Below, one piece after another: positions 1 through 42,004 of a stretch of DNA of 42,004 nucleotides. The DNA is from an uncultured Prevotellaceae bacterium (GTDB lineage: Bacteria; Bacteroidota; Bacteroidia; Bacteroidales; Muribaculaceae). The notes below the pieces were generated by a model, which worked only from the letters and a program-made list of their open reading frames with translations, was not told the origin of the DNA and searched no databases. The translations under genes and the position numbers were made by a program. The stretch is taken from positions 1 to 42,004 of the forward strand of contig CAMVAP010000028.1 of NCBI GenBank assembly GCA_947165485.1, given 5' to 3'. Numbering within the stretch: the first letter of the stretch is position 1; each line of letters begins with the position of its first letter.

Positions 1-120
1 TTACCACCCTCAATCCGGCAGCAGCGACGTGTCCCGTGGGCGGTGGCTCCGCCACGGTCATTACCACCCTCAATCCGGCAGCAGCGACGTGTCCCGTGGG
101 CGGTGGCTCCGCCACCGTTT
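1..120. repeat. 60-bp tandem repeat, two copies, running off the left edge
   Basis: Positions 1-60 and 61-120 match at 57 of 60 bases; the only differences are in the last five positions. Each unit contains a GC-rich palindrome. In the second copy it is a perfect hairpin, CGGTGGC-TCC-GCCACCG, followed by TTTT on the plus strand. The array ends exactly at the priA stop codon, so it lies in the 3' intergenic region, where the last hairpin could stop rightward transcription. More copies may lie to the left. No spacer pattern is present, so this is a minisatellite and not a CRISPR array. Confidence 0.9.
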
Positions 121-2582
121 TACACGGGATCGACATCGTAGTAGAGTTTCAGGGTCTTCATGCGGGCGTCGGCAGCAAGCATCTGCTCATAGAGGTCGCG
201 CAGGATCTTCTTGACCTTGGTCATCGAGGCCGCGGTCTCCATCTTGAGGGTGATCTGGCGGATGTACAGGTTCTGCACCCTGGCCACAAACGGCGCCATC
301 GGCCCCAGCACGCGCGTGCCGAACACCTGTCGCAACAGGCCGCTGTAGCGCACGGCCAGCTCGCCCACGGTCACGTCCTCGCGGTGCTTGAGGTAGATGT
401 TGATGACCTTGGTGAACGGGGGGTAGCCAAACTGCTTGCGGTCGGCCAGTTCATGCTGGTAAAAACCCTCGTAGTCATGGGCTTGGACATACTTGATGAC
501 ATCGTGCTTGGGATTGCTCGTCTGCACAATGACTTGACCACGCTTGTGGGCGCGACCGGCGCGGCCTGCCACCTGCTCCAGCATGTCAAAGGCCCGCTCG
601 TGACTGCGGAAATCCGGGAAATTGATCATTGTATCGGCATTGAGGATGCCCACGATGCTCACCGCGTCAAAGTCCAGACCCTTGGTCACCATCTGAGTCC
701 CCACGAGAATGTTGGTGCGGTGTTGCGAGAACTCGTCGATGATGCGGTCATAGCTGTTCTTGCTGCGCGTGGTGTCAAGGTCCATGCGGGATATCTTCTC
801 GCCAGGGAACACGGCATCAATGTCGTCCTCGATGCGTTCGGTGCCGTAGCCCACAATCTCGATGCCAGGCAACTGACATGCTGGACACAGGTCGGGCAAG
901 CTGATGGTGTAGCCGCAATAATGGCACACCAGGCTGCGGCTGTGCTTGTGATAGGTGAGCGACACATCGCAGTGCTCGCACTTGGGCACCCAGCCGCATT
1001 CTTTACATCTCACCATTGGGGCATAACCTCGTCGGTTCTGGAACAAGATGACTTGTTGGCCATCGTTGAGCGCCTTGCGGCAATCGGCGATGAGCTGGGT
1101 GCTGAACATCCCGTGCATCTCGCGCCGCTTGCGCGCGTCGATGGTATCGATGACCGTCACCTCGGGCATCTGGATGTCGCCATAGCGTGTCATCAGCTTC
1201 ACCAGGCCATAATGACCTGCCAGCGCGTGGTAATAGACCTCGATGGCTGGTGTCGCCGACCCTAGGACGGTTTTTGCTCCGTGCATTTGGGCCAAGATCA
1301 ACGCTGCATTGCGTCCATTGTAGCGTGGTGCTGGATCCTGTTGCTTGTAACTGCTGTCATGCTCCTCATCTACGATGACGAGCCCCAGGTTGGAGTAGGG
1401 GAGGAACACCGATGACCGCACACCGATGATGACGCACGGCTCATGGCTCTCCAGCAGGCGTTTCCAGATGTCCACACGCTCGTTATCGCTAAACTTGGAG
1501 TGGTAAATGAGCAGCCTGTCGCCAAACACGCGCCTCAATCGTCGTGTTAACTGCGTTGTGAGGGCTATCTCGGGCACGAGGTAGAGTACCTGCTTGCTCA
1601 GGCGTAGCGCATCGGCAATGAGGTGCATATACACCGACGTCTTGCCACTACTGGTCACGCCGTGCAGCAAGGTGATGGCGTGTGCCTTCATCGACTGATG
1701 GATCTCGGTATAGGCTCGTTTTTGCTCATCGCTCAACGTGGGCGGTTCCTCCAACACGCTACCCAGGTCGGCAAAGCGGTTGATTTCCTTCTTGTAAATC
1801 TCAAGCATGCCGCGCTTCACAGCCTCGTGCAGCACTGCGCCGCTCACACCGGCCCGCTTGAGCAGATTCTCCTTGCTCACCTCACGCACATCGCCACTTT
1901 GCAACCACCGCGACAGGTCCAGATAGGCAAGTAGCAGGGCTTCCTGCTTGGGGGCTCGCTTGAGCTGGTCAAAGTATTGATGCAGAGCCTGTTCGTCGCT
2001 TCGGTCAATGGTTAGACGCACACAAGGCTCGGTCTTGGGACGGTAATTGTCCACTACACGCTCACTCACGTGCAGGGCATCCATGTCCAACAAGTGGCTG
2101 ACATTGCGCTCTACGGTCTTGAATCCGGTTGCGTGTGCGATTTCGGCAATCTGGACGCGTCCACGTTGGGCCGCAAAGTCCAGAATCACACGCTCACGGT
2201 CGGTCAACTGGCCAGGTTCACTCTCTTCAAAGTCGGGGTTGACACTGATGGTCGTTTCGCTCTCTACCTTCAGCCCCGAGGGTACCGCTGCCTTATAGAC
2301 CTCGCCCACGGTGCACAGGTAGTAATCGGCTATCCAATGCCAAAAATCAAGTTGCGGATGCCGCAGGATGGGTTTTTCATCCAGTGTGCCCAATATCTCC
2401 TTCACTTCATAGCCCTTGGGCTCCCTGTCATGGAGGTTGACCACAATGGCTGTGAAGATTTTCTTGCGGCCAAAAGGCACCAGCACACGCATCCCGATCG
2501 AGAGTTTCATCCCCTCTGGAATGCGGTATGTGTAGTTGCCTGGTAGGGCAAGTGGCAGTATTGTTTCGGCAAACTTGGGCAT
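120..2582 (-). CDS. priA: Primosomal replication restart helicase PriA
   Basis: At 820 residues it is somewhat longer than the well-studied enterobacterial PriA. An N-terminal DNA-binding region (PLALPGNYTYRIP, and a basic segment near residue 55) precedes a superfamily 2 helicase core. Walker A is GVTSSGKTS, with the lysine at residue 314, and the DEEH box is at 405-408. A zinc-binding insertion follows, with paired cysteines (CKECGWVPKCEHC, CHYCG, CPAC), then the C-terminal helicase motifs GTQMVTKGLDF and QVAGRAGR. PriA reloads the replisome at stalled forks. It starts 175 bp downstream of the glycosyltransferase stop across a very AT-rich spacer, so it may have its own promoter there, though I see no convincing one. 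Its stop codon abuts the 60-bp tandem repeat. Confidence 0.97.
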   Translation of the reverse strand: MPKFAETILPLALPGNYTYRIPEGMKLSIGMRVLVPFGRKKIFTAIVVNLHDREPKGYEVKEILGTLDEKPILRHPQLDFWHWIADYYLCTVGEVYKAAVPSGLKVESETTISVNPDFEESEPGQLTDRERVILDFAAQRGRVQIAEIAHATGFKTVERNVSHLLDMDALHVSERVVDNYRPKTEPCVRLTIDRSDEQALHQYFDQLKRAPKQEALLLAYLDLSRWLQSGDVREVSKENLLKRAGVSGAVLHEAVKRGMLEIYKKEINRFADLGSVLEEPPTLSDEQKRAYTEIHQSMKAHAITLLHGVTSSGKTSVYMHLIADALRLSKQVLYLVPEIALTTQLTRRLRRVFGDRLLIYHSKFSDNERVDIWKRLLESHEPCVIIGVRSSVFLPYSNLGLVIVDEEHDSSYKQQDPAPRYNGRNAALILAQMHGAKTVLGSATPAIEVYYHALAGHYGLVKLMTRYGDIQMPEVTVIDTIDARKRREMHGMFSTQLIADCRKALNDGQQVILFQNRRGYAPMVRCKECGWVPKCEHCDVSLTYHKHSRSLVCHYCGYTISLPDLCPACQLPGIEIVGYGTERIEDDIDAVFPGEKISRMDLDTTRSKNSYDRIIDEFSQHRTNILVGTQMVTKGLDFDAVSIVGILNADTMINFPDFRSHERAFDMLEQVAGRAGRAHKRGQVIVQTSNPKHDVIKYVQAHDYEGFYQHELADRKQFGYPPFTKVINIYLKHREDVTVGELAVRYSGLLRQVFGTRVLGPMAPFVARVQNLYIRQITLKMETAASMTKVKKILRDLYEQMLAADARMKTLKLYYDVDPV

Positions 2583-2757
2583 CTGATGGAGTGACTTAAA
2601 TATTTACTTTAAACTTATAATTTATTTTAAATGAAAATCAATGATTAAAGTGATGATAATATCAATCTGCAAGTAAAATTGTAACATTGATTTTCTATTT
2701 AAATAATTACTTTAATATTGATGGTTTAAAATCTTTATTATCAATATTGTAATTGCG

Positions 2758-3933
2758 CTATTTAAGAAAATGATGATATATATCGTTTTCCTTGACTGCG
2801 GTAGCGCTCCAGCTCACCTCGGGAGGCAATTGCTGGTCAATATCGCCCTGTAGCAGTTCCACGGCGCGAGTGGTGAAGCGATCCACAAAATGGTCACCCA
2901 GGTCGATGGCGTTTTCACGTCCAACGGCTTCGGCGGTTCCGATGACGTGGGTCGCAACCACATGGGCTCCGCAAGACAGCGCCTCGATGACGACAAGGGG
3001 AAGACCCTCTAGGTTACTGGGTAGCACGAGCAGATCAACGCAATTGAGCAGGTCGGGGACTTCCTCGGGTGGCACCTTGCCTGTGAAGCGGCATTTCACT
3101 CCCTTGGTTTTCATGAGCTGGCGCGTTTCATCAAGTTGAATGCCGTCGCCTATAGCCCAGAAATCCAGGTTGTTGCCATACCGTTCTTCAATCTTTTGAT
3201 AAATATCCGGCAGGAGGGTCACGTTCTTTACTGGTTCAAAGCGTCCCACAAAGGCGACCACCTTTTTCTCGGGGCTCACGCCATATTTTTCCCGCAACCT
3301 CGCGCGCTCCTCGTCGCTGTATCTGTGGAACTGCTCGCTGGCTCCGTTCAATAGGACCTCGGCAGGGAAACCGTCGGTCAATTCGGCATGGGCCTTATCG
3401 AGCAGGCCCTGACTGACAAAGAAATTGCAGGTGGCGCTCTTGAGCAGCTTGATGGTCAGCTCTTTAATCATCGGGTCACGCGGTGGGTCGGTATAGATGC
3501 TGGCACCATGCCAGGTGATGAAGCAGGGGATGTGCAGTTTCTTGCCGGCAAACACAGCGGCATGTCCCATGATGCGGTCATGGGCACTTACAAGGTCGTG
3601 GCCGCGCATCTCCCAGCCCAGGCGGTGCAAGCGCCGCATCAGGGCTCGGGGTGGCTTGTGGAACAGGCGGTGCATGATGGCATCGCTCCAGCGACGCCTG
3701 AACCAGGTGACGTGCACCTTTACGCCGTCGGCTTCGATTTCGTCGGGGCGGTGGGTCACGCGCTTGGACTTGCGCAGGAGCCGCATCAGCCAGCCGTCAT
3801 AGACCTGAAGCATATATACATCAATCTTGTAATCAGCCACTTGCTGCAAGTGCTTCACGCGGCTGATCACCGCATTAAACACGCCCAGCCGCCGGTTGAT
3901 ATCGCCTTCAAATAATACCGCAATCTGTTTCAT
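2758..3933 (-). CDS. GT4-family glycosyltransferase
   Basis: A 391-residue, two-domain GT-B protein with no signal peptide. The N-terminal half (MKQIAVLFEGDINRRLGVFNAVISRVKHL) resembles the acceptor-binding domain. The C-terminal half has the GT4 signatures FVGRFEPVKN and the E-x7-E region LPSNLEGLPLVVIEALSCGA, which binds the nucleotide-sugar donor. It probably transfers a sugar to a cell-envelope glycan or polysaccharide at the inner face of the membrane. The acceptor cannot be read from sequence, because the gene stands alone between priA and a tRNA and not in a polysaccharide cluster. A well-spaced promoter lies just upstream. Confidence 0.9.
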   Translation of the reverse strand: MKQIAVLFEGDINRRLGVFNAVISRVKHLQQVADYKIDVYMLQVYDGWLMRLLRKSKRVTHRPDEIEADGVKVHVTWFRRRWSDAIMHRLFHKPPRALMRRLHRLGWEMRGHDLVSAHDRIMGHAAVFAGKKLHIPCFITWHGASIYTDPPRDPMIKELTIKLLKSATCNFFVSQGLLDKAHAELTDGFPAEVLLNGASEQFHRYSDEERARLREKYGVSPEKKVVAFVGRFEPVKNVTLLPDIYQKIEERYGNNLDFWAIGDGIQLDETRQLMKTKGVKCRFTGKVPPEEVPDLLNCVDLLVLPSNLEGLPLVVIEALSCGAHVVATHVIGTAEAVGRENAIDLGDHFVDRFTTRAVELLQGDIDQQLPPEVSWSATAVKENDIYHHFLK

Positions 3934-3959
3934 AGCACTGTGATTGTTGTTTGGTCAAG

Positions 3960-3990
3960 CAAATTTACATATCTTTTGCCACGTGTGCAA
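3960..3990 (-). promoter_or_regulatory. Bacteroidetes-type promoter of the GT4 gene
   Basis: On the minus strand a TTG at 3990-3988 is followed after 20 bp by TAAATTTG at 3967-3960, matching the Bacteroidetes -33/-7 pattern. Transcription would start about 20 bp before the ATG at 3933. Confidence 0.6.
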
Positions 3991-4012
3991 GACGGATCAC
4001 CTAAAATGACGC

Positions 4013-4045
4013 AAAAAAAAGAGGTTGAGACAATCGCTCAACCTC
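4013..4045 (-). terminator. Rho-independent terminator of the initiator tRNA
   Basis: A perfect 9-bp stem, gaggttgag and ctcaacctc, with a 7-base loop. Read on the minus strand it is followed by a run of eight T residues. It lies directly after the tRNA 3' end. Confidence 0.85.
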
Positions 4046-4053
4046 GTCTTGAG

Positions 4054-4125
4054 TAGCGGGAGCCAGACTCGAACTGACGACCTTTGGGTTATGAGCCCAA
4101 CGAGCTGCCACTGCTCCATCCCGCA
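4054..4125 (-). tRNA. Initiator tRNA-fMet (CAT)
   Basis: The minus strand folds as a cloverleaf with anticodon CAT. Two initiator hallmarks are visible: three consecutive G:C pairs closing the anticodon loop (GGG-CTCATAA-CCC) and a T:T mismatch at position 1:72 of the acceptor stem. The D-loop is short. CCA is not encoded; the 3' end runs into ACTC. The gene is monocistronic with its own terminator. Confidence 0.92.
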
Positions 4126-4241
4126 ATTTGCGAGTGCAAAATTACTGCTTTTTCCCGACCTGGCAAGAACTTTGAGCCAAAAAATGTGTTTTTTAACATA
4201 TTTTCACCAAAAACCGTAGTGTTTCAAGTGGTTTTACCCTG

Positions 4242-4279
4242 AAAAAACACCGCACAACCCATCAAAACGGGTTGTGCGG
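4242..4279 (-). terminator. Terminator of the fumarase gene
   Basis: An 11-bp perfect stem (ccgcacaaccc at 4250-4260, gggttgtgcgg at 4269-4279) with an 8-base loop. A run of six T residues follows on the minus strand. It sits about 30 bp past the fumarase stop codon. Confidence 0.88.
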
Positions 4280-4311
4280 CGGTAATGTTGTCAGGTGCTA
4301 TCGCCAGGATT

Positions 4312-5937
4312 TTACAGGCCGATTTTCTTGAAGAAATCGTTGCCCTTGTTGTCAACGAGGATGAAGGCGGGGAAATCCACGACGCGGATTTTCCACACGG
4401 CTTCCATGCCCAGTTCGGGATATTCAACACACTCGATACTCTTGATGCTCTCCTGTGACAGGATGGCAGCGGGACCACCGATGCTGCCCAGGTAGAAACC
4501 ACCGTGCTTCTTGCAGGCGTCGGTCACCTCCTGGCTGCGGTTGCCCTTGGCGATCATCACCATGCTGCCGCCCAGACTCTGGAACAGGTCAACGTAGGGG
4601 TCCATGCGGTTGGCGGTCGTCGGGCCCATCGAGCCGCAGGGCATTCCTTGCGGGGTCTTGGCCGGGCCGGCATACAGCACGGGGTGATCCTTGATGTACT
4701 GGGGGATGCCCTCACCGCGGTCATAGCGCTCTTTCCACTTGGCATGGGCGATGTCGCGTCCCACGATGATGGTGCCGCTCAGTGATACGCGGGTCGAAAC
4801 GGGATACTTGTCAAGGATGGCAAGGGTCTCGCTCATGGGACGATCCAGGTCGATCTTGATGCCGTCGCCCTCGCCAGCTTGACGCAATTCCTCGGGAATG
4901 AGCTGTGTGGGCTGGTCGTCAAGTTTCTCAATCCACACGCCGTCCTTGTTGATTTTGGCCTTGATGTTACGGTCGGCGCTGCAGCTCACGCCCAGGCCGA
5001 TGGGGCAGGATGCACCATGGCGGGGCAGGCGCACGATGCGCACGTCATGGGCCATGTACTTGCCGCCAAACTGGGCACCCAAGCCAATCTTGTAAGCCTC
5101 CTCAAGCACCTGTTTCTCCAGTTCCACGTCGCGGAAGGCGCGTCCCGTCTCGTCGCCCGTGGTGGGCAGGTTGTCATAGTAGTGTGTCGATGCCAGCTTG
5201 ACGGTGAGCAGGTTCTTCTCGGCGCTGGTGCCGCCAATGACAAAGGCAATGTGGTAGGGCGGGCAGGCTGCTGTGCCCAGGGTGCGCATCTTCTCGACCA
5301 GGAAGGGTACCAGTGTGCCGGGATTCAAGACGGCCTTGGTCATCTGGTACAGGTAGGTCTTGTTGGCACTGCCGCCACCCTTGGTGACGCACAGGAAGCG
5401 GTATTCCATGCCTTCGGCGCATTCCAGGTCAATCTGGGCGGGCAGGTTGCAACGGGTGTTCACCTCTTCATACATGCTCAGGGGGGCATTCTGCGAGTAG
5501 CGCAGGTTCTCCTGGGTGTAAGTGTTATAGACACCACGGGCCAGGGCTTCCTCGTCACAGAAACCTGTCCACACTTGCTGGCCTTTCTCGCCGTGGATGA
5601 TAGCCGTGCCGGTGTCCTGGCACAGGGGCAGCTGACCCTTGGCGGCGACCTCGGCGTTGCGCAGGAAGGTCAGGGCCACATACTTGTCGTTGTCGCTGGC
5701 CTCGGGGTCGCGCAATATCTTGGCCACCTGCTCGTTGTGGGAACGGCGAAGCAGGAAATTCACATCGCGGAATGCCTGCTGGGCAAGCATCGTCAGAGCC
5801 TCGGGCTCGATCTTGAGGATGGGTTTTCCCTCAAACTCGCCCACCGACACATAGTCGCTGGTGAGTTTGTAGTATTCGGTGTCATCTTTGCCCAACTGGA
5901 ACATGGGCGCATAGCGGAATTCAGGGTTGTTTGCCAT
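4312..5937 (-). CDS. Class I (iron-sulfur) fumarate hydratase
   Basis: A 541-residue single-chain class I fumarase, the usual length for the fused alpha/beta type. It interconverts fumarate and malate in the cytoplasm; in Bacteroidales this step belongs to the branch that reduces oxaloacetate to succinate. The [4Fe-4S] ligand candidates are C106 in LPLCQDTG, the cysteine of GTAACPPYH and that of GVSCSADRN. The beta-domain signature [22 protein letters not shown] and the C-terminal [16 protein letters not shown] are intact. It is a single-gene unit: its promoter overlaps the 3' end of the upstream pseudouridine synthase gene, and a strong terminator follows. Confidence 0.96.
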
Positions 5938-5985
5938 AATTCTGATAAAAAAGTAGTTATTCTGTTAATAGTTGATTTCTTGCCG

Positions 5986-6016
5986 CAAAGGTAGTTATTA
6001 TTCCTCACATGTCAAA
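5986..6016 (-). promoter_or_regulatory. Fumarase promoter embedded in the end of the upstream gene
   Basis: On the minus strand TTTG (6016-6013) is followed by a 19-bp gap and TACCTTTG (5993-5986). The -33 element lies inside the last codons of the RluA-type gene, so fumarase can be transcribed independently. Confidence 0.65.
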
Positions 6017-6673
6017 GCCCAGGCGCTTGAAGTCGTCGGGCAGTGGTGCGGTGATGTCGATTTCCTTGCCGCTCACGGGGTGGGTGAAGCGGATGCGGTG
6101 GGCTTGCAGCGAGATGCCGCCATCGGGGTTGCTGCGGGGAGCGCCATACTTGAGGTCGCCCTTGATGGGGCAGCCGATGGCCGACAGCTGCGCTCTGATC
6201 TGGTGCTTGCGCCCTGTGATCAGATCCACCTCGACCAGCCAGTAGCGCTGGCTGGCAGCGATGACGCGGTAATTGAGCACGGCGCGCTGGTGCCCCTCGC
6301 GAGGCACGATGCTCACGTGGGTCTTGTTGCCCTGCTCGATGCTCTTGAGGTAGTGGGTTAGCGTGCCCTCGGGTTGGGGCGGCTCCTTGCCCACCACGGC
6401 CCAGTAGGTCTTGTGCACCTCCCCCTTGCGGAACAGCTCGTTCATGCGCGACAGCCCCTTGCTGGTCTTGGCCATCACCACCAGGCCGCACGTGGGGCGG
6501 TCGATGCGGTGGGTCACACCCAGGAACACATTGCCCGGCTTGTTATATTTCTCCTTGATCCACGCCTTCACCATGTCGATGAGTGTCGCGTCGCCGGTGC
6601 GGTCGCCTTGCACCAGTTCGCCGGCTCGCTTGTTGACGATGATGATGTGGTTGTCGTCATATACGATTTCCAT
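6005..6673 (-). CDS. RluA-family pseudouridine synthase
   Basis: A 222-residue protein matching the catalytic domain of RluA-type 23S rRNA/tRNA pseudouridine synthases and lacking an N-terminal S4 domain. The conserved block LGVTHRIDRPTCGLVVMAKTSKG carries the catalytic aspartate in HRID. The later motifs LITGRKHQIRAQLSAIGCPIKGDLKYGA and LQAHRIRFTHPVSG are also family hallmarks. It isomerises specific uridines in structured RNA; the target cannot be assigned. A TAACTTTG box on the minus strand at 6737-6730 is a likely -7 element, about 55 bp before the ATG. Confidence 0.93.
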   Translation of the reverse strand: MEIVYDDNHIIIVNKRAGELVQGDRTGDATLIDMVKAWIKEKYNKPGNVFLGVTHRIDRPTCGLVVMAKTSKGLSRMNELFRKGEVHKTYWAVVGKEPPQPEGTLTHYLKSIEQGNKTHVSIVPREGHQRAVLNYRVIAASQRYWLVEVDLITGRKHQIRAQLSAIGCPIKGDLKYGAPRSNPDGGISLQAHRIRFTHPVSGKEIDITAPLPDDFKRLGFDM

Positions 6674-6908
6674 GTCACATAGTGTAGAGTGTTAATAGAA
6701 AATGGGCTCCCCATTGCTGGTTTGCAGCGCAAAGTTACATTTTTTCCATCAAACAGCTGGCAACGCACCAAATAAAATTCTGTACACAAATCTACCGAAA
6801 ATGGTTATTTTTTTGATTTTGAGCTAATTATTGCGTTTTTGCTGGCATTTTGATTAAAAAAAACAAAAAGTTTTTTACACTTTTACACTTTATTTAAAAA
6901 ATTACTAT

Positions 6909-7139
6909 TAACTTTGCAAGCCTTCTTTTATAGATGTGTAGTTAAGAAACAAAGAATCTGTGACCATCAATTCGTTGTAGGGATTGATACATATTATATC
7001 TTTAGTACGCCTGAAGGGCCGAGCGCTTCAGGGCGCAGGATAATATGATGTTTTGAAGCTAAGCAGTCGAATAAAAGATGGAAAACCAATAACTGCAAAC
7101 TTGTAAAATATTAATAATTAATCAATTAAACTTAAATTT
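6909..7139 (+). promoter_or_regulatory. Promoter and long structured leader of the SusC operon
   Basis: TAACTTTG at 6909-6916 fits a Bacteroidetes -7 element, although the matching -33 region is poor, which suggests an activator may be needed. Transcription from it would leave an untranslated leader of about 215 nt before the susC-like ATG at 7140. The leader contains a hairpin at 7008-7035 (cgcctgaag paired with cttcagggcg, one bulged G). No sigma/anti-sigma or hybrid two-component regulator gene lies next to the operon, so leader-based control is plausible but inferred. Confidence 0.45.
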
Positions 7140-10100
7140 ATGAGTCTAAAACATTTACTCTTGTTCCTTGTCATGGCACTGGCCACGCTTGGTGTTTCGG
7201 CACAAGTGAATGGTACAGTGTTAGATGAGAACAACGAACCTGTCATCGGCGCCTCGGTCGTTCAGCAGAGCAATCCCAAGAACGGCACGGCTACCGATAT
7301 CGACGGTCATTTCACACTGAATGTGCCTGTTGGCACTAAGATTAAAGTATCCTACCTTGGTTACGAGGATGCAGTTGTTGCCGGTAAAGCTGGCATGACC
7401 ATTAACCTCCAGCTCAAGGCCACCACCATCGGTGAGGTCGTTGTGACTGGTTACCAGAAGGTGGACAAACGACTCTTTACGGGTGCTACCCAGAGCGTCG
7501 ATGCCGAGAAGACCAAACTCTCGGGTGTTGCCGACGTGAGCCGCGGTCTTGAAGGCCGTGTCTCGGGTGTGCAAGTACAGAACGTCTCCGGTACCTTTGG
7601 TACAGCGCCCAAGATCCGCGTGCGCGGTGCTACCTCTATCTATGGTAGCTCCAAGCCCCTGTGGGTTGTGGACGGTGTAGTTCTTGAGGACAACGTGGAC
7701 ATCAGCGCCGACGACCTCTCGTCGGGTGATGCCAACACGCTGATCGCCTCGGCTGTGGCCGGCCTGAATGCCGACGACATCGAGAGCTTCCAGATCCTGA
7801 AGGACGGTTCGGCAACTTCGATCTATGGTGCCAAGGCTAACGCAGGTGTGATTGTGATTACCACCAAGACAGGTCGCAAGGGTACCAGCTCGATTAGCTA
7901 CACGGGTGAGTTCACCTATCGCTTGAAGCCCAACTACCGCGACTTCAACATCTGTAACTCTCAGGAGCAGATGAGTATCTTGCGTGAGATGGAGCAGAAG
8001 GGATGGCTGGAGTATGCCAACCTGGTGAACAGCACCACCTCGGGCATCTATGGTCAGATGTACACCCTGATGGACACATACGATCCCGCAACCGGCACCT
8101 ATGCCCTGCCCAACACACAGAATGCCCGCAACCACTATCTGCGTGAGGCCGAGATGCGTAACACCAACTGGTTCGACCTGTTGTTTAACGACAACATCAT
8201 GCAGAACCACTCGGTGAGCGTTTCGGGCGGTACCGATAAGGGTTCGTTCTACACCTCGGCTTCGGTGATGACCGACCCGGGATGGTACAAGAGTAGCCGC
8301 GTTGAGCGTTACACCTTCAACGCCAATGCTATTTACAACCTGACCGACAAGATCAGAATCAAGATTTTGAACAGCGACAGTTTCCGTGAGCAGAAGGCTC
8401 CCGGTACCTTGAGCCAGAACGTCGATGTTGTGAACGGTGAGGTAAGGCGTGACTTCGATATCAACCCTTACAGCTTCGCCTTGAACACCGCCCGCACCGT
8501 TGACCCCACTCAGCGTTATGTGCGCAACTACACCAGCTTCAACATCTTTGATGAGTTGGAGCAGAACTATATTGACTTGAACGTGACCGACCTGAAGTTC
8601 CAGGGCGAGCTCAACATCAAGCCCATCATCACTCAGAGCCAGTCTCTCGAGTTCAACCTGCTGGGTTCGATGCGCGTGGCTACCACCGAGCAGAACCACT
8701 ATGTGCTGGACAACAGTAACCAGGCTATGGCCTATCGCGCTGGTATCGACCCCGAGAACGCCATCATCCGTTCCAGCAACTCTTACCTGTACACCGACCC
8801 CGATGTCAAGAACGGTCTCCCCGAGACGATCCTCGACAAGGGTGGTATGTTGTTCTACAACAAGTATCACAACAAGACCTTCACCTTCCGCGCATCCGGT
8901 CAGTACATGAAGGACTTCAACAATGGCCAGCACATCCTCAACCTGTTTGCCGGTATGGAGGCTATCCGCTTCGACCGCTTCAGCCAGGCATTTGATGCGT
9001 GGGGCATTGTTTATGCCAACGGTAACCTGCCCTTCACCAACTACAAGCTCTTCAAGCAGATGCAGGAGGAGAATGGTAGCTACTACAGCGTGGGTGAATA
9101 CCACCGCCGCGACATGGCTTACTTTGCTAATGCCAACTACGCGCTGCTGGGCCGTTACATCTTGAACGGTACCCTGCGTTATGAGGGCTCCAACCAGATG
9201 GGCCGCACCTCTCAGAGCCGCTGGCTCCCCACCTGGAACGTGTCGGCTGCATGGAATATCAACGACGAGCCCTTCTTCCAGAACCTTGCCCTGAGCAAGA
9301 AAGCCCTTACCTATGCTAAGCTGCGCTTGAGCTACTCGCTCACCGCCGAGAGCGGCCCCACCAGCGTTGCCAACGCCGAGGCCCTCTATTATCCCACTCG
9401 CCCCTGGCGCCAGGAGATTGACACCTATGAAATGGGTCTTCAGCTGAGCGGTCTGGGTAACAGCGAGCTCACCTACGAGAAGAAGCACGAGTTTGACCTC
9501 GGTGTTGACCTCGGTTTCCTCTACAACCGCATCAACCTGGTATTTGACTGGTACTTCCGTAACAACTTCGACCTGATTGGTCTCATCCGCACCCAGGGTG
9601 TCGGTGGTGACACCAACAAGTATGGTAACGTGGCCGAGATGAAGTCGCATGGTGTCGAGTTCACCATTTCTTCTCGCAACATCGAGCCCAGCCGTCCCGG
9701 TGGCTTTGCATGGAGCACCGACTGGACCTTCTCCTATGCTGTGACCGAGATCACCAAGCTGCAGTCGCGTTCGCGCGTCATCGACCTGGTAACCGGTAGC
9801 GGTTTCCCCTTGCAGGGCTATCCCCACCGTGCCATCTTCTCGATTCCTTACGCTGGCCTCGATGCTCATGGTCTGCCCCTGGTATATGATGAGAGTGGCG
9901 CTATCTCCAATGTGGGTCTCAACTTCCAGGAGTTTGAGAACCTGGGCTTCCTCAAGTATGAGGGTCCCGTTGATCCCACGATCACTGGTGGTTTTGGCAA
10001 CAACTTCGACTGGAAGGGCTTCCACCTGAATGTGTTCATGACCTACGCCTTCGGCAACAAGCTGCGTCTTGACCCGACCTTCGGCGCTGGTTATAGCGAC

Positions 10101-10490
10101 CTCACCTCGTTCACCAAGGACTTCAAGAACCGCTGGGTTCTCCCCGGTGATGAGGCTGTGACCGACATCCCCGCTATCGCATCTCGTCGTCAGGTTTACT
10201 CCAACAACTACCTGGGCATGGCTTACAATGCTTACAACTACAGCACTGTGCGCATCGCCAACGGTGACTTCATCCGCCTCAAGGAGATCTCTCTGACCTA
10301 CGACATCCCCAAGTCGCTGATTTCACGTCTGCGCTTGACTACCGCATCGGTTAAGCTGGCTGCCACTAACATCTGCCTGCTCTATGCCGACAAGAAGCTC
10401 AACGGACAGGATCCCGAGTTCTTCAACAGTGGTGGTGTTGCTTCGCCCACTCCCAAGCAGTTTACCCTTACCCTGCGTCTGGGCATGTAA
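7140..10490 (+). CDS. SusC/RagA-like TonB-dependent outer-membrane receptor
   Basis: A 1116-residue protein with a signal peptide ([22 protein letters not shown]). It continues with a carboxypeptidase-regulatory-like (CarbopepD_reg_2) domain ([18 protein letters not shown] to YLGYEDAVV), a TonB-box region near [10 protein letters not shown], a plug domain with [21 protein letters not shown] and [32 protein letters not shown], and a 22-strand-type barrel ending in TLTLRLGM. With the SusD-like partner encoded 36 bp downstream it should form a lidded TonB-driven importer. The neighbours are a metallopeptidase lipoprotein and a DUF4302-type lipoprotein, not glycoside hydrolases, so the ligand may be peptide-like; this is inference. 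Codon use is regular and GC-rich, as in a well-expressed resident gene. Confidence 0.96.
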   Translation: [1116 protein letters not shown]

Positions 10491-10526
10491 TTGATGTTCC
10501 ACATTATATAATATTATATAGAGATT

Positions 10527-12275
10527 ATGAAACTTCGATATAAAATCTTATTTGTAGGATTAGCTCTCATCGCTTTGTCCTCTTGCAAGGACTTCCTTGA
10601 GAAGGTGCCCGATACCCGCGTATATCTGGTGAACCTCGATCAGCTCGAACAGCTGCTCGTGACGGCCTATACGACGAGTAACTATGCACTGGTGGCCGAG
10701 ATGTCCACCGACAACGTGATTGACAACAACTCTCCTAGTGACGACGGTGTGCGCTATCACCTGAGCTCCTATGAGCAGTTCGACGAGCAGGTGTATGCCT
10801 GGGAGGACGTTGACCTCTCGATTTCGGGTGGTGATACCCCTTCGGGCGTGTGGAGCGGTTGCTATGCTGCCATCGCTGCTGCCAATGCCGTTCTTGAGAA
10901 AATTGAGGAGTTTGAGCAGACTGGCGAGATCGAGGGTGAGCCCATCGGCGCTACCGACCGCGCTCGCATGGATGCTATCAAGGGTGAGGCCTACATGATC
11001 CGTGCCTATCACCACTACATCCTGGCCCAGATCTTCTGTATGCCTTACCGTGGTCCCGAGATCAGCAAGACGCTTCCTGGCATCCCCTATGCCACCAAGC
11101 CCGAGACCCAGCTGGATCCCAAGTATGACCGTGGTACCCTGCAAGAGACCTACGACAACATCGAGAAGGACCTCCTGTTAGGTCTCCAGTTTGTGACCGA
11201 GGACTTCTATGATGTGCCCAAGTATCACTTCAACGTTGCTTCTTCCAACGCCTTCGCTGCCCGCTTCTACACCGTGAAGCGCGAGTATGATAAGGTGGTC
11301 AAGTATGCTACCGCTGCCTTCAAGGGTAACGACCCCAGCACCATGCGCAATGACTTCTGGGATCAGACCGACTTCTACTACTACAGCGACATCGCACGCT
11401 ACTACAGCAGTGTGGAGCGTCCCGGTAACTTCATGATGATTAGTACCTACAGCACTTGGGACCGTCGTTTCTACGGCTACCGCTTCTCCTGCAACCGCGA
11501 CGCGTTGCGCGGCTCTATCCAGGGTCCTGGCCCGTCGTGGGAGAACTGCAAGTGGTCTTACCGCCGTGGTAAGGAGCAGGTTACCTTCTCGATGATGCCC
11601 TGCTACCAGTACTTCTGCGCTAGCGCTGGTATGGAGTATGGTGCCTTCTTCGTGGGCAACTGCTTCGAGCAGTTTGAGTACACCGACAAGGTTGCCGGTA
11701 TCGGCTACGTTCACATGGTACGTCCCGAGTTCACCAGCCAGGAGACCATCCTGCTGCGTGCCGAGGCTAACCTGTTCCTGGGCAACATCGACGCTGCCTT
11801 TGAGGACCTCTACCTGTGGAACCACGAGCACCTGCTGCTCGACGAGTCTCGCAATGGCTCGATGACCGAGCTGAGCAAGGAGCAGATCCTGAAATTCTAC
11901 AGCTACTATGACAATCCCAACCGCAAGGATCCTGGCTTCGGTATTGTTAAGAAGTTCAACATTGATGAGGTTTGCCCGAGCAACACCTATCACATGACTC
12001 AGGAGATTGAGCCCTACATGCAGTGCGTACAGCACTTCCGCCGCATCCAGATGATCCACATGGGTAACCGCTGGTTTGACATCAAGCGTTACGGCTTTGA
12101 TGTAACCCACAAGATGGGCATCAACGATGTTTACCACCTGGAGGTTCTTGACCCGCGCTATGCTATCCAGATCCCGAGCGAGGTGATCGGTGCTGGCCTG
12201 GATGCCAACCCCCGCACGACCGTTAAGGCCGAGAATAGCCTTGTAGTGGACAAGGGTGCTTATGTTCGCCAATAA
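10527..12275 (+). CDS. SusD/RagB-family nutrient-binding lipoprotein
   Basis: A 582-residue lipoprotein: the signal peptide ends in the lipobox ALSSC, followed by KDFLEKVPDTRVY, the typical N-terminal start of SusD proteins. TPR-like helices are suggested by the segments IKGEAYMIRAYHHYILAQIFC and ETILLRAEANLFLGN, and the C-terminal RWFDIKRYG is a family hallmark. It caps the SusC-like barrel at the cell surface and binds substrate. The 36-bp gap after the SusC gene holds no terminator, so the two are co-transcribed. Confidence 0.95.
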   Translation: MKLRYKILFVGLALIALSSCKDFLEKVPDTRVYLVNLDQLEQLLVTAYTTSNYALVAEMSTDNVIDNNSPSDDGVRYHLSSYEQFDEQVYAWEDVDLSISGGDTPSGVWSGCYAAIAAANAVLEKIEEFEQTGEIEGEPIGATDRARMDAIKGEAYMIRAYHHYILAQIFCMPYRGPEISKTLPGIPYATKPETQLDPKYDRGTLQETYDNIEKDLLLGLQFVTEDFYDVPKYHFNVASSNAFAARFYTVKREYDKVVKYATAAFKGNDPSTMRNDFWDQTDFYYYSDIARYYSSVERPGNFMMISTYSTWDRRFYGYRFSCNRDALRGSIQGPGPSWENCKWSYRRGKEQVTFSMMPCYQYFCASAGMEYGAFFVGNCFEQFEYTDKVAGIGYVHMVRPEFTSQETILLRAEANLFLGNIDAAFEDLYLWNHEHLLLDESRNGSMTELSKEQILKFYSYYDNPNRKDPGFGIVKKFNIDEVCPSNTYHMTQEIEPYMQCVQHFRRIQMIHMGNRWFDIKRYGFDVTHKMGINDVYHLEVLDPRYAIQIPSEVIGAGLDANPRTTVKAENSLVVDKGAYVRQ

Positions 12276-12294
12276 TAAAAATTGAAGTAGTACA

Positions 12295-13434
12295 ATGAAA
12301 AAGATTCAATATTATATCTCAGCTTTGCTGCTCGTGGCAGTTGCTGCCATGTCATTCTCCTCATGCAGCGAGGACAAGTTGGGTGACACCATTTTCCCCG
12401 ATATTGACGAGACGCTGGATCCCACGTCCCATAGCTATAAGCTGGACAAGTTCCTCAAGGAGAATTATCTTGACAAGTATAACTTGACGTTCCTCTACAA
12501 GATGCCGGACATCAGCACCAACATGAACTACAACCTGGTGCCTGCCGATTACAACAACTCGGTTGACCTGGCCGTGCTGTGCAAGCACTTGTGGTTTGAC
12601 GTGTATGATAAGGTCGCCGGTGACGACTTCCTCAAGCGTTACGGTCCCCGCATCATCCTCTTGGTTGGTTCGCCCGCCATCAACGCTACCTCGGGTTCCG
12701 AGACCGTCGGTCTGGCCGAGGGCGGTATCAAGATCACCCTGTTCAAGGTGAACTCGATGGACGTGTCCAACTTCACGCAGATGAATGAACTGTACTTCCA
12801 CACGATGCACCATGAGTTTGCTCACATCCTGCATCAGACCAAGACCTATCCCACCGAGTTCAACACCATCTCGGTTGGTCGCTATGATGCCAACAACTGG
12901 CAGTATCGTGGCAACGAGGTGACCTCTCTTGGCTTTGTGACCCCCTATGGCTCCAGTGAGTACCGTGAGGACTTTGCCGAGACGATCGCTTGCTTCATCA
13001 CCTATACCGAGACCGAGTGGAATCGTCTGCTCCAGTTGGCCAGCCGTGGCTATGCCACCTCGGCCAGCGAGGATGACCTGGATGCTGTTTACTACAGCTA
13101 CTACTACTATCCCAACAACGACACCGAGGCTGAAATCTCCTATCTCGACGAGCGTTATGTTATCACTGTTGTGGATGAGGATGGTACGATTCACCTGTAC
13201 AATCGCAATGAGCGTGACAAGCAGGGTAACCGCATCGTTGTCTATGAGGTAGAGGACAAGGACGGTATCGATGGTGCCGACGCAATCCTCCAGAAGGTTC
13301 AGATCGCCCGCCAGTGGTTCCACGATGCTTGGAATGTGGATCTCGACGCCCTGCGTCAAGAGGTTCAGACCCGCCAGTCAACCTACTGGCAGGACATGGA
13401 TAGCTTGCGCCAGATGGTTTATGGCATTCAGTAA
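12295..13434 (+). CDS. Surface lipoprotein zinc metallopeptidase (TIGR04549-like, SusCD-associated)
   Basis: A 379-residue lipoprotein with lipobox SFSSC. The zinc site HEFAH is at residues 173-177, and E229 in DFAETIAC is the likely third ligand, a gluzincin-like arrangement. The family is known as substrate import-associated zinc metallohydrolase lipoproteins, found next to SusC/SusD pairs. It starts 19 bp after the SusD-like stop and belongs to the same operon. Its probable place is the outer membrane, where it would cut or bind proteinaceous substrate before uptake. The substrate is unknown. The acidic, tyrosine-rich stretch around residues 255-280 has no assigned role. Confidence 0.85.
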   Translation: MKKIQYYISALLLVAVAAMSFSSCSEDKLGDTIFPDIDETLDPTSHSYKLDKFLKENYLDKYNLTFLYKMPDISTNMNYNLVPADYNNSVDLAVLCKHLWFDVYDKVAGDDFLKRYGPRIILLVGSPAINATSGSETVGLAEGGIKITLFKVNSMDVSNFTQMNELYFHTMHHEFAHILHQTKTYPTEFNTISVGRYDANNWQYRGNEVTSLGFVTPYGSSEYREDFAETIACFITYTETEWNRLLQLASRGYATSASEDDLDAVYYSYYYYPNNDTEAEISYLDERYVITVVDEDGTIHLYNRNERDKQGNRIVVYEVEDKDGIDGADAILQKVQIARQWFHDAWNVDLDALRQEVQTRQSTYWQDMDSLRQMVYGIQ

Positions 13435-13451
13435 TGTTTCACCTTTAACCG

Positions 13452-14831
13452 ATGAAAAAGAAAATGAAGAAGTTTTTTAATATTTCATTGTTGACGATTG
13501 TCGCTCTCTCAACGCTCTCGCTGAGCTCTTGCAAGAACGAGATCGACGATATCTTTGACGAGGATGCTGTTACCCGCTTGGAGAAGGCTAAGGCTGAATA
13601 TACCAACATCTTGACCGATAAGGGCGGCAAGTGGCAGCTTGAATACTATGCCAACGATGAGGAGCCTGGGTACATCTACCTGATGACCTTTGCTAAGGAC
13701 GGTTCGGTGACTATCGCTGGTCACAACAAGTGGATCAACTACATCAAGACCGGTTCAGTAACCACCGCCTCATCCTATGGCAGTGAGGTGTCGATGTGGG
13801 AAGTCATTGCCGACAATGGTCCCGTCCTGTCGTTCAATACTTATAACAAGTATTTCCACATCTTTGCCGACCCCTATGACATCCCCAGCGTTGGTGGCGC
13901 AACCTCCGACGATGATGTCAACGAGGATGGCTACGGCCATGAGGGTGACTACGAGTTTGACATCATGAAGTATGTTGAATCGGCAGAAGGTGACACGCTC
14001 TTCCTGACGGGTAAGAAGTACAACCTGAACATGATTATGACACGCGTGGGTGTGAATCAGCCTGTCGATGACGAGGTCTATATGAACGAGGTTGTCGCTA
14101 TGGCCGACTCCTTCTTCAACGCTAAGGTGCCCCAGGTTTACATCAACCTGCCCAATGGTGTGCGCTGGATCGTCAAGAACGGTGCCACCAGCATCTTGAA
14201 GATGTTCCGTGAGGGTGCCGACGAGATCTCGACCGCCGAGACACACAACGTGATCATCACCCACGACGGTCTGTCGTTTATGGATCCCCTCACTATCGAT
14301 GGCTACACGATCCAGAACTTCACCCGTCAGGCCGATGGCTCACTGCTGTGCCGCGATGATCACGAGACCACGATGACTGCCGATCCCCTCGCTGTCGTGT
14401 TTGACAATCGCAACCTGATCTGGAGGGCCGACTTCAAGGATGTGGGTGGCCGGTTTGCTGAACTTGTGGCTCAACTGACCAACGAATTGAAGGCCTATAA
14501 CAAGTCAACTCTCCAGTATGCCCAGATCGAGTATGACAGGGCTACAGAGGTTTACAAGCTCTCGTTCAACATCAAGAAGAGCACGGTGAAGTACAACCCC
14601 ACCTACTTCTTTACGATGGAGCAAGTGAATGAGAATCAGGTGAAGTTTAACGTGGCAGCCGAGGGTGACAAGATGGGCGAGACCTATGCCACCAAGTGCC
14701 CCGCAATCAGAGCCATCGTTGATGAACTGGGTTCAACAACGATTAATCTGACGGCCAACTCGCTGTTGGCTCCCGTAAACATGAAGACCTCTGTGAACGG
14801 TAATGACTATATCGTCTGGAATCTCCAATAA
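13452..14831 (+). CDS. DUF4302-type lipoprotein of the SusCD locus
   Basis: A 459-residue lipoprotein. The start used gives MKKKMKKFFNIS and a lipobox SLSSC; the second ATG at 13464 would also give a usable signal peptide. The first mature segment, DIFDEDAVTRLEKAKAEYTNILTDKGGKWQLEYYANDEEPGYIYLMTFAKDG, matches my memory of DUF4302 proteins, which accompany TIGR04549 metallopeptidases in SusCD operons. No catalytic motif is visible. It starts 17 bp after the peptidase stop. A surface-exposed binding role is a guess from the company it keeps. Confidence 0.75.
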   Translation: MKKKMKKFFNISLLTIVALSTLSLSSCKNEIDDIFDEDAVTRLEKAKAEYTNILTDKGGKWQLEYYANDEEPGYIYLMTFAKDGSVTIAGHNKWINYIKTGSVTTASSYGSEVSMWEVIADNGPVLSFNTYNKYFHIFADPYDIPSVGGATSDDDVNEDGYGHEGDYEFDIMKYVESAEGDTLFLTGKKYNLNMIMTRVGVNQPVDDEVYMNEVVAMADSFFNAKVPQVYINLPNGVRWIVKNGATSILKMFREGADEISTAETHNVIITHDGLSFMDPLTIDGYTIQNFTRQADGSLLCRDDHETTMTADPLAVVFDNRNLIWRADFKDVGGRFAELVAQLTNELKAYNKSTLQYAQIEYDRATEVYKLSFNIKKSTVKYNPTYFFTMEQVNENQVKFNVAAEGDKMGETYATKCPAIRAIVDELGSTTINLTANSLLAPVNMKTSVNGNDYIVWNLQ

Positions 14832-14849
14832 AGTGATTTGAAATATCAG

Positions 14850-14890
14850 CCAGGGCATCTTCCCTGACGGGTGTAATGCCCTGGTTGTTT
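14850..14890 (+). terminator. Hairpin between the DUF4302-type and dockerin genes
   Basis: A 9-bp perfect stem (ccagggcat at 14850-14858, atgccctgg at 14876-14884) is followed by TTGTTTC. The T tract is weak, so it may act as a partial terminator that lowers expression of the dockerin gene relative to the receptor genes. Confidence 0.6.
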
Positions 14891-14940
14891 CAATGATATT
14901 AATTCACTATTTATTAACATAACTAAATTATTAAAAGTTT

Positions 14941-16887
14941 ATGAAAAAATTCTTACTTTTAGCAGTTGCAGCGCTTGTTTTCTCAGGTGCCAATGCTCAA
15001 CTCAAGAGAGGGGTCCAGGCTGCTAATTTCAATCATCCCAAGCAGGTTTGCGTTAAGAACACTGCTATTGCTCCCACGATGGAGATGAAGATGGCTACGC
15101 CTGAGGAGAAAGCCAACTATAAGAAGGCTCCCAAGAAGGCTGGCTATATTGAGCCCTACTACGTGCGTCCCGCTGGTGCATACTTCTCACCGTTCATCGC
15201 TGTTGACGGTCGTGGTCTCTATTCCTATGGAAACTGGACCTTCTTGATCACCAAGCCTTTTGGTGAATACACCTACAAGGGTGATGCCTATGGTAACGAT
15301 GGCTCCTACACCTATGTATGGCAGTTCTATGACAGACAGAAAGAGTACTTCGATATTAATACCCAGGAATTGACCTATTCCTCCTTCTTTACAGTTGATG
15401 ATGCCCCCATCTTCAACATGGTAGAGGGTGATCCCTATAGTGAAAATTCTGACTGGTATTCTTATCAGATGAAGAATTTTGACATGGGTGGTACCGATGA
15501 GAATCCCGAAATCAAAGGCGAGTATCCCGTTCAGATTGCATCGATAACCAATTCCGAGATGTATGAGGAGGGCGTTGAGTTCCTGCTCACCAGCAAGACC
15601 ATGGTTAATGGTGGCCGCTATGGCACTCTTTCCAATGGTTCTATCACCCGCTTCACGGGTGCAGAGCCCTATGGCAACAACGAGTACGGATGGTGGTTTG
15701 GTAAGAATGGTTCGCACATCGACGGTATGGCTCAGATTTTTGAGAAGCCCAGCCATCCCTATATGTTGAAGAACGTTTACCTCCAGGCCTATACCGACAT
15801 GGTAGTTACCGACAACGTGAAGTTGACCTGTAAGGTTTACAAGCTGGATCAGATTCCCGAATATATCGACGGTGATAATGTAACGCTGCCCGAGGTTCCC
15901 GGTGAACTCATCGTGACTGGTGAAGCTCTGGTTACGCCTCAGACTGCTGCCGACAAGAATGGTCTGATCACCTTCACCCTCTACGGCTTTGATGAGGATG
16001 ACCCCGAGCTGACCTATGAGTACACTCCGACCGTTGACTATCCTATCATGATCTGTATCGATGGTTACAACGATCCCGAGGCTGAAGCGCTCGTGGACTT
16101 CTCGACATTCGTTTCTGTTGACTGGGACACCGATGAGGGTTATGGCGAGCTGGCTTACCTCAAGTACCCGAGGTATGAGTATGAGTATGATGAGGAAGGT
16201 AATCCCATTTTGGATGAGCAGGGTAACCCCATCCGTCACTTCACCGGTGAATATTTCTGGAGCGGTTTGAACAACTTCTTCCAGGGCCCCATGCAGATGA
16301 AGACTGGTCTCATGATCATGATTGCTGTCGAGAATCCTTTCTTGAGCTACTACTATAGCGAGTTTGAGGACGGTGAGTTCACTTTCCCCAACGAGGGTGG
16401 TAACTTCCACAAGGTTTATGAGTATGTTGACACATTAGGCAATCCCGATCCCGTTGACATTAACTATCTGGCATTCTTCTGCACCCTGCCCAGTGCCGAC
16501 GGTGACTGGAGTGTTACCTGGAATGGTGAGGAAGATTTGCCTGACTGGCTGAACATCGAACTTGAGGATATTGAGACCTACGAGACTGGTACTGTCGTAT
16601 TTGCCGACGTTACTGCTGCTCCTCTGCCCGAGGGCGTTAAGTATCGTGAGGCTGTGATCCGCTTCGAGATTCCCGGTGACTACAAGGAGTATAAGTTCAT
16701 GCAGGGTGAGTATGTGCCTCTTCGCGGTGACGTGAATGGTGACGGTGAGGTGAACATCGCCGACATCAATGCCCTTATCGACATGATTCTCGCCGCTAAC
16801 GCTGCCTCCAATGGCGACGTGAACGGTGACGGTGAGGTGAACATCGCCGACATCAATGCCGTTATCGACATCATCCTGAACTCGTAA
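14941..16887 (+). CDS. Secreted protein with a C-terminal type I dockerin
   Basis: A 648-residue protein with a cleavable signal peptide (MKKFLLLAVAALVFSGANA). The middle, about residues 25-590, is acidic, rich in Tyr, Gly and Asp, and I do not recognise it. The last ~55 residues contain two calcium-loop/helix units, each with DVNGDGEVNIADINA, followed by IDMIL and IDIIL. That is the duplicated F-hand of a type I dockerin. Dockerins normally bind cohesins, but no cohesin is visible in this window. No T9SS sorting domain is present. The gene lies 109 bp after the DUF4302-type gene across a hairpin, so it may be a fifth, down-tuned gene of the locus or a separate unit. Confidence 0.85.
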   Translation: MKKFLLLAVAALVFSGANAQLKRGVQAANFNHPKQVCVKNTAIAPTMEMKMATPEEKANYKKAPKKAGYIEPYYVRPAGAYFSPFIAVDGRGLYSYGNWTFLITKPFGEYTYKGDAYGNDGSYTYVWQFYDRQKEYFDINTQELTYSSFFTVDDAPIFNMVEGDPYSENSDWYSYQMKNFDMGGTDENPEIKGEYPVQIASITNSEMYEEGVEFLLTSKTMVNGGRYGTLSNGSITRFTGAEPYGNNEYGWWFGKNGSHIDGMAQIFEKPSHPYMLKNVYLQAYTDMVVTDNVKLTCKVYKLDQIPEYIDGDNVTLPEVPGELIVTGEALVTPQTAADKNGLITFTLYGFDEDDPELTYEYTPTVDYPIMICIDGYNDPEAEALVDFSTFVSVDWDTDEGYGELAYLKYPRYEYEYDEEGNPILDEQGNPIRHFTGEYFWSGLNNFFQGPMQMKTGLMIMIAVENPFLSYYYSEFEDGEFTFPNEGGNFHKVYEYVDTLGNPDPVDINYLAFFCTLPSADGDWSVTWNGEEDLPDWLNIELEDIETYETGTVVFADVTAAPLPEGVKYREAVIRFEIPGDYKEYKFMQGEYVPLRGDVNGDGEVNIADINALIDMILAANAASNGDVNGDGEVNIADINAVIDIILNS

Positions 16888-16945
16888 TGATGAATTTCCC
16901 TGAACTGACTATTACAGTTTCTTAACATATCATCTATTACCTGTA

Positions 16946-16990
16946 GAGACGGGGAGCCTGATAGAAGGTTTCCCGTCTCGTTCTTTATTT
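16946..16990 (+). terminator. Terminator after the dockerin gene
   Basis: The stem gagacgggga/tcccgtctc (one bulged G), arms at 16946-16955 and 16971-16979, is followed by GTTCTTTATTT. It lies about 60 bp past the stop codon. Confidence 0.75.
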
Positions 16991-17019
16991 GCGTCTTTGG
17001 CAGATTTGTACTAACTTTG
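16988..17019 (+). promoter_or_regulatory. Promoter of the TIGR04076-type gene, abutting its ATG
   Basis: TTTG (16988-16991), a 20-bp gap, then TAACTTTG (17012-17019). The expected transcription start is at or within a few bases of the ATG at 17025, so the mRNA may be leaderless or nearly so. The promoter overlaps the T tract of the preceding terminator. Confidence 0.65.
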
Positions 17020-17024
17020 CGCTG

Positions 17025-17375
17025 ATGAATGAGACATTTGGTAACAAACCGTTCAAGCAGGTGCGCATCACAGCCATGCGGCAGACTGTTTATCATGACT
17101 TGATGAAGCGCTTCGAGAATCCCATCGAGCACGCCTGTGACATAACAGTTGGGCAGGTGTTTGTCTCGATCGATGGCCAGCGGCCCGAGGGGTTGTGTGA
17201 AAGTGCTTGGGAGTCGATGCGACCCTTTGTCCAAGCTCTCGCCAGCGGCGAGGGTGACTTCTATGACGGGTGGATGCGCAATCCCCACTCGGCCATGATT
17301 TCGTGCAACGACGGTTTCCGCCCCGTATCGTTCTATCTAGAAACCCTAGATGATTTAGATCATCTAGAAAAGTGA
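17025..17375 (+). CDS. TIGR04076-family small protein
   Basis: About 116 residues from the chosen start (MNETFGNKPFKQVRITAMRQTVY). An upstream in-frame ATG at 16989 lies inside the promoter and is unlikely to be used. The body, ENPIEHACDITVGQVF, GLCESAWESMRPFV, GDFYDGWMRNPHSAMISCNDGFRPVSF, matches TIGR04076, a widespread family of unknown function with conserved cysteines that could bind metal or be redox-active. No signal peptide, so cytoplasmic. The 3' end carries a perfect 9-bp palindrome (ctagatgat at 17346-17354, atcatctag at 17359-17367) inside the coding sequence. engB follows 21 bp later. Confidence 0.8.
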   Translation: MNETFGNKPFKQVRITAMRQTVYHDLMKRFENPIEHACDITVGQVFVSIDGQRPEGLCESAWESMRPFVQALASGEGDFYDGWMRNPHSAMISCNDGFRPVSFYLETLDDLDHLEK

Positions 17376-17396
17376 TAAACTAACAATTGCAATAAT

Positions 17397-18005
17397 ATGA
17401 TCATCAAGTCAGCCGAATTCCAGATTAGTAACAGTGATTACCGCAAGTGCCCCGCCACGGTACTGCCCGAGTATGCCTTTATCGGGCGGAGTAATGTGGG
17501 CAAGTCGTCGCTCATCAATATGCTCACGGGCCGCAAAGCATTGGCCAAGACCAGCGCTACACCTGGCAAAACCCTCCTCATCAACCACTTCCTGATCAAT
17601 GGACAGTGGTATATCGTCGATTTGCCTGGATATGGCTTTGCCAAGCGCAGCAAGGAGAGCCGTGACCAGCTGTGGCGCATGATTCAAGGCTATGTGCTCG
17701 GACGTGAACAGATGACCAACCTCTTTGTCCTGGTGGATAGCCGCCTGGAACCACAGAAGATTGATCTTGAGTTCATGCAGTGGCTGGGAGAGCACGGCGT
17801 GCCGTTCTCCATCGTGTTTACCAAGATGGACAAACTCGGCAAGGTGGCTGGCCCCGCCGCCGTCGAGGCCTACAAGAAGGTGTTGTTGCGCACCTGGGAA
17901 GAACTGCCCCCCGTCTTCATGACCTCAAGCGAGGACGCCCGTGGCCGCGACGAGCTGCTCAACTACATCGATTCCATCAACCAACAACTCAAATCCAACC
18001 AATGA
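17397..18005 (+). CDS. engB: Ribosome biogenesis GTPase EngB (YihA/YsxC)
   Basis: A 202-residue TRAFAC-class GTPase of the normal family length. The P-loop is GRSNVGKSS (lysine at residue 36), G3 is DLPGYG at residues 75-80, and G4 is TKMDK near residue 141. The N-terminal segment [19 protein letters not shown] is diagnostic for EngB. It assists late assembly of the large ribosomal subunit. It is probably co-transcribed with the TIGR04076-type gene. A GGGACA-type hairpin immediately after the stop is placed where a terminator would be. Confidence 0.95.
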
Positions 18006-18006
18006 C

Positions 18007-18041
18007 TTTTGGGACAAAGGGACGGTTCTTTTGTCCCAAAA
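18007..18041 (+). repeat. Short GGGACA-type palindrome after engB
   Basis: Perfect 12-bp arms (ttttgggacaaa at 18007-18018, tttgtcccaaaa at 18030-18041) around the loop gggacggttct. The loop and right arm share GGGACGGTTCTTTTGTCCCA with the larger palindrome at 20478-20560, so they are two forms of one dispersed element. It probably doubles as the engB terminator. Confidence 0.85.
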
Positions 18042-18056
18042 ATAAATGAATAAAAA

Positions 18057-20465
18057 ATGAAAAAGATACTATTAACAGTGATGAGTGCCCTGATTGCTGT
18101 GGCATCGGTGGCTCAGAGTCATCGAGAGGTGACGTTGGGCGAGGGCTGGCAATTCTCGCGTGACAAGATCAGCTGGCAAGAGGTAACCGTGCCCCATGAC
18201 TGGGCCATTGATGGACCGTTTGACAAGAAGTGGGACCTACAGGTCGTTGCCATCAAGGAGAACGGCGAGGATGTCGCTACCGAGAAGTCTGGCCGCTCGG
18301 GCGCCTTGCCCTGGATTGGCAAGGGCTACTACAAGACCACCTTCACCGTGCCTCAAGGCTACGGCCATGCCAAACTCATATTTGACGGTGCGATGGCCGA
18401 TCCCCATGTCTATGTCAACGGCCAGTTGGCAGGCCACTGGGCATACGGTTACAACGCCTTTATTGTCGATGTCACCTCCTATATGAACACCGACGGCTCG
18501 GCCAACACGCTGGAGGTCAGTCTGGAGAACAAGGAGGAGAGCAACCGCTGGTACCCCGGCGGGGGCATCTACCGCCCGGTGAAACTCGTGATGACCAGCG
18601 AGCAGAATGCGTTGGACCTCTGGGGGTTATATGTGCATACATTGAGCATTGAAGGTGGACAAGCTGACTTGAGGGTTGAGCATAAACTTGATGTCATTCC
18701 CGACCGTGTCGAGGGATATGAACTGGATATTACTATTGCTGATCCTGCCGGTCGTCAAGTGGCCCGAAAGCGCACACATGCTGATGGCATGGGGCATTTT
18801 GCCACGCTCATGACAGTGAATAACCCTGCCTTGTGGTCGCCCGAGTCACCTCAACTCTATCGATTGACGGCTGTTTTGTTGCGGGATGGACAGGAACTTG
18901 ACCGCCAGAGCACCAAGGTGGGCATCCGCACCGTCTCGTTCAGCAAGGAAGGCGGTTTCCAGCTCAACGGTGAGCGCCGCAGCATCAAGGGCGTGTGTCT
19001 GCACCATGACTTGGGCCCATTAGGTGCCGCCATCAACAAGACGGCCCTCATCCGCCAGATCGAAATGATGAAGGCCATGGGAGCCGATGCCATCCGCACC
19101 AGCCACAACATGCCCTCCACCTGGCAGATGGAGGTGTGTGACAGCCTGGGCATGATGGTCATGGCCGAGAGCTTCGACGGCTGGCGTGAGCCCAAGGTGC
19201 GCAACGGCTACGGCAGTTACTGGGACGAGTGGTGGCAGCAGGACATCCGCAACCTGGTGCTCAACCACCGCAACCATCCCAGCATCATCATGTGGAGTGT
19301 GGGCAACGAGATTCCTGAGCAGTGGAAGCCCGAGGGCGTGAAGCGCTACAAGGACCTTATTACCCTGTGTCACTACTATGACCCCTCGCGCATGGTGACC
19401 TGCGGCATGGATCAGCCCGATGGCACCATCTGGTGTGGCTTTGCCCAGGTGGCCGACGTGCCGGGCTACAACTACCGCGTGCACAAGTATGACGAGATGA
19501 TCGAGCGTCTGCCCCAGGGCTTTATCCTGGGCAGTGAGACCGCTTCGACCGTGAGCAGCCGCGGCTGCTACTATTTCCCTGACACGGTCGCTACCAATAA
19601 CGCCCGCCCCGATGGCCAGTGCTCATCCTATGACGTGGAATATTGCTGGTGGAGCAACCTGCCCGACGATGACTGGAAGATGCAGGACGACCGCGACTGG
19701 ACCGTGGGCGAGTTTGTCTGGACGGGCTATGACTACCTGGGCGAGCCAACCCCCTATGACGAATACTGGCCCTCGCGCAGCAGCTACTTTGGCATCTGTG
19801 ACCTCGCTGGCCTGCCCAAGGACCGCTACTACCTGTATCGCAGCCACTGGAACAAGCAGAAGCACACCATCCACCTGTTGCCCCACTGGACCTGGCCCGA
19901 CCGCGTGGGCAAGGTCACTCCCGTCTATTGCTATACCGACTATCCCAGTGCCGAGCTCTTTGTTAACGGCAAGAGCCAGGGACGCATCTCCAAGAATGAT
20001 ACCACTCGTCTGGACCGTTACCGCCTGCGCTGGCGCAATGTCGTTTATCAGCCTGGTGAGTTGAAGGTTGTCGTCTATGACGAGCAAGGCAATAAGGCAG
20101 GCCAACAGGTCATCAAGACAGCGGGCAAGCCCAAAAAGTTGTTGCTCGAACCCGAGCGCAAGACCATCAAGGCCGACGGCAACGACCTGGCATACATCAC
20201 TGTGAGCCTCGTCGATAAAAACGGCACCCTGTGCCCCGATGCTGCCAATAGGCTTGAATTCAGTGTCACTGGAGCCGGCACCTACAAGGCCGCCTGCAAC
20301 GGCGATGCCACCTCGCTGGAGCCCTTCACCCAGCCCCAGATGAGCCTCTTCCATGGCCAACTGGTGGTCCTCTGCCAAGCAGGTAAAACCCCAGGCGTGA
20401 TGACCCTCACCGTCAAGGACCCCGCCACCGGCCTCAAGTCCAGCGTAAAGATCACCGTCAAGTAA
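18057..20465 (+). CDS. Secreted glycoside hydrolase family 2 (beta-galactosidase-like)
   Basis: An 802-residue protein with a signal peptide ending near ASVAQS, so periplasmic or outer-membrane side. Domain order: an N-terminal GH2 sugar-binding domain (GEGWQFSRDKISWQEVTVPHDWAIDGPF), an Ig-like domain, a TIM barrel from about residue 300 with acid/base E418 in WSVGNEIPE and nucleophile E494 in GSETAST, a DUF4982-like domain (PVYCYTDYPSAELFVNGKSQGR), and a C-terminal GH2 Ig-like domain. This architecture fits exo-beta-galactosidases acting on glycan ends; beta-glucuronidase or other GH2 activities remain possible. It has no SusCD neighbours of its own and is bracketed by GGGACA palindromes on both sides. 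Confidence 0.92.
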   Translation: MKKILLTVMSALIAVASVAQSHREVTLGEGWQFSRDKISWQEVTVPHDWAIDGPFDKKWDLQVVAIKENGEDVATEKSGRSGALPWIGKGYYKTTFTVPQGYGHAKLIFDGAMADPHVYVNGQLAGHWAYGYNAFIVDVTSYMNTDGSANTLEVSLENKEESNRWYPGGGIYRPVKLVMTSEQNALDLWGLYVHTLSIEGGQADLRVEHKLDVIPDRVEGYELDITIADPAGRQVARKRTHADGMGHFATLMTVNNPALWSPESPQLYRLTAVLLRDGQELDRQSTKVGIRTVSFSKEGGFQLNGERRSIKGVCLHHDLGPLGAAINKTALIRQIEMMKAMGADAIRTSHNMPSTWQMEVCDSLGMMVMAESFDGWREPKVRNGYGSYWDEWWQQDIRNLVLNHRNHPSIIMWSVGNEIPEQWKPEGVKRYKDLITLCHYYDPSRMVTCGMDQPDGTIWCGFAQVADVPGYNYRVHKYDEMIERLPQGFILGSETASTVSSRGCYYFPDTVATNNARPDGQCSSYDVEYCWWSNLPDDDWKMQDDRDWTVGEFVWTGYDYLGEPTPYDEYWPSRSSYFGICDLAGLPKDRYYLYRSHWNKQKHTIHLLPHWTWPDRVGKVTPVYCYTDYPSAELFVNGKSQGRISKNDTTRLDRYRLRWRNVVYQPGELKVVVYDEQGNKAGQQVIKTAGKPKKLLLEPERKTIKADGNDLAYITVSLVDKNGTLCPDAANRLEFSVTGAGTYKAACNGDATSLEPFTQPQMSLFHGQLVVLCQAGKTPGVMTLTVKDPATGLKSSVKITVK

Positions 20466-20477
20466 CCTGAGACACGG

Positions 20478-20560
20478 GGTGAGTGGGACACGGGGACGGT
20501 TCTTTTGTCCCATTTTTGATGAAAATGGGACAAAAGAACCGTCCCCGTGTCCCACTCACC
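20478..20560. repeat. 39-bp perfect inverted repeat (GGGACA element)
   Basis: Arms at 20478-20516 and 20522-20560 are perfectly complementary over 39 bp with a 5-base loop (tgatg). The core includes GGGACACGGGGACGGTTC. It would form an extreme cruciform or RNA hairpin, followed by TTTTTT on the plus strand, and it sits 13 bp past the GH2 stop. It is related to the shorter palindrome after engB. Such perfection suggests recent formation or active maintenance, as with REP/RAYT-type elements. Confidence 0.95.
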
Positions 20561-20575
20561 ATTTTTTGAAGTTCT

Positions 20576-21607
20576 ATGGAGGAAATCTATCTGTTCAATC
20601 CTGAGCATGACTTGGCGCTGGCTCATGGGGCACACAACTATACGGCGCCACCGTTTGCCCGTCGGCTGCGTTATGACTTGCGGCTGCTGCCTGCGTGGCT
20701 GGCGACGGCAGGTGCATATATTGCGGTCCCCGATGATGCACCCATCGATGAGGACCGCCGTTGGCTCAAGGATCATCATCTAGAGGTTACACCCATAACG
20801 ATCAGTGAAATCGCTGATTTAGGCCCTTGCCGCATTCACCCCTGGGGCTGGGATGCCACGTTGCGTCACCAGTTGTTGCAAGCGGGCGTTTCACCCGACT
20901 ATTTGCCCACCGATGAGCAACTGGACTGGATCCGCCGCTTGTCTCATCGTCGCATGACCATTGCCGTTCATCAAGCTCTGGGAAACACTTTCTCGCCGTG
21001 CCCTGTGGAGTTGAGCACCGTTGAGGATGTAACCGCCTTCATGCACCGTCACCAAGGCTGTTACTTGAAGATGCCGTGGTCGGGCAGTGGCAAGGGCATC
21101 TACCGTGTGATTGACCCATCTGGAGACAATCATGTGCCACGCTGGATCGCTGGTGCCTTGCACCGCCAAGGATCCCTCTTGTGTGAGGTGGCATTGGATC
21201 GGGTGCAGGACTTTGCCATCGAGTGCATGTGCAGTGATGGTCGCACGACGTTGACGGGCTATTCGGTGTTTGACAGCGACTTCCACAGCCAGTTTGGCTC
21301 GGGTAGGGTAGCCCCGATGACCGAATTACACCAGCTGCTTTTAGATATGTATCCAGCTCTCGATCAAGTGGTTGAGGAAGCGTTAAAAGCTATCGATTCC
21401 CTCATTGCTCCTCACTATAGCGGCCCCCTGGGCATTGACATGATGCTCTATCGTGACGACAAGGGGGAAATTGCCTTAAACCCTTGTGTGGAGATCAACC
21501 TGCGCATGACCATGGGCATGGTCACCGCTGCCATGGGCAACCATCACGGCTTGCACGGCGACTTCTCTATCACCGCCAGCCAATCCGGTTATTGTCTGAA
21601 AATATAA
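20576..21607 (+). CDS. Conserved hypothetical, possibly ATP-grasp-like
   Basis: 343 residues, no signal peptide. I do not recognise a characterised family. The C-terminal half looks ATP-grasp-like: YLKMPWSGSGKGIYRV could be the nucleotide-binding lysine and glycine-rich loop, SLLCEVALDRVQDFAIECM a central sheet, and NPCVEINLRMTMGMV resembles the metal-binding E-x-N-x-R motif. If so, it joins a carboxylate to an amine or similar group; the substrate is unknown. The N-terminus (LFNPEHDLALAHG) is also distinctive. The start lies 15 bp after the long palindrome, so its transcript would begin in or near that repeat, and a promoter is not evident. Confidence 0.6.
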   Translation: MEEIYLFNPEHDLALAHGAHNYTAPPFARRLRYDLRLLPAWLATAGAYIAVPDDAPIDEDRRWLKDHHLEVTPITISEIADLGPCRIHPWGWDATLRHQLLQAGVSPDYLPTDEQLDWIRRLSHRRMTIAVHQALGNTFSPCPVELSTVEDVTAFMHRHQGCYLKMPWSGSGKGIYRVIDPSGDNHVPRWIAGALHRQGSLLCEVALDRVQDFAIECMCSDGRTTLTGYSVFDSDFHSQFGSGRVAPMTELHQLLLDMYPALDQVVEEALKAIDSLIAPHYSGPLGIDMMLYRDDKGEIALNPCVEINLRMTMGMVTAAMGNHHGLHGDFSITASQSGYCLKI

Positions 21608-21664
21608 GTTCCGCAAGTTGTTAACTTGCTCACTGATCAATGATTAGCGAGGAATGAAAACAAC

Positions 21665-22642
21665 TTAGCGCCCTTGCGCCTGAGCGTGAGGCTTGATGTA
21701 GTAAGCATAGTATTCATCGAAGGTGATGTCCTCGTCGTGGATGCGGCGGGCAACTTCTTTTCCCACGTAGCGCAGGTGCCACGGCTCGTAAGCGAAACCA
21801 AAGATGAGGGACTGCCTCTTGGGGTAGCGCAGGATGAAACCATACTCGTGGCAGTGGGCGTGCATCCACGCGCATTCCTCTGATTTGTCAAAGGGCCACC
21901 TCATGGGATGCTCCCGCGATGTGACGTCGATGGCGAGGCCCGTTTGGTGCTCACTGTAGCCAGCATGGGCGGCATAACCCTTGGCGCTGCGCTTGTGCAT
22001 GGATATCTGTTGCTGAAAGGAGCGATGGGCCGAATTGACCATCAGCTGAGCCGCGGTCTGCTCCTTGCAGGCCTGCTGCATCGCCATGAAGGCATCAACC
22101 ACGACCGGTAGTGCCCTCTGCTCCTCATAGCAATAACTCTTGCTGAACATCGCCAGGCTGTCGGGTGTGTAATTCTCATCAAGGTAATGGCGACCATTGA
22201 CAAGCATCAGGTACCCCTTGCTTGTGTCGCATGGCGAGGGGGAATCATATCCGTCGGCACCGATGTTGACCAGCGATATGATATCGCCCACGGGCCTTTC
22301 TGCCGTGTCCTTCTTGTGGTAAGCAAGGTAACGGTCAAAGTTTGCTGGAATGAAGTAGCGGGCATTGATGACGGCTGTGGCGATGGTGTCGTGCTCCTGG
22401 CGGGCAACGAGGGAATCGACCTGCTGGTCATTCAGGACCGAGGCCATGGCGCGTGCTTCGTCGATGGTGTAGCCCAGCTTGTAGATCCTGCACTCGTTAC
22501 TGTAGTTATAGGCAATGCCTTCATGGCTCTTGAACAGCACCAGCAACACCATCAGTGCGGCGGCAGCGCAGGGTAGGGACAACCAGCGGTTGTCGGGGTC
22601 AAAACAGTGGGCAAGAACTCGTTTGATGTATCCTCTTTGCAT
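21665..22642 (-). CDS. VanY-type D-alanyl-D-alanine carboxypeptidase (M15B)
   Basis: A 325-residue protein with one N-terminal membrane segment (PCAAAALMVLLVLF, about residues 24-37), so anchored with a periplasmic domain. The M15 zinc site is intact: SEHQTGLAID with H232 and D239, and EPWHLRYVG with H289; SAHRSFQQQ precedes it. It would trim the terminal D-Ala of peptidoglycan stem peptides. The 100+ residues between the membrane segment and the catalytic domain (DSLVARQEHDTIATAV to LVNGRHYLDENY) resemble the N-terminal region of other Bacteroidales M15 proteins. It converges on the ATP-grasp-like gene. Confidence 0.88.
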   Translation of the reverse strand: MQRGYIKRVLAHCFDPDNRWLSLPCAAAALMVLLVLFKSHEGIAYNYSNECRIYKLGYTIDEARAMASVLNDQQVDSLVARQEHDTIATAVINARYFIPANFDRYLAYHKKDTAERPVGDIISLVNIGADGYDSPSPCDTSKGYLMLVNGRHYLDENYTPDSLAMFSKSYCYEEQRALPVVVDAFMAMQQACKEQTAAQLMVNSAHRSFQQQISMHKRSAKGYAAHAGYSEHQTGLAIDVTSREHPMRWPFDKSEECAWMHAHCHEYGFILRYPKRQSLIFGFAYEPWHLRYVGKEVARRIHDEDITFDEYYAYYIKPHAQAQGR

Positions 22643-22655
22643 TCAATAAAAAAAA

Positions 22656-22817
22656 GGCAATGATATAGATGTTTGCCCATTGGTGGTATTAACCGCCCTG
22701 TCGGGCGGGAAATTAAGCAAATTAATTTTAAAATTTAATTTTCTTTTAATTTCCCGTGCGTTAGCACGGTTTGATGTAGAGACGTTTCAACGCAGGGTCA
22801 ACTGCTATATCGTTTCC
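22656..22817 (+). mobile_element. 162-bp MITE, copy A
   Basis: The ends form imperfect terminal inverted repeats (ggcaatgatatag and ggaaacgatatag, 11 of 13 matches), weakly extended to about 23 bp. Flanks are AAAAAAAA on both sides, consistent with an 8-bp target duplication. The interior (22691-22769) has a CCGCCCTG/CGGGCGG hairpin, an AT-rich centre and a CCGTGC-GTTA-GCACGG hairpin. Copy B at 28626-28787 is the same length, inverted, and differs at only 5 positions by my count. No transposase is encoded, so it would need one in trans. Confidence 0.85.
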
Positions 22818-22829
22818 AAAAAAAATGAC

Positions 22830-23333
22830 TTATCGGTTGGCGCGCTTGGCCATCTCAAACAGTTCCAGCGGCAGGTGGCAATAGCCGTCAGGATTCTTGT
22901 CGAGGTAGTCCTGGTGGTATTCCTCGGCAGTGTAAAAATTCTTGAGTGGCAGCAACTCCACGGCTAGACGCAATTTCACTTCGGCCTGCACACGGTCATA
23001 CACCTTTTTCAGCGTCGGCACATCGGCCTCGTCGGTGTAGTAGATGCCTGTGCGGTATTGTGTCCCCTTGTCATGCCCCTGCTGGTTGACGCTCACGGGG
23101 TCGATGGCCTTGAAAAACATCTCGGTGAGGAATTCAAGCGAGATGATATCGGGGTCATATACCACGTGCACCGTCTCGGCAAATCCTGTCTTGTCGGTGC
23201 ACACGTCCTGATAGGTCGGGTTCTCGGTATGACCGTTGGCATAGCCCACCTGGGTCTCGATGACACCGTTCACCAGCTTGAAGTAACGCTCTGTACCCCA
23301 GAAACAACCTCCTGCATAATATATCTCTTTCAT
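22830..23333 (-). CDS. msrA: Peptide methionine sulfoxide reductase MsrA
   Basis: 167 residues, with catalytic C10 in the diagnostic GGCFWG motif and the downstream family blocks VQVGYANGHTENPTY (family GYxGG region), VHVVYDP and GTQYRTGIYY. It reduces the S form of oxidised methionine in proteins, with recycling through thioredoxin. No MsrB domain is fused and no other cysteine is obvious, so resolution may rely directly on thioredoxin. Its stop codon lies 12 bp from MITE copy A, which therefore sits where the terminator should be. A TACCTTTG box at 23364-23357 (minus) is a likely -7 element. Confidence 0.96.
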   Translation of the reverse strand: MKEIYYAGGCFWGTERYFKLVNGVIETQVGYANGHTENPTYQDVCTDKTGFAETVHVVYDPDIISLEFLTEMFFKAIDPVSVNQQGHDKGTQYRTGIYYTDEADVPTLKKVYDRVQAEVKLRLAVELLPLKNFYTAEEYHQDYLDKNPDGYCHLPLELFEMAKRANR

Positions 23334-23458
23334 AGCAATTCTGTATTATCGGTTGACAAAGGTACATCATTTTTCTTAACAATTCACCCTGCTAAATGGT
23401 TTTTGTCTCATCGGGTAATTGATGGCGAGGGCCGTTCATGCGATTTGCTTAAACTTTC

Positions 23459-23489
23459 TTGCTTAATTCTAGTCTTAATTGTAATTTTG
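23459..23489 (+). promoter_or_regulatory. Promoter of the DUF2520-maf operon, abutting the ATG
   Basis: TTG (23459-23461), 20-bp gap, TAATTTTG (23482-23489). The predicted start site is within a few bases of the ATG at 23498, so the mRNA would have almost no leader. Confidence 0.62.
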
Positions 23490-23497
23490 CATGAAAA

Positions 23498-24277
23498 ATG
23501 AAACGAGTTGTAATCATCGGTTCCGGTAATGTGGCGACCAGCTTGGCACATGGGTTGGCGGCACATTGTGAGGTGGCTCAGATCTATAGCCGCCAGATCT
23601 CTCATGCTCAGGCATTAGCCACTGCCATCGGTTGCCCCGATGCCACCAGTGACCTGCATGAGCTATGCCCCGATGCCGATGCCTATATCATCGCCGTGCG
23701 TGACGATGCCATTGCCGATGTCATCGCTGCGACCCCCGACAACGGGGCGCTGTGGATCCACACCTCGGGCAGCAAACCCCTGGATCTGTTTCAGGGTCAC
23801 CGCTCCCACTATGGTGTGATGTGGCCCATGCAGTCATTCTCGCGCGAGAAGGTCGAGAATCTAGAGGGGGTACACTTCTTTATTGAGGCGAGCGATGCCG
23901 CGTCACTGACCCGGCTGCGTGGGCTGTGTGAAGCCGTCTCGCGGCATGTGGTTGAGACCGATAGCCATCAGCGCCGCATGTTGCATGTGGCCTCGGTCTT
24001 CTCATGCAACTTTGCCAATCACATGTGGACGCTGGCCAGTGAGGTGCTGAGCGATGCGGGCTTGCCCTTTGACTCAATGATGCCGCTCATCAGCACCACT
24101 GTCGAGAAGTTGGCCCATCTCTCCCCATCACAGTCCCAGACGGGTCCGGCCATCCGCCATGACCTCCAAGTGGTCGGTAGCCACCTGTCGATGCTTGATG
24201 GTGACAAACGTGAAATTTACGACTTGCTTTCACAATCTATCATGAACCGTAATCCACTAGACAATCATCATGCTTGA
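23498..24277 (+). CDS. Rossmann-like/DUF2520 NAD(P)-binding protein
   Basis: 259 residues. The N-terminus VVIIGSGNVATSLAHGL is a dinucleotide-binding fold with GxGxxA. The C-terminal half (HVASVFSCNFANHMWTLASEVL) matches the helical DUF2520 domain, giving the two-domain layout of pyrroline-5-carboxylate reductase and F420-dependent oxidoreductase relatives. The substrate is not known. It overlaps maf by 8 bp and is translationally coupled to it. In other Bacteroidetes I recall a KdsC-type phosphatase gene between these two; here they are directly joined. Confidence 0.85.
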   Translation: MKRVVIIGSGNVATSLAHGLAAHCEVAQIYSRQISHAQALATAIGCPDATSDLHELCPDADAYIIAVRDDAIADVIAATPDNGALWIHTSGSKPLDLFQGHRSHYGVMWPMQSFSREKVENLEGVHFFIEASDAASLTRLRGLCEAVSRHVVETDSHQRRMLHVASVFSCNFANHMWTLASEVLSDAGLPFDSMMPLISTTVEKLAHLSPSQSQTGPAIRHDLQVVGSHLSMLDGDKREIYDLLSQSIMNRNPLDNHHA

Positions 24278-24845
24278 TAATCTTAAAAAATATGATGTGG
24301 TACTGGGCAGCAACTCCCCACGGCGCCGTGAACTACTGGGCGACATGGGTGTAACCTTCAGGGTCGAGGCCATCAAGGGCATCGACGAGACCTATCCTGC
24401 CAACCTCCCCGTTGAAGAGATTCCCGTTTATCTTGCACGCATCAAGGCCGACGGCCATCCCTTGCAGCCCAATGAATTGCTCATCACTGCCGACACTGTC
24501 GTGGTGCTTGACGAGACGGTGCTGGGCAAACCCGCCTCCGAGGCCGAAGCCCATCACATGCTGCGGGCCCTCTCGGGACGGGCACACAGGGTCATCAGCG
24601 GCGTGTGTGTCACAACGGTAGATCGTTGTGAGTCCTTTGCCGACACCAGCATTGTTCACTTTGCCGACCTGACCGATGACGAGATTGACTACTACATCAA
24701 GCATTACCGCCCGCTGGACAAGGCTGGAGCCTATGGCATCCAGGAGTGGGTCGGCAACATTGGCATCTCGGGCATCAATGGTGATTTCTATAATGTCATG
24801 GGACTACCCACGCGCAAACTTTATCAATTGTTGAAGACATTCTAA
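24270..24845 (+). CDS. maf: Maf-family nucleotide pyrophosphatase
   Basis: 191 residues, full length for the family. Signature LGSNSPRRRELL at residues 12-23, then ADTVVVLDETVLGKPASEAEA and DKAGAYGIQEW. Maf proteins hydrolyse dTTP, UTP or modified pyrimidine/m7G nucleotides, acting in nucleotide-pool cleaning with a link to cell division; the exact subfamily is not decided here. It is the second gene of the operon, starting within the end of the DUF2520 gene, and an exported unknown follows 14 bp downstream. Confidence 0.93.
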   Translation: MLDNLKKYDVVLGSNSPRRRELLGDMGVTFRVEAIKGIDETYPANLPVEEIPVYLARIKADGHPLQPNELLITADTVVVLDETVLGKPASEAEAHHMLRALSGRAHRVISGVCVTTVDRCESFADTSIVHFADLTDDEIDYYIKHYRPLDKAGAYGIQEWVGNIGISGINGDFYNVMGLPTRKLYQLLKTF

Positions 24846-24859
24846 ATAAGTTACTCGAT

Positions 24860-25534
24860 ATGAAAAACTGTTTAAGATACCTGTTGCTGATGGTGGCCTT
24901 GGCTGCCTGCACACTGCGCAGCAGTGCTGTCACCCCCGTTGGGACCGATACGCTATACTTCTATGACTCATGGGAACAAGTGATTAATATGACTCCCACG
25001 GTAATGATGGTAGATCCCGTCTTTGATGTCTATAACCCTCATGAACTGTATCTGGTTACGGGCAATGAGGAACTCGACAATAAACTCATGAAGGATCATC
25101 TTGCGGCCTCCATTGGCGACACTTGGCTCATCAGTTCCTATTACCTGAAGAGGCATTTCAAGGGCGCTGTCTCCAGCTTTGATGGCTTGGTTCCGTTCTT
25201 CTTTAACGACAAATTGGCCTACGTCACCCATCAGGGCAAGATGTCAATGAGTGAGATTCTCTTTGGTACTGCCGACGATTATGAATACAATGCCAGCAAC
25301 TTTGACATCTACAACATTGACTTCTTGAATCGTGTGGTGAAAAAGGTGACACCTGAATACTTGAGCGAACTGCTCAGCGACTATCATGACCTGCAGATGC
25401 GGTATGAGGGCATGAAGGACTTCAAGAAGAGAGAGATCATCATGGAGTATTACTTCAAGTACATCGACCGCGCCACCGAGGATATCATGCGTCCCTTTAT
25501 CCTTGACCTCGTGGATAGCTCTCCCATTAATTGA
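24860..25534 (+). CDS. Exported protein of unknown function
   Basis: 224 residues. The N-terminus MKNCLRYLLLMVALAACTLRSSA is a signal peptide; ALAAC at residues 12-16 could be a lipobox, but cleavage after SSA is equally plausible. I do not recognise the rest, which is acidic and tyrosine-rich (ADDYEYNASNFDIYNIDF) with a helical, charged C-terminus (YHDLQMRYEGMKDFKKREIIMEYYFKYIDRATEDI). It is the third gene of the DUF2520-maf operon, and the ABC importer genes begin 7 bp downstream of its stop. The tight packing suggests it may be co-expressed with the importer. Confidence 0.8.
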   Translation: MKNCLRYLLLMVALAACTLRSSAVTPVGTDTLYFYDSWEQVINMTPTVMMVDPVFDVYNPHELYLVTGNEELDNKLMKDHLAASIGDTWLISSYYLKRHFKGAVSSFDGLVPFFFNDKLAYVTHQGKMSMSEILFGTADDYEYNASNFDIYNIDFLNRVVKKVTPEYLSELLSDYHDLQMRYEGMKDFKKREIIMEYYFKYIDRATEDIMRPFILDLVDSSPIN

Positions 25535-25541
25535 AAAGTCA

Positions 25542-26663
25542 ATGATGAGAAGATTCCTGTTGTTAACCCTCCTCCCTGCCTTATTTGTACTGTCATCCTG
25601 CTTCAGGTCGGGTCATGGCGATGGCCATGAACTGGAGTCGCAGGACACAGTGATTACGGTCGCCCGGTTGCTCTCCATGCAACGCATGACGGGCTATACC
25701 GTTGTCACCGTTGCCGACCCCTGGAAGGGTGGGGTGCTTCACCGTTATGTCCTCGTGCCACGTGACGCGACGTTGCCCGAGGGCCTGCCCCAGGGCACCG
25801 TGGTGCGCACGCCTGTACAACGGGCGCTGGTCTATTCGTCGGTTCACACGAGTCTCATGGCCGAGTTGGGTGCCCTCGATGCTGTGCATGGCGTGGTGGA
25901 CAAGCAGTATTTCATCGACTCGACCCTGCTGGCGGGAATCAACAGCGGGGCCATTGCCGACTGTGGCAACTCGATGAATCCCACCGTCGAGAAAGTCATC
26001 AATATGCAGCCCGATGCCATCCTGCTGTCTCCCTATCAGGATGCGAGCTATGGCCAGATTGCCAGTCTGGATATTCCCATCATCGAGTGTGCCGACTATC
26101 TGGAATATGACCCGCTGGGAAGGGCCGAGTGGGTGAAGTTCTATGGCGAACTGCTAGGCCGGCGTGAGCAGGCCGACAGCCTGTACAACGTCATTGTCAA
26201 TGCCTATCATGCGGTAAAAGAGACGGTGGCAAGCGCTCAATCACGTCCCACGGTGGTTACCGAGATGGTGATCAGTGGCGTGTGGAACGTGCCTGGCGGG
26301 CAGAGCTACATGGCGCGCATCATCAACGATGCGGGTGGCAATTACCTGTGGGCCGACGACAAGAACACGGGCTCGCTGGCGCTAGACTTCAATCAGGTGC
26401 TTGCCGTGGCTCAGGATGCCGACTACTGGTTCATCAAGTGGACCAATATCAATACGTTGAAGGATTTGCAGGGCGCCTATGATCTGAACAAGGAAATGGC
26501 GGCGTTCAAGAACAAGCGTGTCTATGTGTGTGATACCGACAAGACCCGCTTCTTTGACCGCATCCCGTTCCATCCCGACGTGCTGCTGCGCGAGTTTGCC
26601 TCAATCCTGCATCCCGAGTTGTTCCCCAGTGTGAAACCCCAAATGTACCGCCACCTTGACTGA
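25542..26663 (+). CDS. ABC importer substrate-binding lipoprotein (FecB/BtuF-type)
   Basis: About 373 residues from ATG 25542, chosen because it gives a clean lipoprotein signal (MMRRFLLLTLLPALFVLSSC); a longer in-frame start at 25503 would bury it and overlap the preceding gene. The TroA/BtuF fold is indicated by LGALDAVHGVVDKQYFID, VEKVINMQPDAILLSPYQ and the long helix-linked second lobe (RPTVVTEMVISGVWNVPGGQSYMARIINDAGGNYLW). It would capture a siderophore, haem or cobalamin in the periplasm and deliver it to the permease encoded next. No TonB receptor adjoins it, so the ligand is open. Confidence 0.9.
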   Translation: MMRRFLLLTLLPALFVLSSCFRSGHGDGHELESQDTVITVARLLSMQRMTGYTVVTVADPWKGGVLHRYVLVPRDATLPEGLPQGTVVRTPVQRALVYSSVHTSLMAELGALDAVHGVVDKQYFIDSTLLAGINSGAIADCGNSMNPTVEKVINMQPDAILLSPYQDASYGQIASLDIPIIECADYLEYDPLGRAEWVKFYGELLGRREQADSLYNVIVNAYHAVKETVASAQSRPTVVTEMVISGVWNVPGGQSYMARIINDAGGNYLWADDKNTGSLALDFNQVLAVAQDADYWFIKWTNINTLKDLQGAYDLNKEMAAFKNKRVYVCDTDKTRFFDRIPFHPDVLLREFASILHPELFPSVKPQMYRHLD

Positions 26664-26670
26664 CGCTCCC

Positions 26671-27705
26671 ATGTCATATCGCCGCTATGTCGTTACCCTC
26701 ATCGTCTTGACCCTGACGCTGGTGCTGCTGGCACTGGCGTGTCTCGTGTTTGGGTCGGTGGAGATACCCGTGCGCAACATTGCCGATATCGTCATGGGCA
26801 AGGGGGGGGGCAACAAGGCTTGGGAAATCATCATCCTGCAATCTCGCATCCCCATGATTGTCACGGCAGCACTGGCTGGCGCGGCATTGTCTGTCTCGGG
26901 ACTGATGTTGCAGACGACCTTCAATAATCCCCTGGCTGGACCTTCGATACTGGGCGTGTCGTCGGGAGCTGGACTGGGTGTCGCCATCGTCATCCTGGCT
27001 ATGGGTGGCTCGCTGGGTGGGCTGCTGGGCGAGGGCGTTGGCAGTTACATCGCCATCCTGGTGGGTGCCCTGATGGGAGCTGGAGTGGTGCTGGTGGTGC
27101 TCATCGCCTTCTCGGCGATTGTGCGCAGCAACACGATGTTGCTCATCATCGGCATCCTTGTGAGCTACCTCACCTCCAGCGTCGTGCAGTTGCTCAACTC
27201 GGTGGCTACCGAGGAAGGGGTTCACAATTATGTCGCCTGGGGATTCGGCAATTTCTCGGGAGTGAGCGCTGCCCAGATGCCGGTCTATGCCGGAATCATC
27301 ATCCTGGCTCTCATGGCATCGATGATGATGGTCAAGCCGCTCAACGCCTTGCTGCTGGGAGCACGCTATGCCCGTAACCTGGGCATCAATGTGCCCATGA
27401 CACGCAACATTCTGTTGCTCATCACCGGCGTGCTCACGGCGGTAGTGACGGCCTTCTGCGGCCCCATTGGCTTCATCGGCCTGGTGGTGCCCCACATCGC
27501 GCGCATGTCGCTGGGTACAAGCAACCACTCGCGGCTCGTCCCCGCCACCATCCTGGCGGGTGCCGATATCGCCCTGTTGTGCTCGCTGGCCAGTGTGAGC
27601 AATCCTCATGGCATCATCCCCATCAATGCCATCACGCCCATCATCGGTGTGCCCATCATCCTGTACATCATCATCAACCGCCGCCGCATCCAGTATTTTA
27701 ATTAG
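26671..27705 (+). CDS. ABC importer permease (FecCD/BtuC-type)
   Basis: About 344 residues from ATG 26671, 7 bp after the binding-protein stop; a TTG at 26656 is a possible longer start overlapping it. Many hydrophobic segments fit the ten-helix FecCD fold, with family motifs LQTTFNNPLAGPSILGVSSGAGLG, LGARYARNLGINV and GPIGFIGLVVPHIAR. It is the membrane channel of the importer. A run of nine G residues (26802-26810) encodes part of KGGGNK in the periplasmic loop after the first helix and could slip during replication. Confidence 0.93.
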   Translation: MSYRRYVVTLIVLTLTLVLLALACLVFGSVEIPVRNIADIVMGKGGGNKAWEIIILQSRIPMIVTAALAGAALSVSGLMLQTTFNNPLAGPSILGVSSGAGLGVAIVILAMGGSLGGLLGEGVGSYIAILVGALMGAGVVLVVLIAFSAIVRSNTMLLIIGILVSYLTSSVVQLLNSVATEEGVHNYVAWGFGNFSGVSAAQMPVYAGIIILALMASMMMVKPLNALLLGARYARNLGINVPMTRNILLLITGVLTAVVTAFCGPIGFIGLVVPHIARMSLGTSNHSRLVPATILAGADIALLCSLASVSNPHGIIPINAITPIIGVPIILYIIINRRRIQYFN

Positions 27706-27774
27706 CTTGTCAGTTTTCAACGGCATCTGCCATAAACTAACAACTAACAACTAAGAACTATCAACTAAGAACTA

Positions 27775-28554
27775 ATGAAACCAATATACACGACCCAAGA
27801 TCTCGCTGTGGGCTACCGCAACGGTAAAAAAGAAGTGACACTCCTCAGTGGCTTGAACTTGTCACTGGAGAGCGGTAAACTGGTCGCCCTGCTAGGGCGT
27901 AACGGTGCCGGCAAATCGACTCTGCTGCGTGCCCTCACCTGTGATGAACGCCCCTTGAGTGGCTCTATTTTGACCAATGGCAAGAACTTGCTGGAGATGA
28001 GCCAAAAGGAGCGCTCCCGCCTCATCGGCCTCGTCTCGACCGAGCGCATCCAGGCCGGAGCACTCACCGTCACCGAACTCGTGGGCCTGGGTCGTCAACC
28101 CCATACGGGCTTCCTGGGCCGCCTGGATGATGAGGACCGCGAAATCGTGCGCCAGGCGATGATCGATGCCGGCATCAGCGACAAGGCGGGCGATTATGTC
28201 GCATCGCTGAGTGATGGTGAGCGCCAGAAGGCTATGATTGCACGGGCACTGGCTCAGCAGACACCCATCATCATCCTTGACGAACCCACCGCATTCCTCG
28301 ACGTGGCCAGTCGCATCGAGACCATGCGACTACTGCAAACCCTCGCCCATGACCGTGGCAAGGCCGTCCTCCTCTCCAGCCATGACATCTCGCAATCCCT
28401 CTTGCTGGCCGACGAATTGTGGCTCATCACCACCGACCGTCAAGTGCTCACCGGCAGCACCCAGGAACTGGTTAACCAGGGTGCCATGAACTACCTCTTC
28501 ACCAACCGCGACATCCACTTCAACCCCCAAATCCTCGACTACTCCTTCCTTTAA
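27775..28554 (+). CDS. ABC importer ATPase (FecE/BtuD-type)
   Basis: 259 residues. Walker A GRNGAGKST at 41-49, signature LSDGERQ at 145-151, Walker B IIILDE ending at residue 170, and H-loop SSHD. It powers the importer with the two preceding genes. The 69-bp gap before it is filled with degenerate AACTAACAACTAAGAACTA repeats and has no terminator, so it is likely in the same transcript. MITE copy B lies about 70 bp after its stop. Confidence 0.94.
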   Translation: MKPIYTTQDLAVGYRNGKKEVTLLSGLNLSLESGKLVALLGRNGAGKSTLLRALTCDERPLSGSILTNGKNLLEMSQKERSRLIGLVSTERIQAGALTVTELVGLGRQPHTGFLGRLDDEDREIVRQAMIDAGISDKAGDYVASLSDGERQKAMIARALAQQTPIIILDEPTAFLDVASRIETMRLLQTLAHDRGKAVLLSSHDISQSLLLADELWLITTDRQVLTGSTQELVNQGAMNYLFTNRDIHFNPQILDYSFL

Positions 28555-28625
28555 AAACAGACCCTTAGCGCCCTTAGAGCCTCCTTCAAGAAAAATTCCT
28601 CCCGCTCTTGTCAATAATAAAAATT

Positions 28626-28787
28626 GGAAACGATATAGCAGTTGACCCTGCGCTGAAACGTCTCTGCATCAAACCGTGCTAACGCACGGGAAATTAAAAG
28701 AAAATTAAATTTTAAAATTAATTTGATTAATTTCCCGCCCGACAGGGCGGTTAATACCACCAATGGGCCAACTTCTATATCATTGCC
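28626..28787 (-). mobile_element. 162-bp MITE, copy B (inverted relative to copy A)
   Basis: Reverse complement of the element at 22656-22817, same length, about 97% identical. It is flanked by perfect direct repeats TAAAAATT at 28618-28625 and 28788-28795, a clear 8-bp target duplication. The shared core is at 28674-28752. With copy A it brackets about 6 kb holding msrA, the DUF2520-maf operon and the ABC importer. Between 28796 and 28891 I see only a short imperfect hairpin (aaggata to tatcctt near 28860-28883). Confidence 0.9.
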
Positions 28788-28891
28788 TAAAAATTTGTTA
28801 TATCTGTGTAGCGTGCATGAGGACTGCATTGTCTTCTTGCATGAGACATACTAGATAAAAGGATAGCGTTTTTGCTTTATCCTTGTCTTAG

Positions 28892-29026
28892 AATATTGCT
28901 GACATCAATGCGATCATTGATGCTATCCTTAATGATGAGATGGAGGATAGATTTGACGTGAATCGTGATGGAGAGTTAAATATTGCTGACATCAATGCCA
29001 TTATCGACATCATCTTGAATAACTGA
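28892..29026 (+). pseudogene. Orphan type I dockerin remnant
   Basis: The frame 28892-29026 reads as two dockerin half-units, NIADINAIIDAILN and DVNRDGELNIADINAIIDI, ending IILNN then TGA. A TAG stop lies directly before it and there is no start codon or upstream reading frame, so it is the surviving 3' end of a lost dockerin gene. The first calcium loop is already truncated. Codon choice (aat att gct gac) differs from the intact dockerin at 14941-16887 (aac atc gcc gac), so it comes from a different paralogue, not a recent copy. Its terminator is still present. Confidence 0.82.
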
Positions 29027-29044
29027 AAACAATGATTTTCGAGT

Positions 29045-29074
29045 GCCCCATGAGTACTTTCGGTCTCATGGGGC
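29045..29074 (+). terminator. Terminator following the dockerin remnant
   Basis: A perfect 10-bp stem, gccccatgag and ctcatggggc, with a 10-base loop, 18 bp after the remnant's stop codon. The T tract is weak (tatgtatattt). Confidence 0.7.
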
Positions 29075-29154
29075 TATGTATATTTAAGTTATTGTTAATA
29101 ATTGGTTTATAAACTGTCTACGACCCTTGGGTGAGGTATTTTGTGGGTTGGAAA

Positions 29155-29277
29155 TTTGGTAGTTTAAAATGTTTTGCCTATCTTTGCAGAGCAAAGCTTG
29201 TGCAAACCGAAGGCCATGAAGCTTGCTTCGATGGCTGAGGTGTAGCCAAGGTTATACAAACCAATTACTAACAACTT
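29155..29277 (+). promoter_or_regulatory. Promoter and structured leader of the barrel-like exported protein gene
   Basis: TTTG (29155-29158), 20-bp gap, TATCTTTG (29179-29186). The leader, roughly 29193-29277, contains a hairpin in which GCCAT pairs with ATGGC and GAAG with CTTC around 29211-29234. A structured leader on a small exported-protein gene is unusual and may be regulatory. Confidence 0.55.
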
Positions 29278-29667
29278 ATGCTAAGACGATTTTTTTTAGC
29301 GCTTGCTGTTGTGATTGCTGTGTCTGCCACTGGGCAGGATTTTAAATTGCACGCCACCAAATATCACCCTGGACAGGGCGGTGCTGGTTGGGTAACAGCA
29401 AGCGGAGACCGAATCAATTATGATAAGTTGAAAAACTATCAGATTCGCTGGGTCGCTCTCTCGCATGACATGTTCAAGCAACATGGCTTCAAGCTGGGCG
29501 ACGTGATTATTGTGGAGAGTGCGTCCACGCCCGCCCTGAATGGGGAATGGGTCGTGAAGGACAAGATGGGGCCGCGGTTGCGCAAGCGCATCGACTTTCT
29601 CACTCCCCGTGGTGACAAGTACAACTTCCGTAATGGAGCAGTCACCATCCGCAAGAAGAAAGACTGA
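29278..29667 (+). CDS. Small exported protein, possible double-psi beta-barrel (3D-like)
   Basis: 129 residues with a signal peptide (MLRRFFLALAVVIAVSATGQ). The mature part (GWVTASGDRINYDKLKNYQIRWVALSHDMF to GDVIIVESASTPALNGEWVVKDKMGPRLRKRIDFL) resembles the 3D/RlpA-like double-psi barrel of periplasmic peptidoglycan-associated proteins, including the late D-x-M to R-IDFL pattern. This is a fold-level resemblance, and catalytic residues cannot be assigned with confidence. It is transcribed alone and ends before a convergent hairpin. Confidence 0.7.
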   Translation: MLRRFFLALAVVIAVSATGQDFKLHATKYHPGQGGAGWVTASGDRINYDKLKNYQIRWVALSHDMFKQHGFKLGDVIIVESASTPALNGEWVVKDKMGPRLRKRIDFLTPRGDKYNFRNGAVTIRKKKD

Positions 29668-29713
29668 ATGAAATTGCTCGGGAACTCATCCCGCAGCGCG
29701 TTTCTAGAGATTA

Positions 29714-29756
29714 ATGAAGATGACGAGACAGATTACCTCTGCCTCGTCATCTTCAT
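29714..29756. terminator. Convergent hairpin between the barrel-like gene and the S41 protease gene
   Basis: A perfect 14-bp stem (atgaagatgacgag at 29714-29727, ctcgtcatcttcat at 29743-29756) between two converging genes. There is no strong T tract on either side. Confidence 0.6.
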
Positions 29757-29779
29757 CATGGGGTGCCTGGCGGGGACGG

Positions 29780-31399
29780 TCAATCGGTGATGGGGAAGGC
29801 CGCCTTGTGCTTGTTCAGGGCCTTGAGCGCGGCCTGAACGGTCTTGTCGTTGCGGTTCAAGATGGGATAGAAGGCCTGATTGCCAAAGATGTCGCGTGCG
29901 ATCAGGGCCTTGAGGTTGTTCACGATGACATCGCGCGACTGGTTGATGTAGTACCAGCGTGGAGCAATGCCGTTGGCAGCGGCATAGTCGGCAAAGTCCT
30001 TGGTAAGGGCCTCGTCGCTGGGTGCCGTGCGCAGGAACTGGTTGTAATCCTCCATCTTGTTGAGAGAGGTGCGGTTGTTGTTACAGTAGTCAAAGGCAAA
30101 CCGTTGCAGCAGACCCGCATTGGCAACCTCAATATAATAACTTGTGATGCCGCTCGTGTCACGTGCCACAAAGATGTCGGGCACAATGCCACCACCGCCA
30201 TACACCGTGCGGCCATGCAGAGTGGTGAACATCTGGCTCTTGTCGATCTTCATGCTGTCGCGGCTATACAACTCGCCGTTCATGTAACGGTCAACCAGCT
30301 CTTTCTCGTAGTCCAGGGCACCCTCCTTGTAGTCCTTCTGGATGCAGCGGCCACTAGGCGTGTAGTAGCGTGCCGTCGTCAGGCGGATGGCGCTACCGTC
30401 GGGCAAGGCAAACTCCTTCTGAACCAGACCCTTGCCAAACGATCGACAGCCCACGATCAGGCCTCGGTCATTGTCCTGTAAGGCTCCTGCAAAGATCTCG
30501 CTGGCGCTGGCGCTGAACTCGTCGATGAGCACTGCCACCTCGGCATCCTGGAAGGAGCCGGTACCGTCGCTCCACGCCTCGTTGTCATCACGCTTGTAGC
30601 GCCCCTTGGTGAACAGGATGGGCTGATTGTCGGGCAGGAACTCGTTGACCATGAGCACCGCCATCTCCATGAAGCCGCCACCATTGCCGCGCAGGTCGAT
30701 CATGTAGCGCTTGGCACCCTGATCGGCAAGGCTGGCCATGGCCGTGATAAACTCGTCGTAAGTGTGACGTCCAAACTGGTTGATCTTGACATATCCTGTG
30801 TTCTTGTCAATCATGTAATAGGTGTCAACCGTATTGACGGGGATGGCACCGCGTGTCACCGTGTAGTTGAGTATCTTGCTGGAATTTTGTCGCTTGATGC
30901 CCAGTTTCACCTTGGTGCCCTCGTCACCGCGCAACCGTTTCATCACCTCGCTGTTGGTCATCTTGGAGCCCGTGGCCACCGAGTCGTCGATCATGACGAT
31001 CTTGTCACCAGCCATCAGTCCCACCTTCTCGCTGGGGCCGCCAGGTATCACTTCCACCACGCCGATGGTGTCGTTGACCATTACAAATGAGATGCCGATG
31101 CCGTGGAATGAGCCGTTGAGCTCGTCGGTAGCGGCTTTCAAGTCCTCGGCGCTAAAGTAGCTCGTGTGGGGGTCTAGCTGGCTCAGGATCTGGGGAATGC
31201 TCATCTCGATGAGGTCATGCATGTTGGTGGTGTCCACATAATCCTGTGCCACCAGGTTGAGAATGGCGTTGAGTTTGCGGTCATTCTCAGCAACGGGTTT
31301 GTTGGCAGTGAAGTGGCTGCCAATGAAGATGCCCACCACCACTGCTACAGCAATGGCTAGGGGTAACCAGATGGGTTGACGTGAAGTCTTGGTTGTCAT
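29780..31399 (-). CDS. S41-family C-terminal processing protease
   Basis: 539 residues with an N-terminal membrane segment (LPLAIAVAVVVGIFIGSHF), then a helical region (DPHTSYFSAED), a PDZ domain (GIGISFVMVNDTIGVVEVIPGGPSEKVGLMAGDKIV), and the protease core. S300 in FSASASEIFAGAL and K323 in SFGKGLVQ form the expected Ser/Lys pair; DLRGNGGG precedes them. It cuts hydrophobic C-termini of periplasmic proteins. A C-terminal extension of about 150 residues follows the core, as in other Bacteroidales CtpA proteins. It starts 26 bp after the dCMP deaminase stop and belongs to the same operon. Confidence 0.94.
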   Translation of the reverse strand: MTTKTSRQPIWLPLAIAVAVVVGIFIGSHFTANKPVAENDRKLNAILNLVAQDYVDTTNMHDLIEMSIPQILSQLDPHTSYFSAEDLKAATDELNGSFHGIGISFVMVNDTIGVVEVIPGGPSEKVGLMAGDKIVMIDDSVATGSKMTNSEVMKRLRGDEGTKVKLGIKRQNSSKILNYTVTRGAIPVNTVDTYYMIDKNTGYVKINQFGRHTYDEFITAMASLADQGAKRYMIDLRGNGGGFMEMAVLMVNEFLPDNQPILFTKGRYKRDDNEAWSDGTGSFQDAEVAVLIDEFSASASEIFAGALQDNDRGLIVGCRSFGKGLVQKEFALPDGSAIRLTTARYYTPSGRCIQKDYKEGALDYEKELVDRYMNGELYSRDSMKIDKSQMFTTLHGRTVYGGGGIVPDIFVARDTSGITSYYIEVANAGLLQRFAFDYCNNNRTSLNKMEDYNQFLRTAPSDEALTKDFADYAAANGIAPRWYYINQSRDVIVNNLKALIARDIFGNQAFYPILNRNDKTVQAALKALNKHKAAFPITD

Positions 31400-31425
31400 T
31401 TGTCGATGTGATGTGTTGTGACTGG

Positions 31426-31944
31426 TTATTGCTTGGTTGCTAAAAGCCGTGCCACTTCCTGATAATGGCTGTCGCTGTTGTCGCTGGTGATGCTCACGGG
31501 TTCATATTCACCATCATGTTCCCACAGGTGGATGACCTCGATGCCCGCACGGCACAGCAGGTCCACACCGTCGTGCATTCGGTAGTATTCACCAAACACC
31601 ACACGAGCAATGCCTGCCTGGATGATGAGCTTGCTGCATTCCATGCACGGCGAGGTGGTGATGTACAATGTCGCTCCGTCGCTGCTGTTATTGCTGCGGG
31701 CCACCTTGGTGATGGCGTTGGCCTCGGCGTGCAGGACGTAGGGCTTGGTGTGCTCGGCATCTTCCTCACACACGTTCTCAAACCCTGCCGGCGTGCCGTT
31801 GTAACCATCACTGATAATCATCTTATCCTTGACCAGTAAGGCACCCACCTGACGGCGTTTACAATAGGAATTTTCGGCCCAGATCTGCGTCATGCGCAGG
31901 TATCTGGAGTCCAGCAGCAACTGTTTTTTCTCGCGAGCGTCCAT
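31426..31944 (-). CDS. dCMP deaminase family protein
   Basis: 172 residues. The zinc site is H72-A-E74 in LHAEANAITK and C100/C103 in SPCMEC, the cytidine/deoxycytidylate deaminase signature. Two further cysteines near the N-terminus and at VCEED could form a second metal site as in dCMP deaminases. It converts dCMP to dUMP for thymidylate synthesis. It is the first gene of a two-gene operon with the S41 protease. A TACCTTTG box at 31970-31963 (minus) is a likely -7 element. Confidence 0.93.
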   Translation of the reverse strand: MDAREKKQLLLDSRYLRMTQIWAENSYCKRRQVGALLVKDKMIISDGYNGTPAGFENVCEEDAEHTKPYVLHAEANAITKVARSNNSSDGATLYITTSPCMECSKLIIQAGIARVVFGEYYRMHDGVDLLCRAGIEVIHLWEHDGEYEPVSITSDNSDSHYQEVARLLATKQ

Positions 31945-32218
31945 TTTATCTGTTTTAATCTACAAAGGTACTGCTTTTTTTCTCTGTAATGGCATCTACA
32001 GGATAATTTTTCTTGATTTATTCATGACAAATATCTGTATTGTGAACCTTGCCGAGTAGCAGGGGGGCGCTATATTGTGAAAAATGGATAAGAACTCAGC
32101 GTTTTTAGTTAAAACTTTTAAATGTGATGCAACAATTCAGCGGTTTCTGCGTCTAAGAGAATGACACTTTTTATTGATCAAGTGAAATTAATACTATTAT
32201 TAAATTGACGAGATAATT

Positions 32219-33073
32219 ATGAGAAAAAAAGGTTTAATAGTGACCCTGCTGGCAGGTCTACTGCTCATGGGTAGTTGTGCCAGCAAGAAAGATTTGGAGG
32301 ACTGCCGCCAGAATAACCTCAAGCTGCTTGAAGGCAACAAGGAGGTGGTGATGAACCTGCAACAATCCAGGGAGCAGCTTGCCGCTGCCAATGCCCGTGT
32401 GGCATCGCTGGAGGATCAGCTGGCTCAATCCAAGGCTGACTATGCCCGCCTGCAGCAGTCGCTCGACAAGAGTCTGGTGAACACGAGCCAGAGCAATGTG
32501 TCTATTGAGAAACTGGTTGACCAGATCAATGAGAGCAACCAGTACATCCGTCACTTGACCGACCTCAAGACCAAGAGCGATTCGCTCAACCTGGCGCTGA
32601 CCAACAAGCTGACCCGTTCACTCTCTAAGGAGGAACTCAAGGATGTGGATGTACAGGTCTTGAAAGGTGTTGTCTATATCTCCCTGGCCGACAACATGCT
32701 CTACAAGAGCGGCTCTTATGAAATCAGTGACCGTGCAGCCGAGACGTTGTCCAAGATTGCCAAGATCATCAACGACTATGAGGACTATGACGTGCTCATC
32801 GAGGGTAATACCGATGATGTGCCCATCCACCGTGAGAATATCCGCAACAACTGGGACCTCTCGTGCTTGAGGGCTTCCTCGGTAGTTCAAGCCTTGCAGA
32901 ACAACTATGGTGTCAACCCCAAGCGATTGACCGCTGGTGGACGTGGTGAATACAACCCCCTGGTTAGTAATGAGACTTCCTCGGGCAAGCAGCGCAACCG
33001 TCGCACGCAGATCATCATCACGCCCAAACTTGAGGAGTTCCTTGAACTCATCGATGAGGCTCCCGAGGATTAA
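32219..33073 (+). CDS. OmpA-family lipoprotein with coiled coil
   Basis: 284 residues. The signal peptide ends in LLMGSC (C20), so it is a lipoprotein. Residues 25-115 form a long coiled coil (LKLLEGNKEVVMNLQQSREQLAAANARVASLEDQLAQ). The C-terminal OmpA domain (GSYEISDRAAETLSKIAKIIND, IEGNTDDVPIH, LRASSVVQAL, RLTAGGRGEYNPL, NRRTQIIITP) binds peptidoglycan, tethering the outer membrane to the wall. The 274-bp divergent region before it is AT-rich, and I see no clear TAnnTTTG box on the plus strand. Confidence 0.92.
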   Translation: MRKKGLIVTLLAGLLLMGSCASKKDLEDCRQNNLKLLEGNKEVVMNLQQSREQLAAANARVASLEDQLAQSKADYARLQQSLDKSLVNTSQSNVSIEKLVDQINESNQYIRHLTDLKTKSDSLNLALTNKLTRSLSKEELKDVDVQVLKGVVYISLADNMLYKSGSYEISDRAAETLSKIAKIINDYEDYDVLIEGNTDDVPIHRENIRNNWDLSCLRASSVVQALQNNYGVNPKRLTAGGRGEYNPLVSNETSSGKQRNRRTQIIITPKLEEFLELIDEAPED

Positions 33074-33189
33074 TGAATCCCATCAAAACAATATAACTTG
33101 AAATGAATGCGTGAGGAGGCATCTTGTTCGTCAGGATGTCTCCTCTCCTCACTTCACATCTTGAATGTTGTGCAATCCAGTATAAAAAG

Positions 33190-33223
33190 CAAGCCCTTGA
33201 CATCGAGTCAAGGACTTGTTTTA
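33190..33223. terminator. Bidirectional terminator between the OmpA-type and U32 genes
   Basis: An 11-bp stem with one mismatch (caagcccttga, tcaaggacttg) and a 7-base loop. GTTTTAAC follows on the plus strand and CTTTTTATA on the minus strand. It lies 117 bp after the OmpA-type stop; a weaker imperfect GTGAGGAG hairpin lies between, near 33110-33155. Confidence 0.65.
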
Positions 33224-33520
33224 ACTAATTAACCTTCTAATACCATTAACATAAACCTTAAACATTAACTTGAAAATCGCACAGTCTCACGACACTCGCA
33301 TTTTCTGAATTTTAAAAACTAATACCATGAAAACCGATGCAAATATAAGGCCATTTGTTTTTTGCTACCTAATATTTTCATGAAAAAATACCTGAAATTA
33401 ACACTATTTAGCAAATAACGGCCAAAAATCACCGAAATATTATAATAATACATCAATTTATTACATTTTGAAAAACATTTTGCCCATAAAGTGAGAAATG
33501 ATTATTTGGGCGGTGTGCGT
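33224..33520. other. AT-rich intergenic region
   Basis: About 300 bp between converging genes. I see no gene, tRNA or repeat. The only ATG-started frame of note is an 18-codon one near 33327, with no supporting signal. Confidence 0.6.
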
Positions 33521-35368
33521 TTAGTTGTGACGGGTAATCACCATCTCGCAGTTGTTGCAGTCACAAGTCACCCTCAACATCGTGGCAGCGGTCTTCAGGT
33601 AAATCTCACCGGGGAGGCGGTGAGCGTTAGGCCCCTTCAGGCAAGCGCCAAGTTGCCGGCGCAGGCAGTAACGGGTGTGCATCAGTGGGGTAGAGGAGGT
33701 GACTGGCGATCCGGCTTCGAGGGCTGGTGAGATGCTGGTCACCCCATGGTCGCGGTAGAGCTGTTCAGTCAGGTGGTTGGCCACATTGTCGGCAGGTGTC
33801 AACGAGTTGACAGGGCATGGAAAAGACTTGTCCTCGGGACGGCGCATGTCCACAGGACGGGTGATTTCATGCACGCGGTCGAGCAGGTCGATGCATTCAC
33901 GGCGCAGGCGGGCCAGCAGCGATGCGGGAATAAAAATGTCTCCTGTCACCTGCGCTTCATGCAGGCGGTAGATGGTGCCGCCCAGTTTAGCGAGCTCTGA
34001 CTTCTGGCGCTCGTCCTGATGCTTGGCAGCAGGTTGCAGGTCACACTCCAGGCTATGGGTGACCTTGTGGCCTCGCTCGTCGTCTAGGGTGAGAACGAGC
34101 ATCCCTTGGGTGTAGCGCAAGCGGGCATTCACCGCAATAAAGCGAGTGGCCGAGGGTTTATTGAGCAAGTCAATGAAGGTCTTGTCGGCAGTGCGGTAGA
34201 TAGCGGTGCCTCGTGGGATGGCGGCCCGCTCCCGCAGCAGGACGGTGCCCTGGCCCAAGTAGCGGTTGACGCGCATTCCAGTGAAAGTGCCTTGGGCATC
34301 AAAGTAGCTCAAGCCGTCACCGTTGGCCAGTGCGGTCTGGGTATCGATCATGAGTGTGTTGCCGTTACAGCGCTGGGCGCGTCCCAGGTACTCTCCTTGG
34401 GATTTGGGCGTGTCGATCGAGGCCATTGAAGTGCCTTCCTTGGGGTGCCGATGGTCAAGGAAGTAGTGGGTGAACCCACGGTTGAAACTTTTCTCTATCG
34501 AGGGCTCAAAGGTGAATTCCACGCTGCCCATCGACGCCCGTGTGTAGCGTTCAGGGTACCGATTGATGATCTTGTCGATGGCACGGCGGTAGAATGCCAC
34601 AACATTCTTGACATAGCCTACGTCCTTGAGCCGCCCTTCAATCTTAAACGATGAGACACCAGCGGCCATCATTTGCTCCAGGCGGTCGTGACGTGCCATG
34701 TCACGCAACGACAGCAGGTGCTTGCCCTCGACCAGCACTTGTCCCTTGCCATCAACCAGGTCATAGGGCAAACGGCACAACTGGGCGCACTCGCCCCGGT
34801 TGGCACTGCGGCCCTTCAGCGCTTGACTGATCGCGCAACGTCCGCTGTAGCTCACGCACAAGGCTCCATGCACAAATGCCTCCAATGGGACACTGGTCTC
34901 ACGACGGATAGCTGATATCTCATCGAGGGTGAGTTCGCGGGCCATGACCAGTTGAGAAAACCCCAGCGCTTCAAGAAAGCGCGCCTTCTCGGGTGTGCGC
35001 AGGTCACATTGTGTGCTAGCGTGGAGGGCGATGGGGGGTAGGTCCAGGCGCAGCAACCCTAGGTCTTGGACGATGAGGGCATCCACACCGTTGCGGTACA
35101 GGTCATGAACGAGGCGCTCGACCTCGCCCAGCTCATTGTCATAGATCAAGGTGTTGACCGTGGCATAGATGCGAGCCTCATAGCGGTGGGCATAGTCACA
35201 CGCCCGGCGCACGTCGTCAAGGCTGTTGGTCGCATCGGCACGCGCTCCATGATGCGATGCGCCCATATACACCGCATCGGCGCCATGATCGATGGCGGCG
35301 ATGGCAATGTCGGCATTGCGGGCCGGAGCCAGCAATTCTATGGGGGCGGGTCGATTCTTCATTGTCAT
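33521..35368 (-). CDS. U32-family peptidase (collagenase-like)
   Basis: 615 residues. The N-terminal half carries U32 hallmarks: IELLAPARNADIAIAAIDHGADAVYMG, and the signature EAFVHGALCVSYSGRCAISQALKGRSANRGECAQLCRLPYDL with conserved cysteines, then KIEGRLKDVGYV. The C-terminal half matches the DUF3656-type accessory region. Relatives include collagenase-like proteases and the RlhA/YhbU proteins that modify rRNA or take part in ubiquinone hydroxylation, so the label peptidase is not proven. It is the last gene of a four-gene leftward cluster, 41 bp after the nitrilase. Confidence 0.92.
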   Translation of the reverse strand: MTMKNRPAPIELLAPARNADIAIAAIDHGADAVYMGASHHGARADATNSLDDVRRACDYAHRYEARIYATVNTLIYDNELGEVERLVHDLYRNGVDALIVQDLGLLRLDLPPIALHASTQCDLRTPEKARFLEALGFSQLVMARELTLDEISAIRRETSVPLEAFVHGALCVSYSGRCAISQALKGRSANRGECAQLCRLPYDLVDGKGQVLVEGKHLLSLRDMARHDRLEQMMAAGVSSFKIEGRLKDVGYVKNVVAFYRRAIDKIINRYPERYTRASMGSVEFTFEPSIEKSFNRGFTHYFLDHRHPKEGTSMASIDTPKSQGEYLGRAQRCNGNTLMIDTQTALANGDGLSYFDAQGTFTGMRVNRYLGQGTVLLRERAAIPRGTAIYRTADKTFIDLLNKPSATRFIAVNARLRYTQGMLVLTLDDERGHKVTHSLECDLQPAAKHQDERQKSELAKLGGTIYRLHEAQVTGDIFIPASLLARLRRECIDLLDRVHEITRPVDMRRPEDKSFPCPVNSLTPADNVANHLTEQLYRDHGVTSISPALEAGSPVTSSTPLMHTRYCLRRQLGACLKGPNAHRLPGEIYLKTAATMLRVTCDCNNCEMVITRHN

Positions 35369-35409
35369 GTGTGATGCGACGTGGTCACATCACGGGTGGT
35401 GGGAGCGGT

Positions 35410-36210
35410 TCAAATGTTGAGCGTGAACGGGTCGGCGTCACGCCATGCGGGGAACTTCTCACGGAACTGCGCCAGCAGGGCGGGTGAGAGGTCGGCGGTA
35501 ATGACGGGACTGGTCATGCGCTGGGCGACAACCTTGCCCTTAAAGTCAATCACTAGCGAGGATCCCTCGGGGTATTCCACTCCGGCAGGATCGGTGCCAC
35601 AGCGGTTCACGCCACACACATAGCACTCGTTCTCCATCGCACGGGCTGTCAGCAGGGTGCGCCACACCTTTTCCCGCGACTTGGGCCAGTTGGCAATCAC
35701 CACTAGCAAGTCATAGTTGTTATTCACGTTGCGGCAAAAGATGGGGAAGCGCAGGTCATAGCACACCACAAACTTGATGTTAAAACCGCGAAACCGCACG
35801 ATGGGAGCTGCCGTCAGGCCGCGATTGAACACCTTGTCCTCACCGCCGAATGAGAATAGGTGACGCTTGTCATAGTAGGTCTCGTCACCGTTAGGCTCGA
35901 TAAAGAACGCGCGGTTGTAGAGTTGTGCGGCTGTGTTGGCCAGGAAACTGCCGATGATGCCCACGTGATACTCGTCGGCTAGTTGGCGCAGCTTCCTCAA
36001 CGTGTCGCCACTGTTCCATTCGGCAACGGCAACTGCCTGCTCACGGTCACCGGTCATGAAGCCGGTGGTGAACAGCTCGGGCAGGATGACCAGATCGGTG
36101 TCATCAGGCATGTTGCGCAGGTTGCGCTCCAGTTGGTTGAAATTGGCTTCACGGTCGCCCCAGGCAATGTCGTCCTCGATGAGCGTGACCCTCAGATTGC
36201 GTGAAATCAC
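35410..36210 (-). CDS. Nitrilase-superfamily amidohydrolase (omega-amidase-like)
   Basis: 266 residues. The catalytic triad is E45 (LPELFTTGF), K115 (YDKRHLFSF) and C150 (FVVCYDLRFP). The motif FSFGGEDKVFNRG and the overall length fit the YafV/Nit2 omega-amidase branch, which hydrolyses alpha-ketoglutaramate and related amides. Cytoplasmic. It starts 46 bp after the acyltransferase stop. Confidence 0.92.
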   Translation of the reverse strand: MISRNLRVTLIEDDIAWGDREANFNQLERNLRNMPDDTDLVILPELFTTGFMTGDREQAVAVAEWNSGDTLRKLRQLADEYHVGIIGSFLANTAAQLYNRAFFIEPNGDETYYDKRHLFSFGGEDKVFNRGLTAAPIVRFRGFNIKFVVCYDLRFPIFCRNVNNNYDLLVVIANWPKSREKVWRTLLTARAMENECYVCGVNRCGTDPAGVEYPEGSSLVIDFKGKVVAQRMTSPVITADLSPALLAQFREKFPAWRDADPFTLNI

Positions 36211-36256
36211 TTTTCAGTCAGTAGTTAAGAGTTAATAGTTCGCTAGTCTCCAATCA

Positions 36257-36805
36257 TTACTCCAGTCCGGTAACAAATTTCTCGTGGTACTTGCCGCTGC
36301 CGTGCTGGGCGAAGTACTGTTTGATGCGCAGCATGTCGGCATCGGCGTCATCGCTCAATGCCATCTCCTTGTCGATGCACACCACCTTGTTGTCGTAGTC
36401 AAAGTAGGCCAGCACGACGGGAACCTGTGCGTCACGGGCCATGAAGATGGCACCCTTGTGCCAGTTGGGGTTGGCGCTGCGTGTGCCCTCGGGTGTGACA
36501 CCGATGGCGAGCTTGGGCGTGGTGTTGTAGGCCTCGACAATCGACTGGGTGAGGTTGCCGTGCTGACGGCGATTGACAGGAATACCGCCCAGACCCCGCA
36601 GCAGATAGCCTAGTGGAAAGAAGAACCAGGTGTCCTTCATCAGGAATCCCGCCTTCATGCCCACCGAGTGTATAGCCAGTTCGCCTAGGATAAAATCCCA
36701 GTTACTGGTGTGGGGGGCGATGATGATGATGCACTTGTCGGGCATCGTGAGGTTGACCTTGAAGGTCCACCCAGCTTTTTTTAATATCCAACCAGAGAGG
36801 TTCAT
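36257..36805 (-). CDS. 1-acylglycerol-3-phosphate acyltransferase-like protein
   Basis: 182 residues, shorter than a typical PlsC. The acyltransferase HX4D motif is H32 to D37 (APHTSNWDF), followed by GGIPVNRRQHGNLTQ and GVTPEGTRS, the equivalents of the PlsC substrate-binding blocks. It probably acylates a lysophospholipid or a similar acceptor at the inner membrane, with no obvious transmembrane helix. Neighbouring genes do not identify the lipid. Confidence 0.88.
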   Translation of the reverse strand: MNLSGWILKKAGWTFKVNLTMPDKCIIIIAPHTSNWDFILGELAIHSVGMKAGFLMKDTWFFFPLGYLLRGLGGIPVNRRQHGNLTQSIVEAYNTTPKLAIGVTPEGTRSANPNWHKGAIFMARDAQVPVVLAYFDYDNKVVCIDKEMALSDDADADMLRIKQYFAQHGSGKYHEKFVTGLE

Positions 36806-36838
36806 TAACAGTGGCGTGTTTGACTTGGGGAAAGGGGG

Positions 36839-37171
36839 TTATTTCTTGGAGGGCATGAGCTCGTTCATGCGTTTGGCGATGTTGGCCACCTCGGCACGGA
36901 AGTACTCGCTCAGTTCCTTCTCACACTGCTTGAAGAACGCGCGACGCGCCTTGTTGTATTCCTTGCGGTTGGCAAAATCTTTCACCTTCTTGCCAAACTG
37001 GTTGCTCACCCGGTTGATGGCCTCTTGCTGCAACAGGGCCGTATCAATGATGATGCTGTCCCATTCCTCACGCTTATCGGCACCAAAGGCTGATTCTGCA
37101 AAGATGCACTCGCCTGCAATGTCGCCACAGGCATTCTGGATCGCTTTCTTGATCTGTCGTTTACTTGCCAT
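36839..37171 (-). CDS. Small conserved hypothetical protein
   Basis: 110 residues, mostly helical and highly charged, with two cysteines in the first third (NACGDIAGECIFAE). No signal peptide and no recognised domain. The basic C-terminus (NRKEYNKARRAFFKQCEKEL) could touch nucleic acid, which is speculation. It is the first gene of the cluster acyltransferase-nitrilase-U32, 33 bp before the next start, and diverges from the tRNA-Glu pair. Confidence 0.75.
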   Translation of the reverse strand: MASKRQIKKAIQNACGDIAGECIFAESAFGADKREEWDSIIIDTALLQQEAINRVSNQFGKKVKDFANRKEYNKARRAFFKQCEKELSEYFRAEVANIAKRMNELMPSKK

Positions 37172-37331
37172 AATACTTAGTTAGTAAGAGAATAATACTT
37201 AATGATTGTTTTAATAATCCGCTAAGGTACAATTTTTATCTCTATTTAACGGCTCTTGAGCCAAGAAAAATGCCGAAAATTATCAAAATCTCATTTTTGG
37301 GGCCTCCAGATGAAAAAAAGTGCCAAAAAAA

Positions 37332-37362
37332 TTTGTCAGTTCAAAAAAAGGCAGTAATTTTG
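37332..37362 (+). promoter_or_regulatory. Promoter of the tRNA-Glu pair
   Basis: TTTG (37332-37335), 19-bp gap, TAATTTTG (37355-37362). The expected start is a few bases before the first tRNA at 37377. Confidence 0.75.
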
Positions 37363-37376
37363 CATCGCTTTTAAAG

Positions 37377-37452
37377 GGAGATATCGTCTAGTGGTCTAGG
37401 ACGCCGCCCTCTCACGGCGGAAACCAGGGTTCGAGTCCCTGTTTCTCTACCA
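37377..37452 (+). tRNA. tRNA-Glu (CTC), first copy
   Basis: Full cloverleaf with anticodon loop CTCTCAC (anticodon CTC), anticodon stem CCGCC/GGCGG, T-arm around GGTTCGAGTCC, and encoded CCA at the 3' end. The acceptor stem has a G:T pair at 1:72 and a T:T mismatch at 6:67, shared by the second copy. Identical in sequence to the tRNA 121 bp downstream. Confidence 0.93.
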
Positions 37453-37456
37453 AGCG

Positions 37457-37490
37457 AAGCCTTCACCCAACCACGAGCGAGGGCTTTATT
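37457..37490 (+). terminator. Hairpin between the two tRNA-Glu genes
   Basis: Stem aagccttc/gagggctt with a T-rich tail (TATT). It resembles the terminator after the second copy, so the duplicated unit seems to include its own terminator, now sitting inside the array. Confidence 0.6.
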
Positions 37491-37497
37491 AATCGAC

Positions 37498-37573
37498 GGA
37501 GATATCGTCTAGTGGTCTAGGACGCCGCCCTCTCACGGCGGAAACCAGGGTTCGAGTCCCTGTTTCTCTACCA
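37498..37573 (+). tRNA. tRNA-Glu (CTC), second copy
   Basis: Identical to the copy at 37377-37452, including the encoded CCA. The 45-bp spacer separating them has no promoter of its own, so read-through from the first promoter is needed. Confidence 0.93.
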
Positions 37574-37579
37574 AGCAAG

Positions 37580-37613
37580 AGCCTTCAGCAGCAATGTTGA
37601 GGGCTTTTGTTTT
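37580..37613 (+). terminator. Terminator of the tRNA-Glu pair
   Basis: Stem agccttca/tgagggct (one G:T pair), 10-base loop, followed by TTTGTTTT. Confidence 0.75.
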
Positions 37614-37643
37614 ATTCCCCTCCCAAAACAATCAATATCTATG

Positions 37644-37831
37644 ATGAAGGGGCTGTGTCATAATTGATAAGTTGCAATTCTAACCGCCCTGCGGGCGGGA
37701 AATTATTCAAATTATAATTAAATTGATATAAATATAAAATAATAATTAATTTTAATTTAAAAATTTGATAAATTTCCCGTGCGTTAGCACGGTAATATTA
37801 TTGAGTCGCAATTATGACACAGCCTCTTCAT
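37644..37831. mobile_element. 188-bp MITE of a second type (GGCTGTGTCATAAT ends)
   Basis: Terminal inverted repeats match at 22 of 23 positions (atgaag, then A or G, then GGCTGTGTCATAATTG). No target duplication is evident. The core at 37682-37792 has the same two hairpins as the 162-bp MITEs (CCGCCCTG/CGGGCGG and CCGTGC-GTTA-GCACGG) around a longer, AT-rich centre. A further partial end (aattatgacacagtcc) lies at 37846-37861. The rest of the gap to 37926 holds a TCGGGC/GCCCGA hairpin that may terminate the transporter gene. Confidence 0.8.
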
Positions 37832-37926
37832 AAAAACATGATGCGGAATTATGACACAGTCCGTTGGCTCTGTCAAGTTATCAGTATCTCGGGCGATAGC
37901 CCGATTTGAGTCTCAGGCGTTGGTTA

Positions 37927-39276
37927 TCATATTGCCCAGATTAATAGGCCAGCGCAGATGATGACACCTGTCACGAGAAGATCGATAAGGCAGTAGCCCA
38001 TGATGTCTTTTGCGTCAAGGCGGGCAATCGCCAGGGCAGGCAGTGCCCAGAACGGTTGTATCAGATTGGTCCACGCGTCGCCCCATGATATGGCCATGCC
38101 CGTCAAGCCGGGATCCACACCTAGGTTGGCTCCAGCTGTGAACATGATGGGCGCCTGCACAGCCCAGTGGCCACCGCCACTCGGTACAAACATGTTGAGC
38201 ACCGCGGCACAAAGGAAGGTGAGCAACGGATAAGTGACGGGATTGCTGATGCGGATGCAAGCCTCGGCCATGACACCCCCCAGGCTGATACCGCTCACGC
38301 CGATACCTGTAATGATGCCCATGATGCCAGCATAGAAAGGAAACTGCAAGATGATGCCTGCGGCACCAGTGGTCGCTTTCCCAAAGGCACGCACGTAATC
38401 GACCGGAGTGGAATGCAGCAAGAGTCCCAGGGCGAGGAATATCATGATGACTCCGCCCAGGTCAAGACCAGCACCACGCACGGCGAGATGTATCACGAGA
38501 TAGGCCACGAGCATCAGCGCTACGAGCCACGACAGCAACCTGCTATGTTCGAGCCGCTGTGCTGGGGTCTTGGCTTCTTGGGAAGAGGCCACGGTTGCGA
38601 TATGGTCATCGTCCTTCAGCAGCGCCGGGTCAATGGTGAGGATGCCTTTCTTGGGGTGCATCAGGGAGTTAGCGACGGTAATACCGATGATCACTACCAG
38701 GACGGTCATCAGATTGTGCCAATTTAAGATGGTTTGCGCCAGTGGCACAGGGTCGGTCAGCGCGCCACTGGTGGCCAATGCAAGTGCCTCGCCAGGAGTG
38801 GCCATTGTCAAGGGAATGGAGCCCGAGATACCGGCATGCCACACCACAAAGCCGCTGTAGGCCGATGCGATAAGTAGCCTATAATCTACATCAGAACGCT
38901 GACGGGCTATTGCCTTGGCAAACACAACACCCACGATAAGGCCAAAGCCCCAGTTGAGCCAGCAGGATATTGCCGACACCACAGTCACCAAGGCAATCGC
39001 CGCAGGAGCACTCTGCGGCAGGCGGGCCATGGCATCAATGCCTCGCTTGACAACCGGTGCTGCGGCCAGGGTTGACCCGCACACAAGAACTAGGGCCATC
39101 TGCATGGCAAACGCCAGCAGGTTCCATACGCCGCCACCCCAGTGCTCAATCACCTCAAGAGGCGTCTGGTGACACAATGGCATCGCCACTATCGCGGCCA
39201 CAAAGGTGAGCAGTATAGCGAATATAAAAGGTTCTGGCAACCAACGTTGCACTAATCGCACACAGAATTTTATCAT
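37927..39276 (-). CDS. atoE: AtoE-type short-chain fatty acid transporter
   Basis: 449 residues, very hydrophobic, with roughly 10-12 membrane segments. RLVQRWLPEPFIFAILLTFVAAIVAM at the N-terminus, SAISCWLNWGFGLIVGVVFAKAIAR, and VPSGGGHWAVQAPIM near the C-terminus are AtoE/TIGR00366 features. It would move acetate, butyrate or acetoacetate across the inner membrane, reasonable for a gut fermenter. It stands alone, with a MITE downstream and a tRNA fragment upstream. A TACTTTTG box at 39311-39304 (minus) is a possible -7 element. Confidence 0.93.
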   Translation of the reverse strand: MIKFCVRLVQRWLPEPFIFAILLTFVAAIVAMPLCHQTPLEVIEHWGGGVWNLLAFAMQMALVLVCGSTLAAAPVVKRGIDAMARLPQSAPAAIALVTVVSAISCWLNWGFGLIVGVVFAKAIARQRSDVDYRLLIASAYSGFVVWHAGISGSIPLTMATPGEALALATSGALTDPVPLAQTILNWHNLMTVLVVIIGITVANSLMHPKKGILTIDPALLKDDDHIATVASSQEAKTPAQRLEHSRLLSWLVALMLVAYLVIHLAVRGAGLDLGGVIMIFLALGLLLHSTPVDYVRAFGKATTGAAGIILQFPFYAGIMGIITGIGVSGISLGGVMAEACIRISNPVTYPLLTFLCAAVLNMFVPSGGGHWAVQAPIMFTAGANLGVDPGLTGMAISWGDAWTNLIQPFWALPALAIARLDAKDIMGYCLIDLLVTGVIICAGLLIWAI

Positions 39277-39448
39277 TTTTATCCTTTTTTTGTTTTAGTG
39301 CCGCAAAAGTAATATTTATTTGCCAAATCTTATCCAGTTAAACTATGGTTTTCACCTAAAAAATGAATCCATAGGTCAGAACAGATGTTGTTGCAAATCG
39401 CAGTTGCCGTACTTTTTCTCATGCAACTCTCGTTACTCTAAAAAATAA

Positions 39449-39493
39449 AAAGTGTTGAATCACAAGACTTAATCTCTTGTTTTTCAACACTTT
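39449..39493 (-). terminator. Terminator of the interrupted tRNA-Gly
   Basis: An 11-bp outer stem (aaagtgttgaa, ttcaacacttt) with an inner acaaga/tcttgt stem. Read on the minus strand it is followed by TTATTTTTTA. It lies 9 bp beyond the tRNA 3' end and remains from the original tRNA gene. Confidence 0.75.
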
Positions 39494-39502
39494 CCTGAGT
39501 TG

Positions 39503-39548
39503 AGCGGTAGACGGGACTCGAACCCGCGGCCCTCAGCTTGGGAAGCTT
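39503..39548 (-). pseudogene. 3' fragment of tRNA-Gly (CCC): left attachment site of an integrated element
   Basis: On the minus strand the anticodon loop TTCCCAA (anticodon CCC), the 3' anticodon strand GCTGA, the variable loop, the T-arm GCGGG-TTCGAGT-CCCGT and acceptor strand CTACCGC are all intact. The 5' anticodon strand reads CAAGC instead of the TCAGC needed to pair, and no D-arm or 5' acceptor strand follows. The gene has been split in the anticodon stem-loop, the classic target of tyrosine integrases. The element's own att copy should restore an intact tRNA (5' end GCGGTAG) at its far end, right of this window. Confidence 0.85.
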
Positions 39549-39636
39549 GAAATTCTTAACACAAAGCAGTGTTAATAAATAAGTTAACTATATCAAACTT
39601 TTGAAATCGCAAGTATAGTCGCAAGTGCGATTCTGT

Positions 39637-40014
39637 TCATTTCTTCAGCAAAGCGTTCTCTCGGCGCAACGCGTCAAGCTCCAGTTCCAGCTTCTCGATG
39701 CGTGCCTCCCGCTTCTCCAGCAGTTTGAACAGGCGGTCAATCATCATCTTGTCGGTAATTTCCTGCGGAACCTCCTCCTCTGGTTCCTCGGCTGTTCCCG
39801 GCATCGGCTCGAAGGACACATATTTATCTATGTCGTGGATGTCCAAGACCTCCTTGACCTTCTCAATAAAAGCCTCGGATGTTGAAACCTTGCCGCTCTC
39901 CATTTTGGAGATGAAGCCCTGGGGGAAACCCGTCAGGTGCGCGAGCTCCTTTTGCGTCATTTTTCTCTCTGCCCTAATTGTTTGAATGTCAAGACGTCTT
40001 GTTAGCTTGCTCAT
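39637..40014 (-). CDS. XRE-family repressor with C-terminal coiled coil
   Basis: 125 residues. The N-terminal helix-turn-helix (RAERKMTQKELAHLTGFPQGFISKMESGKVSTSEAFIEKVKEVL) is a Cro/C1-type HTH_3 domain. The C-terminus (DKMMIDRLFKLLEKREARIEKLELELDALRRENALLKK) is a coiled coil for oligomerisation. There is no LexA-like peptidase domain, so induction by self-cleavage is unlikely. It faces away from the replication genes across an operator-rich region, as a lysogeny repressor would. It may act with further regulators outside the window. Confidence 0.85.
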   Translation of the reverse strand: MSKLTRRLDIQTIRAERKMTQKELAHLTGFPQGFISKMESGKVSTSEAFIEKVKEVLDIHDIDKYVSFEPMPGTAEEPEEEVPQEITDKMMIDRLFKLLEKREARIEKLELELDALRRENALLKK

Positions 40015-40017
40015 AAT

Positions 40018-40188
40018 TTACCAAAAATTTTTCTTCAAATTTTTGTTATTTACTTGGTAAAAAGTTGGTATATTTGCCGTCACCAAATAGAAAATAACAA
40101 ATATTTGGTTATTATTTTCACCACAAAGGTAATTATTTTTTCCATCATGGCAAAAATTTTTACCATATATTTTTAAAAATTTAATTTT
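40018..40188. promoter_or_regulatory. Divergent switch region with palindromic operators
   Basis: Two perfect inverted repeats are present: TTACCAA (40018-40024) with TTGGTAA (40054-40060), and ACCAAATA (40082-40089) with TATTTGGT (40102-40109). Further half-sites occur at 40065 and 40160. A leftward promoter for the repressor reads TTTG (40154-40151), 19-bp gap, TACCTTTG (40131-40124). A rightward -7 candidate TATATTTG is at 40069-40076. The operators lie between and next to these promoters, as in a phage genetic switch. Confidence 0.65.
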
Positions 40189-40425
40189 ATGTATCAGACT
40201 TTGATCGAACTTTACAACAAGGAAAAGGAGAAGCCCACACCAGCGGAACTCTTCATCAGAGAGGTGGCAAAGGTAAGCCACAGAGCTCTACCGACCGTGT
40301 ACAAATGGGTCACTGGAAAGACCCAGCCGGACACATACATCAAACAGAAACTATCCAGGCACTTCAATATCCCCGTCGAGAATTTGTTCCCTGGAACAAC
40401 ACCCCAAGACGATGAACAGCGCTGA
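40189..40425 (+). CDS. Small Cro-like HTH protein
   Basis: 78 residues. The segment PTPAELFIREVAKVSHRALPTVYKWVTGKTQPDTYIKQKLSRHFNIPVENLFP has the five-helix spacing of a Cro/C1 domain, with LPTVYKWVTGKTQPD as the recognition region. It starts the rightward early transcript and overlaps the next gene by 14 bp. It may oppose the leftward repressor. Confidence 0.75.
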   Translation: MYQTLIELYNKEKEKPTPAELFIREVAKVSHRALPTVYKWVTGKTQPDTYIKQKLSRHFNIPVENLFPGTTPQDDEQR

Positions 40426-40609
40426 ACCCAACATAGTCATGTCAAGCAGGTACTCCATAGACGAGACCTGCGCTTTCCTCGGCGTACACCGTCACACGCT
40501 TCGCCGCTATACCAAAAGGGGAAAGATCCGTTGCGGCTTCCACCGCATCAACGGCAGGAAGTTCTATCTCGGCAGTGAAATCCTGCGCTTCTGGCGCTCC
40601 CAACTCTGA
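40412..40609 (+). CDS. Excisionase/MerR-like HTH protein
   Basis: 65 residues. YSIDETCAFLGVHRHTLRRYTKRGKIRCGFHRINGRKFYLGSEILRFWRSQ is an HTH_17/excisionase-type winged helix, in which a helix-turn-helix is followed by a GRKFY wing. A shorter start at 40439 (MSSRYSI) is also possible. It may direct excision or act as an early regulator. It overlaps the Cro-like gene and ends 5 bp before the next. Confidence 0.82.
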   Translation: MNSAEPNIVMSSRYSIDETCAFLGVHRHTLRRYTKRGKIRCGFHRINGRKFYLGSEILRFWRSQL

Positions 40610-40614
40610 AGGCC

Positions 40615-41430
40615 ATGCTCAACGTCGGGAAAATATTCATTCCACGTCGCATCCGTGACCACTGGCTATGGCACGACGCAAAGAAGTACCTGCGCTGGAA
40701 CGATCTCGTCATGGAGGCCGCATGGCAACCAATGCCGGCAGTGTTCGGCAACTCCCGCTTCATGCTCCAACGCGGCCAGCTCGTGACCAGCGTGAGACTG
40801 CTCATGCACCGCTGGGGTACCAACAGCCGGTACGTCACCGACTTCCTCACGCTTCTCGAAGCTGAGAACATGATCTCTTGCGAAAGGACCAGAACCTACA
40901 CCGTCATCACCATCATCGGATATGATGAAGACCAGCGAGGTGCAGACAACGGCAATTACGGTGAAAGCCCCCCACCTGAAACGGCTGACCCGCAACACAA
41001 GCGGTTACACCAAGAGCGACGCGAAGGGTCACCTTTAAAAGAAGATAATAATATAAATAATAAAACAATAAACTCTTCCTCTATACCCGTGGAGGAGCAA
41101 AACCAGAAATTTGCAGAATCAATTAAAGAAAACGATCTTGCCATTGACAGGGCGATGGTCACGCTGAGGTGCGACAAGGAGAAAGTGCTGGAGCTGCTCG
41201 AACTGTTCGTCAACGACGTCAACTTCTCTTCAAAGAGACACGCGGACTTCAGCGACTTCAGCGGCCACTTCATCAATTGGTCAAGAGAATTTTTAAGAAA
41301 GGAGAAGAAATATGGAAACGGAAAAACCAAACAAACCGGCTCAGGAGGAAATGCCCAGGATAAATATGCGGCTCGTAGAGGAGTTGACGCGAAAGATCAC
41401 ACGGCGGAGGATTACGGTGACACGTTTTAG
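40615..41430 (+). CDS. Phage replication initiator-like protein
   Basis: 271 residues. The N-terminal part (IFIPRRIRDHWLWHDAKKYLRWNDLVMEAAW, RGQLVTSVRLLMHRWGTNSRYVTDFLTLLEAENMISCE) is a winged-helix domain typical of phage replisome organisers. A low-complexity linker (NNINNKTINSSS) precedes a DUF7833-like C-terminal block (FSDFSGHFINWSREFLRKEKKYGNG). Position before a DnaC-type loader supports a role in starting replication. The last 119 bp overlap the next gene in another frame. Confidence 0.75.
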   Translation: MLNVGKIFIPRRIRDHWLWHDAKKYLRWNDLVMEAAWQPMPAVFGNSRFMLQRGQLVTSVRLLMHRWGTNSRYVTDFLTLLEAENMISCERTRTYTVITIIGYDEDQRGADNGNYGESPPPETADPQHKRLHQERREGSPLKEDNNINNKTINSSSIPVEEQNQKFAESIKENDLAIDRAMVTLRCDKEKVLELLELFVNDVNFSSKRHADFSDFSGHFINWSREFLRKEKKYGNGKTKQTGSGGNAQDKYAARRGVDAKDHTAEDYGDTF

Positions 41431-42004
41431 GTTCAACATGGAATTCAGCCTGGCTTTCCATGTGCTGGCGGCCCACTATTCGCTCGTGGTCAAGAACCGG
41501 CATGGCAACCCCGTTTTTGACGCGAACACCCAGCAAAACCTGATTGAGCTGGCAAAGTACCTCACGCAGGAAGACCCGAAGTTCGGCGTGATGCTGTGCG
41601 GCACGTGCGGCAACGGCAAGACCACCCTGCTCTACACCCTGCAAAGCGCCATCAACGACCTGAACCACAAAGGCCATTTCGACTTTCTCGGCAGTGATTT
41701 CCACGTCGGCATCCAGATCATCGACGCCAAGGAGATCGTCCAGATCGCCCGTGACCTCGACAGGCTCCAGTCGCTCAGGACGCAACAGATGCTCGCCATC
41801 GACGACCTGGGCAACGAGCCCACAGAGATACTCGACTACGGAAACGTGCTCAGCCCCGTTGTCGATCTGCTGGAGTACCGCTACAACCGCCAGCTGTTCA
41901 CCGCAGTCACCACCAACCTCACCTCCAAGGAGATCAGGGAGAAGTACGGCGCACGCATCGCCGACCGCTTCAACGAGATGCTGGAGGTCATCAGATTCAA
42001 GGAT
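41312..42004 (+). CDS. DnaC/IstB-type AAA+ helicase loader (partial, runs off right edge)
   Basis: 231 residues are visible with no stop. Start 41312 is favoured by AAGGAGA six bases upstream; ATG 41351 is a second choice. Walker A is GTCGNGKTT at residues 97-105, Walker B is LAIDD at 161-165, and TTNLT is a sensor-1 candidate. It would load the replicative helicase at the element's origin, together with the preceding protein. The overlap with that gene is 119 bp, unusually long. Confidence 0.85.
   Translation, partial: METEKPNKPAQEEMPRINMRLVEELTRKITRRRITVTRFRFNMEFSLAFHVLAAHYSLVVKNRHGNPVFDANTQQNLIELAKYLTQEDPKFGVMLCGTCGNGKTTLLYTLQSAINDLNHKGHFDFLGSDFHVGIQIIDAKEIVQIARDLDRLQSLRTQQMLAIDDLGNEPTEILDYGNVLSPVVDLLEYRYNRQLFTAVTTNLTSKEIREKYGARIADRFNEMLEVIRFKD

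Follow-up and report, generated by a model that had tools for sequence, protein, structure and literature searches.

Judged from its sequence, the window (the whole 42,004-nucleotide stretch of DNA analysed) carries a five-gene SusCD locus that is probably an importer of protein-derived nutrients, and whose surface partner probably wears a dockerin that has replaced a T9SS sorting domain. All five genes lie on the + strand and encode, in order, SusC, SusD, a TIGR04549 lipoprotein, a DUF4302 lipoprotein, and a secreted dockerin protein (gene 5), with gaps of 17-36 bases within genes 1-4 and 109 bases ahead of gene 5. The original prediction had named these families at these places, and coordinates and profile scores confirmed each one. 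The features are as follows.

6909..6916, + strand: TAACTTTG promoter box of the operon, identified from sequence and conserved across 19 aligned same-genus upstream regions
6917..7139, + strand: leader with genus-conserved blocks, from the upstream alignment
7140..10490, + strand: SusC/RagA TonB-dependent importer, icsC-like (TIGR04056, 592.5 bits against a cut-off of 368.25)
10527..12275, + strand: SusD-like lid lipoprotein, icsD-like, with lipobox LSSC at the N-terminus (PF14322, 121.2 bits against a cut-off of 27)
12295..13434, + strand: TIGR04549/Peptidase_Mx1 zinc metallohydrolase lipoprotein, icsE-like (TIGR04549, 285.3 bits against a cut-off of 75)
13452..14831, + strand: DUF4302 lipoprotein (PF14135, 153.2 bits against a cut-off of 27)
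14850..14884, + strand: hairpin CCAGGGCAT...ATGCCCTGG in the gap from gene 4 to gene 5, with TTGTTT after it
14941..16887, + strand: gene 5, a secreted protein with a signal peptide, a conserved body, and a C-terminal module
16726..16875, + strand: dockerin type I module of gene 5 (PF00404, residues 596-645, 32.6 bits against 22.9)
16946..16979, + strand: terminator-like hairpin downstream of gene 5, 14 pairs and a T-rich tail

The proteins show the features that define the SusC/RagA, TIGR04549 (an HExxH motif and a place adjoining SusC/SusD), DUF4302, and dockerin type I families, and the gene 5 dockerin has two calcium-loop repeats, DVNGDGEVNIADIN. The nearest solved chains to SusC are 8ypu/8ypt (295 bits), and our literature search found no paper on PDB entry 8YPT. 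Solved relatives of the TIGR04549 protein are 4l7a and 9urd, and a sequence search with the DUF4302 lipoprotein gave no solved relative. The region starts at 6909, the first base of the TAACTTTG box, which we take to be the Bacteroidetes -7 element by its consensus. An Rfam search with the leader gave nothing up to E=1. Of 29 distinct gene 4-gene 5 gaps from the window and same-genus genomes, 27 have a strong hairpin (dG <= -25); from its sequence, the one at 14850..14884 appears terminator-like or may be attenuating. The search that yielded the hairpin at 16946..16979 found 3, compared with a mean of 1.9 in shuffles.

Of 36 same-genus genomes, 34 have the TIGR04549 gene, and a survey for a recurring fifth gene beside the other four, as had been proposed, found gene 5 next in line in 34 of 35 same-genus loci. 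The body of gene 5 is conserved past the genus, in 64 of 80 named loci. Because the gene order recurs in relatives, a chance arrangement is excluded. The dockerin gene had been put forward as a conserved neighbor; this holds for the gene 5 body and fails for the dockerin tail, which is exchanged in orthologs.

To describe this exchange, we compared the tails of 55 gene 5 orthologs (the window's own and 54 of 66 gene 5 sequences, with second copies and five others excluded). Dockerin_1 matched 31 of them, Por_Secre_tail (PF18962) 9, and TIGR04183 10 at E<=0.05; further short tails were called T9SS-CTD-like by eye. The window's gene 5 matched neither TIGR04183 nor PF18962. The T9SS-CTD-like tails are found in outgroups and the dockerin tails in the window's clade, and the two modules have unrelated folds. 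We then placed the tail states, called by our own regular expressions, on a SusC tree of 74 rows, 72 of which had a tail state (42 dockerin and 30 CTD-like, with L179, L180, L201, and L220 assigned CTD-like by eye). The rows were drawn from 112, from which 39 stateless rows and L225 were excluded and two stateless rows retained as outgroup. Two changes explain the tree, a dockerin gain at the base of the clade and one reversal. The reversal falls inside the genus. Several tandem gene 5 copies have decayed calcium loops in their dockerin. The parts of PMC6071333, PMC5831590, PMC8810776, PMC10266427, and PMC12098361 used here contain no mention of a dockerin/T9SS tail exchange.

The dockerin is also far from restricted to this locus, with 129 matches at E<=0.01 in the window's genome. 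Each of 36 same-genus genomes has at least 29 dockerins (29-89 among the matches listed), and 23 of 24 other families have 0-2. Among sister genomes, 14 with CTD-tailed gene 5 have 0-3 dockerins, compared with 50, 72, 62, and 130 in the four with dockerin-tailed gene 5. TIGR04183 counts run from 3 to 15 per genome in the genus and reach at least 27 in 20 of 24 other families; four other families have 0, 0, 1, and 8 CTDs and no dockerins. Five CTD-tailed sister genomes are also low in TIGR04183 (8-18 matches). The low counts are partly an effect of the model, since short sister tails score poorly. One other family, G039, has 38 dockerins alongside 74 CTDs, as well as 6 cohesin matches, so both tags can occur together. 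The T9SS translocon marker SprA (TIGR04189), the part of the system that was scored, is present in the window's genome and in 33 of 36 same-genus genomes.

In 42 of 49 dockerins inspected, the module ends 1-6 residues short of the stop. A signal peptide was called, by a loose rule, in 38 of 40 full-length dockerin carriers (the other two lack a signal at the first ATG), and none of 38 tested has a lipobox. Twenty carriers that we selected from the dockerin-bearing proteins were scanned; 9 are C10, M6, or S8 peptidases, and 2 are Cleaved_Adhesin proteins. These peptidases are of kinds known as T9SS cargo. T9SS type A cargo offers a close parallel to the carriers scanned and to gene 5, being soluble, secreted, and equipped with a C-terminal module, and TIGR04183/PF18962 modules do occur on gene 5 orthologs; the window's gene 5 differs in bearing a dockerin instead. 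In a comparison of C10 homologs at 30 sister-genome loci (6 with the tail cut off), none of the 24 complete tails was a dockerin. By our regular expressions, 15 of the 24 were CTD-like, and inspection by eye added 8 of the remaining 9. The comparison is one-sided, as the window genome's C10 proteins were selected for their dockerins, and the result concerns the absence of dockerins in the sisters.

The original prediction had offered the dockerin protein as a possible docked or calcium-stabilized partner. We rejected the dockerin as a docked partner specific to this locus, because it is the body of gene 5 that is conserved, the module occurs genome-wide with 129 matches, no cohesin was found in the window's genome, and orthologs end in CTD-like tails. 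The exchange points to dockerins having assumed a role in export or anchoring in the window's clade. Gene 5 would be a soluble secreted partner acting outside the cell, and since it lacks a lipid anchor, we propose that its C-terminal module is required for reaching or staying at the surface. The ancestral module would have been a T9SS sorting domain, swapped for a dockerin in the window's clade, with the same swap on many other secreted proteins of those genomes; the dockerin would then be the clade's general C-terminal surface tag and not a cellulosome plug. More tentatively, and with less than even confidence, the dockerin of this rumen Bacteroidales clade could be a new C-terminal targeting signal. 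It would have displaced the T9SS sorting domain on gene 5 as well as on dozens of secreted proteins (peptidases, adhesins, and hydrolases), and its reader would be the retained T9SS or a new surface receptor rather than a cohesin.

The dockerins of the clade might alternatively plug into cohesin-like domains to form a peptidase-rich, cellulosome-like surface assembly that includes gene 5 and passes substrate to SusCD, an arrangement we consider doubtful. The gene 5 repeats are canonical and, like those of cellulosomal type I dockerins (CelS 2mte, 1daq), consist of two calcium-loop repeats at the C-terminus; rumen Bacteroidetes dockerins are taken as cellulosomal in the part of PMC6071333 used here. 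However, the window's genome (92% complete) had no match to cohesin PF00963 at E<=1, against 129 dockerins, and a cellulosome as such was rejected on this basis; peptidases make up 9 of the 20 scanned carriers, a further difference from the cellulosomal case. Weak cohesin matches occur in 20 of 36 same-genus genomes, at 1-4 per genome against dozens of dockerins. They sit in secreted proteins, often themselves dockerin- or CTD-like-tailed, and one G011 protein carries two. A sparse cohesin-dockerin system may therefore exist. The one-for-one substitution of gene 5 dockerins for CTD-like tails and the decayed calcium loops of the tandem copies also argue against an assembly. Dockerins fold upon calcium binding, and the module could merely calcium-stabilize the C-terminus, with no part in export or anchoring. 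We regard this as very unlikely, as stability alone is a hard account of both a sorting-tail exchange and a genome-wide C-terminal expansion on secreted proteins, and the calcium loops have decayed in some gene 5 copies.

The comparisons establish the gene content and synteny of the locus, the conserved gene 5 body, the exchange of its tail, the co-occurrence across genomes, and the retention of SprA; the surface role of the gene 5 tail, the substrate, and the tasks of both lipoproteins are inferences. The locus would carry out SusCD-type outer-membrane import of protein-derived nutrients, either peptides or iron from proteins, with SusC as a TonB-driven channel, SusD as its lid, and the TIGR04549 and DUF4302 lipoproteins presenting or trimming substrate at the surface. 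Protein or peptide capture, as originally predicted, is the likeliest use. In its favor, 4 loci from a Prevotella-labelled lineage have genes for secreted M6 peptidases immediately 3' of gene 5, and PMC7782687 cites SusCD importers (RagAB and BT2263-64) with peptides bound. These pairs share with the window's locus a SusC channel and a SusD lid, and need no glycan enzymes. The window's SusC is more distant from them (183 bits to RagA 6sli and 107 to BT2264 5fq6) than from 8ypu/8ypt, and a set of Mx1, DUF4302, and gene 5 is unmentioned in the part of PMC7782687 used here. The peptidase links fall short of proving a protein substrate.

The zinc site bears on the same claim. The predicted HEFAH motif (H173-E174-H177) and E229 are present in the window's TIGR04549 protein, and in an alignment of 24 relatives, E174 never varies and H173, H177, and E229 rarely do. 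Counting against the importer reading, both zinc histidines are lost (HREFAN forms) in 3 same-genus genomes that retain the gene, so peptidase activity is dispensable in places. Pairwise dN/dS among these 3 genomes is 0.11-0.17, compared with 0.05-0.19 in 7 pairs with an intact motif, with synonymous sites near saturation, and we reject for now that the HREFAN forms are pseudogenes. The named scan used an HHEF-containing motif and is blind to lost zinc sites.

The statement that the import of such loci is not established overlooked the iron capture system (ICS; icsA and icsC-icsH) of Capnocytophaga canimorsus and Riemerella anatipestifer, a transferrin-linked system whose icsE homolog is named TIGR04549 (PMC5429918). 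By family name only, the window's genes 1-3 match icsC-icsD-icsE in order. The products could strip iron off an iron-binding protein at the surface, with SusC importing the iron; we think this unlikely. The R. anatipestifer homologs (SusC, RagB, and a TIGR04549 protein) are all up under iron limitation, and C. canimorsus requires each of the seven ICS genes for serotransferrin iron use. As with the five genes here, no glycan enzyme is named in the ICS in the part of PMC5429918 used here; the system differs in four further genes (icsA, F, G, and H) and in that no dockerin is named there. In contrast, the table on iron depletion in PMC10434189 lists fold changes below zero for Bacteroides thetaiotaomicron BT3958-59 (SusCD) and BT3961 (DUF4302). 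Fumarase excepted, no iron gene was recognized beside the window's operon.

Uptake of glycans or glycopeptides, as in classical polysaccharide utilization loci, is improbable. The predicted lack of a carbohydrate enzyme was borne out by a profile scan of the five genes, which hold the SusCD pair of such a locus without its glycan enzymes. The nearest glycan enzyme is a GH2 gene (18057-20465) behind engB whose place is kept in close relatives, marking it as engB backbone, and we rejected a glycan locus on these grounds. Among downstream neighbors in other lineages (50 of 79 listed were scanned), 5 members match Peptidase_M6, and no glycoside hydrolase family is among the 25 listed of 59 Pfam families. 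On the other side stand the SusCD architecture itself, BACON matches to 4 of the 55 gene 5 orthologs, and the GH92 alpha-mannosidase genes that presumably adjoin the B. thetaiotaomicron relative of the locus.

The three same-genus genomes with HREFAN forms are an example of a zinc metallohydrolase retained despite zinc-site loss, and the importer reading would tie an unexplained SusCD family to cell-surface protein use. If the dockerins are surface tags, dockerin counts in rumen Bacteroidetes would mislead on cellulosomes, and a large share of the secretome of these bacteria would be predictable from one module.

The original prediction of a rightward SusC/SusD/TIGR04549/DUF4302/dockerin row was borne out, with all five genes where it had placed them. 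The features of the operon, all on the forward strand, are as follows.

Features of the operon
6909-6916, +: conserved TAACTTTG box at the operon start
7140-10490, +: gene 1, SusC
10527-12275, +: gene 2, SusD, with a lipobox signal at its start
12295-13434, +: gene 3, TIGR04549/Peptidase_Mx1 (Mx1), with a lipobox signal at its start
13452-14831, +: gene 4, DUF4302, with a lipobox signal at its start
14850-14884, +: strong hairpin in the gap between genes 4 and 5
14941-16887, +: gene 5, dockerin protein, with a plain signal peptide at its start
16946-16979, +: terminator-like hairpin 3' of gene 5

The SusC leader (6917-7139) has no Rfam match; in it, blocks conserved in 19 close loci flank a variable hairpin. 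Strong hairpins (dG ≤ -25, judged against mononucleotide shuffles) were found in 27 of 29 distinct gaps between genes 4 and 5 from the window and its genus. Among ten Prevotella-type gaps (L216, L220, L221, L223, L225-L227, L229, L231, and L233), eight are only 25-38 bases long and lack a hairpin, and those of L231 and L233 are longer and contain one. Gene 5 is therefore part of the set, perhaps with a different expression level in the window's genus.

All genomes compared are drafts. The TIGR04549 protein is rare across the phylum (24 of 392 genomes). Of 36 same-genus genomes, however, 34 have it, and the two in which it was not detected are 89% and 62% complete. These 34 genomes yielded 35 loci; Mx1 and DUF4302 are present in all 35, SusD in 34, SusC in 33, and gene 5 in 34, every absence falling where a contig ends. 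The close loci are from ruminants and carry labels such as uncultured Prevotellaceae, Muribaculaceae, or Bacteroidales. The expectation that a dockerin gene would recur in this neighborhood held for the gene itself, present in 34 of the 35 loci, but not for its tail, which is not always a dockerin. In 20 loci from other families, the SusC-SusD-Mx1 order is kept in 19 (tblastn), and tblastn reveals a DUF4302-like gene in 10 of them, blastp in 17. Gene 5 was found in one of 23 other-family loci (L101), which indicates that it joined the locus later, within Bacteroidales. Family f31 (L139-L147) has a longer SusC of about 1240 residues; the two genes 5' of it, whose products are about 203 and 371 residues long, possibly encode a sigma/anti-sigma pair.

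The zinc-site residues H173, E174, H177, and E229 are all kept in 133 of 138 Mx1 sequences (L153 yielded none), a count biased toward intact sites because 80 of the loci came from an HHEF-containing motif search. L152 has D in place of E229. Four loci (L083-L086) from three same-genus genomes (G018, G021, and G024) carry R173, N or T177, and V225; both zinc histidines are naturally lost (motif HREFAN or HREFAT). Pairwise dN/dS of 0.11-0.17 shows the altered forms to be under purifying selection, so catalysis is dispensable in some lineages but the protein is not. This suggests that, besides catalysis, Mx1 also acts in binding or as a structural component.

A serious alternative for the locus as a whole is iron capture, since genes 1-3 share family and order, compared by names rather than sequences, with icsC-icsD-icsE of the iron capture system (ICS). 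According to PMC5429918, the seven-gene ICS of Capnocytophaga canimorsus allows use of serotransferrin iron, and the Riemerella anatipestifer homologues B739_0103 (SusC/RagA), B739_0102 (RagB), and B739_0101 (named substrate import-associated zinc metallohydrolase) all increase under iron limitation. However, fold changes of BT3958-59 and BT3961 (DUF4302) are negative in the iron-depletion table of PMC10434189. Peptides have been reported with SusCD pairs (as cited in PMC7782687), and M6 peptidase genes, five proteins in total, lie directly 3' of gene 5 in L220, L223, L226, and L231. Together, these observations favor protein-derived nutrients as the substrate. The four loci belong to Prevotella-labelled lineages, where the M6 peptidases are secreted.

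Divergence in gene 5 sits in its last 60-90 residues. With a profile built from the body, leaving out the tail, gene 5 was recovered immediately behind DUF4302 in all but two of the 35 same-genus loci (33); in L093 it was picked up by tblastn instead, and L089 stops at a contig edge. Among 80 named loci the profile matched 64, with contig ends accounting for 7 of the 16 lacking a match. Nearly all loci in the window's clade end in two dockerin repeats; outside it, the tail is of the type VYNVAGQLV...GMYILKFNNNTTVKTIK or YDLQGRRVANPEKGIYIKK. Among 55 orthologues, Pfam detected Dockerin_1 in 31 and Por_Secre_tail, a T9SS C-terminal sorting domain (CTD), in 9, and TIGR04183, the NCBIfam CTD model, matched 10 (E ≤ 0.05); about 15 tails matched neither kind and were classed by eye or rule. 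On a SusC tree (quick method, 74 rows), a CTD-like tail is the ancestral state, and a single gain of the dockerin maps to the base of a clade of 44 rows (SH-aLRT 99), with reversal in L074 and L077. Gene 5 is duplicated in tandem in L068, L070, L071, L073, L079, L159, and L161. In second copies at several loci, the calcium loops have decayed and the ADVNxxI helix is retained. We did not find such tail exchange described in the portions of the literature consulted.

The same swing extends across the secretome. The window's genome has at least 129 dockerin matches (E ≤ 0.01; 150 of 208 candidates scored) and no cohesin at E ≤ 1. At E ≤ 0.001, dockerins number from 29 to at least 89 in the 36 same-genus genomes; of 24 other families, 23 have 0-2 and one has 38. 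TIGR04183 counts are 3-15 in the genus and at least 27 in 20 of the 24 (0, 0, 1, and 8 in the rest). SprA, a T9SS translocon protein, is present in the window's genome, 33 of 36 same-genus genomes, and 23 of 24 other families. Sister genomes follow their gene-5 tails: 14 CTD-tailed genomes hold 0-3 dockerins and 8-125 TIGR04183 matches, and four dockerin-tailed genomes hold 50, 72, 62, and 130 dockerins and 7-16 TIGR04183 matches, a contrast in TIGR04183 blurred by poor scoring of short tails, which leaves five CTD-tailed sisters with only 8-18.

Also counting against this pattern are weak cohesin matches (1-4 each) in 20 of 36 same-genus genomes. The 12 regions inspected encode secreted proteins, several with dockerin or CTD-like tails, and no multi-cohesin scaffold apart from two matches within one G011 protein. 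At L288 of G011, a 1132-residue secreted protein has two cohesin-like matches and a C-terminal dockerin. Genome G039 (family f4) likewise runs counter to the pattern, since its 38 dockerins occur alongside 74 CTDs and 6 cohesin matches, several of the latter in one 2466-residue protein; it possibly has a real cohesin-dockerin system.

Of twenty hand-chosen dockerin carriers from the window's genome, nine are peptidases (C10 in five, M6 in two, S8 in two). Cleaved_Adhesin and alpha-amylase account for two carriers each, and endonuclease I, NAGPA, and BspA-type LRR for one each; the other four have no informative domain. These types are usual T9SS cargo, and NCBIfam naming ties some of them to T9SS (e.g., T9SS-dependent surface endonuclease). 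The dockerin ends 1-6 residues before the stop in 42 of 49 inspected (of at least 129). By a loose rule, 38 of 40 full-length carriers have a signal peptide, none of the 38 with a lipobox; the other two lack a signal at the first ATG. C10 homologues occur in 11 of 14 sister genomes, where none of 24 complete tails is a dockerin and 23 look CTD-like, 15 of them according to a rule and 8 on visual inspection; four coincide with TIGR04183 matches. Rumen Bacteroidetes dockerins have been treated as cellulosomal, with carriers unrelated to fibre noted (PMC6071333).

We propose that genes 1-4 form a membrane-bound importer and that gene 5 is soluble, in which case its tail would have to export or retain the protein. 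Dockerin and CTD replace each other on one body at one locus, and the secretome as a whole shows a parallel swing; the best explanation would be that the two domains share one job. Candidate readers of the dockerin would be the T9SS, a new receptor, or a rare cohesin-like protein.
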